64,000 bases of DNA from Corynebacterium singulare (lineage in GTDB: Bacteria > Actinomycetota > Actinomycetes > Mycobacteriales > Mycobacteriaceae): positions 2,319,852 through 2,383,851 of the forward strand of contig NZ_CP010827.1 of assembly GCF_000833575.1 (NCBI RefSeq). The letters are read 5' to 3'. The position numbers and the translations under genes are program-made. Below, in pieces: positions 1-64,000 of the stretch. Within the stretch, counting starts at the first letter, position 1, and every line of letters starts with the position of its first letter. The notes beneath the pieces are model-generated. The model did no database searches. It saw only the letters and a list, made by a program, of their open reading frames with translations, and was not told the DNA's origin.

Positions 1-1020
1 ATTGATGGCATTCGGAGTTTGGCTGACATTGCTAAGATTGTAGTCCCGCTCAACCAACCAGTAGCTCTACCTCCACCAAGCTAATGCGACGCTGCACCTA
101 AATGCATTTCGGGGAGAACCAGCTATCACGGAGTTTGATTGGCCTTTCACCCCTACCCACAGCTCATCCCCGCAGTTTTCAACCTACGTGGGTTCGCGCC
201 TCCACAGCATCTTACTGCTGCTTCACACTGGCCATGGGTAGATCACCCCGCTTCGGGTCCAGGACATGCCACTAAAACACCCCATTAGGATTCGGTTTCC
301 CTACGGCTACCCCACACGGGTTAACCTCGCGACATGCCGCTGACTCGCAGGCTCATTCTTCAAAAGGCACGCCATCACACACAAAAAAAGGTGCTCTGAC
401 GGATTGTAAGCACATGGTTTCAGGAACTATTTCACTCCCCTCCCGGGGTACTTTTCACCATTCCCTCACGGTACTCATACACTATCGGTCACACTAAGTA
501 TTTAGGCTTACCGGGTGGTCCCGGCAGATTCACAGCAGATTCCACGAGCCCGCTGCTACTCGGGCACCCAACCACACAGATGCTGAAGTCTTCAACTACG
601 GGACTATCACCCTCTTTGGCAGGTGTTTCCACACCACTTCGCCTAACAACAACACCCACGCAAACCAGTGGTAGCTAGCTTAAAATCGGGCCCCACAACA
701 CCGCACACACAACCCCTACCAAGTATCACATGCATACGGTTTAGCCTCATCCACGTTCGTTCGCCACTACTAGCAGAATCATAATATTATTTTCTCCTCC
801 TACGGGTACTGAGATGTTTCACTTCCCCGCGTAAACCCCCACAACAGCTATGAATTCACTGAAGGGTAACACCCCATAACAGGTGCCAGGTTTCCCCATT
901 CGGACATCCTCGGATCAACGCTTTATTGACAACTCCCCGAGGCTTAACGCAGCCTTACACGTCCTTCATCGGCTCAGCATGCCAAGGCATCCACCATGCG
1001 CCCTAAATAACGAACACACA
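1..1020 (-). rRNA. rrl: 23S ribosomal RNA, 5' part (cut by window edge)
   Basis: The complement reads as the start of bacterial 23S rRNA: the conserved opening GGGCGCATGGTGGATGCCTT lies near 1003-984, followed by typical domain I and II sequence down to position 1. About a third of the gene is present and the rest lies to the left of the window. The exact mature 5' end is estimated from where similarity to the family begins; the AT-rich spacer starts at about 1021. It is the second gene of a minus-strand rrn operon whose 16S gene lies at 1483-3004. Confidence 0.95.
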
Positions 1021-1482
1021 ACCAACCACACACAACAACAACACTAAAAAGCGCCATCATCACTATGCGGCCGGCGTGAACTACACAAAACACAAAAGAA
1101 CAGAAATCACACAAACCACACACCCACCACCAACCAACAAACGTCAGTAAAAGCAGTGGCAAGCATGCAGTTTAATGCTCGCGTCCACTATACAGTTCTC
1201 ACACAACACCCCACACCACAACCACCACCAAGCAACAAGGCTTCGACAGTGTGTTACCAGCATGGGTTACAACCAGGGGATAATGCCCCAGACACCCAAC
1301 AATGCACCAAGTACTTCAAAAAGAATCACGTGTTGGTTAATCAACCATCCGGTTAACAATCATTCTGGTTAAGGTGTATCTCCACCCGATTAAAAAAGGC
1401 GGCAGCAGAACAATCGTCTACTCAACCACCACACACAACATAGTGTGTCAACACCAACTGGTGTTAAAAAATAATGCTCCTT
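1021..1482 (-). other. 16S-23S internal transcribed spacer without tRNA genes
   Basis: This roughly 460-base spacer contains no cloverleaf-like sequence on either strand, so the operon lacks the tRNA-Ile/tRNA-Ala genes common in other bacteria. That is usual for corynebacteria. It is rich in A and C on the plus strand. Parts near both ends could pair to form the RNase III processing stems that flank mature rRNAs, but I did not establish the pairing. No protein gene is credible here. Confidence 0.8.
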
Positions 1483-3004
<1,522 letters not shown>

Positions 3005-3605
3005 AGGCCGTGAAAAGCCCAAACCTAAACAAAAAGACAAACCAACACAAACAACACCACCAAAAGCAGCATCATCTGAACTGGCACATCCAAAAATTAC
3101 ATAAAGAAAAAATCAACAACCAACCCCCAACCCGACGGGGCACAAAGGAGGCTGGCCTAGTCAGAAGATTTTTAAACAATACGCCCAAACAACTTACTGT
3201 TATTTACAATGACGCCGCTTGAAAAAGCGCCATCCGGCATACACCAACCATGCCGCACACACAGCACAACACAGCCAGAACAATAAAAACCAACCAACAC
3301 AAAAAAGTACATTGGCACACTATTGAGTTCTCACACATCATCCGCACACCACAAGAAAATTAACCAAACGTTAACCTCCCGCAAGCGGCCCGAACAAGCC
3401 TACCCAACCAACCCACACAAGTCAAAACCAACCCAGCAGGCAGCCAAACAAACCGTCCAGCATCTACCACCAGTTAACCTCCCGGCTACCTCGCGGCGAC
3501 TCGAATTAATATACGCACACCCCCAACAAACAACAAATCCCCAGTACAACCGTGGGGTTGGACCGGGGAGACGTCGCCAAGCAATGCCCTTTAGTGCACT
3601 GCTTT
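3005..3605 (-). other. rrn leader region between 16S and murA
   Basis: This 600-base stretch has no credible protein gene. It holds the rrn promoter (separate entry) and the transcribed leader. On the minus strand, 3337-3311 contains the block GAGAACTCAATAGTGTGCC, a motif I know as conserved in actinobacterial rrn leaders and linked to antitermination or processing. The rest is A/C-rich on the plus strand with many short CAACC-type runs. Because murA (stop at 3606) and the rrn operon both run leftward, the rrn promoter sits just downstream of murA. Confidence 0.7.
3397..3425 (-). promoter_or_regulatory. Likely rRNA operon promoter
   Basis: On the minus strand a TTGACT -35 element (3425-3420) is followed after 17 bp by TAGGCT (3402-3397), which fits the corynebacterial TANNNT -10 consensus. 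Transcription would start near 3390 and run through the conserved leader block into 16S. No other -35/-10 pair in the leader looks as good, though rrn operons often have several promoters and others may exist closer to murA. Confidence 0.6.
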
Positions 3606-4880
3606 TTAGTAGAGCGTTTCTTCTTGGGTGCGCTCGATAGTTGCGCCCAGAGCCTGGAGGTTCTCGACGAAGTTGGGATAACCGCGGTCGATGTGGAAGA
3701 CATCGTGCACCGTAGTTGTCTCATCAGCGCACAAAGCGGACAGTACAAGACCCGCTCCAGCGCGAATATCGGAACTCCACACATGGGTAGAAGACAATCG
3801 CTCCTGACCACGGATCACCACATGGTGGCCGTCGACCTGTGCATCCGCACCGAGACGCAGCATCTCATCGACGAACCGAAAGCGAGACTCAAAGACATTC
3901 TCCGTGATGATGGAAGTACCCTCCGCGACCGCGGACAGACCAATGGCTATGGGCTGAAGATCCGTGGGGAATCCTGGATACGGCAACGTCTGATAGTCCA
4001 CGGCAGAAGGCCGACGGTTCATGCGCACGCGGAAACCATTGACGTAGGCGTCAACATCAGCGCCGGCAGACTTGAGTTTCTCCAGGGGGAGGTGGAGGTG
4101 CTTCGGTGCAATACCGCCGACAGTAATGTCACCCTGCGTCATCACCGCTGCATAGGCCCACGTACCGGCAACGATGCGGTCACCGATAACCTCATGTTCG
4201 GTGGGGTGCAGCTTCTCCACTCCCCTAATGGTGATAGTGGATGTACCTTCACCTTCGATATCCGCACCCATCTGCTTGAGCATGAGACAGAGATCCACAA
4301 TTTCGGGCTCGCGGGCAGCGTTGTGCAGTTGCGTTTCACCCTCAGCGAGGACCGCCGCGGTCAAGATGTTCTCTGTTGCACCGACCGAAGGGAAGTCAAG
4401 CTTGATGCTGGCTCCACGAAGGTGTTCGGCCTCAGCAACAACAGCGCCGTGTTCAATACGGGTTTGGGCGCCGAGCTTTTCCAAGCCGGATTGGTGCATA
4501 TCAAGGGGGCGAGAGCCGATGGCATCACCGCCGGGAAGCGCCACCTTGGCGTGGCCACACCGCGACGTGAGGGGGCCGAGCACACACACAGATGCGCGGA
4601 ACTGACGCACGGCGTCGAAGTCCGCGTTGGAATGGAGCTCGGCGGGAGTCGTAATGCGCACCGTGTGTCCCTCAATCTCCACCGAGCAGCCAAGGCCCTC
4701 GAGGACCTTGCGCATGAGGGGGACATCGAGAATCTCAGGACAGTTGGTCAGCGTGGTGGTGCCTTCCGCCAACAACGCTGCAGCCATAAGCTTCAGCACA
4801 CTGTTCTTGGCACCGTCCACCTTGACGGTGCCGTGCAGGCGCGCCCCACCATTGACAATAAATTGGTCTTTCACGCCCAC
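3606..4880 (-). CDS. murA: UDP-N-acetylglucosamine 1-carboxyvinyltransferase MurA
   Basis: The 424-residue protein matches MurA along its whole length. It transfers enolpyruvate from PEP to UDP-GlcNAc, the first committed step of peptidoglycan precursor synthesis in the cytoplasm. The DGAKNSVLK motif (residues 22-30) carries the conserved Lys25/Asn26 pair. The active-site loop reads [15 protein letters not shown], so residue 119 is Asp where most bacteria have the Cys attacked by fosfomycin. Mycobacterial MurA also has Asp here, which is the accepted basis of intrinsic fosfomycin resistance. The start is GTG at 4880; a second GTG two codons on is possible. It follows ramA by only 15 bases and is probably transcribed with it. 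Confidence 0.96.
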
Positions 4881-4895
4881 CCAACTTACCTATGA

Positions 4896-5735
4896 TCAGG
4901 GCAGCGCGCCGATACGGCGGGCTGCATTCACCGCTTCATAACGGGTATGAGCTCCGAGTTTACGCATGACAGAGCGAAGATAGGACTTCACGGTCTCGGC
5001 GCCAATGCCCATTTCTTCGGCCGCTTCCACGTTGGTGTGGCCAAGAGCCACGCACGAGAGAACATCGAGCTCGCGGGCGGACAGCTTAGTGGACTGCTTG
5101 ACGCGTACTGGGGAGACCATCTGGTCACACAGAGCCTCTAGTTCTTTGCGCAAATCCTCATCAGACACGCGGTTAGCCAGCATGCGCAGCTTAGAGTGCG
5201 TAGAACGCACCTGCTCCCACTCGGCACCGTTCATGACGTGGCCGCGGGCAGCGCCACCCTTGCCGCCATCAGCACGGCGAAGTGCAGAGTTCACAGCGAG
5301 ATCCTGCTCGAGGCAGCGAGCGGTCATGGTGACCTCTTCAATGACTTTGTCACCCAAGCGCACCGGGGAATGGACGCCGACATAGAGGACGCCGCGGATC
5401 TCACGCTGGACAGTCACAGGCACTGCCACAATGGAGTGCAGGCCTTCGTCCTGAATGTAGCGGTCATTCTCATGGCTAATCGTCGTGGCACGGGTGTAAT
5501 CAGAAACACCGACTGCCCGGCGGGTGCTAACTACGCGCCCGCCGACGCCCACGTTGGCGTCGATAACCAAGTTTTGCAATGCCGGAGTACGCAGGCCTAC
5601 CCACTGGGTAATCTGCAAGCGATTATCCGGCAGCAGGGTTCCGTACATAGTGACGGGAATACCCGTAGCAGTCTTCAGTGACGACAGCGCTGCGCGTACA
5701 GCCTCGTCATCATCCTTGAGTCGATGCGGCTCCAT
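4896..5735 (-). CDS. ramA: LuxR-type regulator RamA (acetate metabolism)
   Basis: The 279-residue protein has an N-terminal GAF-like sensory region (about 15-165) and a C-terminal LuxR helix-turn-helix (about 213-275, with LSARELDVL and GIGAETVKSYLRSVMRKL). Size, architecture and position next to cysK/cysE match C. glutamicum RamA, which activates acetate, glyoxylate-cycle and related genes. I chose ATG 5735, preceded by an AGAGAG ribosome site, over an upstream in-frame start at 5885 because the extra 50 residues lack family similarity and overlap the promoter region. G-stretches typical of RamA sites lie just upstream (separate entry), suggesting autoregulation. The nearby CoA-transferase at 9239-10741 is a plausible target. 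Confidence 0.88.
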   Translation of the reverse strand: MEPHRLKDDDEAVRAALSSLKTATGIPVTMYGTLLPDNRLQITQWVGLRTPALQNLVIDANVGVGGRVVSTRRAVGVSDYTRATTISHENDRYIQDEGLHSIVAVPVTVQREIRGVLYVGVHSPVRLGDKVIEEVTMTARCLEQDLAVNSALRRADGGKGGAARGHVMNGAEWEQVRSTHSKLRMLANRVSDEDLRKELEALCDQMVSPVRVKQSTKLSARELDVLSCVALGHTNVEAAEEMGIGAETVKSYLRSVMRKLGAHTRYEAVNAARRIGALP

Positions 5736-5752
5736 GAGACTCTCTCTTACTC

Positions 5753-5840
5753 GGGGGTAACCAGCAGGTGCACCCAAATCCCCCGCCGTAAACGGGGGTA
5801 GGCGAACACTGTTTGTGAAGTATAACCGGCCGACGGGGGT
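5753..5840. promoter_or_regulatory. Cluster of G5/C5 stretches, candidate RamA binding sites
   Basis: Within 90 bases upstream of ramA there are three CGGGGGT blocks (5752-5758, 5793-5799, 5834-5840) and one CCCCC run (5780-5784). RamA of C. glutamicum is reported to bind tandem stretches of four to six G or C with defined neighbours. The spacing and the position before ramA fit autoregulation. This is a motif match by eye; GC-rich DNA produces such runs by chance, but three copies with the same flanking bases are unusual. Confidence 0.45.
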
Positions 5841-5915
5841 AATTCTAAATCGCGCCACGCAGCTCGCCGCATCCAAATCCCACACCCGATGCCCGAATGC
5901 TCTGTTCAGAATTTA

Positions 5916-5931
5916 TATACCACTTTGTCTA
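5916..5931. promoter_or_regulatory. McbR-like operator before cysK
   Basis: The sequence TATAC-CACTTT-GTCTA matches the C. glutamicum McbR box TAGAC-N6-GTCTA at nine of ten arm positions. It lies 60-75 bases before the cysK start, and a TANNNT -10 candidate (TAAGGT, 5943-5948) follows 11 bases later. A repressor bound here would overlap the -35 region. In C. glutamicum McbR represses sulfur-assimilation genes including cysK, so the function is plausible. Confidence 0.55.
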
Positions 5932-5990
5932 CTAGCGGGGTGTAAGGTGTCTGCTGTACGTCAGAACAAATTTATGAGGGAGTCCACATC

Positions 5991-6926
5991 GTGACTGTTT
6001 ACAACAACATTCTGGAGACCATCGGCGGTACCCCGCTCGTGCGCCTTAACCGCCTGACCGAGGGCCTTGGCGCTGAGGTGCTGGTCAAGGTTGAGTCTTT
6101 TAACCCAGCAAACTCTGTGAAGGACCGCATTGCCAAGGCGATTGTCGACGCTGCCGTGGAATCCGGCGAGCTCAAGCCGGGCGGCACCATCGTAGAGGCT
6201 ACCTCCGGCAATACCGGTATCGGCCTGGCTCTCGTCGGTGCGGCACAGGGCTACAAGGTCATCCTTACCATGCCGGAAACCATGTCCAACGAGCGTAAGG
6301 TGCTGCTCCGCGCCTACGGCGCTGAAATTGTCCTGACTCCGGGCGCTGCTGGCATGAAGGGTGCAGTAGAAAAGGCAAACGAAATTATTGCCGAAACCCC
6401 GAACGCCATCCTGGCCTCCCAGTTCGCTAATGAGGCTAACCCCAAGATCCACGAGGCGACCACCGGCCCGGAGATCTGGGATGACGCTGAAGGCAAGGTC
6501 GACGCCTTCGTTGCCGGCGTCGGCACCGGCGGCACCGTCACCGGTGTCGGCCGCTACCTGCGTTCCCAGAACCCGGATACGTACCTCGTTGCTGTCGAGC
6601 CCTCCGATTCCCCAGTTCTGTCCGAGGGCAAGGCTGGTCCGCACAAGATCCAGGGTATCGGCGCCAACTTCGTGCCGGAGGTTCTCGACCGCGAGATTCT
6701 CAACGAGGTTCTCACCGCAACCACCGAGGAATCCGTCTCCACCGCACGCAAGCTCGCTACCGAGGAAGGCCTTCTCGTGGGCATTTCTTCCGGCGCCAAC
6801 GTCTCCGCTGCCCTGAAGCTGGCTGCCCGTGACGAGTTCAAGGGCAAGACCATCGTGGTGGTTGCTCCGGACTTTGGTGAGCGCTACGTCTCCACCATCC
6901 TCTTCGAGGACATCCGCGAGGCCTAA
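5991..6926 (+). CDS. cysK: Cysteine synthase (O-acetylserine sulfhydrylase) CysK
   Basis: The 311-residue PLP enzyme makes cysteine from O-acetylserine and sulfide. The PANSVKDRI motif places the PLP-binding lysine at residue 44. TSGNTGIGLA (substrate loop) and GTGGTVTGVGRYL (phosphate cup) are intact, and the length is typical. It starts with GTG at 5991 after the ribosome site GAGGGAG (5976-5982). The next gene, cysE, supplies its substrate, but a hairpin terminator lies between them. A McbR-like box upstream suggests control by sulfur supply. Confidence 0.97.
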   Translation: MTVYNNILETIGGTPLVRLNRLTEGLGAEVLVKVESFNPANSVKDRIAKAIVDAAVESGELKPGGTIVEATSGNTGIGLALVGAAQGYKVILTMPETMSNERKVLLRAYGAEIVLTPGAAGMKGAVEKANEIIAETPNAILASQFANEANPKIHEATTGPEIWDDAEGKVDAFVAGVGTGGTVTGVGRYLRSQNPDTYLVAVEPSDSPVLSEGKAGPHKIQGIGANFVPEVLDREILNEVLTATTEESVSTARKLATEEGLLVGISSGANVSAALKLAARDEFKGKTIVVVAPDFGERYVSTILFEDIREA

Positions 6927-6984
6927 TCGGTAGTGGTCGCAACACGTGCCACCACGCTGCGACCTCTCATAGTTAACAATGACA

Positions 6985-7018
6985 AGCGCCCTCTGTGCTA
7001 GGGGGGCGCTTTTTCTTT
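6985..7018 (+). terminator. Rho-independent terminator after cysK
   Basis: AGCGCCC (6985-6991) and GGGCGCT (7004-7010) form a GC-rich stem followed by a T run (7010-7014). It lies between cysK and cysE, so cysE probably needs read-through or its own promoter. It also argues against the GTG at 6995 as the cysE start, since that codon lies inside the hairpin. Confidence 0.75.
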
Positions 7019-7036
7019 CTAGATAGGATGGTTCGC

Positions 7037-7600
7037 ATGCACATTTTGAGGATGATCCGCGAAGACCTCGCCAATGCCCGCGAGCATGACCCGGCGGCGC
7101 GTGGCGACGTCGAAAATGCTGTAGTTTATTCCGGCCTTCATGCCATCTGGTCACACCGTATTTCGCACCGAATGTGGAAGCGTGGATGGCGAAGCCCGGC
7201 CCGAATTTTAGCGCAAATAAACCGCTTCTTTACCGGCGTTGAAATTCACCCCGGCGCCACCATTGGTCGCCGCTTCTTCATCGACCATGGCATGGGAATT
7301 GTCATTGGTGAGACTGCTGAGATTGGTGATGGCGTCATGCTTTATCACGGTGTGACGCTGGGCGGCCAGGTGCTCACGCAAACCAAGCGCCACCCCACCA
7401 TTGAAGACAACGTCACGATTGGTGCGGGCGCCAAGGTACTCGGCCCTATCACGGTGGGCGAAGGCTCGGCTGTGGGCGCTAACGCCGTCGTGACGAAGGA
7501 TGTGCCGCCGAATCACATCGCCACGGGAATCCCTGCCACCAACCGCCCTCGCAAGAAGGAAGAGTGCATCAAGCTGGTGGACCCGGACTACTACATCTAG
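7037..7600 (+). CDS. cysE: Serine O-acetyltransferase CysE
   Basis: The 187-residue protein acetylates serine with acetyl-CoA to give O-acetylserine for CysK. A short helical N-terminal part ([17 protein letters not shown]) is followed by the left-handed beta-helix hexapeptide region, with the catalytic [18 protein letters not shown] and HGVTLGG segments. It is the short, actinobacterial form. I chose ATG 7037 because AGG at 7025-7027 is well spaced from it; ATG 7028 is a close alternative, and an upstream GTG at 6995 lies within a terminator hairpin. The stop codon shares bases with the stop of the convergent GNAT gene. Confidence 0.93.
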
Positions 7601-7890
7601 AGGTTGCCCTCACGAGTGGTGAGCGGCTGGTATTCGGGGTTCTTCGCAATGAAACCGGCCACTGCGCTGCACGTGGGGACAACCTGGCGAGCAGCGGTGG
7701 AGTCATCATCCAAAGCAGCCTTGATAAGAGGCTTGGACAGTCCCTGCCCTTGGAAGGCCTCATAGATTTCGGTGTGGTGGAATTCGCGTGTTGTCGCAGT
7801 ATCGGCGTACTCGGCGAAGCCTGCCTCTTCGCCATCGACGGTAATAACGAAACGGGACTGATCGGTTTGGTGCGCAACTGAAGTAGTCAT
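7597..7890 (-). CDS. Small GNAT-like N-acetyltransferase (YjdJ type)
   Basis: The 97-residue protein is of the minimal GNAT class found as single small domains. It has [17 protein letters not shown], then [23 protein letters not shown] (acetyl-CoA loop GQGLSKPL) and [15 protein letters not shown] chose ATG 7890 because the family begins just before the first strand; longer forms run into the tRNA-Phe gene. It converges on cysE with overlapping stop codons (CTAG, 7597-7600). C. glutamicum has, as I recall, a similar small gene at this place. The substrate is unknown. Confidence 0.82.
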
Positions 7891-7938
7891 AGTCCCCATT
7901 AAACCAAAAAGCAGTACGGGACAATCAAACAACAAAAG

Positions 7939-7964
7939 AACCCCCTCCATTTCTGGAAGGGGTT
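7939..7964 (-). terminator. Terminator downstream of tRNA-Phe
   Basis: On the minus strand, AACCCCTTCCA, a GAAA loop and TGGAGGGGGTT form a stem with one mismatch, followed by CTTTTGTT. It lies nine bases after tRNA-Phe. On the plus strand the same hairpin is followed by TTTTCTC, but nothing to its left ends there. Confidence 0.65.
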
Positions 7965-7972
7965 TTCTCTTG

Positions 7973-8045
7973 TGGCCAGAGCCAGGATCGAACTGGCGAC
8001 CCCACACTTTTCAGGCGTGTGCTCTACCGACTGAGCTATCTGGCC
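7973..8045 (-). tRNA. tRNA-Phe (GAA)
   Basis: A 73-nt cloverleaf can be folded by hand: acceptor GGCCAGA/TCTGGCC, D-arm GCTC/GAGC, anticodon stem CACGC/GTGTG with loop CTGAAAA giving anticodon GAA, and T-arm with TTCGATC. The discriminator base is A and the CCA end is not encoded. It lies 20 bases downstream of tRNA-Asp on the same strand and is probably co-transcribed with it. Confidence 0.96.
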
Positions 8046-8065
8046 AGAAGCCACAAGGACTTCGG

Positions 8066-8139
8066 CGACCCTGACGGGACTTGAACCCGCGACCTCCGCC
8101 GTGACAGGGCGGCGCGCTAACCAACTGCGCCACAGGGCC
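8066..8139 (-). tRNA. tRNA-Asp (GTC), copy 1
   Basis: A 74-nt cloverleaf with acceptor GGCCCTG/CAGGGTC, anticodon stem CCGCC/GGCGG, loop CTGTCAC (anticodon GTC) and T-loop TTCAAGT. The sequence is identical to the second tRNA-Asp at 8441-8514, indicating a recent duplication or gene conversion. The CCA end is not encoded. Confidence 0.96.
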
Positions 8140-8390
8140 ATTTTTAATTATCTCTTGTGCGCTGGGCACGAATAAGTACTCTACACAAGGGTTAAGAAAC
8201 TCACCAAATCAGCACGTCAATAGAACCTTTCGAAGGTTTCCAACCATTGTCGTTACACCGCTGTCATTCGCCCTAGACCTAAAACTCTTCCCCGATAGAG
8301 GAACCACCCCTTAAGCCGCCCGCAAGGAGTTAGTCGATCCTCCGCCATCCTCTTCCCCAACCCCAGATCGTCGAACAACAGAAAACGACT
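8140..8390. other. Spacer between the two tRNA-Asp genes
   Basis: I find no protein or RNA gene in this stretch of about 250 bases. It is less GC-rich near 8140-8230, where a minus-strand promoter for the tRNA-Asp/tRNA-Phe pair would be expected, but I see no convincing -35/-10 pair. Short reading frames that cross the neighbouring tRNA genes are artefacts of the tRNA sequence. Confidence 0.5.
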
Positions 8391-8433
8391 CACGCCCCGA
8401 AGCTCGTCATACACAACGATGCTTCGGGGCGTG
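8391..8433 (-). terminator. Strong hairpin after tRNA-Asp copy 2
   Basis: CACGCCCCGAAGC (8391-8403) and GCTTCGGGGCGTG (8421-8433) are perfect 13-base inverted repeats around a 17-base loop. On the minus strand the hairpin begins eight bases after the tRNA and is followed by AGTCGTTTTCTG. It most likely ends the tRNA-Glu/tRNA-Asp transcript. Confidence 0.7.
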
Positions 8434-8440
8434 CCGATGG

Positions 8441-8514
8441 CGACCCTGACGGGACTTGAACCCGCGACCTCCGCCGTGACAGGGCGGCGCGCTAACCAAC
8501 TGCGCCACAGGGCC
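8441..8514 (-). tRNA. tRNA-Asp (GTC), copy 2
   Basis: A 74-nt gene identical to the copy at 8066-8139: same acceptor, anticodon loop CTGTCAC and T-arm. It sits 35 bases downstream of tRNA-Glu on the same strand and is followed by a strong hairpin. Flanking sequences of the two copies differ, apart from a few bases at each edge. Confidence 0.96.
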
Positions 8515-8549
8515 AAATATTCACATATCTACCAACACAGAGGTGTTGG

Positions 8550-8622
8550 TACCCCCAACGGGATTCGAACCCGTGCCGCCGCCGTGAAAGGGCGGTGTCC
8601 TAGGCCGCTAGACGATGGGGGC
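8550..8622 (-). tRNA. tRNA-Glu (TTC)
   Basis: A 73-nt cloverleaf with acceptor GCCCCCA/TGGGGGT, anticodon stem CCGCC/GGCGG with loop CTTTCAC giving anticodon TTC, and T-loop TTCGAAT. Unlike its neighbours, the next three template bases spell CCA (8549-8547), so the 3' end is encoded, perhaps by chance. It heads a Glu-Asp pair. Confidence 0.95.
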
Positions 8623-8706
8623 CCGTTGCCGTTCAGGCAACTTCGTAAAAATATACTGGAGATATCCTCAGTTGACCAAATCGCCCCGACAGAGAGGCAG
8701 AAAACC

Positions 8707-9039
8707 ATGGCTGAACAGCGCGAAACCTGCTCGTGCCACGAGCCCGGTGTGCATGGCTATAACTCCGATAGTGAGCAGAAGGCTAGATATTTGGCCCGCC
8801 TCAAGCGCATCGAAGGCCAGACTCGCGGTATTCATCGCATGATTGATGAAGACCAGTACTGCATTGACATCATCACCCAAATCTCAGCGGTAACCTCTGC
8901 CCTCGAGAACGTCTCCCTCGCGCTCCTTGAGGACCATATTGAGCACTGTGTGACCGGAGCTGCCGCCGAAGATGAGCATGTGGCCGCAGAGAAGCTTGAG
9001 GAGGCTATGCGCGCCATTCGGAAGCTGGTCAAGAGCTAA
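8707..9039 (+). CDS. csoR: CsoR-family metal-sensing repressor
   Basis: The 110-residue all-helical protein belongs to the CsoR/RcnR (DUF156) family. RLKRIEGQTRGIHRMIDEDQYCIDI is the family signature. Cys52, His77 and Cys81 have the C-x24-H-x3-C spacing of the Cu(I) site of M. tuberculosis CsoR, so copper sensing is likely. An N-terminal C-S-C-H cluster (residues 8-11) is an additional possible metal ligand. ATG 8707 follows a GAGAGG ribosome site. No copper pump or chaperone lies nearby, so its targets are probably elsewhere. A promoter between it and tRNA-Glu is expected, but no clear operator was found. Confidence 0.88.
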   Translation: MAEQRETCSCHEPGVHGYNSDSEQKARYLARLKRIEGQTRGIHRMIDEDQYCIDIITQISAVTSALENVSLALLEDHIEHCVTGAAAEDEHVAAEKLEEAMRAIRKLVKS

Positions 9040-9056
9040 CCGGTAAAACTGGAAAG

Positions 9057-9074
9057 AGCCGCCCGAAGGCGGCT
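9057..9074. terminator. Hairpin between csoR and tRNA-Lys
   Basis: AGCCGCC-CGAA-GGCGGCT is a perfect seven-pair stem with a tetraloop. It lies 17 bases after the csoR stop and seven bases beyond the 3' end of tRNA-Lys, so it can end both converging transcripts. On the minus strand it is followed by CTTTCC. Confidence 0.6.
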
Positions 9075-9080
9075 CCACCG

Positions 9081-9153
9081 TGGGCCCTGCGGGGCTCGAA
9101 CCCGCGACCTGCGGATTAAAAGTCCGTAGCTCTACCAACTGAGCTAAAGGCCC
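9081..9153 (-). tRNA. tRNA-Lys (TTT)
   Basis: A 73-nt cloverleaf with acceptor GGGCCTT/AGGGCCC, D-arm GCTC/GAGC, anticodon loop CTTTTAA giving anticodon TTT, and T-loop TTCGAGC. The discriminator is A; CCA is not encoded. It stands alone between csoR (convergent) and the CoA-transferase gene. Confidence 0.96.
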
Positions 9154-9195
9154 AACGCCCTTCCATAGTAGTCGGTGGGCTTGAAGAAAAGGAAA

Positions 9196-9222
9196 TGGCC
9201 CCCACTTCAGCAGTGAAGGCCA
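9196..9222 (-). terminator. Terminator after the CoA-transferase gene
   Basis: On the minus strand TGGCCTTCACT and AGTGGGGGCCA pair around a short loop and are followed by TTTCCTTTTC. It begins 17 bases after the stop codon at 9239. Confidence 0.6.
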
Positions 9223-9238
9223 CGGTAGAGCGCGCTTA

Positions 9239-10741
9239 TTAACCGCGCATGTCACCCTTCTCCATGAAGTTCACCTGGAATTCAAAGGCGGTCTTCAGGT
9301 CGTGCGGGGTGTGCTGGAACTTGTTTTCCTTCGCACGCTCGAAGTACTCCTCCAGCAGCGGACGGTAGTCCGGGTGAGCCACGGCGATGACCTTCTCCAC
9401 ACGCTCCTTCGGGGCCAGGCCACGCAAGTCGGCAACACCGTACTCGGTGATGATGACCATGGTGTCATGCTCAGTGTGGTCGGTGTGGGACACGAACGGA
9501 ACGATGGCGGAAATTGCACCATCCTTAGCTACCGACGGGGAGACGAAGGTGGAGATGTACGCGTTACGGGTGAAGTCACCGGAGCCACCGGTACCGTTCA
9601 TGATGCGGGAGCCGGAGACGTTGGTGGAGTTGATGTTGCCGTAGATGTCGCCCTCAATCATGCCGTTGGAGGAAATCAGGCCGACGCGGCGGATAACCTC
9701 CGGGTGGTTGGACACCTGCTGCGGGCGCAGGATGATGTGCTTGGCGTAGCGCTCAGCCTCAGCGTTCATCTTGTCTGCGTACTCCGGGGACAGCGCGAAG
9801 GAGGTAGCGGAAGCGACGGTCATCTTGCCAGCATCAATAAGGTCGAGCATGCCGTCCTGGATAACCTCGGTGTACGCCTGAATGTTCTCAAACTTGGAGT
9901 CCAGCAGGCCGGCCATCACGGCGTTCGGCACGTTACCCACGCCGGACTGCATGATGAACTTGTCATATTCGAGGCGACCAGCGGCAACCTCGCCCTCAAG
10001 GAACTCGATGAAGTTTGCAGCGATCTTCTCGGAGATCTCGTCCGGAGCCTTAAACGGTGCGTTGCGGTCTGGGGCGTCGGTCTTGACAACGGCCACGACC
10101 TTCTCTTCCGGAATCTCAATGTAGGTGGTGCCTACGCGATCGGCCGGCTTGGTGATCGGAATCGGCTGACGGTTCGGCAGCTTTTCAATCTTGTAAATGT
10201 CGTGCATGCCCTCGAGGTTCTCGGACTGCCACTCGTTGACCTCGATGATGATCTTGTCAGCTGCATCGATGTACTCAAGGTTGTTACCCACGGCGGAGGA
10301 CGGAACGATGTTGCCGTTTTCATCGATGCGCACGGCCTCAATGATCGCTACCTGGAAATCACCGTAGAAGCCCTCTTCGACCTGCTGGCCCGAGTGGGAC
10401 AGGTGGATGTCCTGGTAGAGGGCCGAGCCGTCGTTAAAGCGGTTACGCAGAGCCGGATCGGAGTTGTACGGGGAACGGAAGCGGATGGCGTTGGCCTCTG
10501 CCAGCACACCATCGCAATCCGGAGCGGTGGAGGCGCCGGAGAATACATCAATCTTAAATTCCTCGCCAGCCTCGTGAGCAGCCTTAGCCTTCTCAGCAAT
10601 AGCGGTGGGCAGGGCCTTGGGGTAGCCGGCACCGGTAAAGCCGGAGATACCCACACGGTCACCGTGGTTGACAAACTGTGCAGCCTCGTCAGCGCTCATA
10701 ACAAGCTTCTCAAACGGTGCGTACGCGATTCTCTCAGACAT
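9239..10741 (-). CDS. actA: Succinyl-CoA:acetate CoA-transferase / acetyl-CoA hydrolase
   Basis: The 500-residue protein matches the class I CoA-transferase family that includes C. glutamicum ActA (also called Cat) and AarC. It exchanges CoA between succinyl-CoA or acetyl-CoA and acetate or succinate, linking acetate overflow and use. The GxGxG-like segment GISGFTGAGYPKALP (32-46) and the catalytic glutamate in AYTEVIQDG (Glu292) are present, as is the NGTGGSGDF loop near the C-terminus. The ribosome site AAAGGAGG immediately precedes ATG 10741. It stands as a single unit with its own terminator. In C. glutamicum this class of gene is under RamA control; ramA lies 4 kb away here. Confidence 0.93.
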   Translation of the reverse strand: MSERIAYAPFEKLVMSADEAAQFVNHGDRVGISGFTGAGYPKALPTAIAEKAKAAHEAGEEFKIDVFSGASTAPDCDGVLAEANAIRFRSPYNSDPALRNRFNDGSALYQDIHLSHSGQQVEEGFYGDFQVAIIEAVRIDENGNIVPSSAVGNNLEYIDAADKIIIEVNEWQSENLEGMHDIYKIEKLPNRQPIPITKPADRVGTTYIEIPEEKVVAVVKTDAPDRNAPFKAPDEISEKIAANFIEFLEGEVAAGRLEYDKFIMQSGVGNVPNAVMAGLLDSKFENIQAYTEVIQDGMLDLIDAGKMTVASATSFALSPEYADKMNAEAERYAKHIILRPQQVSNHPEVIRRVGLISSNGMIEGDIYGNINSTNVSGSRIMNGTGGSGDFTRNAYISTFVSPSVAKDGAISAIVPFVSHTDHTEHDTMVIITEYGVADLRGLAPKERVEKVIAVAHPDYRPLLEEYFERAKENKFQHTPHDLKTAFEFQVNFMEKGDMRG

Positions 10742-10942
10742 TAAATCCTCCTTTGTGTACGGAAAGGGCCTAGGTTACGGCTCCATCCACTTAGTTACAT
10801 GCACCACATTAGCGAATGCGTGGAGAGTTTACCGCACTCTTCGCAAAACTGTGCATCCCCTCTCTATCCCCGATTCCCACACTGTGTCCGAACCAATCGT
10901 GGCCGCGCGCCAATTTGCCACCCCACCCTCCTACCGCGCACA
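10742..10942. promoter_or_regulatory. Divergent promoter region between the CoA-transferase and dus genes
   Basis: This 200-base gap must hold promoters for both genes. CCCC runs at 10857-10860 and 10867-10870 recall the tandem G/C stretches bound by RamA, and TTCGCAAAACTGT nearby is a poor match to the RamB motif. No -10/-35 pair stands out. There is no small gene that I can support. Confidence 0.35.
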
Positions 10943-12097
10943 ATGAGCTGCGTGACTCTTGCGATCGGAAAAATTCAGCTCACTTCCCCCGTTGTTCTCG
11001 CCCCCATGGCTGGCGTGACCAACGTGGCTTTTCGCGTGCTGTGCCGCGAGCAAGAGATCGAAAAAACCGGAACCGTATCCGGACTCTATGTGTGCGAAAT
11101 GGTTACTGCCCGCGCGCTCGTGGAGCGCAACCCGAAAACCATGCATATGACCACCTTCGATCCGCAGGAGAATCCGCGCTCCCTGCAGCTGTACACCGTG
11201 GATCCGGAGTACACCTATAAGGCTGCGAAGATGATTGTGGATGAAAATCTGGCGGACCACATTGACATGAACTTTGGTTGCCCGGTGCCTAAGGTGACAC
11301 GCCGCGGTGGCGGCTCGGCCCTGCCTTATAAACGTCGCCTTTTCGGCAATATTGTGGCAGCAGCGGTTAAGGCTACCGAGGGCACCGATATCCCTGTGAC
11401 GGTGAAGATGCGCGTAGGCATCGACGATGAGCACCACACACACCTTGACGCGGGACGCATTGCGGTGGAGGAAGGGGCGTCGGCAGTCGCTCTCCACGGT
11501 CGTACCGCAGCACAGCGCTACTCCGGCCATGCTGACTGGAACGAGATTGCACGCCTCAAGGAGCACCTGGCCGATACCGGTATTCCGGTGCTGGGCAACG
11601 GCGATATCTTCAAGGCCAGCGACGCCCACGCCATGATGGCGCAGACCGGCTGCGACGGCGTCGTCGTCGGGCGCGGCTGTTTGGGTAGGCCGTGGCTGTT
11701 CGCGGAGCTGTCCGCACACCTGCGCGGCGAACCAGTCCCGTCTGAGCCCACGCTCGGCGAGGTCACCCGGATCATGACCCGCCACGCGGAGCTCTTGGCG
11801 CAGCACGAGGGCGAGCGCCAGGCCAGCCGCGATATCCGTAAGCACATTGGCTGGTACCTGCGTGGATTCCCTGTCGGCGGCGAGGTTCGGGCGGGTCTTT
11901 CGCGCGTTAATTCCCTTGAGGATCTGCGCGAACTCCTCGCACCGTGGTCCGACTCCCCTGCGCTTGCCGACGACGCCGATGGTGCCCGTGGACGCCAAGG
12001 CTCCCCCGCCAAGGTAGTCCTTCCTGAGGGCTGGCTCGACGATCCGGAGGATGCGACTGTGCCCGAGGGTGCAGAGTTGATGCACTCTGGCGGCTAA
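10943..12097 (+). CDS. tRNA-dihydrouridine synthase (NifR3/DusB family)
   Basis: The 384-residue FMN enzyme reduces uridines in the tRNA D-loop. It begins with the TIM-barrel motif LAPMAGVTNVAFR (19-31). The catalytic cysteine is Cys113 in MNFGCPVPKVTRRGGG. GNGDIF and GCDGVVVGRGCLGRPW form the phosphate-binding end of the barrel. The C-terminal helical RNA-binding part includes DIRKHIGWYLRGFP. ATG 10943 gives the family start; no strong ribosome site precedes it, and GTG 10952 is an alternative. Some homologues are called nifR3. The site specificity cannot be told from sequence. Confidence 0.92.
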   Translation: MSCVTLAIGKIQLTSPVVLAPMAGVTNVAFRVLCREQEIEKTGTVSGLYVCEMVTARALVERNPKTMHMTTFDPQENPRSLQLYTVDPEYTYKAAKMIVDENLADHIDMNFGCPVPKVTRRGGGSALPYKRRLFGNIVAAAVKATEGTDIPVTVKMRVGIDDEHHTHLDAGRIAVEEGASAVALHGRTAAQRYSGHADWNEIARLKEHLADTGIPVLGNGDIFKASDAHAMMAQTGCDGVVVGRGCLGRPWLFAELSAHLRGEPVPSEPTLGEVTRIMTRHAELLAQHEGERQASRDIRKHIGWYLRGFPVGGEVRAGLSRVNSLEDLRELLAPWSDSPALADDADGARGRQGSPAKVVLPEGWLDDPEDATVPEGAELMHSGG

Positions 12098-12168
12098 TAG
12101 AGGGTCACCAAAAGTTGCACATCCCTCCCCGCATTGTTCTTCACCGAGCGCTAGACCAAAAAATCAGT

Positions 12169-12174
12169 TAGGCT
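12169..12174 (+). promoter_or_regulatory. -10 box for a leaderless phoU transcript
   Basis: TAGGCT ends seven bases before the phoU ATG at 12182, placing the transcript start on or next to the start codon. No ribosome site precedes the ATG. The same arrangement recurs at about a dozen genes in this window. Confidence 0.5.
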
Positions 12175-12181
12175 ACAGGCC

Positions 12182-12910
12182 ATGCGCGCCGCTTACCGTG
12201 AACAGCTGGATAACTTTGCCCATGACCTGATCATCATGAGCGATACTGTCCACAAATTGATGACTCTAGCCTCCCAGGCCCTGCTTGAGGGCGCCCTCCA
12301 GCCAGCCGAGGAGGCCCTCTCACTGCGCGAAGACCTCGATGAAGTGCGCGAACGCTGCGAGGACCGCGCGGTCTCCCTCTTGGCCTTGGAGAACCCCATG
12401 GCCAAAGATCTCCGCCAGGTCATCTCCTCTATCTACATCGTGGAGGATTACTACCGCATGGGCCGCTTAGCCCAGCACATTGCCACGAGCGCACGCCGCC
12501 GACACCCTGAGATCGTCGTTCCCACGGAAATTTTGGGTTTCTTCGAGGAGTACGCGCGCCTCGTTCTGGACATGTCCTTGGGCCTCAAGGAGCTCCTTAT
12601 CACCCGCGACCCGGAACTCGCGCTGCATCTCACCGAGGACGACGACGCCGTTGATGACATCAACCACCACCTGCTGCGCATGTTGACCCAGCGTGAGTGG
12701 AATGGCTCCGTCCGCCAGGCAGTCGAGACGTCGCAGCTTTCTCGTTACTACGAGCGCTTCGCCGACCACTGCGCATCCGCTGCTGGCCGCATCATTTACC
12801 TCGCCACGGGTTTGGATCCTGAGCGCTACATGCACAAGCGTGATGAAGAAAAGCGCGAGGCAGAGATGGAGGCCCGTATGGCTGAGCTCGAGCGCCAGTT
12901 CCACCGCTAA
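12182..12910 (+). CDS. phoU: Phosphate transport regulator PhoU
   Basis: The 242-residue helical protein has two PhoU domains, each a three-helix bundle with acidic metal-binding motifs (EDYYRMGRLAQHI and YYERFADHCASAAGR). PhoU couples the Pst transporter to the Pho sensor kinase and restrains phosphate uptake when phosphate is ample. It faces pstB across a shared terminator rather than sitting in the pst operon as in E. coli, which is the usual corynebacterial arrangement. The C-terminal tail is highly charged (RDEEKREAEMEARMAELERQ) and probably helical. Confidence 0.94.
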   Translation: MRAAYREQLDNFAHDLIIMSDTVHKLMTLASQALLEGALQPAEEALSLREDLDEVRERCEDRAVSLLALENPMAKDLRQVISSIYIVEDYYRMGRLAQHIATSARRRHPEIVVPTEILGFFEEYARLVLDMSLGLKELLITRDPELALHLTEDDDAVDDINHHLLRMLTQREWNGSVRQAVETSQLSRYYERFADHCASAAGRIIYLATGLDPERYMHKRDEEKREAEMEARMAELERQFHR

Positions 12911-12993
12911 CAGCGCTAGGTTGTTCGCACGGCTCAGCCTGGGAAACGCCGCACAGCATCGCGCGTTCCGCCCACAACGAAGCCACAACGACC

Positions 12994-13038
12994 CAACGGC
13001 CCCCTCCTAGACCTTTGAGGTCCGGGAGGGGGCCGTTG
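12994..13038. terminator. Bidirectional terminator between phoU and pstB
   Basis: CAACGGCCCCCTCC (12994-13007) pairs perfectly over 14 bases with GGAGGGGGCCGTTG (13025-13038) around a 17-base loop. It lies between the converging phoU and pst transcripts and is the strongest hairpin in this part of the window. Confidence 0.75.
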
Positions 13039-13060
13039 CGGTGGAAAGAATCTCTGCGGC

Positions 13061-13834
13061 TTAGCCGAAGCGGCCGGAGATGTAGTCTTCGGTGTCCTTC
13101 TTGGACGGGTTCTCGAAGATCTTGGTGGTGTCATCGAACTCCACGAGGTGGCCCGGCTTGCCGGTGGCCTCCAGGGAGAAGAAGCCAGTCTTATCGGACA
13201 CACGAGCTGCCTGCTGCATGTTGTGGGTCACGATAACGATGGTGAAGTTCTCCTTCAGCTCGTGGATGAGGTCCTCCACGGCCAAGGTAGAAATCGGGTC
13301 GAGCGCGGAGCACGGCTCGTCCATGAGGAGAACCTCCGGCTCCACAGCAATCGCACGAGCGATGCACAGACGCTGCTGCTGACCACCGGAAAGGCCGCCG
13401 CCTGGCTTGTCCAGACGGTCCTTAACCTCATCCCAGAGGTTAGCGCCGCGCAGCGACTTTTCAGCAACTTCCTTCAGCTTCTTCTTGTTCTTTTCGCCGG
13501 AGAGCTTCAAGCCGGCAACGACGTTGTCCTCAATGGACATGGTCGGGAACGGGTTAGCCTTCTGGAAGACCATGCCGATGGTGTTGCGAACAGACACCGG
13601 GTCCACCTTGGAACCGTAGATATCCTGGCCGTCCAGAAGGATCTCGCCCTTCACGTAAGCACCCGGAATGACCTCGTGCATGCGGTTGAGGGTGCGCAGC
13701 ACGGTGGACTTACCGCAGCCGGACGGACCGATGAACGCGGTGACGGCCTTCGCCGGGATCTGCATGTTGACGTTCTGTACGGCGTGGAAGTCACCGTAGT
13801 AGATGTTCACGTCATTGAGCTCAAGCTTGGACAT
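13061..13834 (-). CDS. pstB: Phosphate ABC transporter ATPase PstB
   Basis: The 257-residue ATPase powers high-affinity phosphate import. Walker A is GPSGCGKST (36-44), the ABC signature LSGGQQQR (148-155), Walker B VLLMDEP (168-174), and the switch His lies in [15 protein letters not shown]. It is the last gene of pstSCAB, 39 bases after pstA. The length and motifs are those of the dedicated PstB family. Confidence 0.97.
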
Positions 13835-13873
13835 GAGTAATGCTCCTAGTGTGTAAGTAGAGAGTGGTTACGG

Positions 13874-14791
13874 TTACTTCTTGACGGAGAACTTCGCCGA
13901 AATGATGCGCGCGCCAATGTTGAGAATCGCGATGAGGATAACCAGCGTCAGCGCTGCACCCCACAGCTTGTCCAGCACGGCCGGCTGTGCGCCGGACTTG
14001 TACATATCCAGCATCATCAGCGGCAGGGAGGACTGTGCGCCCTTGAACGGGTCCCAGTGGATGGAAGACGTGGAACCGACCAACACCAGGACCGGTGCGG
14101 ACTCACCCATGATGCGGGCCACGGCCAGCATGATGCCAGTGACGATGCCGGACAGGGCAGTCGGCAGAACGATGCGGGCGATGGTCTTCCACTTGGGGAC
14201 GCCCAGAGCGTAGGAAGCCTCACGCAGGTCCATCGGGACCACGCGGAGCATCTCCTCGGTGTTGCGGACAACAATCGGAATCATGAGCAGCACCAGCGAC
14301 AGGGCCACGGCCATGCCGGAGCGCTTGAAACCAAAAATGGTAATCCACATGGCGAAGATAAACAGCGCCGCAACGATGGACGGGACACCGGAGAGGATGT
14401 CCACCATGAAGGTGGTCAGACGGCTCAGGAGGCCGCCCTTGGAGTACTCCACCAGGTAGATGGCGGTGAAGATACCAATCGGCACGGAGATGAGGGTGGC
14501 GATGATGGTCTGCACGAAGGTACCGATGATGGCGTGGGCGGCACCGCCGCCGGCCTCGGTATCGAGAATGCCGCGCTGGGAGCTGGTCCACCACTCCGGC
14601 GAGATGACTGCACCGGCGCCGCGGACGATGAGCTCGTAGAGAACCCACAGCAGCGGGATCATGGCGATGATCATCGTCGCCCACACCAGCACTGTGGCGA
14701 CGTTGTTGGTGGCCTTGCGGCCGGCGGAGATATCCAGGAAGGTCGGGCCGGAGGAGGCCGGGACGGAATTGGTAGTCGTAGTCGTAGTCAT
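13874..14791 (-). CDS. pstA: Phosphate ABC transporter permease PstA
   Basis: The 305-residue membrane protein has about six hydrophobic segments and the permease (EAA) loop in EASYALGVPKWKTIARIVLPTA. With PstC it forms the channel for phosphate across the inner membrane. The N-terminus carries a threonine run (MTTTTTTN) before the first segment. It begins 13 bases after pstC ends. Confidence 0.96.
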   Translation of the reverse strand: MTTTTTTNSVPASSGPTFLDISAGRKATNNVATVLVWATMIIAMIPLLWVLYELIVRGAGAVISPEWWTSSQRGILDTEAGGGAAHAIIGTFVQTIIATLISVPIGIFTAIYLVEYSKGGLLSRLTTFMVDILSGVPSIVAALFIFAMWITIFGFKRSGMAVALSLVLLMIPIVVRNTEEMLRVVPMDLREASYALGVPKWKTIARIVLPTALSGIVTGIMLAVARIMGESAPVLVLVGSTSSIHWDPFKGAQSSLPLMMLDMYKSGAQPAVLDKLWGAALTLVILIAILNIGARIISAKFSVKK

Positions 14792-14804
14792 TCTTCGTCC
14801 CTCC

Positions 14805-15854
14805 TTACTTGCTCTTCACGATGGAGCGGGCAATGGCGTTGACCAGGAAGGTCAGCAGGAACAGCATGAGGCCTGCGGCGATGTAGGCACCGGCGCGCAT
14901 CTCATTACCAAACTCGGCGGCTGCCAGGGCGATGGCAGTAGCGAAGGTCGTACCACCGTCGAACAGGGAGAAGCGGAAGTCCACCAGCGGGGAGACGACC
15001 ATGTACAGAGCCATGGTCTCACCCAGCGCACGGCCCAGACCCAGCATGGAGCCGGCAATGTAGCCGGACATACCGAACGGCAGAACAGTCATTCGGATGA
15101 CTTCCCAACGGGTAGCACCCAATGCCAGGGCAGATTCGATCTGACCAGGAGGGGTCTGAACAAAGACCTCGCGGGCGGTGGCGGCAATGATCGGGAGGAT
15201 CATCACGGCCAGCACGATGCCACCGGTCAGGATGTTGCGGCCAGTCGCAAAGTTCGGGGAGTTGTCGTAGACCTTGAACAGGAAGAAACCACCAGCCCAA
15301 GAGTGAAGCCAGGTGTACAGGCCGGACAGTGCCGGGCCGAGCACCTGCCAGCCCCAGAGGCCGTACACGATGGACGGCACAGCGGCGAGCATGTCCACCA
15401 GGAAGCCGAGCGGCTTGACCAGCTTGGCCGGGGCGTAGTTGGACAGGAAGATGGCGATACCAAGTGCGACTGGCATCGCGATGATGAGCGCCACCACGGA
15501 GATGAGAACGGTGGAGCCGAACATTGTCGGGATACCGAACTTCATGGCGTCGGTGTTGGTGGTCTCCCAGCGCTCACCGTAAGTGAAGAAGCCCCACAGG
15601 CCGCCCTCGTTGACGGCGAGGGACGGCACTGCCTGCAGGATCAGGAAGGCTGCGATGGCAGCGATCATCACCGTAATCAGCGTCGCGGAAGCGGTGGAGA
15701 GGAACTCGAATACGCGGTCGCCCGGGCGCTTAACGCCGGACTTCACAGCGGGTTCGGTTGCTACGTTGGCATCGTTCTTCGACACTGCCGGCTGGGACGT
15801 TGCGATAACGTCCTCCTCGGCTGACGACGCCGTAGTGAGATTGTTGTCTGCCAT
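14805..15854 (-). CDS. pstC: Phosphate ABC transporter permease PstC
   Basis: The 349-residue permease partner of PstA has about six transmembrane segments. FGIPTMFGSTVLISVVALIIAMPVALGIAIFL and the coupling loop ESALALGATRWEVIRMTVLPFG are typical. A 42-residue N-terminal cytoplasmic extension rich in Ala, Ser and acidic residues precedes the first membrane segment, as in other actinobacteria. It is separated from pstS by 142 bases that contain a strong hairpin. Confidence 0.96.
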   Translation of the reverse strand: MADNNLTTASSAEEDVIATSQPAVSKNDANVATEPAVKSGVKRPGDRVFEFLSTASATLITVMIAAIAAFLILQAVPSLAVNEGGLWGFFTYGERWETTNTDAMKFGIPTMFGSTVLISVVALIIAMPVALGIAIFLSNYAPAKLVKPLGFLVDMLAAVPSIVYGLWGWQVLGPALSGLYTWLHSWAGGFFLFKVYDNSPNFATGRNILTGGIVLAVMILPIIAATAREVFVQTPPGQIESALALGATRWEVIRMTVLPFGMSGYIAGSMLGLGRALGETMALYMVVSPLVDFRFSLFDGGTTFATAIALAAAEFGNEMRAGAYIAAGLMLFLLTFLVNAIARSIVKSK

Positions 15855-15907
15855 GAGACTACGAAATCCTTTTCAACGGAAGCAATTAAAAATATGTGAC
15901 ATGCCAG

Positions 15908-15944
15908 CGCCCCCAAAGCGCTCGTAACGGGCGGATTGGGGGCG
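15908..15944 (-). promoter_or_regulatory. Intercistronic hairpin between pstS and pstC
   Basis: CGCCCCCAA (15908-15916) and TTGGGGGCG (15936-15944) are perfect inverted repeats with a 19-base loop. On the minus strand the hairpin lies after pstS and before the pstC ribosome site, with no clear T run. Such hairpins often stabilise the abundant binding-protein message or limit read-through to the permease genes. Confidence 0.55.
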
Positions 15945-15996
15945 AAAGCGGTGCTAGGCAGTGCGCCTAGCGGCAGCTATCACGCGCTAAGCGCTC

Positions 15997-17121
15997 TTAC
16001 TGGATAGCGTCAACAGCAGCCTTCAGGCGCTCCAGGTGGTCGCCGGAGACCGGGATGAAGCCGGCGTTCTCCAGGTCCTCGTTCTGGTTGTCCAGAACGG
16101 TGTTGAAGAAGGCCTTGACCAGAGCGGAGGTCTCCTCATCGTAGCCAGCGGAGCAGACGATGTTGTAGGTGGTCAGGATGAGCGGGTAAGCACCCTCGTC
16201 GTCGGAAGCGAAGAGCTTCTCGGAGTCAACGACCATGTTGTGCTCGGAGCCGGTCTCCTTGAAGGCCAGGTGGTCCAGGGCAACGCCGACGGACTCGGAG
16301 GAGAGCTCAACCGGGCCGTTACCGAAGTCGATCTTGGCGATCTTGACGCCGTCGCCTTCCTTCTGGTGTGCGTAGCCAGCCTCAACGTAGGTGATGGCAC
16401 CGTCAATGGAAGCAACCTGGTCAGCAACACCGGAGGAACCGTTAGCGCCCTCGCCGACAGCGTCAGGGAACTGCTTGCCCTCGGAGTCCCAGTTGCCGGT
16501 AGCGGACTTCAGGAACTTCTGGAAGTTGTCGGAGGTACCGGACTCGTCGGAACGGAAGATGACGGTGATGTCCTTCTCCGGCAGGTCGGTGCCCTCGTTC
16601 TCAGCCTTGATGGCGTCGTCGTTCCACTTGGTGATCTCACCCTTGAAGATCTTGGCCAGGGTGTCGGTGGAGAGGTTGACCTCGGTGTCACCCAGGTTGT
16701 AGGCGATGGCGACCGGGCCGATGGTGGTCGGCAGGTGCCATGCATCGTTGCCGCCACAACGCTCCTTGGCAGCCTCGATCTCGCCCTTGTCCTCCTTCAG
16801 CGGGGAGTCAGAGCCAGCGAAGTCAACGGTGCCGCCGTTGAAGGCCTTAACACCAGCGCCGGAACCGGAGGAGGTGTAGGAGAAGTTAGCATCCGGGTAC
16901 TCACCCAGGAAAGCCTTCTCAAAGACGGACATAGCGGACTTCTGGGAAGAAGCGCCTTCGCCGGAGAGGTCGCCGGAGACTTCCTTGGTCTCGGCGGCGT
17001 CAGAGCCACCCTCAGCTTTGTCAGAACCAGAGTCGTTGGAGTCGTTGCAGGCTACGAGAGCGGTGGAGGTAGCGGCGACAAGGCCGAAGATAGCGGCGGT
17101 GCGCTTGAAGTTGCGAATCAC
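15997..17121 (-). CDS. pstS: Phosphate-binding lipoprotein PstS
   Basis: The 374-residue secreted lipoprotein captures phosphate and hands it to PstCA. The signal peptide ends in the lipobox LVAC, with the lipidated Cys at residue 25, followed by an acidic Ser/Asp/Gly linker. SGEGASSQKSAMSVFEKAF, YTSSGSGAGVKAF, FAGSDSPLK and RSDESGTSDNFQKFL are phosphate-contacting segments of the family. I chose GTG 17121, preceded by GGAAAGG, because an upstream start at 17196 would put 25 extra residues before the signal peptide. Pho-type half-sites lie 110-150 bases upstream. Confidence 0.95.
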   Translation of the reverse strand: MIRNFKRTAAIFGLVAATSTALVACNDSNDSGSDKAEGGSDAAETKEVSGDLSGEGASSQKSAMSVFEKAFLGEYPDANFSYTSSGSGAGVKAFNGGTVDFAGSDSPLKEDKGEIEAAKERCGGNDAWHLPTTIGPVAIAYNLGDTEVNLSTDTLAKIFKGEITKWNDDAIKAENEGTDLPEKDITVIFRSDESGTSDNFQKFLKSATGNWDSEGKQFPDAVGEGANGSSGVADQVASIDGAITYVEAGYAHQKEGDGVKIAKIDFGNGPVELSSESVGVALDHLAFKETGSEHNMVVDSEKLFASDDEGAYPLILTTYNIVCSAGYDEETSALVKAFFNTVLDNQNEDLENAGFIPVSGDHLERLKAAVDAIQ

Positions 17122-17230
17122 GGGAAACCTTTCCGGTGCGGATACAAGAGAATGATTGTCCGAGGAAACCGTCCACTGCCCCACCGGGGCGAGCACGATT
17201 AACTCACGAGAGGTAAAGCTATCCCGAGCG

Positions 17231-17271
17231 GGTTAACCACACAGGGATCAAGAGGTGAACAATCGGTTAAC
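17231..17271 (-). promoter_or_regulatory. Pho-type direct repeats upstream of pstS
   Basis: On the pstS coding strand, GTTAACC (17271-17265) and GTTCACC (17260-17254) are repeated 11 bases apart, and a third GTTAACC lies at 17237-17231. PhoP-type regulators of actinobacteria bind 7-bp half-sites repeated every 11 bp, with GTTCACC as the Streptomyces core. A TANNNT -10 (TAGCTT, 17221-17216) follows about ten bases after the third half-site, as expected for activation. The likely binder is the PhoR response regulator at 61218-61922. Confidence 0.6.
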
Positions 17272-17292
17272 TTGTACCAAAAGGTCGTGAGA

Positions 17293-18213
17293 CTAGTCAC
17301 TTACTGACCAGACGCAGTGTTCCTCCGCGACAGAGAAGCCCAAACGTTCATAGGCCTTAACCGCCGGCTGGTTATCCGCCTCCACATACAGGATTACCTT
17401 GTCAGCGCCTTTATCCTGCATGCGCTGCAGTCCGGCAGTGAGCAACGGGCCGCCCAATCGGCGCCCGCGGTAGTCCTGGCTAAGCCCGACAACATAGACT
17501 TCACCGAAAGCTGGAGTGTCCTCTGTGTGCCATTTCAGCCAGTGGAAGCCGGCCATTGTGGCTGGCTCGCTGGGTGCGGCAGCGCCGTCCTCCTCCCACA
17601 GGAAAAGCACGTCGTCCGGATCGAACCACTCGGCCTCCATGCCGCGGTGCAGTCGTTCCAGATCCCAACCGCCTTGCTCCGGATGCCAGGAAAAGGCCTC
17701 ATTGTTGGCGCGGACCCACTCTGTCTCCACGTGCTCGCGGCCGTAGCGCTCGACGGATTCCGTATAGGACAGAATCGTGAGCCCCGTTGACAGGGAGGGC
17801 CACGCCGCGGCCGCGCGCAGTGCCTCGCCATCAATACTCATCACGAGCAGGCGTCTGACAACGTCCATCCCACACTTCTTCGCAAGTGCCTGCGCAGCCG
17901 GGAGGTTGCCATGGGCCCAGACCTGGGGATGGTCCGGGAGGGCGGCGACAAGTGCTTGCCCCACGCCACGGCCACGGTGCTGCGGCGCAACGACGAGCTC
18001 CACCGACTCCCCATCGCGCGCGGCGACACCCACAATCTCGTCCCCTTCCGTGGCGAGTAGGTGCTCGTGACCCAGACGAGTATCCCGCAGACCGAGAAGA
18101 AACTGCTCGGACAGAGGATCAATGCCATCCTGGGCGGCAGCGGCACGGGCAAGTTGTTCAACCTGCTCAGCCAAGTCTGTGTGCTGCGGCAGACTGCTGT
18201 TCTCAATATTCAT
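17293..18213 (-). CDS. mshD: Mycothiol synthase MshD
   Basis: The 306-residue protein consists of two GNAT domains (about 1-140 and 150-306). It acetylates Cys-GlcN-inositol with acetyl-CoA in the last step of mycothiol synthesis. The first domain has VVAPQHRGRGVGQALVAALP and the second VVGLSQDYRGRRLGGPLLTAGL, both acetyl-CoA loops. FSWHPEQGGW and YVEADNQPAVKAYERLGF are MshD hallmarks. ATG 18213 is preceded by TAGGCT seven bases upstream, suggesting a leaderless transcript. It is divergent from the DUF2993 gene. Confidence 0.93.
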   Translation of the reverse strand: MNIENSSLPQHTDLAEQVEQLARAAAAQDGIDPLSEQFLLGLRDTRLGHEHLLATEGDEIVGVAARDGESVELVVAPQHRGRGVGQALVAALPDHPQVWAHGNLPAAQALAKKCGMDVVRRLLVMSIDGEALRAAAAWPSLSTGLTILSYTESVERYGREHVETEWVRANNEAFSWHPEQGGWDLERLHRGMEAEWFDPDDVLFLWEEDGAAAPSEPATMAGFHWLKWHTEDTPAFGEVYVVGLSQDYRGRRLGGPLLTAGLQRMQDKGADKVILYVEADNQPAVKAYERLGFSVAEEHCVWSVSD

Positions 18214-18246
18214 GCTTCCCAGCCTACGTGCGGTAGAAATAGAAGG

Positions 18247-19083
18247 GTGACCGTCATCCATCTCAGCCGCACCACCGTGCGCCTCGCCGCAGTGGCAGGC
18301 GTGGTGTTGGCCGCATGGCTGGCGGATTCTGCGGTGGCCATGCATGCAGAACACACCGTGGCGCAACAAGCAAAGGCCAGCTCACAGCTCGAAAACTCAC
18401 CCGATGTCTACATCGGCGGCGTTCCCTTCACCGCAGCGGCAGTCACTTCAGAGATTCCCTATATCGAGGTCAACTCCTCTGACGTCGAGGTGCCCAAGCT
18501 CGGCATGGTCAATGCCTCCACCACTCTGCGTGATATCACCATCCGCCCCGAACAACTCTTCAACGGTGACTTAGAAGGTTCACCCGTATCGACCTACACG
18601 CGCAGCATCAGCCTCGATGGCGTTGCACTTGGCCGCTTGCTGGGCATCACGGATTTATCCATTGCCAATCCCGACAACATCTCCCCCACCGGTGGTTTAT
18701 CCGCCGAGGCCGAACTCACCGGAACACTGCCCGGTGATACCACCAAGTCCACGGCTGCTGTCACGCTGCGCCTCGTCGGCCCGGAATTTCGAATGAGCGT
18801 GTATGGCACTGACGATGAACGCCTCAAGAAAGCCTTCAGCCTAGTGCTTGATACTCGCCAACTGCCGCTCCCGTCACAAGCAACGTCGGTGAAGCTGCAC
18901 GGCGGATCAATTTCCTTTGAGGTGCAGCGCCGCAACATCACGTTGAAGGCAACCCAGCTCTCCCCTCTCGAGATCGATGGCTCGGAGGAGAAAGCCGTGG
19001 AGGACGCGGCGCAAAAAGCCCACGACACCGCCAACGAAGTGGGCAGCGCCCCAACAACGCCTCCCAGCTGGCGCCAAAACTAA
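18247..19083 (+). CDS. DUF2993 (LmeA-like) exported lipid-binding protein
   Basis: The 278-residue protein starts with a hydrophobic N-terminal segment (LAAVAGVVLAAWLADSAVA) serving as signal or anchor. The remainder fits the DUF2993/LmeA family of BPI-like phospholipid-binding proteins of the mycobacterial cell envelope; LmeA is linked to lipomannan/lipoarabinomannan elongation. Family-like segments are VYIGGVPFTAAAVTSEIPYIEV and the C-terminal KLHGGSISFEVQRRNITLKA. I chose GTG 18247 after AGAAGG; longer forms overlap mshD on the other strand. The tail is charged and probably flexible. Specific function here is inferred from family only. Confidence 0.78.
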   Translation: MTVIHLSRTTVRLAAVAGVVLAAWLADSAVAMHAEHTVAQQAKASSQLENSPDVYIGGVPFTAAAVTSEIPYIEVNSSDVEVPKLGMVNASTTLRDITIRPEQLFNGDLEGSPVSTYTRSISLDGVALGRLLGITDLSIANPDNISPTGGLSAEAELTGTLPGDTTKSTAAVTLRLVGPEFRMSVYGTDDERLKKAFSLVLDTRQLPLPSQATSVKLHGGSISFEVQRRNITLKATQLSPLEIDGSEEKAVEDAAQKAHDTANEVGSAPTTPPSWRQN

Positions 19084-19142
19084 CGGGCCGTGGATTGTGC
19101 CATCCCCCGGTGTCCACACCACCGCTGTACGTGGTACGCGCT

Positions 19143-20183
19143 TTATTTGATGCGGATGAAGTCCCGCAGCACTTCCCGGATGGTGCGCTGTGAGGCTGGG
19201 CGCGGATCAATAGGAGCGAAAACTTCCAGCGCATTCGGCACTGATTCGATGTGCACCTTGGTGAAGGTACCTTCGGATTCACCATCGGCCTGGAAGCGGT
19301 GCGGCTTTGGGCAGTCCAAGTCCACTTCGGCGGCATCCTCAAAGTGCAATGTACGGGCATCCGTGATTTTGTTCAGCCAGTGACGGTGATCCACACCGAA
19401 GAGGTGGAGAACTCCCACCAACCCATCGAAACCGTGAAGGTCAGAGACTCCGAACAGGCCAAGACCTTGGTCGAAGGAATTGCGCGGATTAGTCACCACA
19501 GGAAGTGGGCCCAAGAAGGTCCACGGGTTAGTGTTCGACGTGAACATGAGCGGTACGTTCTCCGCCTCAAAGGTTTGTCCAGAACGCGATACTGCACGCA
19601 CGTTGATGCGCGGCGGACGCACGCGGGCGCGCTGATAAGCCTGGAAAGCCACTGCAAGATAGCGCAGCGGGGTTGCAGAAAAGCCCTTCTCACGAGCGCG
19701 ATCCACGCGGGCAAGAACGTCCGCGTCCAAACCGAACCCGGCGTTCACAGCAAACCAGCGGTCATTCCACGTTCCAAGGAACACCTCACGGCGAATGTCG
19801 CGGTCGAGCATGCGCGCTAGGACGTGCGCGGCTTCCACAGGAGTATTGGGGAACCCCAGTGCGCGCACAAAAACGTTGGCGGAACCGGTCGGAATCACCG
19901 CCAACGCTGGGATATCCTGTGGCGACGGGTGGGCCCGTCCATCCACCGGCCCGAGGAGGCCGTTAACAATTTCGTTGACGGTGCCATCCCCGCCGAAGGC
20001 CAGGATGACATCGAAATCTTCCCTGGTCATTCCCTCCACCATCTCTTCTGCATGGCCTGGGTAGTGGGTAAACTGCGTCAACAGGCGAAGCCCTTCCACA
20101 CCGCGAATGATGGGCAGCACCTCTCGGAAGAGGGCTGCATTCTGGCTGGTGGAATTCGGGTTAGAAATGAGCAATACGCGCAT
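19143..20183 (-). CDS. Diacylglycerol/lipid kinase family protein
   Basis: The 346-residue protein has the DAGK catalytic domain. VLLISNPNSTSQN is the N-terminal strand-loop, FGGDGTVNEIVNGLL the nucleotide-binding motif (about 66-80) and PTGSANVFVRALG the second conserved loop. Such enzymes phosphorylate diacylglycerol, phosphatidylinositol precursors or other lipids. I preferred ATG 20183 to a TTG three codons upstream because TACTGT (a TANNNT -10) lies eight bases before it, implying a leaderless transcript. It is divergent from the nitrobindin-like gene. The actual lipid substrate is unknown. Confidence 0.85.
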   Translation of the reverse strand: MRVLLISNPNSTSQNAALFREVLPIIRGVEGLRLLTQFTHYPGHAEEMVEGMTREDFDVILAFGGDGTVNEIVNGLLGPVDGRAHPSPQDIPALAVIPTGSANVFVRALGFPNTPVEAAHVLARMLDRDIRREVFLGTWNDRWFAVNAGFGLDADVLARVDRAREKGFSATPLRYLAVAFQAYQRARVRPPRINVRAVSRSGQTFEAENVPLMFTSNTNPWTFLGPLPVVTNPRNSFDQGLGLFGVSDLHGFDGLVGVLHLFGVDHRHWLNKITDARTLHFEDAAEVDLDCPKPHRFQADGESEGTFTKVHIESVPNALEVFAPIDPRPASQRTIREVLRDFIRIK

Positions 20184-20246
20184 GTCACCCAACAGTACTG
20201 GAGCCTAGTGGTGAGCGTCGGTGCGGCACGACTACGCTGGGGCAGC

Positions 20247-20930
20247 ATGAGCGAACAGACGAATAACCAGAACCAGCCCGAAGACCGCCGCGGCGCCCAC
20301 CCGGAGAACACCAAGATTGACGGCAACGAGGCCGTCAATCAGGCCGCGGAGGCATGGAAGGATGCCGCCTCGCGCAATATCCCCACCGTGACCGTGGCGG
20401 AGAACCCGCTGCCGGATGAGACCGCCAACCTGCGGCAGGGTCCATCCTTGCACGATGGTCTCTTGGGGCTCCTCCCCCTTGTTGGCGTGTGGCAGGGTGA
20501 GGGCCAGGCTCACAGCACCGACGGTGAACAGTACACCTTTGGCCAGCAGCTCATTATCGCCCACGATGGTGAGAACTACCTGACCTACACCTCCCGCACC
20601 TGGAAGATCGATACCGAGGGCAACCCCACCGGACCCGACGTCCGCGAGACCGGTTTCTGGCGCATCTCCCTCAAGGATGAGATCGAAATGACCTATACCT
20701 CTTCTAATGGAATCAACGAGATCTTCTACGGCTCCCTCTTCAATGAGCGCGCCTGGCAGCTCGAATCCGCTTCCACCATGGTCACCGAAACTGGCCCGAC
20801 TAACCTGGGCCCGGGCAAGCGCATGTACGGTCTCATGCCAAACAACAACCTCGGCTGGGTCGATGAGCGCCTCGTCGATGGCGAGATGCGCCCCTTCATG
20901 TCTGCCGAGCTCACCCGCGTCGCAGGCTAA
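20247..20930 (+). CDS. FABP-family/nitrobindin-like heme-binding beta-barrel protein
   Basis: The 227-residue protein carries the GxWxGxG signature (GVWQGEG, 80-86) of the DUF1794/THAP4-like nitrobindin family, ten-stranded barrels that bind heme or lipids. QQLIIAHDGENYLTYTSRTWKI and DVRETGFWRISLKDEIEMTY are barrel strands. The first 60 residues are polar and probably disordered. ATG 20247 has no ribosome site but TACGCT lies eight bases upstream, so a leaderless transcript is likely. M. tuberculosis has a homologue beside pabC, as here. Ligand and role are not proven. Confidence 0.83.
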   Translation: MSEQTNNQNQPEDRRGAHPENTKIDGNEAVNQAAEAWKDAASRNIPTVTVAENPLPDETANLRQGPSLHDGLLGLLPLVGVWQGEGQAHSTDGEQYTFGQQLIIAHDGENYLTYTSRTWKIDTEGNPTGPDVRETGFWRISLKDEIEMTYTSSNGINEIFYGSLFNERAWQLESASTMVTETGPTNLGPGKRMYGLMPNNNLGWVDERLVDGEMRPFMSAELTRVAG

Positions 20931-20976
20931 GCTCAGGCACCTGAGTGAAGGCGGGAGGGATCTGCTTTCGGGGTGG

Positions 20977-21855
20977 TTAGCGGGCCAGTGAGGCGTCGAT
21001 AAGCGCGCGGATCTCCTCCACATTCCCTGGCGCCTTGAGTTTCACATCATCGAGGCGAGTCACCCGCACCGCGGTGCGCACGGAGGAGACCAGCCACACT
21101 GAGTCCGCTCCCTGCAGGTACTCCACGGTCAATTCCTTCGCTTTGCAGCGAAAGCCCTGCTTCGTGGCGTACTCAAAGAGCGCTGCCTGCGTGGTGCCAG
21201 GCAGGATTCCCTTGCCCGCCGGCGTGCGCAGTTTCGCACCTTTGACCGCCACGACTGTCGACGTCGCCCCTTCCAACACCAGCCCAGTCTCCGGGTCCGT
21301 GAAAATGACGTCATCAAACCCACGCTCGCGCGCCAAGCGCAGCGTAGCCATGGTGGCCGCATAGTTCAACGTCTTGGCTGGCAGCTCCTCCGCCACCTGC
21401 CACAGCCGCGGCGTGCTCATGACCTTGACACCGGTCTCGCGCTGTTTCAGCACGTCCTCTGGGATTTCCTGCACCACTACCCAGGCCGAAGGCACGCCCG
21501 TTGACGCCCGGCCGCGCGTGTACGTCCACGTGCACTTAGCCTCCGGAACCGGCCGTCCATCCGTCACCGGCCCACAAAAGTCCGTGATGGCTAGCTGTGT
21601 GGCCTTCTCCCACTTATGCATCGGCGGCTCTGGCAAGTCCAGCGCACGGGCCGACTGCGCGAAACGCTCGGCATGACGCTGAAAGTTCGCCGCCTTGCCA
21701 TCACGCACGAGAAGCGACTCAAAGATGCCATCACCACGGGTTACCGCAGCATCATCCCAGTGAACCAACGGCAGACTGGGCATATGGCGCCGCACCGACC
21801 CACCAAAAGGTTCGACAACGTAGATGACCGGCTCTTTTCGGGGCAGAAGGCTCAT
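20977..21855 (-). CDS. pabC: Aminodeoxychorismate lyase / class IV aminotransferase
   Basis: The 292-residue PLP protein is a fold-type IV enzyme. The PLP lysine is Lys161 in LPAKTLNYAATM. RGDGIFESLLVRDGKAANFQRHAERFAQSA is the N-terminal substrate region and TDPETGLVLEGATSTVVAVKG the conserved loop. In actinobacteria this gene next to ygfZ and the nitrobindin gene is annotated as 4-amino-4-deoxychorismate lyase, which makes p-aminobenzoate for folate. A branched-chain or D-amino-acid aminotransferase cannot be excluded by motif alone. Confidence 0.82.
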   Translation of the reverse strand: MSLLPRKEPVIYVVEPFGGSVRRHMPSLPLVHWDDAAVTRGDGIFESLLVRDGKAANFQRHAERFAQSARALDLPEPPMHKWEKATQLAITDFCGPVTDGRPVPEAKCTWTYTRGRASTGVPSAWVVVQEIPEDVLKQRETGVKVMSTPRLWQVAEELPAKTLNYAATMATLRLARERGFDDVIFTDPETGLVLEGATSTVVAVKGAKLRTPAGKGILPGTTQAALFEYATKQGFRCKAKELTVEYLQGADSVWLVSSVRTAVRVTRLDDVKLKAPGNVEEIRALIDASLAR

Positions 21856-21885
21856 AAGTCCGATTATGCCCTACCATCGGAAGAC

Positions 21886-22947
21886 GTGAGTTACTCTTCG
21901 CCGCTTCTTTCCCGGCCCGGAGCCGCTGAGCTTCAGGGCACAACGCTTGTTGACGCCGCCGGAGTCCCCTGGCACTACGGCAACCCACTCGTGGAGCAGC
22001 GCGCCGTGGAGACTGGATCCGCGATTATTGACCGCTCCCAGCGCCGCGTCATCTCCGTGTCCGGCCCGGATGCTCCCGGTTTTCTGCATAACCTGCTGAG
22101 TCAGAAGCTTGATGACGTCACAACGGGCTTCGCCGCCGGCGCCCTCGATCTGGACATGCAGGGCCATGTGCTTCATCACATGGACCTCGTCTTCAGCGGT
22201 GAGACGTTCTACCTTGATGTCCCCTCACAGCAGTTCGATTCGCTCAAGGACTTCCTCACCAGGATGGTCTTTTGGTCCGACGTCACTGTGGAAGAAGCGG
22301 CCCTCGCGGTCATCACCGTCCTCGGCACTGCACTGCCCGCGCCCTCCGCGGCCGTGGCCGAACGCACCGTCTCCTGGCCAGGCTGCCCACGCCAGGATTT
22401 CCTTGTTCCCCGCGCTGAGCTTGAGGTCGCTGCGGCGGAACTCGAGTCCCACGGCGGCACGCTCGCAGGCCTCATGGCCTTTACCGCCGAGCGCGTCAAG
22501 GCCCGCGAGCCGGAACTCGCCGCGGACTTAGATGCCAAGGCCATCGCCCACGAAGTCCCGCACTGGATTCGACGCAGCGATGAGCGCCCAGCCTTCGTCC
22601 ACTTGGAGAAGGGGTGCTATCGCGGCCAGGAAACCGTGGCGCGCGTGGAGAACCTTGGGCGCTCACCGCGGTTGCTCGTCCTCCTCTACCTCGATGGCTC
22701 TGCTCCAGAGGCGCCGGAGAGCGGTGCTGACATCACGCTGGGCGGCCGTCGTGTGGGCCGCCTCGGCACGGTGGTGGAAGATTGCGATTTCGGTCCTATT
22801 GCGCTGGGGCTTGTCAAGCGCTCGGCGCTGAGCCAGGGCGATCTGGCCATCGGCCCGGTCGCCGCGTCTGTGGAACCGGAGTCCATCCCACAGGACGAGG
22901 GCCCTAAGGCGGGACGTGCTGCTGTGGATCGTCTGCGCGGGCGGTAG
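21886..22947 (+). CDS. ygfZ: YgfZ/GcvT-family folate-binding protein
   Basis: The 353-residue protein has the YgfZ signature KGCYRGQE (near residue 243) and a GcvT-like fold beginning SAIIDRSQRRVISVSGPDAPGFLHNLLSQ. YgfZ uses tetrahydrofolate to help build or repair Fe-S clusters in some enzymes. I chose GTG 21886 after GGAAG; longer in-frame forms overlap pabC on the opposite strand and lack similarity. Its place beside pabC (folate) and the Fe-S enzyme PurF is suggestive but not proof of a link. Confidence 0.87.
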   Translation: MSYSSPLLSRPGAAELQGTTLVDAAGVPWHYGNPLVEQRAVETGSAIIDRSQRRVISVSGPDAPGFLHNLLSQKLDDVTTGFAAGALDLDMQGHVLHHMDLVFSGETFYLDVPSQQFDSLKDFLTRMVFWSDVTVEEAALAVITVLGTALPAPSAAVAERTVSWPGCPRQDFLVPRAELEVAAAELESHGGTLAGLMAFTAERVKAREPELAADLDAKAIAHEVPHWIRRSDERPAFVHLEKGCYRGQETVARVENLGRSPRLLVLLYLDGSAPEAPESGADITLGGRRVGRLGTVVEDCDFGPIALGLVKRSALSQGDLAIGPVAASVEPESIPQDEGPKAGRAAVDRLRGR

Positions 22948-23082
22948 TGGCAAACCGCACATGGCTGCATCTGCGCGGGGTATAGCACTTTTTCAGCCCG
23001 TTGCTGGGGGTAGTTCGGAATTTTTTCGTCACACGCGCTATGGTGTCTTACAGGAACATACACATATCTGACTAAGACGATG

Positions 23083-23109
23083 GGGCGGCCAAGAATCCCT
23101 GGACCGCCC
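23083..23109 (+). promoter_or_regulatory. Hairpin in the 5' leader of the DUF3073 gene
   Basis: GGGCGGCC (23083-23090) and GGACCGCCC (23101-23109) form a stem with a bulged A and a ten-base loop. It sits 10 bases before the ribosome site AAGGGGG (23120-23126). A candidate -10 (TATGGT, 23039-23044) upstream would give a leader of about 85 nt. The stem could influence translation or stability. Confidence 0.4.
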
Positions 23110-23134
23110 TACACACCTCAAGGGGGTCATGCAC

Positions 23135-23347
23135 ATGGGACGCGGACGCGCAAAGGCAAAGCAGACCAAAGTTGCACGCCAGCTGAAGTACAATTCGCCC
23201 GAAATGGATCTGGACTCTCTCCAGCGCGAGCTCGCGTCACAGCGTTCCCGCGACGAGGATGCTGACCAGTACTCGGAATATGCCGATTATGACGAGGATG
23301 ACTGGGATTCGGACGAATGGGATGAGGACGATTCCGACGAGCGTTAA
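23135..23347 (+). CDS. DUF3073 small basic-acidic protein
   Basis: The 70-residue protein opens with the strongly conserved MGRGRAKAKQTKVARQLKY and ends in a run of Asp/Glu/Trp/Ser (DYDEDDWDSDEWDEDDSDER). This DUF3073 family is restricted to actinobacteria and nearly always sits next to purM and ygfZ. I chose ATG 23135 because AAGGGGG is eight bases upstream; ATG 23129 is only two bases from it. The basic head might bind nucleic acid and the acidic tail might mask it, but that is speculation. Function unknown. Confidence 0.85.
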   Translation: MGRGRAKAKQTKVARQLKYNSPEMDLDSLQRELASQRSRDEDADQYSEYADYDEDDWDSDEWDEDDSDER

Positions 23348-23381
23348 GCTCCTCAGACTCAGCCCTCAGCACGTATGCACA

Positions 23382-23431
23382 AGGCCGGTGGCCTCCCCCT
23401 CCCAGTCCATGGGAGGTGAGACCACCGGCCT
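23382..23431. terminator. Bidirectional terminator between DUF3073 gene and purM
   Basis: AGGCCGGTGG (23382-23391) pairs with CCACCGGCCT (23422-23431), with an inner CTCCC/GGGAG stem. It lies between the converging DUF3073 and purF-purM transcripts. Confidence 0.7.
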
Positions 23432-23449
23432 CTGCTATGTCAGCGAGTT

Positions 23450-24502
23450 CTAGTATCCCGGGTGTTCGCCGGTCATCAGAACGCGTGGCTCGCCTTCATT
23501 CGCCGAACGTACCGTGCCCAGCTCCCAGGCCTCGACGTGGCGGGCGGCCATCATAGCCAGCGCGCGCTCACGATCCTCGGGCGCCACAACGGCAATCATG
23601 CCCACGCCCATGTTGAAGGTCTTCTCCATCTCTTCGAGAGCGACCTTGCCCACGGAGGAAATGGTTTTAAAAATCTGACCCGGAGTCCACGTGGAGCGGC
23701 TGACCTCAGCGGTGAGCCCCTCTGGGATGACGCGCTCCAAGTTGCCAGCGAGGCCGCCACCGGTGACGTGGCAGAAGGTCGACACTGCGCACTCGGAGGT
23801 CAGCGCCAGGCAGTCCTTGGCGTAGATGCGGGTCGGCTCCAGTAGCTCCTCGCCGAGGGTGCGGCCAAGGTCCTCCATGTAGCCGTCGAGAGGAAGCCCA
23901 GCCTGCTCCAGAAGGACATAACGCGCTAGGGAGTAGCCGTTGGAGTGCAGGCCGGAGGACTTCATGGCGATCAGCACGTCGCCGTCGCTCACCTTGTCTG
24001 GACCGAGCAGCTCATCGGCTTCAGCCACGCCCACGGCGGTGGCGGACACATCGTACTCATCCTTGCCCATCACACCTGGGTGCTCGGCGGTCTCGCCGCC
24101 CAGCAGTGCGGCACCGGCCTGGACACAACCTTCGGCAATGCCCTTGACTATGTCTGCGATTTTCTCCGGCACAACCTCGCCCACGGCGATGTAATCCTGC
24201 AGGAAGAGTGGTTCTGCGCCGCACACAACGAGGTCATCGACGCACATGGCTACCAGGTCAATACCGATGGTGTCGTGCTTATCCATCGCTTGGGCCACGG
24301 CCAACTTGGTGCCCACGCCGTCGGACCCAGCAGCCAGGACCGGTTCCTTGTACTCGCCCAGCTTAAACAGACCGGCGAAACCACCGAGTCCGCCCATGAC
24401 CTCCGGGCGGGAAGCGCGCTTGGCGTGTGGGGTAATCAGCTCAACCGCGCGGTCGCCCTCTTCGATGTTGACGCCAGCGGCTGCATACGTGTTTTCACTC
24501 AT
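23450..24502 (-). CDS. purM: Phosphoribosylformylglycinamidine cyclo-ligase PurM
   Basis: The 350-residue ATP-dependent enzyme closes the imidazole ring (FGAM to AIR), step five of purine synthesis. GVGTKLAVA and DLVVCGAEPLFLQDYIAVG are conserved, and LLGGETAEHPGVM is the nucleotide-binding segment. HVTGGGLAGNLERVIPEG is the family signature near the C-terminus. It follows purF by 15 bases and is surely co-transcribed with it. Confidence 0.97.
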   Translation of the reverse strand: MSENTYAAAGVNIEEGDRAVELITPHAKRASRPEVMGGLGGFAGLFKLGEYKEPVLAAGSDGVGTKLAVAQAMDKHDTIGIDLVAMCVDDLVVCGAEPLFLQDYIAVGEVVPEKIADIVKGIAEGCVQAGAALLGGETAEHPGVMGKDEYDVSATAVGVAEADELLGPDKVSDGDVLIAMKSSGLHSNGYSLARYVLLEQAGLPLDGYMEDLGRTLGEELLEPTRIYAKDCLALTSECAVSTFCHVTGGGLAGNLERVIPEGLTAEVSRSTWTPGQIFKTISSVGKVALEEMEKTFNMGVGMIAVVAPEDRERALAMMAARHVEAWELGTVRSANEGEPRVLMTGEHPGY

Positions 24503-24517
24503 GTGAGACTTTGGTCC

Positions 24518-26035
24518 TTACTCGTTAGTCGGGGTCGAGCCCTGCAGGGTGCGCACGGCCTCAGCATTGGGGTTTCCGGCCGGAAGGCCAAGCGGGTACT
24601 TGCCGTCGAAGCAGGCACAGCACAGCTCGTTGCGCGGTTGCTCCGTGGCGGCCACCATCTCATCGATGGAGACAAACCCTAGGGAATCCGCACCAATGGC
24701 GGTGCAGATGGTCTGCGCTACCTCCTCCGGGTCATCGGAAGGGTTAGCGTTAGCGATGAGCTCTCCGGGGGAGGCAAAGTCAATGCCGTAGAAGCACGGC
24801 CACTTCACCGGCGGGGAGGCGATGCGCACGTGCACTTCAGCCGCACCGGCCTCGCGCAGCATGCGGATGAGCGCACGCTGCGTGTTACCGCGCACGATGG
24901 AATCATCCACCACGACGATGGACTTGCCATTAATGACCTCGCGCAGCGGGTTGAGCTTCAGGCGGATACCCATCTGCCGCTGGGACTGCGTGGGTTGGAT
25001 GAAGGTGCGCCCCACGTAGGAGTTCTTGACCAGGCCATGCGCGAAGGTCAAGCCGGATTCACGTGCATAGCCCACGGCGGCAGGGTTTCCGGATTCGGGC
25101 ACGGGAATGACCATGTCGGCATCGGGCGCTGGGTACTGCCGCGCTAGACGACGCCCAATTTCCACCCTCGTCGCATTCACCGAACGGCCCTTGATGTCCG
25201 TGTCAGGGCGTGCCAAATAGACATATTCGAAGACGCAGCCGTGGCGCTTAGTCTCCGCAAAGCGCTCGGAGCGAATGCCGGTCTCATCAATAGCGACGAG
25301 CTCACCTGGCTCGATCTCACGGATGAACTGCGCACCCACGATGTCGAGCGCACAGGTTTCGCTGGCGACGACCCAGCCGGTGCTGAGGCGCCCTAAGGCC
25401 AGCGGGCGCACGCCGTGCGGGTCACGCGCGGCATACAAGGTGTGCCCGTCGGTGAACGTCAGGCAGTATGCGCCTTTCACGTCGGGCAGGAGTTTCAGGG
25501 CGGAATCAAAGACGGAAGTGTCCTCCGAAACGCCGTCCGCCAGCAGCATGGACAGGCACATGGAATCGGAGACGGATTCCTCCTGCGGCTTGATGAGTCC
25601 GCGTTTAACGGCCTCCGCGCGCAGTTCCAGGTAGTTCACTAGATTGCCGTTGTGGCCGAGTGCGATGTCGACGCCGCTGGGCGACGTCCCGAACATCGGC
25701 TGCACATTGGACCATTCCTTGCCGCCCGCCGTGGAATAACGGGTATGCCCCACTGCCACATTGCCGTGCAGCGAGCTCAGAATGGATTCATCAAAGACGT
25801 TGGACACCAAGCCCATGTCCTTGAAGACAACGATGCGGTCATCATCACCCACCGCAATGCCCGCGGCTTCCTGACCGCGGTGCTGGAGGGCAAAGAGGCC
25901 GAAATAGGTGAGCTTAGAAACCTCTTCTCCTGGGGCCCAGACGCCGAAAACGCCACATTCCTCGCGGGGCTCCGGATCCTGGGCTGGATCCTCGGACAAA
26001 GGTTTAATGTTGTTCTGGACGTGTTCAGCTACCAC
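24518..26035 (-). CDS. purF: Amidophosphoribosyltransferase PurF
   Basis: The 505-residue enzyme commits PRPP to purine synthesis using glutamine. A 26-residue propeptide precedes the catalytic Cys27 (EECGVFGVW), which becomes the N-terminus after cleavage. The PRPP loop is VVVDDSIVRGNTQR. Cysteines in VKWPCFYGIDF and NELCCACFDGKYPLG indicate the 4Fe-4S form known from Bacillus. The start is GTG 26035, preceded by AGGAT. The SCP-like gene lies just upstream. Feedback control by purine nucleotides is expected from the family. Confidence 0.97.
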   Translation of the reverse strand: MVAEHVQNNIKPLSEDPAQDPEPREECGVFGVWAPGEEVSKLTYFGLFALQHRGQEAAGIAVGDDDRIVVFKDMGLVSNVFDESILSSLHGNVAVGHTRYSTAGGKEWSNVQPMFGTSPSGVDIALGHNGNLVNYLELRAEAVKRGLIKPQEESVSDSMCLSMLLADGVSEDTSVFDSALKLLPDVKGAYCLTFTDGHTLYAARDPHGVRPLALGRLSTGWVVASETCALDIVGAQFIREIEPGELVAIDETGIRSERFAETKRHGCVFEYVYLARPDTDIKGRSVNATRVEIGRRLARQYPAPDADMVIPVPESGNPAAVGYARESGLTFAHGLVKNSYVGRTFIQPTQSQRQMGIRLKLNPLREVINGKSIVVVDDSIVRGNTQRALIRMLREAGAAEVHVRIASPPVKWPCFYGIDFASPGELIANANPSDDPEEVAQTICTAIGADSLGFVSIDEMVAATEQPRNELCCACFDGKYPLGLPAGNPNAEAVRTLQGSTPTNE

Positions 26036-26045
26036 GGCGTTTATC

Positions 26046-26450
26046 CTAGCCGTTTCGGTCAGTGAAAACTAACGGAATGACGGGCAACCACTCCGCAATT
26101 TCGTGGGCTCGGGAACCGGAAGCCTCAAGGTTAGGGCTGGCCAGCGCCTGTTCCCAGGACACTACCCCGGTGGCCAGCTGCAACCAGGTACGGGGATCCA
26201 TTTCCACCACATTCGGAGGGGTGCCCCGGGTATGGCGCGGGCCTTCGATGCACTGAACTGCCACGAATGGGGGGACTCGTACTTCCACCGAGTGGCCCGG
26301 CGCGTCGGCCTCCAGCAAGCGGGCGGTCATGCGGGTAGCCTGCGCAAGTGCCGCGCGACCTGGTTTTTCCACCTCCTCCGGATTCTGGATCCAGGCCGCG
26401 ATGACCTCGACGGCGGCGCGGGTGGTGGCGGCATCAGCGGCCTTCTTCAT
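26046..26450 (-). CDS. Sterol carrier family protein (SCP-like)
   Basis: The 134-residue protein resembles the small actinobacterial sterol-carrier-like family found beside purF. Conserved features are TRMTARLLEADAPGHSVEVRVPPFVAVQCIEGPRHTRGTPPNVVEMDPRTWLQLA, that is the SCP2-like strand pattern followed by an E-x-D-x-x-T-W-L motif. No signal peptide is present. It begins opposite the thioesterase gene and ends 11 bases before purF, so it is probably the first gene of that operon. Lipid binding is inferred from the fold only. Confidence 0.75.
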   Translation of the reverse strand: MKKAADAATTRAAVEVIAAWIQNPEEVEKPGRAALAQATRMTARLLEADAPGHSVEVRVPPFVAVQCIEGPRHTRGTPPNVVEMDPRTWLQLATGVVSWEQALASPNLEASGSRAHEIAEWLPVIPLVFTDRNG

Positions 26451-26483
26451 ACGTGAACCACTCTCCCTGCTAATTTGTTATCC

Positions 26484-27506
26484 ATGTCACCTACTCTGTC
26501 GGAAGAAAAGAAACCGGTTTCTACCGGGAAGTCCCCCTCCATCACGCTGCGCTTTATGGCTGCGCCCACCGATCTCACCATCGCTGGTGCCCAGGGCATC
26601 GGCGGCGGACGCGTCCTGGAATGGATCGACAAGGCCGCCTATGCCTGTGCGGTGCAGTGGTCAGGGACCTACTGCGTGACAGCCTACGTGGGCCATATTC
26701 ATTTCACACGTCCCATCCCCTCGGGCCACCTCGTGGAGGTGCGCTCTCGCATCGCCATGACGGGTCGCTCGTCCATGCACATTGTCAATGAGGTGCTGTC
26801 AGCTGATCCACGCGACGGTATCTTCACGCGTGCCTGCGACTGTCTCGTCATCTTCGTGGCCAAGGACACTGAAACCGGAAAGGCGGTTCCCGTGCCTCCG
26901 CTGACCCCGGAGTCCACCGAGCACCAGCGTGTGTGGGAGGCTGCGGAGTCCCGCATTGAGCTACGCAAGGCCATCGAGGAAGAGATGGAAAAGCAGACCT
27001 ATGACGGCCCCTCAGATGCGCCGCGCATGATCAACCGCTTCCTTGCCAAGCCCACAGACGTCAACTGGGGCGGCAATGTCCACGGCGGCACCGCCATGGA
27101 GTGGATCGATGAGGCAGGCTCTGCCTGCACGATGGAGTGGTCTGGCGAACACACCGTTGCGGTGTATGCCGGCGGCATTCGTTTTTACCGCCCGATTCAC
27201 ATCGGCGACCTCATTGAGGTTGATGCCCGCATGATGCGCACCGATGCCCGCTCCATGCAGATGTCTGTCCACGTGCGCTCCGGCAACCCTCGCGGTGGCC
27301 GTGAGAAGCTGCAGACCGCCATTCATGCCACGGTGTCCTACATGGCCATGGACGCTGACTGGCAGCCGCTGGCCGCCCGTCAGTTCACTCCGCGCACAGA
27401 GGAGGACAAGCGCTTGTGGGAGCACGCCGGCATTCTGCGTGGTCTGCGCGGCAAGTACTCCCCCAAGCCGCTAGTGGTGGCGCCGAAGCACCAGCATCTG
27501 GATTAA
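26484..27506 (+). CDS. Acyl-CoA thioesterase with two hotdog domains
   Basis: The 340-residue protein contains two hotdog folds of the BFIT/BACH type. The first is around GGGRVLEWIDKAAYACAVQWSGTYCVTAYVGHIHFTRPIPSGHLVEV and the second around GGTAMEWIDEAGSACTMEWSGEHTVAVYAGGIRFYRPIHIGDLIEV, so it arose by duplication. Such enzymes hydrolyse fatty acyl-CoA to free acid and CoA. ATG 26484 has TAATTT (26471-26476) seven bases upstream and no ribosome site, indicating a leaderless transcript. It lies next to the beta-oxidation-like island. Confidence 0.87.
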   Translation: MSPTLSEEKKPVSTGKSPSITLRFMAAPTDLTIAGAQGIGGGRVLEWIDKAAYACAVQWSGTYCVTAYVGHIHFTRPIPSGHLVEVRSRIAMTGRSSMHIVNEVLSADPRDGIFTRACDCLVIFVAKDTETGKAVPVPPLTPESTEHQRVWEAAESRIELRKAIEEEMEKQTYDGPSDAPRMINRFLAKPTDVNWGGNVHGGTAMEWIDEAGSACTMEWSGEHTVAVYAGGIRFYRPIHIGDLIEVDARMMRTDARSMQMSVHVRSGNPRGGREKLQTAIHATVSYMAMDADWQPLAARQFTPRTEEDKRLWEHAGILRGLRGKYSPKPLVVAPKHQHLD

Positions 27507-27535
27507 TCAGAGATTAATCCAGATAGCCACGCCAA

Positions 27536-28480
27536 TTAGGCTAGCGGCTCCACGCGGGCCGCAACATGGAGGGTGCTGGGGTCCTTGGCCTTACGCAGCG
27601 TCACGGTGCGCGTACCACCGCGCACCCCGGCGTTATCGCCGCTGTCGGCACCGGATTGGTCCACGTACACGCCGGTGATGGCCGGCAAGATGACCGGCTT
27701 GTAGAAATCGGCGGTGATTCGCGTAGCGCCGCTCAGTACGCCCTCCAGTACCGACAGCATGCGCGCATGGGTGTACATGCCGTGCGCAATGGTGGCGGGG
27801 AAGCCGAACAGCTTCGCACCGACCTTGGAGACGTGGATGGGGTTCTTGTCTCCCGAAGCCTCGGCATAGACGCGTGTGCTTTCAGGGGTGAAGCGCAGCG
27901 TGGCCGTCGAAGTGCCGGCTTCATCGCCAGGGAAGTCGAGGAAACGCTCCGCCTCGGGACGCGTCGTGACTTCCTGTGGGGTCTCCTTGGTGAATTTCGC
28001 ACCCTGCCCGAGGAAAGCTGAGGTCTGACGCCAGATCTCCTCTCCATTCACGCTGTACGTCGTCACCATGTCGATAACAAGGCCCTTGCGGTGCGGGCGA
28101 AGATTCTCCGCATGGACCGCGATATCAAGGGCCTCATCCACGCGCAGCGGGCGAGTCTGCTCGATACGGTTGGACAGGTGCACCACGCCGAGCGCGGGGA
28201 ACGGGAAGTCCTTGGCCGCCATCACCTTAATGGCCAGCGGGAATGCCAGGGCATATGGGTAGGTGGCCGGCAGCTCGTTGCTCAGGCGCAGGCTGGTGGC
28301 CTGGCAGTAGCGCGCCAGATGCTCAGCATCAACGTGCACGCCTTCGACACGGTAGGCGGTCTGAGGGTCGGCCACTGTGCGCTTTCCGACGCCCACCCCC
28401 GGCACCGGCACCGCGCCCACCATAAGGGAGCGGTACAGCGCGGACAGATCTGGAATTTCTTTCAGGATGGTGTAGTTCAT
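27536..28480 (-). CDS. htdX: MaoC-like (3R)-hydroxyacyl thioester dehydratase, HtdX type
   Basis: The 314-residue protein is a double-hotdog R-specific hydratase/dehydratase. The MaoC catalytic pair appears in YAEASGDKNPIHVSKVGAKLFG as Asp211 and His216, followed by FPATIAHGMYTHARML. It would hydrate trans-2-enoyl thioesters or dehydrate the R-3-hydroxy form. Its start codon abuts the stop of the fabG4-like gene (TAAATG), a sign of translational coupling. The pairing with a FabG4-type reductase and a FadA2-type thiolase mirrors the mycobacterial htdX-fabG4-fadA2 locus. Confidence 0.87.
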   Translation of the reverse strand: MNYTILKEIPDLSALYRSLMVGAVPVPGVGVGKRTVADPQTAYRVEGVHVDAEHLARYCQATSLRLSNELPATYPYALAFPLAIKVMAAKDFPFPALGVVHLSNRIEQTRPLRVDEALDIAVHAENLRPHRKGLVIDMVTTYSVNGEEIWRQTSAFLGQGAKFTKETPQEVTTRPEAERFLDFPGDEAGTSTATLRFTPESTRVYAEASGDKNPIHVSKVGAKLFGFPATIAHGMYTHARMLSVLEGVLSGATRITADFYKPVILPAITGVYVDQSGADSGDNAGVRGGTRTVTLRKAKDPSTLHVAARVEPLA

Positions 28481-29806
28481 TTAGGCTCCCATGAGGTTCT
28501 GGCCGCACACGCGGACGGTATTGCCGGTCACCGCTGTGGAGGCAGGAGCGGCAAAGAAGGCGACGGTCTCAGCCACATCAACCGGCTGACCACCCTGCTG
28601 CAGGGAGTTGAGGCGGCGGCCGATTTCACGCGGGCCGGTCGGCATCGCAGCGGTCATGGCGGTCTCGATAAAGCCTGGGGCTACGGCATTGATGGTGGAA
28701 CCGTTCTCGGCAAGGACGGGACGGAGGGCGTCGACAAGCCCGATGATGCCCGCCTTGGTGGTGGCATAGTTCGTCTGACCACGGTTGCCGGAAATGCCGG
28801 CCATGGAGGACACACCAATGACGGATGCACCCGGCGCGAGCGAACCAGACTCGAGGAGGTTCTCGGTAATGCGGACCGGGGCGAGAAGGTTGACAGCAAG
28901 AACGGAATCCCACTGCCCCTCGTTCATGTTGGCCATCAACTTGTCGCGGGTAATGCCGGCGTTGTGCACGATGACGTCGATGGCGCGGCCATGGCGCTCC
29001 TGGGCGTGCTGCGCAATCTTCTCTGCTGCCTGCGGGTCCGTGACGTCGAGCGGCAGAGCGGTGCCCTTAACCTGGTTAGCAGTCTTGGCCAGGTGCTCGC
29101 TGGCTTGCGGTATGTCAATGCAGATGACGTCGGCCCCATCGCGGGAGAGCACCTCAGCGATCGTGGCACCGATACCGCGCGCAGCACCGGTGACCACGGC
29201 AAGTCGGCCCTCCAGCGGCTTCTCCCAGTTGTGGGGACCCTGACCCTCGCCCTGCGCGGTGACGCGAACAACCTGACCGTCTACGAAGGCGGACTTACCG
29301 GAGAGGAAGAAACGAAGGGTGGACTCCACCTCAGCGGTGGCGGCTGGGTCCGCCCAGACAAGGTTCACGGTTCCGCCCTTGCGCATTTCCTTCGCAAGGG
29401 AGCGGGTAAACCCTTCCAGGGCACGGGCGGCGATGCGGGCGTCGATAGTATCGGCAGCCTCCGGAGTGGTGCCGACGACGACGATGCGCGCGCACGGCAG
29501 GAGGTTGCGCATCTGCGGGTTGAAGAAATCATAGAGCTCACGCAGCTGCTCCGGGGTCTCGAGGCCGGTGGCATCAAAGACAAGGGCAGCGCGCTTGGCT
29601 TCCGCGGAGGAGTCAATGACCTGGTAGTCCACGGCAAGCTGGGAGCGGAGGAACTCGGCGATGCGGCCTTGGCCGCCGAGAACGATGGGGCCTTCGAGGG
29701 CAGGTTCGCCAGCCTTGTGGCGGCGGAGGGGGTAGCCCTGCGGCACACCCGCCTTGGCGGCGAGCGGGGAGTTAATGAGTTTCTCAGCGATGGTGACGTG
29801 CGACAT
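28481..29806 (-). CDS. fabG4: FabG4-type 3-oxoacyl thioester reductase with N-terminal flavodoxin-like domain
   Basis: The 441-residue protein has an N-terminal pseudo-Rossmann domain (about 1-195) and a C-terminal short-chain dehydrogenase domain. The nucleotide motif is TGAARGIG (206-213), NAG at 282-284, catalytic Ser333/334, Tyr347 and Lys351 (YATTK). This two-domain layout is that of high-molecular-weight FabG4 of M. tuberculosis, which uses NADH and acts on acyl-CoA. It heads a two-gene operon with the MaoC hydratase, transcribed away from the thiolase across a dyad-rich promoter region. Confidence 0.9.
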
Positions 29807-29837
29807 GTAGGGGCGCGATCCTTTCTTAAATCTTCAC

Positions 29838-29916
29838 AACCTTGCGAGCTTTGTTGCCCTGGTTGCAAGGTTAGTTAATTGAGTGATAGAACTAACACTA
29901 TCACTTTAAGTGTGAT
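29838..29916. promoter_or_regulatory. Nested inverted repeats in the fabG4/fadA2 divergent promoter
   Basis: Four symmetries overlap here. AACCTTGC (29838-29845) and GCAAGGTT (29865-29872) are one pair. GTTAGTT (29870-29876) and AACTAAC (29890-29896) are a second. AGTGATAG (29882-29889) and CTATCACT (29898-29905) are a perfect pair around eight bases. CACTT-T-AAGTG (29902-29912) is a fourth. Such dense dyads between divergent lipid genes are typical of TetR- or GntR-family operators, but no regulator gene lies adjacent, so the binder is unknown. Confidence 0.55.
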
Positions 29917-29992
29917 GCGAAATTCCTGAAGGGGTCTTCACCCCCCTCTCACGGGATGACTCGCACCAAACCACCCCGTGAAGGAGCTTTAG

Positions 29993-31291
29993 ATGACCAC
30001 CCCTCAGCACCGCGTAGCCATTCTGGGCGGCAACCGCATCCCGTTTGCCCGCTCGAATAAGCAGTACGCCCACGCTTCCAACCAGGACATGCTCACCAGC
30101 GCTCTCGATGGCCTCGTGGCTCGTTACGGCCTCCACGACGAGCGCCTGGGACTCGTGGCCGCCGGTGCTGTGCTCAAGCACTCCCGCGACTTCAACCTCA
30201 CCCGTGAGGTCGTCCTCGGCTCCGCGCTGGACTCCACCACCCCGGCTATCGACGTGCAGCAGGCCTGCTGCACCTCCCTCGCCGCTGCCATCCACGTCGG
30301 CGACGCTATTGCCCAGGGCCGCATTTCCGCTGGTATCGCCGGCGGCACGGACACCACGTCGGATGCCCCGCTCGCCGTCAATGACAACCTGCGCCGCACT
30401 CTGCTCAACCTCACCCGCGCCAAGTCCGCCGCCCAGCGCGCCCAGCTCATCGGCTCCATCCGCCCCTCCCAGCTGGCCCCGGAGCAGCCTCAGAATGGTG
30501 AGCCGCGCACCGGCTTGTCCATGGGTGACCATGCCGCCATCACCGCCCGCGAAATGAAGGTCAGCCGTGAGGCTCAGGATGAACTTGCACTGGCCTCCCA
30601 CCAGAACCTCCACAAGGCCTGGGAAGAGGGCTTCTTTACCGACCTAACCACTGGCTTCCTCGGCGTGAACCGCGATACCAACCTGCGCCCGGATTCTTCC
30701 CTTGAGTCTCTGGCCAAGCTCAAGCCAGTCTTCGGCAAGCGCGACGCCGAGCAGCACGGAGCCCAGGCCACCATGACGGCAGGTAACTCCACGCCGTTGA
30801 CCGATGGTGCCTCCGTCGCCCTCCTCAGCTCTGAGGAATGGGCCGCTGAGCACAACATTGAGCCGCGCGCCTTCCTCGTTGACTCTGAAACCGCCGCCGT
30901 CGACTTCGTCCACGGCCCGGATGGCCTGCTCATGGCCCCCACCTACGCTGTTCCGCGCCTCTTGGAGCGCAACAACCTCTCCCTGCAGGACTTCGACTTC
31001 TACGAAATCCACGAAGCCTTCGCCTCCCAGGTCCTGGCCACCCTCTCCGCATGGGAAGACGAGACCTACTGCCGCGAGCGCCTCGGTCTGCAGTCCGCAC
31101 TCGGCTCGATCGACCGTTCCAAGCTCAACGTCAAGGGGTCCTCGCTCGCTGCCGGCCACCCGTTCGCGGCAACCGGAACCCGCATTCTTGCTACGACTGC
31201 GAAGATTCTCGAAGAGAACGGCGGCGGCCGCGCCCTGATCTCCATCTGTGCTGCCGGCGGCCAGGGTGTTGCAGCCATCGTCGAGCGTTAA
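29993..31291 (+). CDS. fadA2: Acetyl-CoA acyltransferase (thiolase), FadA2 type
   Basis: The 432-residue thiolase cleaves 3-ketoacyl-CoA or runs the reverse condensation. The nucleophilic cysteine lies in DVQQACCTSLAAAIHV (Cys92, or possibly Cys93). His residues occur in YEIHEAFASQVLA and SSLAAGHPFAATGTRI, and the second catalytic cysteine in SICAAGGQGVAAIVE. A good AAGGAG ribosome site precedes ATG 29993. The acyl-CoA oxidase-like gene follows after 29 bases, so the two form an operon. Sequence style matches the long FadA2/FadI-like group rather than PhaA. Confidence 0.92.
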   Translation: MTTPQHRVAILGGNRIPFARSNKQYAHASNQDMLTSALDGLVARYGLHDERLGLVAAGAVLKHSRDFNLTREVVLGSALDSTTPAIDVQQACCTSLAAAIHVGDAIAQGRISAGIAGGTDTTSDAPLAVNDNLRRTLLNLTRAKSAAQRAQLIGSIRPSQLAPEQPQNGEPRTGLSMGDHAAITAREMKVSREAQDELALASHQNLHKAWEEGFFTDLTTGFLGVNRDTNLRPDSSLESLAKLKPVFGKRDAEQHGAQATMTAGNSTPLTDGASVALLSSEEWAAEHNIEPRAFLVDSETAAVDFVHGPDGLLMAPTYAVPRLLERNNLSLQDFDFYEIHEAFASQVLATLSAWEDETYCRERLGLQSALGSIDRSKLNVKGSSLAAGHPFAATGTRILATTAKILEENGGGRALISICAAGGQGVAAIVER

Positions 31292-31320
31292 AGAAATTTA
31301 TTCAGAAAGGAAATACCCCC

Positions 31321-33399
31321 ATGCCATTGACCAGGTCCTCCGACAAGAAGTCCAACGCCGATCTCAACAAGAACGCCTCCAACGACGCCCCGAAGGCAGA
31401 GGCCCGCAGCCCGCGCCGCCTGCCGTCCACGCCGAAGCCGGCTGTGGCCACGGAGCTGGGCGCGCTTCTCGACGGCCCCCACGCCGCCTTCCGCGATGAA
31501 CTGCGTACCTTCCTCAACGACCCGGAGCTTTTCCCGAAGTCTCACCTGCCCATGGCGGAGCAGCGTGAGCACACCTTCAACAACCTGGCCAAGGTGCGCG
31601 ACTTCGGCGGCTTCAAGCACGGCCTGCGCCGCGACAACGGTGGTTCCGGTAAGCCGAACCTCTCCACCTTTACCCTCGAGGGTCTGGCGTGGGTCGATGG
31701 CTCCCTCGCCATCAAGTCTGGCGTGCAGTGGGGTCTGTGGGGCGGCGCCCTAGACCAGCTCGGCACCGAGCGCCATATCGAGTGGGTTCAGAAGGCCGCC
31801 AACTTGGAGCTACCTGGTTGCTTCGCCATGACCGAGCGCGGCCACGGCTCCGACGTGCAGTCGTTGGAAACCACCGCTACCTACGACCCTGAGACCCAGG
31901 AATTCGTCGTGCATACCCCGTCCGACACCGCCGTGAAGAACTACATCGGTAATGCCGCCAAGGATGGCCGCGCTGCTGTCGTCTTCACCCAGCTCATCAC
32001 CCCGGAGAGCGACGGCCGCTCCCACGGCGTTCACGCCATCATCGTGCCCATTCGCGATGAAGAGGGCAATGAACTGCCGGGTGTGACCTTGGGCGACCAT
32101 GGCCACAAGGGCGGCCTGGTGGGCGTCGACAATGGCACCCTTCGCTTCGACCACGTCCGCGTGCCGCGCGAGAACCTGCTCAACCGCTTCGCGGACGTTG
32201 ATGAGGACGGTAAGTACACCTCCCCCATCGAATCCAAGAACGCTCGCTTCTTCACCATGCTCGGCACCCTCATTCGCGGCCGCATTGGCGTGTCTGGTGC
32301 CGCTGGTGCTGCCACCGAGGCCTCCCTCGACATCGCGGTTCGCTATGCCAACCGCCGCCGCCAGTTCGAAGGCGCAACCGGCGCCGAGAAGCGCCTCATC
32401 GAGCACCGCCAGCACCGCCGCCGCCTGCTCATCCCGCTGGCCCGCACCTACGCACTCCACCTGCTCTACAACCAGATTCTGGAGCGCTACCAGGAGCAGA
32501 ACGACCAGCACGAAGCCGGCACCTGGTCCGTCACGGAGCCGACCGAGGAGCAGAAGTTCGCCTCCCGCGAGATGGAATCCCTCGCGGCCGCCATCAAGTC
32601 CGCACAGACCCAGCACGCGACCCGCACCATCCAGGAGTGCCGTGAGGCATGCGGTGGTGCTGGCTACATGTCGGAGAACCGTCTGACCACCTACCGCGCC
32701 GACTCGGATGTCTTCGCCACCTTCGAGGGTGACAACACCGTCCTCATCCAGATGGTGGGCAAGAACCTCCTCACCGCCTACGGCCGTGAGATGAATGACA
32801 TGAGCCCGTGGGACACCGTGAAGTACGCGGCGACGACCGCCACCGATGTGGTCAAACGCCGCTACGGCTTCACCACCCGCCTACAGGGCTTGGTCGACCG
32901 CGTGAATCCGTCCGAGGCCTCGCTCTTCGATGCCACGTACCAGGCCAAGCTTATCGACGACCGCGCCCAGTCCGTCCTCTTCTCCCTCGTGCGCCGCATC
33001 CAGCCGGCCCGCAAGGCAGACAAGGTGCAGGCAGCCGCGATTGTGGACCAGTGCCAGGACCACCTCATCGCCGCCGGCTGGGCCCGCGTCGACACCTTGC
33101 TCGTGCAAGCAATGATTGAGGCTGAGGAGCGTCTCGAGGAGGGCTCGATGGCCCGCCAGGTCTTCGAGCAGCTGCGTCACCTCTTCGTCTTCGACACCAT
33201 CGTGCAGCACGCCGGCTGGTACCAGGAGCACAACCTCATCCCGGCCGGCCGCATCAAGGCTGCTCGCGCCGCCATCAACGACCTCGTCGATTCGCTGGCC
33301 CCGTGGTCCGTCGTGCTCGTGGATGCCTTCGGCGTCCCGTCCGAGGTTCACAACATTCCGATGCTGAACGAGGCCGGTGTGGATCCGCTCCACAAGTAA
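31321..33399 (+). CDS. Acyl-CoA oxidase-like flavoprotein (acyl-CoA dehydrogenase superfamily)
   Basis: The 692-residue FAD protein introduces the 2,3 double bond into acyl-CoA. FAMTERGHGSDVQSLETTAT is the flavin/substrate motif, and SHGVHAIIVPIRDEEGNELPGVTLGDHGHKGG is the mid-domain characteristic of peroxisomal-type acyl-CoA oxidases. The catalytic glutamate is Glu469 in TFEGDNTVLIQ. The length is well above that of ordinary dehydrogenases (about 380-610), again as in oxidases, with a polar 40-residue N-terminal extension. Whether it passes electrons to oxygen or an acceptor cannot be decided from motifs. The ribosome site GAAAGGA precedes ATG 31321. Confidence 0.87.
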   Translation: MPLTRSSDKKSNADLNKNASNDAPKAEARSPRRLPSTPKPAVATELGALLDGPHAAFRDELRTFLNDPELFPKSHLPMAEQREHTFNNLAKVRDFGGFKHGLRRDNGGSGKPNLSTFTLEGLAWVDGSLAIKSGVQWGLWGGALDQLGTERHIEWVQKAANLELPGCFAMTERGHGSDVQSLETTATYDPETQEFVVHTPSDTAVKNYIGNAAKDGRAAVVFTQLITPESDGRSHGVHAIIVPIRDEEGNELPGVTLGDHGHKGGLVGVDNGTLRFDHVRVPRENLLNRFADVDEDGKYTSPIESKNARFFTMLGTLIRGRIGVSGAAGAATEASLDIAVRYANRRRQFEGATGAEKRLIEHRQHRRRLLIPLARTYALHLLYNQILERYQEQNDQHEAGTWSVTEPTEEQKFASREMESLAAAIKSAQTQHATRTIQECREACGGAGYMSENRLTTYRADSDVFATFEGDNTVLIQMVGKNLLTAYGREMNDMSPWDTVKYAATTATDVVKRRYGFTTRLQGLVDRVNPSEASLFDATYQAKLIDDRAQSVLFSLVRRIQPARKADKVQAAAIVDQCQDHLIAAGWARVDTLLVQAMIEAEERLEEGSMARQVFEQLRHLFVFDTIVQHAGWYQEHNLIPAGRIKAARAAINDLVDSLAPWSVVLVDAFGVPSEVHNIPMLNEAGVDPLHK

Positions 33400-33420
33400 G
33401 CCACTACCGCATTTCTCGGA

Positions 33421-33450
33421 AGACACCCCGCAGGCGGGGTGTCTTCCCTG
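33421..33450 (+). terminator. Terminator after the acyl-CoA oxidase-like gene
   Basis: AGACACCCCG (33421-33430) and CGGGGTGTCT (33435-33444) form a perfect ten-pair stem with a CAGG loop, followed by TCCCTGTTTT. It closes the thiolase/oxidase operon. Confidence 0.75.
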
Positions 33451-33491
33451 TTTTCGGACAGTACCTTTTAGAGTTGTTTACTCTCTGAGCT

Positions 33492-34127
33492 ATGACCACA
33501 CAGCATCCAATGTTCTCCAGTTCGTTTCCGCCCTCCGATGATCTCTTGGTCTCCGGCACTCTGCGCAACGACATCTCGCTGCATTTGTGTCACGGCCACT
33601 CACGCCGGGACATTCACAACGACTTCTTCGAACTGCTCGATTCCCCAGCCGAGTGGGAGATGGTGCGCAAGGACCCGTTCCCCGAAGACTTCGATGCCAT
33701 CATCGACGAGGTAGCCGCTGAGTACGCACAGAAAGTTACAGAAAAGTCTGCTGACGCACAGCGCCTCGAGAACCTCCGGGATGAACTCCAGCAACGCGAC
33801 CTGGTCTTCAGCTTTGACGAGGGCTGGGATGCCTCCGAAGGAGCCGAGTACGGTGCTGAAAAGGCGGAAGAAGATGATGCCGCGGGCTATGTTTATTGCC
33901 ACATGCAGGACGTCGACCGGTTGATTCATACCGGTGACCTCCTGTTCGGCTTTGGCACCATGAAAACCGATGCCGAACTCAGCACGGCCGAGGCCGTGGG
34001 TGAGCGGCTCGTCGAAGCACTACGTGCCAGTGGTTTTGACCCTGAGTGGGACGGCAACCCCAACGCGCGTGTCCTGTGCCAAGGCCTCGTTGTCGAATTC
34101 CCCCTCGCGGACGACCTCACCGACTAA
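33492..34127 (+). CDS. DUF6891-like protein, intact copy
   Basis: The 211-residue acidic cytosolic protein has the features I associate with DUF6891: FDEGWDASEGAEYGAEKAEEDDAAGYVYCHMQDVDRLIHTGDLLFGFG, then ERLVEALRASGFDPEWDGNPNARVLCQGLVVEF. No catalytic motif is recognised and function is unknown. ATG 33492 has TACTCT (33479-33484) seven bases upstream and no ribosome site, suggesting a leaderless message. A damaged second copy lies at 36341-36870. The last 34 bases of the gene and the following 67 bases are almost identical to that copy. Confidence 0.75.
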   Translation: MTTQHPMFSSSFPPSDDLLVSGTLRNDISLHLCHGHSRRDIHNDFFELLDSPAEWEMVRKDPFPEDFDAIIDEVAAEYAQKVTEKSADAQRLENLRDELQQRDLVFSFDEGWDASEGAEYGAEKAEEDDAAGYVYCHMQDVDRLIHTGDLLFGFGTMKTDAELSTAEAVGERLVEALRASGFDPEWDGNPNARVLCQGLVVEFPLADDLTD

Positions 34128-34194
34128 GCGGCCCCAGAAGGTCAGCCCCTCATTCGGCTAGCCCGCGACAACCATCCAGATGGCTACCATGTGC
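34094..34194. repeat. 101-bp direct repeat, left copy
   Basis: This segment matches 36837-36937 at 95 of 101 positions. It covers the last codons of the DUF6891 gene, its downstream spacer and a 36-base remnant of the 3' end of the hemolysin III gene (34159-34194). The complete hemolysin gene lies only beside the right copy, so the left copy carries a cut-off fragment. The repeats bracket the transporter/LysR pair. Confidence 0.85.
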
Positions 34195-34240
34195 TCGCAG
34201 GGCTGACATCTTCCAGTGCGCCGCCTCAGTGTTTATTGCC

Positions 34241-35257
34241 TTAACTGGATGAACTGCGAGCCCTCCCCCAAGTTATTGCGACAGCACCGAAAGTCGCCCA
34301 AGCGATGTGCACAAGAAGAAGAATAAGCAGGGCGGCGCTGACAGTATCTAACCATTCCACATTCCACGACAGCATAGTGCCCTGCGTAGACAAGGCATGA
34401 GTACCGAGGCAACACGTGCCTACAGGAAAAGTACTGGCCCACCACGAAGGGTTGTAGGACATTGGAGTGCTGCCCAAGACTGCCCCCCAGTGTTTGGTGA
34501 CGGCATAGACAGCTAACGGGACACCGAGGCTGAGCATCGCGGCGCCGTAGACCGCAGCTCGAAGATGCCATTGATCTCCGTCGAGCAATTTGTCACCAGC
34601 GAGTAGCTGCGCGGCTGCGGTGGACTGGCCAACCAGGCCGAGTGGGATCCAAGCAGTGGCGGCGAAGCTGGTGGGAAGCTTGGGAAAAGTGCGCAGGTAG
34701 ACGAAGACAAACGTGGGTATCGCGGTAGTCCATGCCAGCACAAAGCAGGCCACACCGATACCGTGGACTACCGAAGCCCACTCGCCAGCATGTGGTGTCA
34801 ATTGCGCTGAGGACGTAGCGGCCACCATGGGTGCTACGAGGGGCAATCCCCAGGTGAATGCCGGCCCAGAGGGGCGTGTGACGATAAGGAAATGGAGAAA
34901 TCGAAGGCAGGTAACGACGCCAAGGACTGTTCCTACTCCCCAGCACAGCGCATGGATTGTCCAAGCAGTGAAAACACCGGAGTATGCGCTCCCCAAGGCG
35001 AGGATGCCCATTGAAGCCATACCCCACGATGGCATTACAGTGGAGTGAAATCCAGGAACGCGGTTTCTCAAGAAGCCGATCAGGAGCGCTAGGGCTAGAG
35101 AGGTTGCAATCCCAAGCATGAATGCGGCGGGCAGCCTACCCACAACTGGCGTCAGATGAATGTTGATAAGGGTCGATGAGATCGATAGACCCATGAGTGA
35201 GCCAGCCCAGGCAGGGCCTAGAGGTGGGAGATCTATCTCATCTTGAATTTTTAACAT
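34241..35257 (-). CDS. TDT-family (TehA/SLAC1-like) membrane transporter
   Basis: The 338-residue protein has about ten hydrophobic segments and fits the tellurite-resistance/dicarboxylate transporter (TDT) family. PPLGPAWAGSLMGLSISSTL near the N-terminus and FPVGTCCLGTHALS near residue 285 match the family's duplicated P-x-x-x-G pattern. Family members export C4-dicarboxylates, sulfite or anions. It is divergent from a LysR regulator that is its probable controller. Base composition is lower in GC than the neighbouring core genes, and the pair is bracketed by a duplicated sequence, pointing to acquisition. Substrate unknown. Confidence 0.8.
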   Translation of the reverse strand: MLKIQDEIDLPPLGPAWAGSLMGLSISSTLINIHLTPVVGRLPAAFMLGIATSLALALLIGFLRNRVPGFHSTVMPSWGMASMGILALGSAYSGVFTAWTIHALCWGVGTVLGVVTCLRFLHFLIVTRPSGPAFTWGLPLVAPMVAATSSAQLTPHAGEWASVVHGIGVACFVLAWTTAIPTFVFVYLRTFPKLPTSFAATAWIPLGLVGQSTAAAQLLAGDKLLDGDQWHLRAAVYGAAMLSLGVPLAVYAVTKHWGAVLGSTPMSYNPSWWASTFPVGTCCLGTHALSTQGTMLSWNVEWLDTVSAALLILLLVHIAWATFGAVAITWGRARSSSS

Positions 35258-35315
35258 GGGTTTCAGGCTAGGTACTGCCGCGACGAAGCGGGAGAGCGCA
35301 CAAACCGAACGGGGT

Positions 35316-35321
35316 TACAAT
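35316..35321 (+). promoter_or_regulatory. -10 box of the LysR gene
   Basis: TACAAT ends six bases before ATG 35328, so transcription should begin at or next to the start codon. The divergent transporter start is 70 bases away, so both promoters share this short gap, where a LysR-type regulator would bind. Confidence 0.5.
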
Positions 35322-35327
35322 AAATGA

Positions 35328-36332
35328 ATGTACCCCATGCGAAATAACGATAGTGATGAATTTTTTCCAGTTCGACGCGGCTACGTTCCCGACGCTCTAA
35401 CAGTTGATGCGGTGCTTGCCGTTGTTCGGTATGGGGGTATGAATAAGGCCGCTCATCACTTGGGAGTCTCCCAACAAGTGGTAAGCACGCGTATTTCGAA
35501 ACTTGAAATGCGATTAGGTCAACGCATTTTTTGGCGCGGAGCGGCGGGTAGCTTCACCACAGAGGCGGGGAGCCGGATCGTTCGCGTGCTCGAAGGTCTG
35601 CACGGTGCCCTAGACGAATGCGCGAGGGGTCTCGAAATTGCTGTAGGAGGAAGTCCCACCGAGGAAGTCAAACTGGTGGTTTCTCATACGATCGCCGAAG
35701 TGGACTATCCTCGCTGGGCTGCGGCCTATCAGCGTGCTTACCCGCATACCCATTTGCACATGCGTCAGCTCAACAGCCGGGAGGCGCAGAATCATGTTGT
35801 TCAAGGACATGCGGAACTAGCCATTGTTGAAGGCAACTGGGTAGCGCACGAGCTGCATCAGCGTGTAGTCGGGCACGATGAGTTGGTGGTGGTTGTCCCC
35901 GCAGCGCATCGCTGGGCTGACACGAAAAATCCCCGTCAACCAAGCGGTACTGAAGTTTCCACATCGGCTCCTGAAATAGCGGCGGTGACTAAAGAGGAGT
36001 TGCAATCTACGCCTCTGGTTTTGCGTGAGCATGGAAGTGGTACGCGCGAAGTTGTAGCCGATGTTCTGGGGATGCTCGCCTCGCCTGCGGGAGAGTTTGG
36101 TTCTCTGGGTGCGCAACGTACTGCCATAGGTGCTTTAGGAGCTCCTGGAATAATTGCGCGACGTGCGGTGGCGTCCCAGCTGGAAACGGGTGAGTATGTC
36201 GAAGTACCGGTGGCTGGTATTAGTTTTGACCGTCCGCTACGAGTCGTGTGGAGCTCGCAGAACCGACTTTCCGATCCTGCTCATCAGTTCCTGCGCTTTC
36301 TCGTGGACTACGCGGATGCGGGGAGGGCATAG
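35328..36332 (+). CDS. LysR-family transcriptional regulator
   Basis: The 334-residue protein has a LysR helix-turn-helix (about 24-83: LTVDAVLAVVRYGGMNKAAHHLGVSQQVVSTRISKLEMRLGQRIFWR) and a type 2 periplasmic-binding-like effector domain (about 110-330). It is divergent from the TDT transporter and probably controls it. ATG 35328 or 35337 may be the start. The stop lies only a few bases before homology to the truncated DUF6891 copy begins, so its 3' end marks the right edge of the inserted module. Confidence 0.88.
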   Translation: MYPMRNNDSDEFFPVRRGYVPDALTVDAVLAVVRYGGMNKAAHHLGVSQQVVSTRISKLEMRLGQRIFWRGAAGSFTTEAGSRIVRVLEGLHGALDECARGLEIAVGGSPTEEVKLVVSHTIAEVDYPRWAAAYQRAYPHTHLHMRQLNSREAQNHVVQGHAELAIVEGNWVAHELHQRVVGHDELVVVVPAAHRWADTKNPRQPSGTEVSTSAPEIAAVTKEELQSTPLVLREHGSGTREVVADVLGMLASPAGEFGSLGAQRTAIGALGAPGIIARRAVASQLETGEYVEVPVAGISFDRPLRVVWSSQNRLSDPAHQFLRFLVDYADAGRA

Positions 36333-36340
36333 CCCAGAGA

Positions 36341-36870
36341 ACCCGCAGTCAGGCCAGGGGACGTGAAAACGACTTCTTTGAAGTCCTCGATGACCCGTCC
36401 GAGTGGAAAGCCAACCACGCGGAACCTTATCCAGAGGATTTCGACGGCATCATCGACGAAGTCGCCGCAGAATACCGCCGCCTCGTCACAGAAAAGTCGG
36501 AAGATGCTAAGCGCCTTGATGCCCTACACGACGAGCTCGCTCAGCGCGACATATCCTTCACATTCAACGAAGCATGGGATATGTCAGACGGAGCCTGGGT
36601 AGGCTCCGAGCTCGCTGAGGAAGAAGGCCACAGCGGTTATGTCTACTGCCACCGCCAGGACATCAGCCGGGCTATCTACAACGGCGAACTATACTTCGGT
36701 TTCTCCGCCATGGAAAAAGCGAAGAGGCAACAATCAACGTCGGCGAGCAACTCGTCGACGCCCTGCGCGCCGTAGGCTTTGCCCCCGAATGGAACGGCTC
36801 GACGAAAGCGCGCATTCTATGCCACGACGTCGCCCTCGAATTCCCCCTCGCGGACGACCTCACCGACTAG
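36341..36870 (+). pseudogene. Second DUF6891 copy, 5'-truncated and frameshifted
   Basis: Protein similarity to the gene at 33492-34127 begins at the equivalent of its residue 45 (NDFFEVLDDPSEW) and continues to the stop, but the first 44 codons are missing. A one-base loss near 36720 (after ATGGAAAAAGC) shifts the frame: upstream reads in one frame (YVYCHRQDISRAIYNGELYFGFSAM) and downstream in another (VGEQLVDALRAVGFAPEWNGSTKARI). The body is roughly two-thirds identical at the base level, whereas the last 34 bases are nearly the same. It is unlikely to make a functional protein. Confidence 0.8.
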
Positions 36871-36937
36871 GCGCCCCCAAATGGTCAGCCCCTCATTCGG
36901 CTAGCCCGCAACAACCATCCAAATGGCTACCATGTGC
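36837..36937. repeat. 101-bp direct repeat, right copy
   Basis: Partner of 34094-34194 with six mismatches. Here the repeat joins the end of the broken DUF6891 copy to the intact 3' end of the hemolysin III gene (stop at 36901-36903). It therefore represents the original junction, and the left copy the duplicated one. Confidence 0.85.
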
Positions 36938-37704
36938 ACCACCGCCGCGGCAATCGTCGCGGTGTGGAAATGCTCGTGGTAGCCATACCACCGCGCATTG
37001 CGCCCCGGCCACTTGAAGCCGTACACCAAGGCTCCCAGTGAATAGACCACCCCACCGGCAAAGAGCAGCCACACCACGGCTGGCCCGGCGGATTCCCACA
37101 GGTTCGGCAGCAGCGGCAAAATAAGCCAGCCCAGCACGAGATACACCACCACATCCAGCCAGCGTGGGTGGTTAATCCACACCAGATTCAGGACAACCCC
37201 CATGATGGCTCCCACCCACGCCGCACTCAGCATCCACAGCGCCTGCGTGGGGTCCAGAACAATGGCACACAAAGGCGTGTAAGTCGCCGCGATGAACACC
37301 GAAATCGTCGCGTGATCTGCCCGCCGCCACCATTGCACCGCGCGCATGGATACCCACGGCCAGCGGTGATACAGCGCCGAGACCCCGAAGAGCCCCACCA
37401 CGCCGACGCCGTACACCGTTACCGCAAGGCCCTGCCACCACGGAAGCGTCATCCACGCAAAGGTAATAAGGACCGTCGACGCAATGAGCGAAAGGATAGC
37501 CGCAAAGAAGTGCCCCCAGCCGCGCGTGAGGGGGCGCGGTCCGCGGTCTGCCATCCAGTACGAGCGCTGGATGCGGTGCTCGATCGTATCGCCGCCGCGC
37601 GCAGCGCCACCTTCAGCCGGAAAATCGTGCGGGGAAGATGTGTGAGCAATGGGTGCGTTCATAGTGAGGGGCCTTGCCTTGCCTGAGATGCGGGTCATGC
37701 GCAT
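36901..37704 (-). CDS. Hemolysin III family membrane protein (PAQR-like)
   Basis: The 267-residue protein has a polar N-terminal region followed by seven hydrophobic segments of the HlyIII/PAQR family. ALYHRWPW, WWRRADHATISVFIAATYTP and YHEHFHTATIAAAVVHM supply the conserved His/Asp/Ser residues of the metal site. Its physiological role in bacteria is unclear despite the name. I chose ATG 37704 because GGAGGTG lies nine bases upstream; ATG 37662 is an alternative that would shorten the tail by 14 residues. Its 3' end is the source of the duplicated fragment at 34159-34194. Confidence 0.87.
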   Translation of the reverse strand: MRMTRISGKARPLTMNAPIAHTSSPHDFPAEGGAARGGDTIEHRIQRSYWMADRGPRPLTRGWGHFFAAILSLIASTVLITFAWMTLPWWQGLAVTVYGVGVVGLFGVSALYHRWPWVSMRAVQWWRRADHATISVFIAATYTPLCAIVLDPTQALWMLSAAWVGAIMGVVLNLVWINHPRWLDVVVYLVLGWLILPLLPNLWESAGPAVVWLLFAGGVVYSLGALVYGFKWPGRNARWYGYHEHFHTATIAAAVVHMVAIWMVVAG

Positions 37705-37724
37705 AACGCATTCACCTCCAAAAC

Positions 37725-37766
37725 TTACGTGCCCGTAACTATACGGGTGAGGAACACTCCAGACAA
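37725..37766 (-). promoter_or_regulatory. hlyIII promoter with overlapping dyads
   Basis: On the minus strand TTGTCT (37766-37761), 17 bp and TATAGT (37743-37738) form a good promoter. Two inverted repeats overlap the -10: TTACG-TGCC-CGTAA (37725-37738) and CCCGT-AACTAT-ACGGG (37732-37747). A repressor bound there would block transcription. No regulator gene adjoins it. Confidence 0.5.
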
Positions 37767-37845
37767 GACTAAAAGCAAAGTTACCGCCGTATTTTCTACC
37801 GATTGCCACAGATCGAGAGCCCTGGCCACATACACTACGCACAGT

Positions 37846-38883
37846 ATGTTTTCCTATTTCTCACACTCGCGCCGCACCACGGCTTTGCTCGCAGCCGCCA
37901 TGGTGGCGCTGGGGGCGACGTCGGCAAGCATCGGCCCTGCCTCCGCACAGTCCAGCACGATCGGTGAGGCTTCCTCGCGCGTGACCAACCCGCAACCCTG
38001 GCTTGGCAACAAGCCTTTCATCACCTCAAAGCGCCACGTGCACGGCAACCACTGGGTGGTGGACGTGTGGTCCCCGGCCAACCGTGCGGTGATTTCCAAT
38101 AACGTCCTCCTCCCCGCAGGCGATAAGCCCCGGCCTTCCTTCTATCTGCTGCCCGGAGTGGAGGGCGGCCAGGCGGGCATGAATTGGATGACCCACTCCG
38201 ATATCGGCAGGTGGGCTGTGGGCAAAAACGTCAACGTGGTGATGCCACTCGGCGGCGCCTACTCCCTCTACACCGATTGGAACGCCGACGATCCCATCCT
38301 GGGCGTCAACAAGTGGAACACCTACATGACCACTGAGTTGCCGCCGCTTATCGACGCCGAATTCCACGGCACCGGCCGCGATGCCATCGGCGGCATTTCT
38401 TCCACCGCTGGTGCCGCACTCGACATCGCCGGCCATGCCCCGCAGCGCTACAAGGCCGCTGCCTCCTATTCCGGCTGCCCGGTGCGCTCCGGCGCGATTG
38501 GTTTCCCCACCTCCACCGCGATGATTGCCTACGGCGGCGGCTCCTCCCTCAACGCGTGGGGTCTGCCAGGCTCCCCGCAATGGCTGGACCACGACCCCAA
38601 TGCTAACCCCGCTCGCCTGCGCGGCGTTGAAGTCTTCGTAGGCTCCGCCTCCGGAACGCCGGGCCCCATCGATGGCACCACCAACCCCGCCCAGTGGCTC
38701 GGGCCCCACGCGGTAGAGATGGTGGCCAACCAGTGTTCGGAGGAATTTACACGCAACGCCCGCAAAGCCGGAGTGCGCGTGAACCGCTACTTCAGCCCCT
38801 ACGGTTCACACACCTTCAACCTTTTCTCCCACCAGATGAAGCTGAGCTGGGATCAGACTATTGCCCGCGCTATCGGCGCCTAA
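37846..38883 (+). CDS. Secreted Ag85/corynomycolyltransferase-like esterase
   Basis: The 345-residue protein has a signal peptide ending ASA-QS (about residue 35). The alpha/beta hydrolase core has YLLPGVEGGQAGMNWMTHSDI, VMPLGGAYSLYTDW and the nucleophile elbow GGISSTAGAALDIAGHAP, in which the Ser of GISS is the likely nucleophile. The catalytic His is probably in FSPYGSHTFNLFSHQM. This pattern is that of the antigen 85/Cmt family, which moves (coryno)mycolates onto trehalose, arabinogalactan or proteins. TACACT lies nine bases before ATG 37846, so the leader is very short. The acyl acceptor cannot be inferred. Confidence 0.85.
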   Translation: MFSYFSHSRRTTALLAAAMVALGATSASIGPASAQSSTIGEASSRVTNPQPWLGNKPFITSKRHVHGNHWVVDVWSPANRAVISNNVLLPAGDKPRPSFYLLPGVEGGQAGMNWMTHSDIGRWAVGKNVNVVMPLGGAYSLYTDWNADDPILGVNKWNTYMTTELPPLIDAEFHGTGRDAIGGISSTAGAALDIAGHAPQRYKAAASYSGCPVRSGAIGFPTSTAMIAYGGGSSLNAWGLPGSPQWLDHDPNANPARLRGVEVFVGSASGTPGPIDGTTNPAQWLGPHAVEMVANQCSEEFTRNARKAGVRVNRYFSPYGSHTFNLFSHQMKLSWDQTIARAIGA

Positions 38884-39027
38884 GTTTTGACTGGTTGTCG
38901 CTTCACTGCAGACGCAAGCCCCCTTCATCACCACGACCACGGAATATACCCACTGTAGGTTTTGATTCCACTAACCCTCAGCTAAACAACTAGATCTTCA
39001 AAGTTCACGTTTGCCCGAAAAAAGGGA
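38884..39027. other. Spacer after the mycolyltransferase-like gene
   Basis: I find no gene or clear terminator in this stretch. It becomes AT-richer from 38940 onward, marking the left edge of the Abi_2 locus, whose composition differs from the surrounding core genes. Confidence 0.45.
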
Positions 39028-39057
39028 TTGACGCATGTCAAGATTCTGCGGTAAAAT
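39028..39057 (+). promoter_or_regulatory. Promoter of the Abi_2 locus
   Basis: TTGACG (39028-39033) and TAAAAT (39052-39057) are separated by 18 bp, one of the best sigma-70-like promoters in the window. Transcription should start near 39064, about 117 bases before the Abi_2 start codon. Confidence 0.6.
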
Positions 39058-39063
39058 TTTGGT

Positions 39064-39165
39064 TAATAGTTCAGCCCGCCCGGTTCCCTTCGGAAACACG
39101 GAGTGGGCTGGATCTCTATTTGCGCAGTGTCGCCAACACTGTCGCCGTGGCAACACATCCCACCT
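39064..39165 (+). ncRNA. Candidate structured leader/small RNA of the Abi_2 locus
   Basis: Three stem-loops can be drawn between the promoter and the Abi_2 gene. The first is long: CAGCCC (39072-39077) pairs with GGGCTG (39105-39110), with inner CCG/CGG and GTTCC/GGAAAC pairings closed by a CTTC loop. The second is CAGTGT (39125-39130) with ACACTG (39136-39141). The third, weaker, is GTGG with CCAC (39147-39162). No reading frame fits the stretch. I recall reports that AbiF-type HEPN proteins can have associated small RNAs, but I cannot check this. It may equally be a simple 5' leader. Confidence 0.4.
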
Positions 39166-39180
39166 CTAGATTGGCTTTTC

Positions 39181-40139
39181 ATGTCTTCTACGCTCAAGCC
39201 AGCAGCGACCATTGGCGAACACATTCTTCGTCTTCAAAGCCGCGGCATGAAGATCGACAGAGCTTTAGCTGAACAATGGTTTTCACACGTCAGCTACTAC
39301 CGGCTTTCCGCCTATTGGTATCCGGCTAGACAGTTCACTGAAGACGGAACTAGCCGAATTAGCAGCTTCGTCGATGGTACTGACTTTGCCGACGTCGTCT
39401 CCTTATATGAAGCCGATCGGAAACTCCGTACCCTGATTCATGATGGTATGGAGCGAATCGAGGTTGCGATGCGCACCAAGATAATCGAGTTGCTGTGTGC
39501 TCGACACCCGGGTGATCCTACCTTCTACCTCAAATCAGACGACTTTCGGCCAAACTTTGACCACGTGTCGTGGCTGAGTACAGCGTACGGTCGGCTTGCG
39601 AGAGCAAAGAAGAGCGACGCCGTGAAGCACTACATTGATGAATACGGTGGACAGTATCCCATGTGGGTTGTGGCTGAAGTGCTCGACTTTTCGGACATTT
39701 CAAAGCTCTATGCAGAATTGGATCCAACGATCAACGTTCGATTTCGGAAGCGCTGGATATCAAAATCAACTTCTCTAGTTTGAATAGGAATCAGAAGCAA
39801 AGACTTACGAAGAAACATCCGCTGGCGAGTTGGCTCGAGCAGCTAACTGTCATTCGGAATACATGTGCCCACCATGGAAGGCTGTGGAATCGTTCATTTG
39901 CTCCGGCTCCAACTGAGGTTATCCGGAACAATGGAAACCTACACATCCTTCCAGAGAATCAAAGTGAAAAGCTATTCGGTGCTTTAATAATCATGGCGCA
40001 TTTGCTGCGGACCGTGCCTCCCGGAACCACGTGGCCTGAAAAAGTAGTGGCCTTGTTAAATGAGCACTTCCTCACCAATCCTCTTGTCGAAAAAGCCAGT
40101 ATCGGTGTTCACGGCAACTGGGATGGAGAAACACTTTAG
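39181..40139 (+). pseudogene. Abi_2/AbiF-type HEPN abortive-infection protein, frameshifted
   Basis: The first part (from ATG 39181) has the Abi_2 opening: IGEHILRLQSRGMKIDRALAEQWFSHVSYYRLSAYWYP, then DVVSLYEADRKLRTLIHDGMERIEVAMRTKI. The second part, in another frame, has SWLEQLTVIRNTCAHHGRLWNRSF with the HEPN ribonuclease motif R-x4-H (RNTCAH). The frame changes near 39725-39729; one missing base there (for example one A of an AAA) would restore a continuous protein of about 319 residues. Family members protect against phage by halting growth. The frameshift may inactivate it, be a sequencing error, or allow two polypeptides. Low GC suggests transfer. Confidence 0.8.
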
Positions 40140-40149
40140 ATGACTCAGA

Positions 40150-40179
40150 AAACGGAAAAAGCCCGGCCGAAGCCGGGCT
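40150..40179 (-). terminator. Terminator after purL
   Basis: On the minus strand AGCCCGGC-TTCG-GCCGGGCT is a perfect eight-pair stem with a UUCG loop followed by TTTTTCC. It lies 37 bases after the purL stop and also faces the end of the Abi_2 gene. Confidence 0.85.
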
Positions 40180-40216
40180 GATGCAGCGTCAACGCTGCTG
40201 AGCGGAACTGTGTGTT

Positions 40217-42508
40217 TTACTCTACGACGGAGTTGGCACCCACCGCGTGACCAAAGAGCAGCGGCAAGGTAGCAGACCAAGCCTCGCGCAGCGCGGCGAC
40301 GGCAATGGATTCTTCGCCGAGCTCCAACTCGCCCGTATCGGTGGTTTCACCGACGACGACGGCCGGCACGCCGCACTCCTCAGCGCGGTGCAGCAGGGTG
40401 TCGACGCGGTCTGCGGTCGTGGCGACGAGCACGCGGGAGGCCGACTCGGAGAAAGCAGCCACGAAGGCATCCTCATGCACCTTCGACAGGTCGAGCTTCA
40501 GGCCGGTACCGCTATTCTTTGCCATCTCAAACGCAGTGACGGCAAGGCCGCCCTCAGAAATGTCGTGCGCTGCGGTCACGCCCTCATTGCCCACGAAGAA
40601 GTCCGCGAGGCGCATCTCATTGGCCAGGTCCACCTGCGGCGGCAGGCCATTGAGTCCTGTATCCGTGTTTGCTTCGTCGGCGCTCACCTGCTGCCAGATG
40701 GAGCCACCGAATTCGTCCTTGGTCTCGCCCAAGAGGACCAGCACTTCCGGCTCCTCAACGAGGCCGAGCTCGTTGCCGATGGTTTTGTGGACGTCATCGA
40801 TAACGCCGAGGACACCCACGACGGGCGTCGGCAAGATCGGCTCCTCACCGGTCTGGTTGTAGAAGGACACGTTGCCGCCAGAGACGGGGATGCCGAGTTC
40901 CACGGCGCCATCGGCAAGGCCATGCACGGACTCACGGAACTGCCACATGACGTCCGGGTTCTCCGGGGAACCGTAGTTAAGGCAGTTGGTGATGGCGACG
41001 GGGCGGGCACCGGTCACAGCAACGTTGCGGTAGGCCTCCGCCAGCGCCAGGCGCGCGCCCATGTTCGGATCCAGCTTGGTGTAACGGCCAGACGCATCCG
41101 CGGAGACGGCCACGCCACGGCTGGTTTCCTCATCGATGCGCAGCACACCGGCGTTGGCGTGCTGGGCCTGCACGGTGTTGCCGCGCACATAGCGGTCATA
41201 CTGATTCGTGATGAAATCACGCGAGCACAGCGCCGGGGAGGCCACGAGCTTAGTCAGCGCCTGCACGAGGCCGTGCTTCTCGACGCCCTGGAATTCCTGC
41301 AGCGCATCCTGCCATTCCGGACGGGCGTAGGGGCGATCATAAACCGGACCCTCGTTCGCAATGGTGTGGGCCGGTGCGTCGACGACGACCTCGCCCTGGT
41401 GGCGGATGATGAGGTGCTTGCCGGTGGTGACCTCACCAATCTCAGCGCAGGTAACGTCCCAGTGCGCACAGATTTCCTTGAACTTCTCCACGTTCTCCGG
41501 GGTCACCACGGCGCACATGCGCTCCTGGGACTCGGAGGCGAGGATCTCCGCGGCGGACATGTCCTTGGCGCGCAGCGGCACGTTGTCGAGGTTGATCTCC
41601 ATGCCACCGTCACCGGAGGCAGCCAACTCGGACGTGGCGCAGGCCAGGCCCGCACCGCCCAAGTCTTGGATGCCGACGACGATGCCGGACTTGTACAGGT
41701 CCAGGCAGCACTCGATGAGGACCTTTTCTGCAAACGGGTCACCGACCTGCACGGCCGGCAGCTTGCGCTCCGCGCCGTCCTCGAAGGTGTCAGACGCCAG
41801 CACGGACACACCGCCAATGCCATCCAGGCCGGTGCGGGAACCAAAAAGCATGACCTTGTTGCCGGTACCCGAGGCAAAGGCCAGTTTGAGATCCTCCACC
41901 TTCAGGGTACCCACACACAGGGCGTTAACCAGCGGGTTTCCAGCATAGGACTCGTCGAAGACGGTTTCACCACCAATGTTGGGCAGGCCCAAGCAGTTGC
42001 CGTAGTGCGAAATACCGTCGACAACACCGGGGAGAACGCGCTTGGTATCGGGGGCATCGGCAGCGCCGAAGCGCAGCTGGTCCATCACGGCAATGGGGCG
42101 AGCACCCATGGCCATGATGTCGCGGACGATGCCGCCCACACCAGTGGCCGCGCCTTGGTGCGGCTCCACGTACGAGGGGTGGTTGTGGCTTTCGACGCGG
42201 AAGGTCACGGCGTTGCCGTCTCCGATGTCGACCACACCAGCGTTCTCACCAATGCCAGCAAGAATCTTCGATCCCATCTCCTCGGTCATGGTTTCACCGA
42301 AGTAGCGCAGGTGCGTCTTGGAAGACTTGTAGGAGCAGTGCTCCGACCACATCACGGAGTACATGGTCAGCTCGGCGTCGGTAGGACGGCGGCCCAGAAT
42401 CTCGCGGATGCGGGCGTACTCGTCGTCCTTGAGGCCCAGGTCGCGGTAGGGCTGTTCAATATCCGACTGCTGGGTAGCCTGCTCAACGGTGTCGTTGTGT
42501 ACGGTCAT
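40217..42508 (-). CDS. purL: Phosphoribosylformylglycinamidine synthase subunit PurL
   Basis: The 763-residue synthetase subunit is the small (non-fused) PurL. With PurQ and PurS it converts FGAR to [26 protein letters not shown] is the N-terminal signature and [21 protein letters not shown] the first nucleotide segment. [19 protein letters not shown] and [17 protein letters not shown] are the paired ATP-grasp-like glycine motifs. I chose ATG 42508, with AAGGAG upstream, instead of a start 23 codons earlier inside purQ. The gene is the last of purS-purQ-purL. Confidence 0.97.
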
Positions 42509-42542
42509 GGTTTCTCCTTGTTCCCTTTCAGCCGCCGGCGAT

Positions 42543-43211
42543 TTAGGCCCTGGCCAGGGTGTTGATGGCGGACACAAACAAGCCCAGACCGTCGGTGGAC
42601 GGTCCGGTCAGCAGATCAATAGCGTGCTCTGGGTGCGGCATGAGGCCCACGACGTTGCCGGCCTCATTGGTGATACCCGCAATGTCATTGATGGAGCCAT
42701 TGAAGTTCTCGGTGTAGCGGAAGACCACGCGGCCCTCGCCCTCGAGGCGCTCTACGGTTTCGGCATCCGCCTGGAAGCGGCCCTCACCGTGCTTGGCGGG
42801 GATAAGGATGCGCTGGTTCTTCTCGAACTCGCTGGTCCACGCGGTCTCCGCGTTCGCCACCTCGAGGTACGTGTCCACGCAGTGGAAGTGGAGGCCCTGG
42901 TTACGGGTTAAAGCGCCGGGCAGCAAACCGGCCTCAGTCAGAATCTGAAAGCCGTTGCAGATACCGAGCACCGGCATACCCTTATTTGCTGCATCGACGA
43001 CCGCACGCATCACCGGAGCCAGCGCCGAAATCGCGCCGGAACGCAGGTAGTCACCGTAGGAGAAGCCGCCAGGAACCACGACGGCATCGACGCCGCGCAG
43101 GTCTTCATCCGCGTGCCACAGGGACACCATCTCGGCGCCGGCGGTGCGGGCGGCGCGGGCCGCGTCTACGTCATCAAGCGTGCCCGGGAAGGTAATAACG
43201 CCGATCTTCAT
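42543..43211 (-). CDS. purQ: Phosphoribosylformylglycinamidine synthase subunit PurQ
   Basis: The 222-residue glutaminase subunit supplies ammonia to PurL. It is a class I amidotransferase: [19 protein letters not shown] precedes the catalytic Cys in [21 protein letters not shown], and the His/Glu pair is in [13 protein letters not shown]. Its ATG shares a base with the purS stop (TAATG), so translation is coupled. Confidence 0.97.
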
Positions 43212-43441
43212 TACTGGATGACCTCGTAGTCCTCGATGACGGTGTTCGCCAGCAGCGTGGAAGCAACCTTCTCCAGCTCCTCGGCGCTCACGGAATCATC
43301 GACCTCGATTTCAAAACGCTTGCCCTGGCGCACGTCGCTGACCCCAGCAACCCCCAGGCGCCCCAGCGCGCGAACGACGGCCTGACCCTGCGGGTCCAAA
43401 ATCTCGGCCTTGGGCATGACATTGACAACTACACGAGCCAT
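43211..43441 (-). CDS. purS: Phosphoribosylformylglycinamidine synthase subunit PurS
   Basis: The 76-residue structural subunit bridges PurL and Pur[28 protein letters not shown] and [16 protein letters not shown] are the typical strands. It is the first gene of the purS-purQ-purL operon. The promoter must lie in the 228-base gap shared with the divergent nuclease gene. Confidence 0.95.
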
Positions 43442-43522
43442 GAAAATTTTGCCTTACTGTGCGTGAGTATGGGTGCCCTGCCAGTGTATCCCCCAACCCG
43501 GACAGTTTCGGAATCTTCAGGG

Positions 43523-43559
43523 GGTGAACGAGCACTAAACGCCTCAAGAATTCTTGAGG
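43523..43559. promoter_or_regulatory. 18-bp perfect palindrome and weak Pho-like half-sites between purS and the nuclease gene
   Basis: CCTCAAGAATTCTTGAGG (43542-43559) is perfectly symmetrical. It lies 100 bases from the purS start and 110 from the nuclease start, so it could control either or both. Just to its left, GGTGAAC (43523-43529) and ACTAAAC (43534-43540) are spaced 11 bases apart, a partial match to the Pho half-sites before pstS. No binding protein can be named for the palindrome. Confidence 0.45.
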
Positions 43560-43669
43560 AATCGCATCTTAACTCCCAGCTCGTTCTCAGCTCTCCGGTA
43601 TCGCACCAGCTACCCAGCGGGTAGAACGAGATGCACAATCACTCATCTCCCCGACTCAAGGATTGTCTC

Positions 43670-46600
43670 ATGCATCTCAAGCGAATTGGCTCGCTCGCCA
43701 TCGCCGCGCTGGTTTCCACCTGCGTGGTAGTCCCTCAGGCCACTGCCGCGGTGGATGGCTCCACCGCTGTCATCTCCGAGGTCTATGGTGGCGGCGGCAA
43801 CAAGGGCGCCCCCTTCACCAATGACTTCATCGAGCTCTACAACCCGACTAACTCCCCCATCGACCTCACCGGCTGGTCTGTGGAGTACTTCTCCTCCAAG
43901 GGCAACTCCGGCGGAAAGACCGCCCTGTCCGGCTCCATCCCGGCCAGCGGGCACTACCTCATCCAGGAAGGTGGCGGCGGCACCGGTGAACCGCTTCCCA
44001 CCCCGGATGCGGAGGGCAGCCTGAACATGTCCGGTTCCAAGGGCTCGGTCAAGCTGTACGACGCCTCCGGGGCCGAGGTTGACGTGGTGGGGTACGGCGC
44101 GGCGTCGATAAGCGAAGGCTCTCCCACCCCCGCCCTGAGCAACACGACCTCCACACAGCGCAACGCAGCCGGCGCGGACACCGACGACAACTCCGCTGAC
44201 TTCAGCACGGGCGCCCCAACACCGAAGTCTGCAGGCGGCGACACAACCAACCCTGAACCGCCAGCCCCAGAACCACAGCCGGACCCGGTCGAGCCGGGCG
44301 CGACCGTGACCATCCCGGAGATCCAGGGCACCGGCACGGAGTCCCCGCTCAAGGGCCAGAACGTGACCACTCAGGGCGTTGTCACCGCCGTGTGGCAGGG
44401 CGAGAAGTCCCTCAATGGCTTCACCATCCAGACCCCGGGAACGGGCGACGCCGCACCGGCAGAGGCCTCTGAGGCTGTCTTCGTCTACACCGGCGGCACC
44501 GGCTTCTACCCAAAGATTGGGGAATCCGTCGAGGTCACCGGTTCCGTCGACGAGTACTACGGCCAGACCCAGGTGGTCCTGTCCTCGGGCTCCGTCCTCG
44601 AGACTGCACTCGATCCCGTAACCCCGCTTGCCATCGATGCCCTGCCGGAGGGCGACGAGGCTCGAGAGAAGCTCGAGTCCATGCTGCTCAAGCCGGGCGT
44701 GCACACAGTGACGGATAACTACGGCCTCAACCGCTACGGCGAGTTGGGCCTAGCCCCGGGCACTGAGGCACTGCGCCAGCCCACCGACAAGTTCGCGCCC
44801 GGCTCCCCGGAGATGCACGCCCTCGAGGAGTCCAACGCTGCGAAGTACGTCATCCTGGATGACGGCTCCACCCGTGACTTCACCCGCGATGGCGCCTCCA
44901 CCAAGCTGCCGTACATCATGCAAAACGGCTCGGATGTGAAGACCATCCGTACCACCAACCAGGTGGAGTTCGCCGAGTCTGGCGTTATCTTGGGCTACGG
45001 GCACGACCAGTGGCGCTTCCAGCCCACCACGCTGATTACCGGTGACTCCGCCACCGCTGACCTGCCAATCACCTGGGATCCGGCACGCCCGGAGGCCCCA
45101 CAGGTGGCCGGCGATTACACCGTTGCTGCGTTTAACGTCCTCAACTTCTTCATCAACCTGGGTGAGGACAACGGTGCGAAGTCCTATAAGGACCGCTTTG
45201 GCAACGGCGTGGGTTCTGACAGCGGTACGTTCCGTGGCGCGTGGTCTGCCTCCGCATTTGAGGACCAGAAGGGCAAGATCCTCACTGCGCTGGAGGGACT
45301 CGACGCCGATGTCATCGGCCTGTCTGAGATTGAGAACGCCGCCAACACCGTGGGCGGTTCCTACGATGACGCCGTGAAGTACCTCGTGGGCGAGCTCAAC
45401 TCCCGCGCAGGTTCCGAGGTGTGGGATTACGTCAAGGCCCCGGCGAACTCCGCGGCGGACACGGATGTCATCCGCACCGCGATCATCTACAAGAAGGACC
45501 GCGTCGAGCCAGTAGGTGAGGCCACCTTGCTGGAGGACGAGCGTTTCAAAGGCACCGCCCGCACCCCGCTGGCTGCCGAGTTCGTGCCGGTGCAGGATAA
45601 GTGCGCTGCTGAGGGTCCGGATTCCTTCGTTGTGGTCACCAACCATTTCAAGTCCAAAGGTTCGGTAGCTAACGGCGACAAGGACACCGGCGATGGCCAG
45701 GGCAACAACCCCAACGTGCGCAATGCCCACGCCCAGGCTGTCCTCGATGGCTTGGCGAAGCAGCCGCAGTGGCAGGAGAAGGCAACCTTCGTCATGGGTG
45801 ACCTGAACACTTACTCCAAGGAAGACGCCATCTCGATCTTCCGCAACGCGGGCTACACCATCCCGGTCGAGGAGCTCAACCCGGAGACTGAGTGGCAGGC
45901 CGTCGCGTCCTACCAGTTCTCCGGCCGCATCGGCTCCCTCGACCACATCCTGGCCAACGAGCACGTCGACGCGGAGGCTGCGCAGACCTGGAACATCAAC
46001 TCCGACGAGCCGATTGCCATGGAGTACTCTCGCCGCAACTACACCGGTGGCGATGTCTTTGAGTCCGATAACCCGTACCGCTCCTCCGACCACGACCCGG
46101 TCAAGGTGGGCTTCAACCTCGGCACCGTCGAGCGCTCCGCTGACCAGCTTCAGGGCTGCGACACTCCCGAACCCAAGACCGTTGCTGACGTCGCCGTGCT
46201 TGACGACGGCACCCTCGAAGTCACCTACACCGACGGCACCACCAAGAACCTCGGCAGCGTCGCCGGCCCGAAGGGTGACAAGGGCGATGCTGGCCAGGAC
46301 GGTAAGGACGGTAAAGACGGTCAGGACGGCGCCCAAGGCCCGAAGGGTGACAAGGGCGATGCTGGCCAGGACGGTAAGGACGGCCAAGACGGTCAGGACG
46401 GCGCCCAAGGCCCGAAGGGCGACAAGGGCGATGCCGGCCAGGACGGTAAGGACGGCCAAGACGGTCAGGACGGCGCTCAGGGCCCGAAGGGTGACAAGGG
46501 CGATGCCGGCCAAGACGGTAAAGACGGTCAGGACGGCGCCGACGGTAAAGACGGGCGTGGCGTTGAGTCCGTAGCCACCAACGACAACGGTGAGCTCATT

Positions 46601-47725
46601 ATCACCTACACCGACGGCACCACTGTCAACGCCGGCAAGGTCGTTGGCGCCGACGGCCAGGACGGCGCCCAAGGCCCGAAGGGCGACAAGGGCGATGCCG
46701 GCCAGGACGGTAAAGACGGTCAGGACGGTACCGATGGCAAGAACGGCGCCGACGGTAAAGACGGCCGCGGCATTAAGTCCGTGACTACCAACGACGAGGG
46801 TGACCTCATCATCACTTACACCGACGGCACCACCGAGAACGCCGGCAAGGTTTCTGGCCCGAAGGGCGACAAGGGTGAGCCGGGCAAGGACGGCCGCGGC
46901 ATCGAGTCTGTTCGCATCAACGACAAGGGTGAGCTCATTGTGACGTTCACTGATGGCGAAGAGCAGAACGTTGGCAAGGTCGTTGGCTCCGATGGCAAGG
47001 ACGGCCAAGACGGTGCCGACGGTAACGCTGGCGGCAAGGGCGACAAGGGCGACAAGGGCGACGCCGGCAAGGACGGTAAGGACGGTGCCGACGGTAAGGA
47101 CGGCGACAAGGGCGACGCCGGCAAGGTCGGTAAGGACGGTGCCGACGGTAAAGACGGCCGTGGCATCAAGTCCGTGACTACCAACGACAAGGGCGAGGTG
47201 GTCGTCACCTACACCGACGGCACCTCTGAGATTCTCGGTACCCTCGCCGGCGCGAAGGGCGACCAGGGCACGCCGGGCCGCGATGGCTTCGATGGCGCAC
47301 CAGGCCGCGACGGCACCGACGGCCGCGACGGCGCAAACGGTAAAGACGGCAAGGACGGCCGCGGCATTAAGTCCGTGACCACGGATGCCGACGGTAACCT
47401 CGTCATCACCTACACCGACGGCACTTCAGAAACCGTCAAGTCCGGCGACAAGCCAGCCGCTCCGGCAGGTGGTTCCTCTGTGAGTGAGCGCTGCTTGCCG
47501 ACGGTCCTCGGCCTCACCATTCCTGCAGCCCTCGCCATTCCGCTGGCCTTCCTCGGCAACTTCGGCGCAAAGCTCAACATCCCAGGCCTTGAGCCAGTGA
47601 AGAAGCAGATTGAGTCGATCACTCGCAATTTCCCGCGTGAGGCTCAGTACGCTGCCGGTGGCATTGGTCTACTGGCTGCGCTTGGCATCATCGCCGCAGC
47701 CTGCGCGCCGACCGAGCCTGAGTAA
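43670..47725 (+). CDS. Cell-surface nuclease (NucH/ExeM-like) with collagen-like stalk and C-terminal anchor
   Basis: The 1351-residue protein begins with a signal peptide (cleavage after ATAA, about residue 27) and a lamin-tail-like domain (about 30-155, ISEVYGGGGNKGAPFTNDFIELYNP). A Pro/Glu linker and an OB-fold region (210-315) follow. The endonuclease/exonuclease/phosphatase domain (about 480-815) carries IGLSEIENA, VMGDLNTY and SSDHDPV. Residues 866-1235 are Gly-X-Y collagen-like repeats (GPKGDKGDAGQDGKDG) broken by beta modules of about 30 residues (DGRGIKSVTTND..ITYTDGT). The tail (1271-1351) has two hydrophobic stretches typical of corynebacterial surface anchors. Extracellular DNA degradation for phosphate is likely. 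ATG 43670 follows AAGGA. Confidence 0.9.
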   Translation: MHLKRIGSLAIAALVSTCVVVPQATAAVDGSTAVISEVYGGGGNKGAPFTNDFIELYNPTNSPIDLTGWSVEYFSSKGNSGGKTALSGSIPASGHYLIQEGGGGTGEPLPTPDAEGSLNMSGSKGSVKLYDASGAEVDVVGYGAASISEGSPTPALSNTTSTQRNAAGADTDDNSADFSTGAPTPKSAGGDTTNPEPPAPEPQPDPVEPGATVTIPEIQGTGTESPLKGQNVTTQGVVTAVWQGEKSLNGFTIQTPGTGDAAPAEASEAVFVYTGGTGFYPKIGESVEVTGSVDEYYGQTQVVLSSGSVLETALDPVTPLAIDALPEGDEAREKLESMLLKPGVHTVTDNYGLNRYGELGLAPGTEALRQPTDKFAPGSPEMHALEESNAAKYVILDDGSTRDFTRDGASTKLPYIMQNGSDVKTIRTTNQVEFAESGVILGYGHDQWRFQPTTLITGDSATADLPITWDPARPEAPQVAGDYTVAAFNVLNFFINLGEDNGAKSYKDRFGNGVGSDSGTFRGAWSASAFEDQKGKILTALEGLDADVIGLSEIENAANTVGGSYDDAVKYLVGELNSRAGSEVWDYVKAPANSAADTDVIRTAIIYKKDRVEPVGEATLLEDERFKGTARTPLAAEFVPVQDKCAAEGPDSFVVVTNHFKSKGSVANGDKDTGDGQGNNPNVRNAHAQAVLDGLAKQPQWQEKATFVMGDLNTYSKEDAISIFRNAGYTIPVEELNPETEWQAVASYQFSGRIGSLDHILANEHVDAEAAQTWNINSDEPIAMEYSRRNYTGGDVFESDNPYRSSDHDPVKVGFNLGTVERSADQLQGCDTPEPKTVADVAVLDDGTLEVTYTDGTTKNLGSVAGPKGDKGDAGQDGKDGKDGQDGAQGPKGDKGDAGQDGKDGQDGQDGAQGPKGDKGDAGQDGKDGQDGQDGAQGPKGDKGDAGQDGKDGQDGADGKDGRGVESVATNDNGELIITYTDGTTVNAGKVVGADGQDGAQGPKGDKGDAGQDGKDGQDGTDGKNGADGKDGRGIKSVTTNDEGDLIITYTDGTTENAGKVSGPKGDKGEPGKDGRGIESVRINDKGELIVTFTDGEEQNVGKVVGSDGKDGQDGADGNAGGKGDKGDKGDAGKDGKDGADGKDGDKGDAGKVGKDGADGKDGRGIKSVTTNDKGEVVVTYTDGTSEILGTLAGAKGDQGTPGRDGFDGAPGRDGTDGRDGANGKDGKDGRGIKSVTTDADGNLVITYTDGTSETVKSGDKPAAPAGGSSVSERCLPTVLGLTIPAALAIPLAFLGNFGAKLNIPGLEPVKKQIESITRNFPREAQYAAGGIGLLAALGIIAAACAPTEPE
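46265..46552 (+). repeat. 72-bp tandem repeats in the collagen-like region
   Basis: Four near-identical 72-bp units start at 46265, 46337, 46409 and 46481, each encoding a 24-residue Gly-X-Y block beginning GPKGDKGDAG. Further degenerate collagen blocks with the beta module repeat on to about 47375. In-frame units allow length change by slippage or recombination without breaking the frame. Confidence 0.85.
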
Positions 47726-47760
47726 AGAGCTCTCCTGAGCGTCTCTGCTCACCCAGGTTA

Positions 47761-47786
47761 AGCCCCTCGTGAGAGGGGCTTTTCTC
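47761..47786 (+). terminator. Terminator after the nuclease gene
   Basis: AGCCCCTC-GTGA-GAGGGGCT is a perfect eight-pair hairpin followed by TTTCTC. It lies 36 bases after the stop. Confidence 0.85.
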
Positions 47787-47830
47787 ATTCCGGTTGCGGG
47801 GTTGCTAAACCTGTTTTACTCTCTGTGGTC

Positions 47831-48931
47831 ATGGGGGTATTAGAAACCTACTTCCACTACCGCAATTCGGGGATTGCGCTCGTGGAACACGCATCCAGCT
47901 CACCCGACGAGCTCCGCGCGCTCGGCGCCGACGCTTCCGACGCCACTGAGCTTTCCCACCTACACCGCACCTACTTCGGGCACACCCGCTTCACCGGAAA
48001 ACAAAGAAAAGCACGTGCTGCAGCCGTAAGCCAACAACATGGGCTTGCCACCCTGGCACTCATCGAGACCTACACCGCCAAAGTCAAAAAGGACCTCGAT
48101 GCCTGGAACCTCCGCGTTAAACTCGCCGGCACACCAGCACATCGGATCCGCGAAGTAGCAGTCAAAAGACTCAAAGAACTACGCAACAAACGCGAAGCCA
48201 AACCCGGAGTCCGGTTCACCTACCGCTCCACCGGACCCAACTCCATGACGATTACCGATGACGCACAAGTTATCGCTGATATCCGCGGCACCCTAGAATC
48301 CGTCAACAAACACAATCTCCTCGAGGCCGCACGCACCGTAATCGTCACCGGCAGTGTCGGGACTAAACCCGCCATCCATGCCCAAGTCGTCGTCACCTTG
48401 GATGAATTCGACCGCATCATCAACGGCGACGGCGACGAAATTGAGTTACAGCTGACGAATGGTGGGCGCATGACCGGGGCAGAATTTTTGGCCCACAAAT
48501 TCGCTTCCATCGGCTATGCCACCATCATCCACCCCGTGGAAGGCCCCATCAACTCCTACGACCTCCAACGCCACGCCAGCTGGAAACAACGCCTTACCTT
48601 ATGTGCTGAAACCCAAACCTGCTCACGGCCAGGCTGCAACAAACCAGCTGATTACTGCCAGGTTCACCACATCATCCCCTGGCAAGCCGGTGGCTACACC
48701 AACATCAAGAACCTGACCTTCCTGTGTGCCTACCACAACGGTATTAACGATGATGACCCATCGCGGCCCACCGGCCGTGGCTACGTCTTTAGAATCCCCG
48801 GAGGCATCACCCACATCCCACCCTGGGGCCTGCCCATTACCGCCACACCCGAATACCAACAAGCCATAGCCAGACTCAACGCCGAAAAAGCAAGCAACAA
48901 AAAAGCAGCAGAACCACCGGATACCGGATAA
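47831..48931 (+). CDS. HNH endonuclease of the DUF222/13E12 type
   Basis: The 366-residue protein has an N-terminal helical region and a C-terminal HNH nuclease domain: CSRPGCNKPADYCQVHHIIPWQAGGYTNIKNLTFLCAYHN, with two zinc-type Cys pairs and the catalytic HH. Such genes occur in several copies in actinobacterial genomes and have no settled role. I chose ATG 47831, with TACTCT eight bases upstream (47817-47822), over GTG 47825; the transcript is probably leaderless. The element TTTACTCTCTG is shared with the DUF6891 promoter. Codon usage is A-richer than neighbours, hinting at transfer. Confidence 0.85.
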   Translation: MGVLETYFHYRNSGIALVEHASSSPDELRALGADASDATELSHLHRTYFGHTRFTGKQRKARAAAVSQQHGLATLALIETYTAKVKKDLDAWNLRVKLAGTPAHRIREVAVKRLKELRNKREAKPGVRFTYRSTGPNSMTITDDAQVIADIRGTLESVNKHNLLEAARTVIVTGSVGTKPAIHAQVVVTLDEFDRIINGDGDEIELQLTNGGRMTGAEFLAHKFASIGYATIIHPVEGPINSYDLQRHASWKQRLTLCAETQTCSRPGCNKPADYCQVHHIIPWQAGGYTNIKNLTFLCAYHNGINDDDPSRPTGRGYVFRIPGGITHIPPWGLPITATPEYQQAIARLNAEKASNKKAAEPPDTG

Positions 48932-48964
48932 ACACCCCAGCGCAGGCTAAACACAACCACGAAA

Positions 48965-48990
48965 CCCGCCAACCACAGGAGGTTGGTGGG
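48965..48990. terminator. Hairpin between the HNH and DUF2334 genes
   Basis: CCCGCCAACC (48965-48974) pairs with GGTTGGTGGG (48981-48990) with one G-T pair around a six-base loop. It lies between converging genes and directly abuts the DUF2334 stop codon. Confidence 0.6.
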
Positions 48991-49677
48991 CTATTCGGCG
49001 TGCGTAAAGACGGAATAGTCAGCAGGACGAGCGCCTGCGGCGGCAGCGCGCTCAGCGGCCTTGAGGAAGTCGGCAACGACCTTACGGTCATCAAGGTTGC
49101 GTCCCGAAATGGACAGGCGCACGGTATTGCCGCGCTCGGCGGAGCGTTCCGCGGCGCGGATGATGTTGCGACGCCACCACTTGGCCGAACCAAAGCCCTC
49201 ACCAAAGGATAAGTTGCGGGCTTGGTGGAGCTCGCCGGAACGCAAGTCGTGGATACCTCGGGTGGAGGCAGCGAAGTCGAAATTGAACTCGGGAAGGACA
49301 GTGAGCGTGCCTTCCGACATGCGCCAGCGCGGCGGCGCAAAAATAGTAGGCTCGAAGCCGATCTTTGCCATTTGACGCGTCGCCCCCTTCAGGCGCAAGC
49401 GCGCCTCGTGCGCATCAAGGTTGGCAAACTCCGCGCGGCGGCCCTGAACCGCCTGGTCAAAGCCATTGAGAATGAGCACTCGGCCCGACTCAGCTTCCTC
49501 GCGCAGCCATGCCCGCGTGGAGGAGTCCTTAGCCAGGTGCCAGTTGCCGTCAATATGCGGAGCAACCAGGAGGGACACCGGGATGTCCGCCTTGTCAAAC
49601 GAGGCAAGCAGGCCGGAGGCCTGGCTTCGGGTGTCGTCAAAAATACTGGAAATCGAAACCAGAAGGTGGCCATGCAT
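48991..49677 (-). CDS. DUF2334 polysaccharide-deacetylase-like protein
   Basis: The 228-residue protein has the DUF2334 layout: LLVSISSIFDDTRSQASGLLASFDKADIPVSLLVAPHIDGNW, then LILNGFDQAV and IFAPPRWRMSEGT. DUF2334 is a catalytic-barrel relative of polysaccharide deacetylases. Its Asp-Asp and His residues could bind metal, but the canonical NodB motif set is incomplete (NGFD in place of the common H-x3-H region), so activity is uncertain. A similar gene sits before ptrB/purC in relatives. No signal peptide is visible. Confidence 0.75.
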   Translation of the reverse strand: MHGHLLVSISSIFDDTRSQASGLLASFDKADIPVSLLVAPHIDGNWHLAKDSSTRAWLREEAESGRVLILNGFDQAVQGRRAEFANLDAHEARLRLKGATRQMAKIGFEPTIFAPPRWRMSEGTLTVLPEFNFDFAASTRGIHDLRSGELHQARNLSFGEGFGSAKWWRRNIIRAAERSAERGNTVRLSISGRNLDDRKVVADFLKAAERAAAAGARPADYSVFTHAE

Positions 49678-49737
49678 AAGGAAAATTATCGCACAGCCAC
49701 CGCCCCGGCGCGCGCCGAGTGGGGCTGTGTTATTCGG

Positions 49738-51846
49738 TTAGGCCTCAGCACCCGTGGCTTGGTTGATCAGCCACGCGTACTCAAACGCGCTCTGCTTCCA
49801 CTTGGCATAGCGGCCCGACACACCGCCGTGACCGGCGGCCATCTCGGTCTTGAGGAGGATTTCGCCGCCGGTGGCAACCTCGCGAAGTTTAGCCACCCAC
49901 TTCGCGGGCTCCACGTAGAGCACGCGAGTGTCATTGAGAGAGGTCAGCGCCAGGATATTGGGATAATCCTGCGCCGAAATGTTCTCATACGGCGAGTACG
50001 AGGCCATGTAGTCATAGACCTCCGGGTCATGGAATGGGTCTCCCCATTCCTCCCACTCCACCACCGTCAGCGGCAACTCCGGCATGAGGATCGAAGTCAG
50101 TGGGTCGACGAAGGGAACGTTGGCCTGAATGGCCTTAAACCTGTCCGGCGCCATGTTGGCCACCGCGCCCATGAGCAGGCCACCGGCGGAGCCGCCTTCA
50201 GCCACCAAGGTTTCCGGCGTGGTCACACGGCGCGCGATGAGGTCGTCGGCCACCGCAATGAAGTCGGTGAAGGTGTTCTTCTTGGATAGCATCTTGCCAT
50301 CGTCATACCACTGGCGGCCCATCTCCCCGCCACCGCGCACGTGCGCCATGGCGAAAATCATGCCGCGGTCCATGAGAGACAAACGGAAGACCGAGAAATA
50401 CGGGTCCATGTTCGCTTCATAGGAGCCGTAGCCGTAGAGCAGCGTCGGGTTGGGCTTGGTGCGGTCGAGGTCCGCGCGGTGCACGATGGACACCGGCACC
50501 TTCGTCCCGTCAGGCGCTTCAGACCACACGCGGTAGGCCACGTACTCATCCTTGTCATAGCCGCCAGGGACTTCCTGTTCCTTGAGCAGCGTGTACTCCC
50601 CGGTGGCCACGCGGTAGTCAAAGAGCTGGGCCGGCTGGATGAAGGAGGTATAGCTCACGCGCAGCACCGGCGCGTCCCACTCGGGGTTGCCGGCCACGCC
50701 GACGGTGTAGAGCTCTTCGTTGAAGTGAAGCTCGTCGAAGGGCGCCCACCCCTCGCGCACATCCATCACCGCCACACGGCCGATGCCGCCGCGGCGGTAG
50801 CCCACGACAATCTGATCGCAGTAGCAATCCACGCCCTCAATGCGCACGGAGTCGTCGTGCGGCATGAGCACAGTGAGGTTGCGCAGGGCCGGCAGCTCCT
50901 CAGACACGGCGCAGTAGCCCAGCTCAAAATTAGGCCCAGTGACGTTGTGCGTGACAACCCAGTAGTCGGTGCCCTCTACAACCGCATGGTCGACGTCATA
51001 GTCCACTCCGGTCTCGCGCTCCCACAGGCGGCGGAACTCGCCCTCCGGGGAGGATTGATCGAGCACCCATGTCTCGCTCGTCATCTTCGAGCTCGACACG
51101 ATCATGATGTACTTCTCGCTGCGGGTCGTCCCCACACCAATGCCGAAGCGCGAATCCTCCTCGCGCATGACCACAACGTCGTCCGACTGCGGGGTTCCAA
51201 CGCGGTGGCGCCACACGGTGTCCGGGCGCCAGGCGTCATCGACGGTGGTGTAGAAGATGAACTCCTCCCCTACCCACGTCGCGCCGTAGAAGATTCCCTC
51301 AAGGCGGTCTTCCAACAGCTCCCCTGTACGCAGGTCCTTGATAAACAGCTCAAAGCGCTCATCACCGGCCACGTCCACGGAATAGGCCAGCAAGTCCCCG
51401 GAATCGCTCACCGTGGAGGCACCTAGGGCGAAGAAATCGTGGCCTTCGGCGAGAGAGTTGACGTCGAGAAGCACCTGCTCCCCGTCTGGTGCACCTTCCT
51501 CTGGGATGGTGGGCGGGGTCCACGGATCGGAGCCCTCCGACACCGGGATGCGGCAGCTGTAGCCGTACTCCTGCCCCTCCTCGGTGCGGCCGTAGTACCA
51601 GTACTGTCCACGGCGCTGGGGCACGGACATGTCCGTCTGCTTGATGCGGGACTTGACCTCGGTGAAGATATTCTCCGTCAGTGTGTCCAGATGCGCGGTG
51701 CGCTCGGCGGTATACGCGTTCTCCGCCTCGAGGTACGCACGGGTCTCCGGTGCGTCCTTTTCGCGTAGCCACTCATAGTCATCGACGAAGCTACGTCCGT
51801 GAAATTCTCGGGTTACCGGGTGTTTGGCGGCAATCGGTGCGCTCAT
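49738..51846 (-). CDS. ptrB: Oligopeptidase B (S9A prolyl oligopeptidase family)
   Basis: The 702-residue serine peptidase has an N-terminal seven-bladed propeller and a C-terminal hydrolase domain. The nucleophile lies in AEGGSAGGLLMGAVANM, the Asp in ALTSLNDTRV and the His in MAAGHGGVSGRYAKWK. LLYGYGSYEANMDPYFSVFRLSLMDRG and AHVRGGGEMGRQWYDDGK are S9A hallmarks. The enzyme cuts small peptides after basic residues in the cytosol. Ten bases separate it from the upstream purC gene, implying co-transcription. Confidence 0.93.
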   Translation of the reverse strand: MSAPIAAKHPVTREFHGRSFVDDYEWLREKDAPETRAYLEAENAYTAERTAHLDTLTENIFTEVKSRIKQTDMSVPQRRGQYWYYGRTEEGQEYGYSCRIPVSEGSDPWTPPTIPEEGAPDGEQVLLDVNSLAEGHDFFALGASTVSDSGDLLAYSVDVAGDERFELFIKDLRTGELLEDRLEGIFYGATWVGEEFIFYTTVDDAWRPDTVWRHRVGTPQSDDVVVMREEDSRFGIGVGTTRSEKYIMIVSSSKMTSETWVLDQSSPEGEFRRLWERETGVDYDVDHAVVEGTDYWVVTHNVTGPNFELGYCAVSEELPALRNLTVLMPHDDSVRIEGVDCYCDQIVVGYRRGGIGRVAVMDVREGWAPFDELHFNEELYTVGVAGNPEWDAPVLRVSYTSFIQPAQLFDYRVATGEYTLLKEQEVPGGYDKDEYVAYRVWSEAPDGTKVPVSIVHRADLDRTKPNPTLLYGYGSYEANMDPYFSVFRLSLMDRGMIFAMAHVRGGGEMGRQWYDDGKMLSKKNTFTDFIAVADDLIARRVTTPETLVAEGGSAGGLLMGAVANMAPDRFKAIQANVPFVDPLTSILMPELPLTVVEWEEWGDPFHDPEVYDYMASYSPYENISAQDYPNILALTSLNDTRVLYVEPAKWVAKLREVATGGEILLKTEMAAGHGGVSGRYAKWKQSAFEYAWLINQATGAEA

Positions 51847-51855
51847 GCAGTCTCC

Positions 51856-52713
51856 TTACAAGGTCGTTCCGGACAGGCGTTCAAAGGCCTCGACGTAGCG
51901 CGCGCGGGTGGCGTTGACAACGTCCTCCGGCAGGCGCGGCGGCGTGGACTCCTTGTCCCAGCCAGAATTGCTCAGCCAGTTGCGCACGTACTGCTTGTCA
52001 AAGGAAGGCTGAACCTTGCCTTCCTCGTACGTATCGGCCGGCCAGTAGCGCGAGGAGTCGGGGGTGAGGACTTCATCGGCAAGGATGAGGGTGCCGTGCT
52101 TATCGACGCCAAACTCGAACTTCGTATCCGCCAAAATAATTCCCTTCGCCTCCGCCAATGCCGCGGCCTCGGAGTAAATGCGCAGGGTAGCCTCGCGCAG
52201 CTCCTCGGCGCGCTCGCGGCCCAGCTTGTCCACGACGACGTCGAAGGAGACGTTTTCATCGTGGTCGCCCTGCTCCGCCTTGGTGGCCGGGGTGAAAATG
52301 GGGTCGGGCAGGCGGGAAGCCTCCGTCAGGCCTTCTGGAAGGTCGACGCCACACACGCTGCCGGATTCCTGGTATTCCTTCAGGCCGGAACCGGTGAGGT
52401 AACCGCGAGCGACGCATTCAAACGGCAGCATGTCCAGCTTCTGTACGACCATGGCGCGGCCGAGGACCTCCTCTGGGATGCGCTCATCATCGAGCGGGCC
52501 CGCCAAGTGGTTAGGGAAGTCGATGGCATCGAAGAAAAACTTCGACGTCGCCGTGAGCACGCGGCCCTTATCGGGGATGGCGGGCTCGAGCGCATAGTCA
52601 AAAGCGGAAATGCGATCGGAGACCACCATGAGCAGGGTGTTGTCGTCGATGTCGTAAATATCGCGTACCTTGCCGGAAGCGATGTGGGTGTAGGAAGAAA
52701 GTTCTGGACGCAT
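51856..52713 (-). CDS. purC: SAICAR synthetase PurC
   Basis: The 285-residue enzyme joins aspartate to CAIR with ATP, step eight of purine synthesis. [57 protein letters not shown] and [26 protein letters not shown] are family motifs. I chose ATG 52713 because relatives start MRPEL and a TAGGAT -10 (52726-52721) ends seven bases before it, implying a leaderless transcript. An ATG three codons upstream is inside that box. Confidence 0.95.
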
Positions 52714-52777
52714 GACATCCATCCTAGCCCCGTCTACACTGCTTCAAGATACGTCCCTATCCCGAGGAGCCTTAGCC

Positions 52778-53593
52778 ATGCGTACTCGTCTGACCTCCCT
52801 TGTTACCTCCGTTGCCGTCGTGGGCGGCGCCCTGTCTGTGCCCGCTGCGCACGCAGCCGATGTCTCCGTGCGCGAGTCCGCCCACGGCCAGTGGCTGTGC
52901 ACAGTCTCCCCCTCGGCCGCCGACCGTGAGCTGGCGCGCGACGTTCGCGCCGGCTACATCGCCACCATCCGTGCGACCTCCGAGCAAATTCAAGCACAGT
53001 TTCCGAAGCTGGACTTCTCGGCGTACACCTCGCGCGATGTGAGCAAGGCTCCAGGCTATGCCTCGACGGTGGCGGCGCTGGGCAAGGCCGGCTACACCGG
53101 CGCGGACATGCTCATCATTTTGGTTGGCGCGTCGGCCCCGGAAGCACTCGTGGCGGACGAGTCGGTGCTGCTGCCTGACGACGCCGAGTATTCCATCAAT
53201 GCGGCTTCCGCCCGCGCGGAGAAGGGCCCGGCACCGCTCCTGTCGACGGGTAGTGATTTCAGCCCCACCCTCCGCGCCGCTTTGGCAGAGAACCAGGCAC
53301 AGGAAAAAGAAGCGGTCGATGCCTTCAACGCTGCCCAGGCGCAGGCCTTTGCCGAGTGTGTTTCTGAGCTGCGCAGCCACGGTGCGGAAGAAGGCATCCA
53401 GGAGGTGCCCGAGCTGACCATTCCGGGTCAGACCACACAGGAGAAGAGCTCGTCTACGGGCGCCGCCGTCATCGGCGTCATGGTGGCGCTCACCGCGATA
53501 GTGCTTGGCGGCTACCTCGCCTCCAATGGCAAGTCCATTGGCAGCTTCGGCGGCTTCGAGCTGCCGGTTCTGCGCGTTCCGGGGCTCGGCTAA
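52778..53593 (+). CDS. Exported protein of unknown function with C-terminal membrane segment
   Basis: The 271-residue protein has a signal peptide (MRTRLTSLVTSVAVVGGALS, cleavage likely after AHAA near residue 27) and a single hydrophobic segment near the C-terminus (AAVIGVMVALTAIVLGGYLAS). Two cysteines, in WLCTVSP and FAECVSELRS, could form a disulfide. The middle is helical with an acidic QAQEKEAVDAFNAAQAQAFAE stretch. ATG 52778 follows CGAGGAG. The next gene begins at its last base (TAATG), so the two are translationally coupled. I recognise no family. Confidence 0.7.
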   Translation: MRTRLTSLVTSVAVVGGALSVPAAHAADVSVRESAHGQWLCTVSPSAADRELARDVRAGYIATIRATSEQIQAQFPKLDFSAYTSRDVSKAPGYASTVAALGKAGYTGADMLIILVGASAPEALVADESVLLPDDAEYSINAASARAEKGPAPLLSTGSDFSPTLRAALAENQAQEKEAVDAFNAAQAQAFAECVSELRSHGAEEGIQEVPELTIPGQTTQEKSSSTGAAVIGVMVALTAIVLGGYLASNGKSIGSFGGFELPVLRVPGLG

Positions 53594-55062
53594 TGGCTGA
53601 GAATCTAGTCCCAGATGACGAGCTCGCCGTCATCGTGGGTGAGGAAGGCGCCTTAGTCCTGGGCCCCGAGTCCGCGCTCGAGCGCCTTTCCGCCGGTGCC
53701 GATGCCGATTCCTCTCCCATCACGCCGGAGCTGCTGCACCGCGCGAGCCAAGCTCTCTCGGGCTTTGAGCGCTACCAGAAGGAATCAGGGCGCTGGCTCA
53801 AACTGGATGCGGACTCCGCTAACTACCTCAAGCGCATGGGTATTAAACCTGGCGATGTCCACACTGGCGTCATCCGTGCGACAGACGTGCCGCGCGGCGC
53901 TGCACCGCACACGGGCGGCGGCGTGCTCAAGCACCTGACCTTCGACAAAGCTGGGCTACTCACGCCAGCAGCGCCCATGGTGATGGCGTCGATGGTGCAG
54001 CAGGCGGCCGTCGAAAAGCAGATGGCGCAGATGCAGGATTACCTGGAGCGCATCGACTCCAAAATCGACTCGGTTCTGCGCTTCCAGCAGGATTCCTTGG
54101 CGGGCGATATTGACGGCGTTGCGGAGACGCTCGCGGAGGCCGCCCTCATTCTGGACGGCACCACTTCGGTGACCGATACGCAGTGGGCCACCGTGCAACA
54201 CGTCAGCGCTGACTTGGCGAAACTGCAAGGCCAGGTGTTGCGCCACCTCACTGCGGTGGCGGAACGCATGGCGCAGTCGAAGACCTCACCCAGCAAGGTG
54301 CGCGAGACTTTCCAGGAGACCAACGACGACGCGCGTTTCTGGCTCTACGAGCTCGCCCGCACCGTGCAGCTGCAGAACCAGATGTACGTGCTCCAGCTCA
54401 ACCGCGTCACCGCCGTGGAGGGAGAAGCCGCTACCGATTACGTCGCCGCAGTTGCCCGCGCGCGGGACAAGCGCGCAACACGGCTTCTGGAGACCCTGTC
54501 CGCGATCGCCCAGACAGCTCATGAGCTGGGTAGCTTCTCGACGTTCCGCAAAGCCGTTGACTGGAACTCTCCTCGCGCCGTCGACGAGGTCAACCGCTTC
54601 TTTGGCCAGCTGCGTGAATTCTCCGAGGCAGCCAACCTCACCGTGGACGGAGCCGAGGACCTCGAGGAGGTCCGGCACCTCGACGCTGCCCGCGAGCTCA
54701 CCGCTTCGAGTACCGCCCGCGCCCGCGAGGTCGCCGGCGCAGCCCAGCAGCGCGCCGCAGAGGCCAGCGACACCGTAGCCCACCACACCCGCCAGATTTG
54801 GGGAGCAACCCGCGATGGGATCGAAGGGGCCGCCCGCAGCGCCATCGGATCCGCGACGAGAGGCACCGAGGACGAAGACGCACCGATCGGCTCAAAACCT
54901 ACGTGGTGGTCGTTTCGATCAAATAAGGAACAGAAAACTGAGGCGGGCTCAGGTGGTGAATGCATCTATACAGCTAGGAGGTTGTGTAGATGTCAGGTGA
55001 TGAGAAGCTACGTGAGCGGTTTGTGGAGGCGTATCTGCATGATGCGCGTCCGGTGCCAGTGA
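53593..55062 (+). CDS. Unknown coiled-coil protein, 3' end disrupted by an IS30 element
   Basis: Residues 1-448 are encoded by host DNA up to about 54938; the last 41 residues come from inside the insertion sequence and are not native. There is no signal peptide. Residues about 135-180 (VEKQMAQMQDYLERIDSKIDSVLRFQQD) and 205-245 look like coiled coil, and the region 370-420 is Ala-rich and helical. If the element were removed, the frame would continue only five codons (TDLGT) to a stop, so the truncation may be nearly harmless. Translational coupling to the exported protein upstream suggests a joint role. Family unknown. Confidence 0.65.
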   Translation: MAENLVPDDELAVIVGEEGALVLGPESALERLSAGADADSSPITPELLHRASQALSGFERYQKESGRWLKLDADSANYLKRMGIKPGDVHTGVIRATDVPRGAAPHTGGGVLKHLTFDKAGLLTPAAPMVMASMVQQAAVEKQMAQMQDYLERIDSKIDSVLRFQQDSLAGDIDGVAETLAEAALILDGTTSVTDTQWATVQHVSADLAKLQGQVLRHLTAVAERMAQSKTSPSKVRETFQETNDDARFWLYELARTVQLQNQMYVLQLNRVTAVEGEAATDYVAAVARARDKRATRLLETLSAIAQTAHELGSFSTFRKAVDWNSPRAVDEVNRFFGQLREFSEAANLTVDGAEDLEEVRHLDAARELTASSTARAREVAGAAQQRAAEASDTVAHHTRQIWGATRDGIEGAARSAIGSATRGTEDEDAPIGSKPTWWSFRSNKEQKTEAGSGGECIYTARRLCRCQVMRSYVSGLWRRICMMRVRCQ

Positions 55063-56500
55063 TACTGAAGGAGTTGGGCGTCTCGAAGGTTCAGGCGAGG
55101 GTATGGCGTCAAAGCGAGGGGCTTAACCGTGCTCGGCGTCAGCGGAGTTTGGTTGACCAGCAGTATCAACAAGTTGTCGCTCTGGTTGAAAGTGGCCGAT
55201 CTGTGCTCAGCGCAATTGAAGAGGTCGGGTTTCCTCAAAGGCTGGCTTATCGCTACCTTGCTCAGGACGGGTTGGAGCTCGTCCGAGGAAATCGCGGTGG
55301 AACGGCACAACATGACCGGGATCGCATCGCCCAAGCTCTAAAGCTGGTTGAAGCTGGCAAAAGCTATAAGCAGGCCGGCCAGGTAGTTGATCGCAGCGCT
55401 GACACGGTCAAAGCGTGGCATCATGATCACATGTCTGGGCGTTTGATACTCAATGATCATCCCACTGAATCCGAATCGAAGGTAGGACGCGGAAAGCGTC
55501 TTATCCGCCATGACCGAATAGCGATAGCCTACCTGCTGAAACAGCGCCATACTCACCGTGAGATTGCAGCCCAGCTGGGCCGGAATCAGTCGACGATTAG
55601 CAGGGAAATCGCCCGTGGGATGACTGAGCATGGCTACGATGCCCTCGTGGCGCAAAAGCGGGCTGTGGACCGTTTAGCCAGGCCTAAACCCCGCAAACTC
55701 GATACCAACCCGCAGTTGCGTGCCTTGGTCATTGAAGGGTTGAACAAGAAGTGGTCGCCGGAGCAGATTTCGAACTATCTTGCCCGCTGCTTCGGTAAAG
55801 GTGGGGATATGTCGATTAGCCATGAAACCATCTACCAAGCTCTCTACATCCAAGCTAAAGGTGCTTTGCGCCAGGAGTTGAAGGTAGAAAAAGCCCTGCG
55901 TTCTGGGCGTACCGGCCGAAAACCACAATCACGCCTGCCAGCCCGCGGTAATCGAAGCTGGATTGGTGAAGACTACCGCATCAGCAAGCGCCCTGCCAGC
56001 GTTGAAGACCGCGCTGTTCCAGGACACTGGGAAGGCGATCTCATCATCGGACAAGGAGGAACCACTGCACTCGTAACCTGTGTAGAGCGCAGTACCCGCT
56101 ACACCATGATCCGCAAACTTGATGTGCATGATTCCGCCACGACTGTCGATAAGTTAATCGAGATGTTTACCGGCAAAATACGCAACATCACCAAAACGCT
56201 GACCTGGGACCAAGGCGTTGAATTAGCCCAAGTAGACAAGCTGAGCATCGCACGTGGACTAGCAGTCTACTTCTGCGATCCACACTCACCGTGGCAGCGC
56301 CCTACCAACGAAAACACCAACGGGCTAGTCCGAGACTTTCTCCCCAAAGGAAGCGAGTTTAGTACCCTGACAGACAAGGGCGTTCAGCAGATTCAAGACC
56401 TACTCAACGGGCGCCCCAGAAAAGTCCTTAACTGGTACACACCAGAAGAGAAAATCCAAGAACTATTCAAGTGATGCATCCACCACTTGAAACCGCCTGA
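54939..56500 (+). mobile_element. IS30-family insertion sequence
   Basis: The element is about 1562 bp with imperfect terminal inverted repeats: the left end reads TGAGGCGGGCTCAGGTGGTG and the right end, inverted, TCAGGCGGTTTCAAGTGGTG, both continuing into ATGCATC. It encodes one transposase of 494 residues. I see no convincing target duplication: bases left (AAAAC) and right (AGATC) differ. Either the ends are slightly misplaced or the insertion was followed by deletion or recombination. Confidence 0.85.
54990..56474 (+). CDS. IS30-family transposase
   Basis: The 494-residue protein has an N-terminal helix-turn-helix set, including the IS30 motif REIAAQLGRNQSTISREIARG, and a DDE integrase domain. 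The acidic residues lie in GHWEGDLIIGQ, LTWDQGVELA and PTNENTNGLVRDFLPKG. The extended N-terminus (about 170 residues before the HTH) is longer than in IS30 itself. ATG 54990 follows AGGAGG. It appears intact and may be active. Confidence 0.95.
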   Translation: MSGDEKLRERFVEAYLHDARPVPVILKELGVSKVQARVWRQSEGLNRARRQRSLVDQQYQQVVALVESGRSVLSAIEEVGFPQRLAYRYLAQDGLELVRGNRGGTAQHDRDRIAQALKLVEAGKSYKQAGQVVDRSADTVKAWHHDHMSGRLILNDHPTESESKVGRGKRLIRHDRIAIAYLLKQRHTHREIAAQLGRNQSTISREIARGMTEHGYDALVAQKRAVDRLARPKPRKLDTNPQLRALVIEGLNKKWSPEQISNYLARCFGKGGDMSISHETIYQALYIQAKGALRQELKVEKALRSGRTGRKPQSRLPARGNRSWIGEDYRISKRPASVEDRAVPGHWEGDLIIGQGGTTALVTCVERSTRYTMIRKLDVHDSATTVDKLIEMFTGKIRNITKTLTWDQGVELAQVDKLSIARGLAVYFCDPHSPWQRPTNENTNGLVRDFLPKGSEFSTLTDKGVQQIQDLLNGRPRKVLNWYTPEEKIQELFK

Positions 56501-56554
56501 AGATCTGGGGACTTAATTGATCGAAACGTACATGGACCAGGTCGTCGCGCGCTG

Positions 56555-57994
56555 TTAGAGGATGTCGCCCGGGGTGTAAGCAGCGGCGTGCGGGTGCTGA
56601 TCCGCAAGCGCCTTGATACGGCCGAGGATCTGGCTTACCTGGGACTCGGCCGCGCCGATGAACGCGTGCTTGTCCGACAGCGCGGCCTCGAGAGCGGCGG
56701 CATCGAGCGGCAGGCGCTCATCCGCAGCCAAGCGCTCCACTAGGTCCTGTTCCCCGCCGTTCTCGCGCATGTTGAGCGCTACAGCCACGGCGTTTTCCTT
56801 GATGACCTCGTGCGCAGTCTCGCGGCCCACGCCCGCGCGCACCGCCGCCATGAGGATACGGGTGGTAGCCAGGAACGGCAGGTAGCGCTCCAGCTCGCGG
56901 TCAATCATGGCGGGGAAGGCGCCGAACTCGGCCAGAACCGTGAGGAAGGTTTCAAACATGCCGTCGAGGGCGAAGAAGGCATCCGGAAGCGCGACGCGGC
57001 GCACCACTGAGCAGAACACGTCGCCCTCGTTCCACTGCTGGCCGGACAGGTCCGCCACCATAGTGAGGTAGCCGCGCAGGATGACCTGGAAGCCGCCGAC
57101 GCGCTCGCAGGAACGAGCGTTCATCTTGTGCGGCATGGCAGAGGAGCCAACCTGGCCCTCCTTGAAGCCCTCCGTTACCGTCTCGTTGCCAGCCATGAGG
57201 CGAATCGTCGTGGCCAGGGAGGACGGGGCCGCGCCGAGCTCCACGAGGGCGGAGACGGCATCGAAATCGAGGGAACGCGGGTAAACCTGGCCCACCGAAT
57301 TGAACACGCGGGAGAATCCCAGGTGGTCCGCAATGCGCGTCTCCAAGGCGGCAAGCTTGTCCTCTGATCCACCCATGAGGTCGAGCATGTCTTGGGAGGT
57401 GCCCATCGGGCCCTTGATGCCACGCAGCGGGTAACGGCCCAGAAGAGACTCAACGCGCTCGATGCCCAGCAGCATCTCATCCGCGGCGGAGGCAAAACGC
57501 TTGCCCAGCGTCGTGGCCTGCGCCGCCACATTGTGCGAGCGGCCAGCCATAACCAGAGTCTGGTACTGCGCAGCGCGCTCACCGATGCGCGAGACCACCG
57601 CGATGGCCTTGTCACGAACTAGCTCTAGGGAGCGCAAGATCTGCAGCTGCTCCACGTTCTCTGTCAAGTCGCGAGAGGTCATGCCCTTGTGGATGTGTTC
57701 AAAGCCGGCCAGGGCGTTGAACTCCTCGATGCGGGCCTTGACGTCATGGCGCGTGATGCGCTCGCGCTCCGCAATGGAGGCGAGGTCGACGTTGTCCACC
57801 TGCGCCTCGTAGGCGGCGATGGCCTCAGCGGGGATGTCGACGCCGAGGTCTTTTTGCGCGCTCATCACCGCGATCCACAGCTGGCGCTCCAGGATGATTT
57901 TGTGCTCTGGAGACCAGATTTCAGCCATCTCAGGAGAGGCATATCGAGCGGACAGGACGTTGGAAATGTTCTTCTTTTCAGCCACGTCGCTCAT
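56555..57994 (-). CDS. purB: Adenylosuccinate lyase PurB
   Basis: The 479-residue enzyme removes fumarate from SAICAR and adenylosuccinate. The fumarase/aspartase signature GSSAMPHKMNA is intact. MTSRDLTENVEQLQI and AGRSHNVAAQATTLGKR supply active-site residues. I chose ATG 57994; a longer form would overlap purD. Only 54 bases separate its stop from the insertion sequence. Confidence 0.96.
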   Translation of the reverse strand: MSDVAEKKNISNVLSARYASPEMAEIWSPEHKIILERQLWIAVMSAQKDLGVDIPAEAIAAYEAQVDNVDLASIAERERITRHDVKARIEEFNALAGFEHIHKGMTSRDLTENVEQLQILRSLELVRDKAIAVVSRIGERAAQYQTLVMAGRSHNVAAQATTLGKRFASAADEMLLGIERVESLLGRYPLRGIKGPMGTSQDMLDLMGGSEDKLAALETRIADHLGFSRVFNSVGQVYPRSLDFDAVSALVELGAAPSSLATTIRLMAGNETVTEGFKEGQVGSSAMPHKMNARSCERVGGFQVILRGYLTMVADLSGQQWNEGDVFCSVVRRVALPDAFFALDGMFETFLTVLAEFGAFPAMIDRELERYLPFLATTRILMAAVRAGVGRETAHEVIKENAVAVALNMRENGGEQDLVERLAADERLPLDAAALEAALSDKHAFIGAAESQVSQILGRIKALADQHPHAAAYTPGDIL

Positions 57995-58022
57995 TATTCC
58001 ACGCCGCCCCACCCCTGGGGTA

Positions 58023-59297
58023 TTAGATGCTGATTTCTCCAGCGGCAGCGCGGGCACCGATATCGGTGCGGAAGAAGCTGCCCTCGAGCTCGATGCCGTC
58101 GAGGACGGCGTAGGCAGCGGCACGTGCCTCATCCAACGTGGCGCCCTGGCCAAGGATGTTAAGGACACGGCCACCGTTGGAAACCACGCCGCTGTCCGAC
58201 GTCGCGGTGCCCGCATGCAGGATCTTCGTGGGGTCCTCGAGGTCTGGGGAGCTTATAACATCACCCTTGCGCGGCGAGGCCGGGTAACCTTCGGCCGCCA
58301 ACACGACGGTGACGGCGTAGCCCTCCTTCCACTCCAGCGGCTTAAGCTCCGCTAGATGCCCGGTGGCAGTTGCTTTGAGGACCTCACCGAGCGGGGACGT
58401 CAGCAGGGACAGGACCGCCTGGGTTTCGGGGTCTCCGAAGCGGCAGTTGAACTCCACTACGGCCGGGCCCTCTGCGCCCCATGCCAGGCCAGCATAGAGC
58501 AGGCCGGTGTAGGGCGTACCGCGGTGAGCAAGTTCGCGGGCGACGGGGACGCAGACCTCGTCAACGATGCGCTGGACACCATCCTCCGGCAGCCACGGCA
58601 GCGGGGTGTAGGCACCCATGCCGCCGGTGTTGGGGCCCTCGTCGTTGTCGTAGGCGCGCTTGTGGTCCTGGGCCGGCAGCAGCGGAACGACGGTCTCGCC
58701 ATCGACGAGGCAGAACAGGGAGACCTCGGGGCCATCGAGGAAAGACTCCAGCAACACGGGGTTGCCGGCGGCGTGGACGGCGTCCACGTGGGCGCGGGCC
58801 TCCTCGCGGGAGTCGGTGACCACAACGCCTTTGCCGCCGGCGAGACCATCGTCCTTGACCACGAAGTGCGGGCCAAAGCGGTCGAGTGCGGCCTCGATGT
58901 CAGCCTCCGCGGTGCCGGGCGCGAGCTGTTCCGCGCGGGCGGTGCGCACGCCGGCAGCTGCCATGACATCCTTGGCAAAGGCCTTGGAGCCCTCGATCTG
59001 AGCCGCGCTTGCCGACGGCCCAAACACCGCCACGCCCTTCTCCCGCAAGGCATCCGCCACGCCAGCGACCAGAGGGACCTCAGGGCCGATGACGACGAGG
59101 TCGGCGGCGATGTCGAGTGCGAGCTCCACCATGCGCGCAGGGTCATCTACCTGGGAGTACTCCGCGTGGACGGTGGCCTGCTGCGCGTGGGCCGGAGAAC
59201 CCGGCGCGATGTGCAGATCGGTCACAGAAGGATCAGCCTTGAGGCCGGTGAGCAGGGCGTGTTCGCGGCCGCCCGAGCCGATTACGAGTATGCGCAT
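58023..59297 (-). CDS. purD: Phosphoribosylamine-glycine ligase PurD
   Basis: The 424-residue ATP-grasp enzyme makes GAR, step two of purine synthesis. [19 protein letters not shown] opens the protein, [16 protein letters not shown] is the ATP-grasp loop and [15 protein letters not shown] the metal-binding signature. ATG 59297 has TAAGAT (59310-59305) seven bases upstream, so the transcript is probably leaderless. It is followed by purB after 28 bases. It diverges from the HIT gene. Confidence 0.96.
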
Positions 59298-59331
59298 GCC
59301 GTCTATCTTAACTGCCGGTAGCCTAGGAGCC

Positions 59332-59757
59332 ATGTCTTCTGTATTTACTAAGATCATCAACGGCGAGCTGCCCGCTCGCTTTGTGTATCGCGACGAGAAG
59401 TGCGTCGCATTCTTGTCCATCGAGCCGCTGCGCTACGGCCACACCCTCGTGGTGCCGGTCGAGGAAGTGGATAAGTGGACCGATCTGGATCCTGAGACCT
59501 GGGCACACCTCAACGCCATCGCCCTAGAGATTGGCGGTGCCATCAACACCGCCTTCGATACCCCGCGCACTGGCTACATCATTGCCGGCTTCGATGTGCC
59601 GCATACCCACATCCATCTCTTCCCCGCCGAGAAGATGGAGGACTACGACTTCGCCAAGGCCTTCGACGCTGACGCCACCGACCCCGCCGCCATGGATGAG
59701 GCCGCCGCGCGCATCCGCCAGCACCTCGGCACCGATGAGGAGGGCAAGCGTAACTAA
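59332..59757 (+). CDS. HIT-family nucleotide hydrolase
   Basis: The 141-residue protein has [38 protein letters not shown] and the histidine triad HTHIHLF (His-x-His-x-His). Such proteins hydrolyse AMP-linked phosphoramidates or dinucleoside polyphosphates. ATG 59332 follows AGGAG; TAGCCT seven bases upstream would also permit a leaderless start. Its stop lies in the palindrome TAACGCG-C-CGCGTTA (59755-59769), shared with the stop of the convergent kinase gene. Confidence 0.93.
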
Positions 59758-59766
59758 CGCGCCGCG

Positions 59767-61215
59767 TTAGGCAGCGTCTGCCGCCTTGGGCAGGCGCACG
59801 GTAAAAACGGAGCCGCGGCCCAGCTCGGATTCCACGGAGATCGAGCCGCCGTGCTGCTCCACGAGCGACTTCACGATGGCCAAGCCAAGGCCCGAACCAC
59901 CCGTGTCGCGGGTGCGTGAGGAATCCGCCCGGTAGAAGCGTTCGAAAATATGGGAGGTATCTTCCGGGGAGATGCCTTTGCCGTCATCGGAGACGTCGAT
60001 AAGCACGTGCTCCTCATCATCCCGAAGCGTGAGGGTAACGACGGCATCCTCGCCACCATGGCGAATGCCATTGGACACCAGGTTGAGCAAAACCTGGTGG
60101 AGGCGGTCCGCGTCACCATCGACCATGGGGATACTCGTGGCCTCGTTGTTGACGTTAATGGTTCGGCCAGCAAAGGCCGCGCGCGCCGACGACCCCACAG
60201 ACAGCACGAGCTCCAGCATGTCCACCTGACGCATATCCAGGCGCGAGCCCTCCGCACGCGTCAGGGACAAGAGGTCCTCCACGAGGAGGGACATGCGCTT
60301 GGACTCGGCATCAATCTTGCCGAAGACGAACTCCGCATCCTTCGTCGCGCCCGAACGATACAACTCCGTATAGCCGCGCAGGCTGGTCAGCGGGGTGCGC
60401 AGCTCGTGGGAGGCATCGCCGACGAATCGGCGCATCTGCTGCTCCTTCTCCTGCGCGTGGACGACGGATTTCTGTAGTCGACCCAGCATGACGTTCAGTG
60501 CCGCGGCGAGCTGCCCCACCTCAGTGTGCAGCGGCCATTCCGGAACGCGCTTGTCTAAGTTACCTGCCGCGATCTGCGATGCCGTCTTCTCCACCACCCG
60601 CAGGGGCCGCAGGGCTCGGTGGATAAACCACATGCCGACGATGGCGATGATGAGCATGACCACGGCGGCAATGATGATCTGAACGATTGCCAAGCCCTTA
60701 AGGATGGAATTCTCCGTGGTCATGTCCTTGGCCACGACCACCACGGACCCATCCGGGTTCAGCGCGGCCACCGCCCGCCATTCGGTATCGCCCTTCGTTG
60801 AGGGCACCGTCATGGGCTCGCCACCGACATACACACCCCGCGCATCCGGAATCGCAGCGGTTGGACCCGTAGAGACCACGGATCCGTTGGGATAATAGGC
60901 CATAGCCACGTAATCCGTCGGTGGGCGGCGGCTGCGGTCCTGGGTGTAGAAGGTCTCGTCAAGGTTGCTGGCCCAGGAATGAAGGGCGTCATTGAGCTCA
61001 GTGTCCACGCGGGTGTAGAGCACGTTGCGCATAATCGATGACACCGCCAACGAGGACATCGCTAGGCCAATGCCCGACACCAGCACCATAAGCACGAGCA
61101 ACCACGTGCGCAGCGGCAAGGCCTTGGGGCGCTGAATGCGGCGACGCTGGGATTTCTCGCGCACGAGAGTGACCCCGGAGTCCGGGGCCTGGATGTTCTC
61201 GGTGGGTTCGCTCAT
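59767..61215 (-). CDS. phoS: Sensor histidine kinase PhoS (phosphate response)
   Basis: The 482-residue kinase has transmembrane segments at about 37-60 and 176-198 enclosing an extracytoplasmic sensor domain, then HAMP, a dimerisation domain with phospho-acceptor His270 (FVGDASHELRTPLTSLRGY) and an ATPase domain (NLVSNGIRH, DDGKGI, GGSGLGLAIV). Position beside the HIT/purD genes and pairing with an OmpR-type regulator match C. glutamicum PhoS, equivalent to mycobacterial PhoR. It is co-transcribed with the regulator two bases upstream. The signal could be phosphate or, as in mycobacteria, pH. Confidence 0.9.
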   Translation of the reverse strand: MSEPTENIQAPDSGVTLVREKSQRRRIQRPKALPLRTWLLVLMVLVSGIGLAMSSLAVSSIMRNVLYTRVDTELNDALHSWASNLDETFYTQDRSRRPPTDYVAMAYYPNGSVVSTGPTAAIPDARGVYVGGEPMTVPSTKGDTEWRAVAALNPDGSVVVVAKDMTTENSILKGLAIVQIIIAAVVMLIIAIVGMWFIHRALRPLRVVEKTASQIAAGNLDKRVPEWPLHTEVGQLAAALNVMLGRLQKSVVHAQEKEQQMRRFVGDASHELRTPLTSLRGYTELYRSGATKDAEFVFGKIDAESKRMSLLVEDLLSLTRAEGSRLDMRQVDMLELVLSVGSSARAAFAGRTINVNNEATSIPMVDGDADRLHQVLLNLVSNGIRHGGEDAVVTLTLRDDEEHVLIDVSDDGKGISPEDTSHIFERFYRADSSRTRDTGGSGLGLAIVKSLVEQHGGSISVESELGRGSVFTVRLPKAADAA

Positions 61216-61217
61216 GC

Positions 61218-61922
61218 TTACGAGCGCGGCATACGCAGGACGTAACCCACGCCGCGCACCGTGTGGATCAGCGGGGTATCACCGGTGTCGATCTTGCGGC
61301 GCAGGTAAGAAATGTAAGACTCCACCACGTTGCCGTCGCCGCCGAAGTCGTAGTGCCACACGTTGTCCAGAATCTTGGACTTGGACAGCACAACCTCACG
61401 GTTCTGCATGAGGTAGCGCAGAAGGTTGAACTCCGTGGGCGACAGTTCAACGATCTCGCCGCCCTTGGTGACCTCGTGGGTGTCATCATTGAGGGTGAGG
61501 TCAGCGTAGGTCATGGTGGCGCCGTCATCAGCGCCTTCCGTGGCGCTGCCGCGACGCAGAATGACGCGCAGGCGGGTGATGACCTCCTCCAGGCTGAAAG
61601 GCTTAGTAACGTAATCGTCCGCTCCGATGGTCAGGCCGTGAATTCGCTGATCCACGGAATCCTTAGCGGTCAGGTACAGCACGGGTCCGTCGAGGCCCTC
61701 ACTGCGCAGCTTGCCCAGCAGCTCGAAGCCGTCCATGCCCGGCATCATGACGTCCATGATGTAGGCATCCGGGTTGATGTCGCGCGCGATGCGCAAGGCC
61801 TCATTGCCGGAGTTGGCGCTATACACATCAAACCCCTGGAACTTCAGGGAGACGGTGAGTAGCTCGACGATATTGGGCTCGTCATCAACGACGAGCACCT
61901 TGATGTCCTTGGAATCCTCCAT
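61218..61922 (-). CDS. phoR: Response regulator PhoR (OmpR family)
   Basis: The 234-residue protein has a receiver domain with Asp57 (AYIMDVMMPGMDGFELL) and conserved VVDDEP and GADDYVTKPF, and a winged-helix domain (VELSPTEFNLLRYLMQNREVVLSKSKILDNVW, GDTPLIHTVRGVGYVLR). In the C. glutamicum naming the regulator is PhoR and the kinase PhoS. It probably activates pstSCAB and itself. ATG 61922 follows GAAAGGA. Eleven-base phased half-sites lie about 110 bases upstream. Confidence 0.92.
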   Translation of the reverse strand: MEDSKDIKVLVVDDEPNIVELLTVSLKFQGFDVYSANSGNEALRIARDINPDAYIMDVMMPGMDGFELLGKLRSEGLDGPVLYLTAKDSVDQRIHGLTIGADDYVTKPFSLEEVITRLRVILRRGSATEGADDGATMTYADLTLNDDTHEVTKGGEIVELSPTEFNLLRYLMQNREVVLSKSKILDNVWHYDFGGDGNVVESYISYLRRKIDTGDTPLIHTVRGVGYVLRMPRS

Positions 61923-62032
61923 GGTCCCGCTTAAATCCTTTCTCCGCTTCTCCTGACGCCGGATAGCGTCGGGGAATCTCTCATTCAGACTGAGAAGTAT
62001 GGCACTCTGCCTTCCCAGGGTACTGAGCGGAG

Positions 62033-62050
62033 TCTGTATGCGCGCTGTGA
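62033..62050 (-). promoter_or_regulatory. Pho-type half-sites before phoR
   Basis: On the phoR coding strand TCACAGC (62050-62044) and ATACAGA (62039-62033) are repeated 11 bases apart. The first is exactly the half-site I know for M. tuberculosis PhoP (TCACAGC-N4-TCACAGC); the second is degenerate. Position upstream of phoR fits autoregulation. Confidence 0.5.
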
Positions 62051-62066
62051 ACCACGAAGAACAGAG

Positions 62067-62840
62067 TTAGTCCCACGCGAGGTTGTCCAGATCCACGCCT
62101 TCTGCCTGGGCTTGCGCTTCAATGAGCTGACGTAGGTAGTCGGCGTTTCCACGGTAAGTATCATCGAATCGGGGATCTTCGCAGTACATGCGCGCCAGGA
62201 TTACCTGCTTGGACCTCGACACGGGATACCACTGAGCAATGAGGGAGCGATGCTTATCGACGATTTCCTTCGCCTCCTCACTGCCCGCCGCAACTCCCGC
62301 GGCAGCGGCCTCTTCGAGCTTGGCTGCAAAGGCTTCATGGTCCACGGAAAAATCCTCCCAATCCTTTCGACCCATCTCTTCTGCAACAGAAGTGCTTTGT
62401 GCCCATTCTTCGCTGTTTCCCCACCTTTGGTGGGCTTCGTTGTGCAGGTCCGGCCAGGCCTTACCAACATTGTGTATCTTCTCGCTCGGGCTTAGATTGC
62501 TATCCATTTCAGTCTCCTCAATCAGTCTTTCCACTGCGTTCACCATTGCATCAACATCAGCTCGCCGCTTGAGTAGCGCTGTACGTTGGGCGCGAAGACG
62601 AGCCAGGGTGGTGGACGCAGGCGCGTCAACCAGTTGTGCTATGTCCTTTAGCTCAATCCCGACACTGCGATAAATCAGAATGTCCATCCCTCGTTGCACG
62701 TCATCTTCGGTATAGAGGCGATGATCACCCGCGGTGCGATATTGGGGGCACAGCAACCCAATATCGTCCCAATGCCGAAGCGTGCGGGTGGTGACTTTCA
62801 AGATTCCAGCCACGTCGCCGATGCTGTGGTCATTACGCAT
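62067..62840 (-). CDS. MerR-family regulator with TipAS-like domain
   Basis: The 257-residue protein has a MerR winged helix (SIGDVAGILKVTTRTLRHWDDIGLLCPQYRTAGDHRLYTEDDVQ), a coiled coil (about 80-110) and a C-terminal helical domain. That domain resembles TipAS, the ligand-binding half of Streptomyces TipAL, which traps thiopeptide antibiotics (MGRKDWEDFSVDHEAFAAKL, WYPVSRSKQVILARMYCEDPRFDDTYRG). It probably controls its own promoter, which has a 19-bp spacer, and perhaps the divergent transporter. The message looks leaderless. Confidence 0.87.
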   Translation of the reverse strand: MRNDHSIGDVAGILKVTTRTLRHWDDIGLLCPQYRTAGDHRLYTEDDVQRGMDILIYRSVGIELKDIAQLVDAPASTTLARLRAQRTALLKRRADVDAMVNAVERLIEETEMDSNLSPSEKIHNVGKAWPDLHNEAHQRWGNSEEWAQSTSVAEEMGRKDWEDFSVDHEAFAAKLEEAAAAGVAAGSEEAKEIVDKHRSLIAQWYPVSRSKQVILARMYCEDPRFDDTYRGNADYLRQLIEAQAQAEGVDLDNLAWD

Positions 62841-62847
62841 GACCTTG

Positions 62848-62878
62848 AGCCTAAAAGTTCACCTCGCGTTAAGTGCAA
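62848..62878 (-). promoter_or_regulatory. MerR-type promoter with 19-bp spacer
   Basis: On the minus strand TTGCAC (62878-62873) and TAGGCT (62853-62848) are 19 bp apart, the over-long spacing typical of promoters activated by MerR-family proteins. The spacer carries an imperfect inverted repeat (AGTTGCACTT and AGGTGAACT). The -10 ends seven bases before the regulator's ATG at 62840. Confidence 0.6.
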
Positions 62879-62919
62879 CTCTCGCCGCACGGCAGATATT
62901 TTTCCTACGCTAATAAACC

Positions 62920-64000
62920 ATGATGACTACCTCGAAACGCACCGACCGCCTCACCGTCGCCTCGTGGGCCCTGTGGGACTGGGGGTCTGCCGCCTTCAAT
63001 GCGGTGCTGGTGACGTTCATTTTCTCGGTCTATCTCACCGATTCAGTGGGCCAACAGATTGATTCGCGGTTTAGCCCGGCGCAGTGGCTGTCCTGGTCCA
63101 TGGCGGTGGCGGGCCTCGTCATCTTCGCGGTCACCCCAATCATGGGCCAGCGTTCGGATCGCTTAGGCACACGGCGCCGGGCGCTGGGTTTCTGGTCACT
63201 TCTGACCTTCGTCACCATGGCTGGGCTGTTCTTCATTCGCAACGACGCACCCGAGTATTTCTGGCTCGGCCTGCTGGGCTTGGCGGTGGGAAGCGTGACC
63301 ATCCAGTTTGCGGAGGTTAATTACTTTGCGCAGCTCAACCAGGTGGCCACGGAGGACAAGGTGGGGCGTGTGTCCGGTTTGGGCTGGTCCGCGGGCTATT
63401 TCGGCGGAATCGTCCTGCTGCTTGTGTGCTATATCGGCTTCGTCGCTGGGGAGGGTGGTGCGCTGGGCCTGAGCACCGAAGGTGGCTGGAACATTCGGCT
63501 GGTAGCGCTGCTGGCGGCGTTCTGGTTCGGGCTCAGCGCGATTCCGGTGCTGCTGCGCGTTCCGGAGATTGCTCCCTCCGGCGACACCACGGGTGGTATC
63601 GCGCAGTCCTATCGCGAGCTGTGGCGCACGCTGCGCTCGCTTTGGGAGGAGGACCGCAACGCCTTCGCGTTCCTGTTCGCCTCCGCCATTTTCCGCGATG
63701 GGCTCTCCGCGGTATTCAGTTTCGGCGCGGTGCTGGGAGTGTCGGTGTATGGGCTCTCACCAGGTGATGTCCTGATATTCGGCGTTGCGGCCAACGTTGC
63801 GGCCGCGCTGGGTGCGGTGGCCGGAGGGCTTATTGATGACCACGTGGGCCCCAAAGCCATCATCCTCGCCTGCCTGGTGACACTCACTGCGATGGCCGGG
63901 ATCATGTTCTTCGCCGAAGGCGCCACGGCTTTCTGGATCTGCGGGCTCATCCTCTGCCTGTGTGTTGGCCCAGCGCAGGCCTCAGCACGAGGCTTCCTGG
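62920..64000 (+). CDS. UMF1-type MFS transporter, 5' part (cut by window edge)
   Basis: About 360 codons are open to the window end. SWALWDWGSAAFNAVLVTFIFSVYL at the N-terminus is the UMF1/Atg22-like signature. Eight or nine hydrophobic segments are visible, with loop GQRSDRLGTRRR between segments two and three as in MFS proteins. Two ATG codons overlap at 62920 and 62923; TACGCT (62906-62911) lies eight bases upstream, suggesting a leaderless message. It is divergent from the TipAS-type MerR gene, so drug export under that regulator is possible. Substrate unknown. Confidence 0.85.
   Translation, partial: MMTTSKRTDRLTVASWALWDWGSAAFNAVLVTFIFSVYLTDSVGQQIDSRFSPAQWLSWSMAVAGLVIFAVTPIMGQRSDRLGTRRRALGFWSLLTFVTMAGLFFIRNDAPEYFWLGLLGLAVGSVTIQFAEVNYFAQLNQVATEDKVGRVSGLGWSAGYFGGIVLLLVCYIGFVAGEGGALGLSTEGGWNIRLVALLAAFWFGLSAIPVLLRVPEIAPSGDTTGGIAQSYRELWRTLRSLWEEDRNAFAFLFASAIFRDGLSAVFSFGAVLGVSVYGLSPGDVLIFGVAANVAAALGAVAGGLIDDHVGPKAIILACLVTLTAMAGIMFFAEGATAFWICGLILCLCVGPAQASARGFL

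Follow-up and report, generated by a model that had tools for sequence, protein, structure and literature searches.

The abiF RNA, reportedly defined in a study from 2017, is represented in Rfam by RF03085, a model of 37 positions with a gathering score of 37 bits. AbiF from C. difficile is toxic, and the RNA encoded upstream of it, RCd22, neutralises it by direct binding, both in cis and in trans (PMC12373285, available excerpt). Likewise, AbiFr binds the AbiF dimer and inhibits its RNase activity, according to the excerpted part of a review (PMC12737573), and the PbAbiF-AbiFr complex is PDB entry 8vz6 (Zilberzwige-Tal et al., as cited in the excerpts of PMC12373285 and PMC12737573). AbiF is also described as the ancestor from which Cas13 arose, and crRNA function as having grown out of the AbiF RNA (PMC12737573, same excerpt). 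The connection of AbiF proteins with small RNAs and with Cas13 ancestry, which an earlier note on the locus studied here had mentioned, is indeed in print (excerpts of PMC12373285 and PMC12165695).

That AbiF is accompanied by an RNA antitoxin is already known; what we add here is an unlisted RNA class, a match between RNA classes and protein clades, and many copies of the RNA without a toxin gene. A literature search that took in neither the AbiF-Cas13e study nor the 2017 abiF RNA study yielded, among the matches listed, no leader classes other than RF03085 and no gene-less AbiF RNAs, which is no proof of their absence.

Organization of the Abi_2 unit

The stretch of DNA that we analysed (hereafter the window) spans 64,000 nt, at positions 2319852-2383851 of G000:C1, in the complete 2.83-Mb genome of Corynebacterium singulare. 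A promoter-like site, a leader of ~120 nt and an Abi_2 gene form one unit between an esterase gene and purL (Table 1). The earlier note had described this unit as standing alone and as richer in AT than its surroundings, and both descriptions hold: GC content is 48-53% over 38750-40250 and 58-68% in the other intervals between 36500 and 46000. The promoter that it proposed is also present; taken alone the site is weak, two sites with at least 9 of the 12 consensus letters having been found against 0.9 expected, but a TA...T box occurs at the matching place and spacing in 35/37 Abi_2-linked relatives. The Abi_2 gene and its leader are ~95-100% identical to genome G015, and the esterase gene and the end of purL 84-87%. 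Since the unit resembles G015 more closely than the flanks do, it was probably exchanged between species, of which the GC dip is a further sign. Beyond purL and two ORFs that by their appearance we take to be purQ and purS, the window also contains a 1364-aa ORF (43631-47725) with many collagen-like G-x-x repeats.

Table 1. Features of the Abi_2 unit and its neighbours (window coordinates).
Feature	Position	Strand	Remarks
Esterase gene	37729-38883		Neighbour on one side of the unit
Promoter-like site, TTGACG - 18 nt - TAAAAT	39028..39057	+	TTGACG at 39028-39033, TAAAAT at 39052-39057; 10/12 consensus letters
Leader RNA element, class 1 (model R1)	39062..39125	+	Transcription start predicted at the 5' end
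Conserved, covarying hairpin	39069..39113	+	From alignment pairing and shuffle z
Conserved pyrimidine-rich tail 3' of the hairpin	39114..39121	+	Attenuator-like; putative function
Remaining leader	39126..39180	+	Second and third hairpins predicted, unconserved
Abi_2 N-terminal part (AbiD/AbiF type)	39181..39783	+	ATG start likely; frame broken near 39720
Abi_2 C-terminal part	39780..40139	+	Other frame
HEPN motif R-x4-H (RNTCAH)	39855..39872	+	From sequence; RNSCCH of PDB 8vz6 aligned in relative L018
Terminator-like hairpin, purL strand	40160..40179	-	Convergent boundary of the unit
purL	40217-42577	-	Neighbour on the other side; taken to be purL from its sequence

The Abi_2 gene is broken by a frameshift

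Two ORFs (39103-39783, and 39780-40139) cover consecutive parts of the Pfam Abi_2 and the PADLOC AbiD profiles. The Abi_2 domain (PF07751) scores above the Pfam cut-off in both of them (5.8e-35 and 2.1e-7), and AbiD (PDLC02344) is the only PADLOC model common to both (8.6e-42 and 4.2e-18). The domain and the RNTCAH motif announced in the earlier note are thus there, but not the single intact gene: the motif lies in the second frame, no intact reading frame exists in the window genome, and this copy is a broken member of the family, a frameshift that the note had missed. In close relatives at the same locus Abi_2 is unbroken; L018, from genome G015, has it in a single frame, and in the alignment the window lacks one base near 39720. 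Over residues 6-297, the protein of L018 aligns with 8vz6, an Abi family protein of solved structure (2.3e-30), with R-x4-H in register.

The window and L018 differ by eight silent and five replacing changes in the N part (178 codons; dN/dS ~0.2) and also by eight silent and five replacing changes in the C part (119 codons; dN/dS ~0.16). Purifying selection thus acted on the gene until a short time ago; because the changes are more often silent, the break should be either recent or an assembly error, and the latter could be the case. As sequenced, the locus would most likely make only the RNA, since the enzyme gene is frameshifted.

A conserved hairpin in the leader

An alignment of the leaders (A1; 36 loci in 37 rows, 36 of them distinct) was made without regard to structure. 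It contains 28 rows from the Corynebacterium genomes, including the window, the rest coming from named loci of Actinomycetota and from one record titled Tissierella; two of the 38 loci inspected gave no row, one for lying at a contig start (L037) and one for carrying another leader (L046). The Tissierella-titled record (L012; Bacillota) has a class-1 RNA and Abi_2 whose relatives are otherwise actinobacterial, either by transfer or by contamination, and the same leader is seen in L133 and L134.

The covariance test proposed in the earlier note came out in favour of the first hairpin. Its pairing holds in 93.6% of cells across the 37 leaders, and 9/18 pairs show changes on both sides, and none of 500 shuffles attained these values; when the partners were slid by 1-3 columns, only 24-51% of cells were paired. 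This hairpin has a folding z-score of -3.8 for the window sequence and of -5.1 for L003, whereas the leader past it does not fold clearly better than its shuffles (-1.1 in the window, +0.4 in L018, -1.0 in L003 and -0.05 in L004). Of the three stacked hairpins that had been proposed, therefore, the first is conserved and the later ones, which do not recur in relatives, were discarded. Sequence conservation is likewise concentrated in the element: in the same-locus relatives L003 and L004, it is 95% identical to that of the window, compared with 66% for the remaining leader, 67-73% for the DNA preceding the element and 87-89% for the gene. Unpaired features are conserved as well: the element starts with AA(U/C), and past the stem comes a U-Y-U-W-U run.

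An inverted repeat located directly 3' of a -10 box might also be a DNA operator. However, the wobble pairs are conserved (U-G at columns 10/59 in 35/36 and G-U at columns 17/52 in 23/36), which points to RNA rather than to a DNA operator, and the lengths of stem and loop vary and the upper stem shows paired changes; we thus see an operator as a very improbable explanation. We give equally little credence to the RNA guiding the HEPN enzyme to its targets, like crRNA in Cas13. HEPN domains of AbiD/F do group with those of Cas13an (PMC12165695, available excerpt), but the variable part of the RNA forms a stem with itself and shows compensatory changes, and guidance is unlikely because no unpaired variable stretch was found.

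The 8-nt tail that follows the hairpin contains 4.8 T on average, and five or more in 24/37 leaders; a scan of the + strand called no terminator, and the pyrimidine-rich tail is not a strong one. Lying in the predicted 5' UTR and ending in such a tail, the hairpin could be a merely cis-acting leader, controlling attenuation or translation of the Abi_2 mRNA without acting on the protein. We judge this decidedly unlikely, for reasons that include the behaviour of the C. difficile RNA, which binds the protein and is active in trans (PMC12373285, available excerpt), and the distribution of the RNA described in the next two sections.

A covariance model, R1, gives the window element (G000:C1:2358913-2358976) 65.3 bits, the window being among its building sequences. 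Outside of training, R1 was positive for three of the six plasmid Abi_2 genes examined (in Rhodococcus and Mycolicibacterium, 53-61 bits), these six being drawn from 434 plasmid records with a match.

Leader classes follow the Abi_2 phylogeny

The window leader has no Rfam match, RF03085 included, either at gathering score or up to E 10; the five weak matches obtained up to E 10 all fall within 40140-40220. Reciprocally, R1 did not match any of the eight loci found with RF03085 up to E 10. This distinctness from RF03085 had escaped the earlier note. Of the 242 Corynebacterium genomes, 110 have an Abi_2 match and, with strict filters, seven an RF03085 match, two of the latter above cut-off. At three of the eight RF03085 loci (G025, G168 and G041) the gene that follows is an Abi_2 sharing only 24-30% identity with that of the window. 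Rfam searches of 20 class-1 loci at gathering score, and of 20 loci from other classes at E values up to 0.5, called only tRNAs, and in these searches L161, L164, L165, L169 and L170, which look RF03085-like by eye, went uncalled too.

The upstream regions of 40 more Corynebacterium Abi_2 genes, picked by hand, were sorted by eye into classes named for this analysis: 16 belong to class 2, with the pattern GACCGGUUCCGC...CCAGGGCCGGUC, two to class 3, six to class 4, nine to class 5, which is RF03085-like by eye, one is class-1-like and six are unassigned. To the eye, several classes are alike in leader layout, as would also suit a cis-acting leader.

A tree was built with 90 Abi_2 proteins (45 C1, 19 C2, 2 C3, 9 C4, 8 C5 and 7 other), in which the class-2 rows were hand-picked, identical proteins were entered once and pieces of ~180 residues or less were omitted. 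Leader class requires 11 changes on this tree, against 41.6 when shuffled, and none of 200 shuffles was as low. Leader class, then, follows the Abi_2 protein clade, which is not what an RNA acting only in cis on its mRNA would lead one to expect. The classes are not all single clades, since taken singly C1 needs four changes, C2 two, C4 three and C5 three. Three C1 rows lie outside the main C1 clade: in L112 and L127 the C1 RNA is separated from the gene by an RF03085-like leader, and in L109 by a class-2 leader together with a broken class-1 remnant. The earlier note had suggested a partner RNA that restrains or guides an AbiF-type HEPN nuclease; covariation and the match of class to clade lend good support to the partner RNA, while the guide role falls with the self-paired variable part.

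Copies of the RNA without the gene

R1 found 85 copies, 28 of them training rows, in 72 of the 242 Corynebacterium genomes. False matches should be rare, because in a search of 396 genomes across the phylum only the window genome matched and none of the other 395 did; class 1 nevertheless occurs outside the genus, in the relatives from named loci. Using two home-made HMMs, Abi_2 was found downstream of 38/85 copies, and Abi_2 of the RNA's own kind after 36/85 once intervening leaders of another class are accounted for, own kind being assumed for short fragments. Among these 36 genes, 28 span over 85% of the domain in a single frame and eight are broken (the window, L024, L069, L083, L087, L094, L103 and L109). 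The tie between RNA and gene is not a strict one, since 49/85 copies, among them L128 at a contig end and seven under 40 bits, have no own-kind Abi_2 adjoining; these gene-less copies, too, had gone unnoticed. Outside the training rows only 8/57 copies have an own-kind gene, because gene-linked loci served for training. There is no Abi_2 match in 21/72 R1-positive genomes, with a query from the N part of class 1 that distant or fragmentary genes may escape; an Abi_2 fragment is present in G161. At L010, two RNA copies precede the gene.

We find it somewhat probable that the gene-less copies are plain relics, in which the toxin was lost first and a harmless RNA lingers without function. Broken intermediates exist (8/36 own-kind genes), Abi_2 remnants were found near 3/47 unlinked copies (L078, L090 and L102), and some copies look decayed or promoterless. 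The solo copies L100, L119 and L123 are 69-76% identical in the RNA versus 75-85% in the upstream DNA (76% versus 85% for L119/L123). The window genome itself has a second class-1 RNA (C1:331126-331182; L085 1501-1557, minus strand; 64.7 bits) with neither an adjoining Abi_2 nor a -10 box, next to what we presume is a piece of a fatty-acid synthase gene. Near-identical copies with related flanking DNA occur in G016, G073, G075, G150 and G211; all six copies lack the -10 box, and identity is 95-100% in the RNA and 88-99% upstream.

Other observations fit relics less well. A correctly spaced -10-like box is found in 35/37 linked and 29/45 unlinked copies, against 54/1020 shifted control places, a count that left out three copies of 50 nt or less. 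In the 39 distinct copies that are unlinked and score 40 bits or more, 95.0% of cells are paired, as good as in linked copies, with 89 double changes; none of 500 shuffles reached four of the five measures and 13/500 reached the fifth, pairs with change on both sides, but this is not independent evidence because the R1 model rewards pairing. Both the box and the pairing would be needless for a pure cis leader. Moreover, no remnant was detected in the 1.5-1.6 kb searched for 44/47 unlinked copies (only 148 bases for L128). One match, at L097, was dismissed as a remnant and read as synteny, as it corresponds to a neighbour gene of L024 that is seemingly not Abi_2.

Class 2 RNA, with 74 matches in 60 genomes, behaves like class 1: at 41.8 bits or more there are 59 matches, with Abi_2 within 400 nt after 32, or in effect 30, since a class-1 RNA lies in between in two of them (L040, and L228 at 2089111). 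The two classes cluster, 12/42 same-genome pairs being within 20 kb versus ~0.7 expected, and some starts are only ~100-170 bp apart (G043, G080 and G207). Solo RNAs of several clade-specific classes, sometimes side by side, might provide a toxin-free standing immunity against incoming AbiF, an idea to which we assign a small chance. If it were true, each solo RNA would disarm one kind of AbiF arriving on a phage, plasmid or island, and the cell would be neither addicted to the incoming AbiF nor killed by it.

Two pattern scans of viral contigs retrieved five stretches (L130-L134). A long Abi_2 frame follows the RNA in L132 and L134, and the sequence of L133 ends ~150 bases past the RNA. L131 carries a class-1 RNA (2070) and, ~300 bp from it, a class-2 RNA (2372); the stretch gave no match to Abi_2. 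In L130 (1660-1691; phage contig IMGVR_UViG_2974565475) a class-1-like hairpin of 25.7 bits lies between tRNA genes, either by chance or as a phage mimic of the RNA. These five stretches are too weak for a claim of phage carriage of solo RNAs or of phage mimicry, and we make none. Separately, L128, L133 (13257) and L219 (874) have in common a short sequence, TTAA..GACAAAAxGTGT, shortly after the RNA element; at these sites Abi_2 is truncated, displaced or beyond the sequence, and the motif is perhaps a transposon end.

A model for the class-1 RNA

Taken together, the comparisons make it likely that the unit belongs to the AbiD/AbiF (Abi_2) HEPN family and carries an RNA antitoxin upstream. In our preferred reading, class-1 RNA is an AbiF-type RNA antitoxin of an unlisted class, and it often outlasts its toxin. 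One promoter would give a short RNA that starts with AAU/AAC and folds into a bulged hairpin, usually ending or being cut at the pyrimidine-rich tail; read-through past the tail would yield the Abi_2 mRNA. The hairpin would bind the HEPN dimer and block its RNase site, and class-1 RNA most likely inhibits AbiF by binding because of the homology with C. difficile AbiF/RCd22 and with AbiFr-AbiF. A phage could disturb this balance, whereupon the free enzyme would cut RNA and growth would stop. RNA classes that track protein clades offer natural RNA-protein pairs with which to approach the recognition code, and the many toxin-less copies allow a direct test of whether lone RNA antitoxins are protective against incoming AbiF.

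Comparison with known systems

The pieces of the protein match the PADLOC model for AbiD of L. lactis (PDLC02344), a likeness that concerns the protein only. Type III toxin-antitoxin systems of the ToxIN kind have tandem-repeat RNA units before the toxin; unlike them, the window locus has a single RNA copy, as detected with R1, and unlike Cas13-type systems it has no guide with a variable unpaired spacer. As with Rfam RF03085, a short hairpin stands upstream of Abi_2 genes, although the window leader does not match that family up to E 10. The likeness to PbAbiF (8vz6), through the alignment of L018 over residues 6-297 with R-x4-H in register, comes from protein sequence and not from RNA structure. 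RCd22 contains two RF03085 motifs and a terminator, with a 132-nt transcript whose major end is at 98 nt (PMC12373285, available excerpt), whereas in the window a single hairpin with a different sequence precedes a broken gene and no terminator was called. In its layout, nevertheless, the locus resembles C. difficile AbiF-RCd22, with an Abi_2 HEPN protein bearing R-x4-H and a conserved structured RNA just upstream, at a predicted promoter, from which co-transcription is expected.
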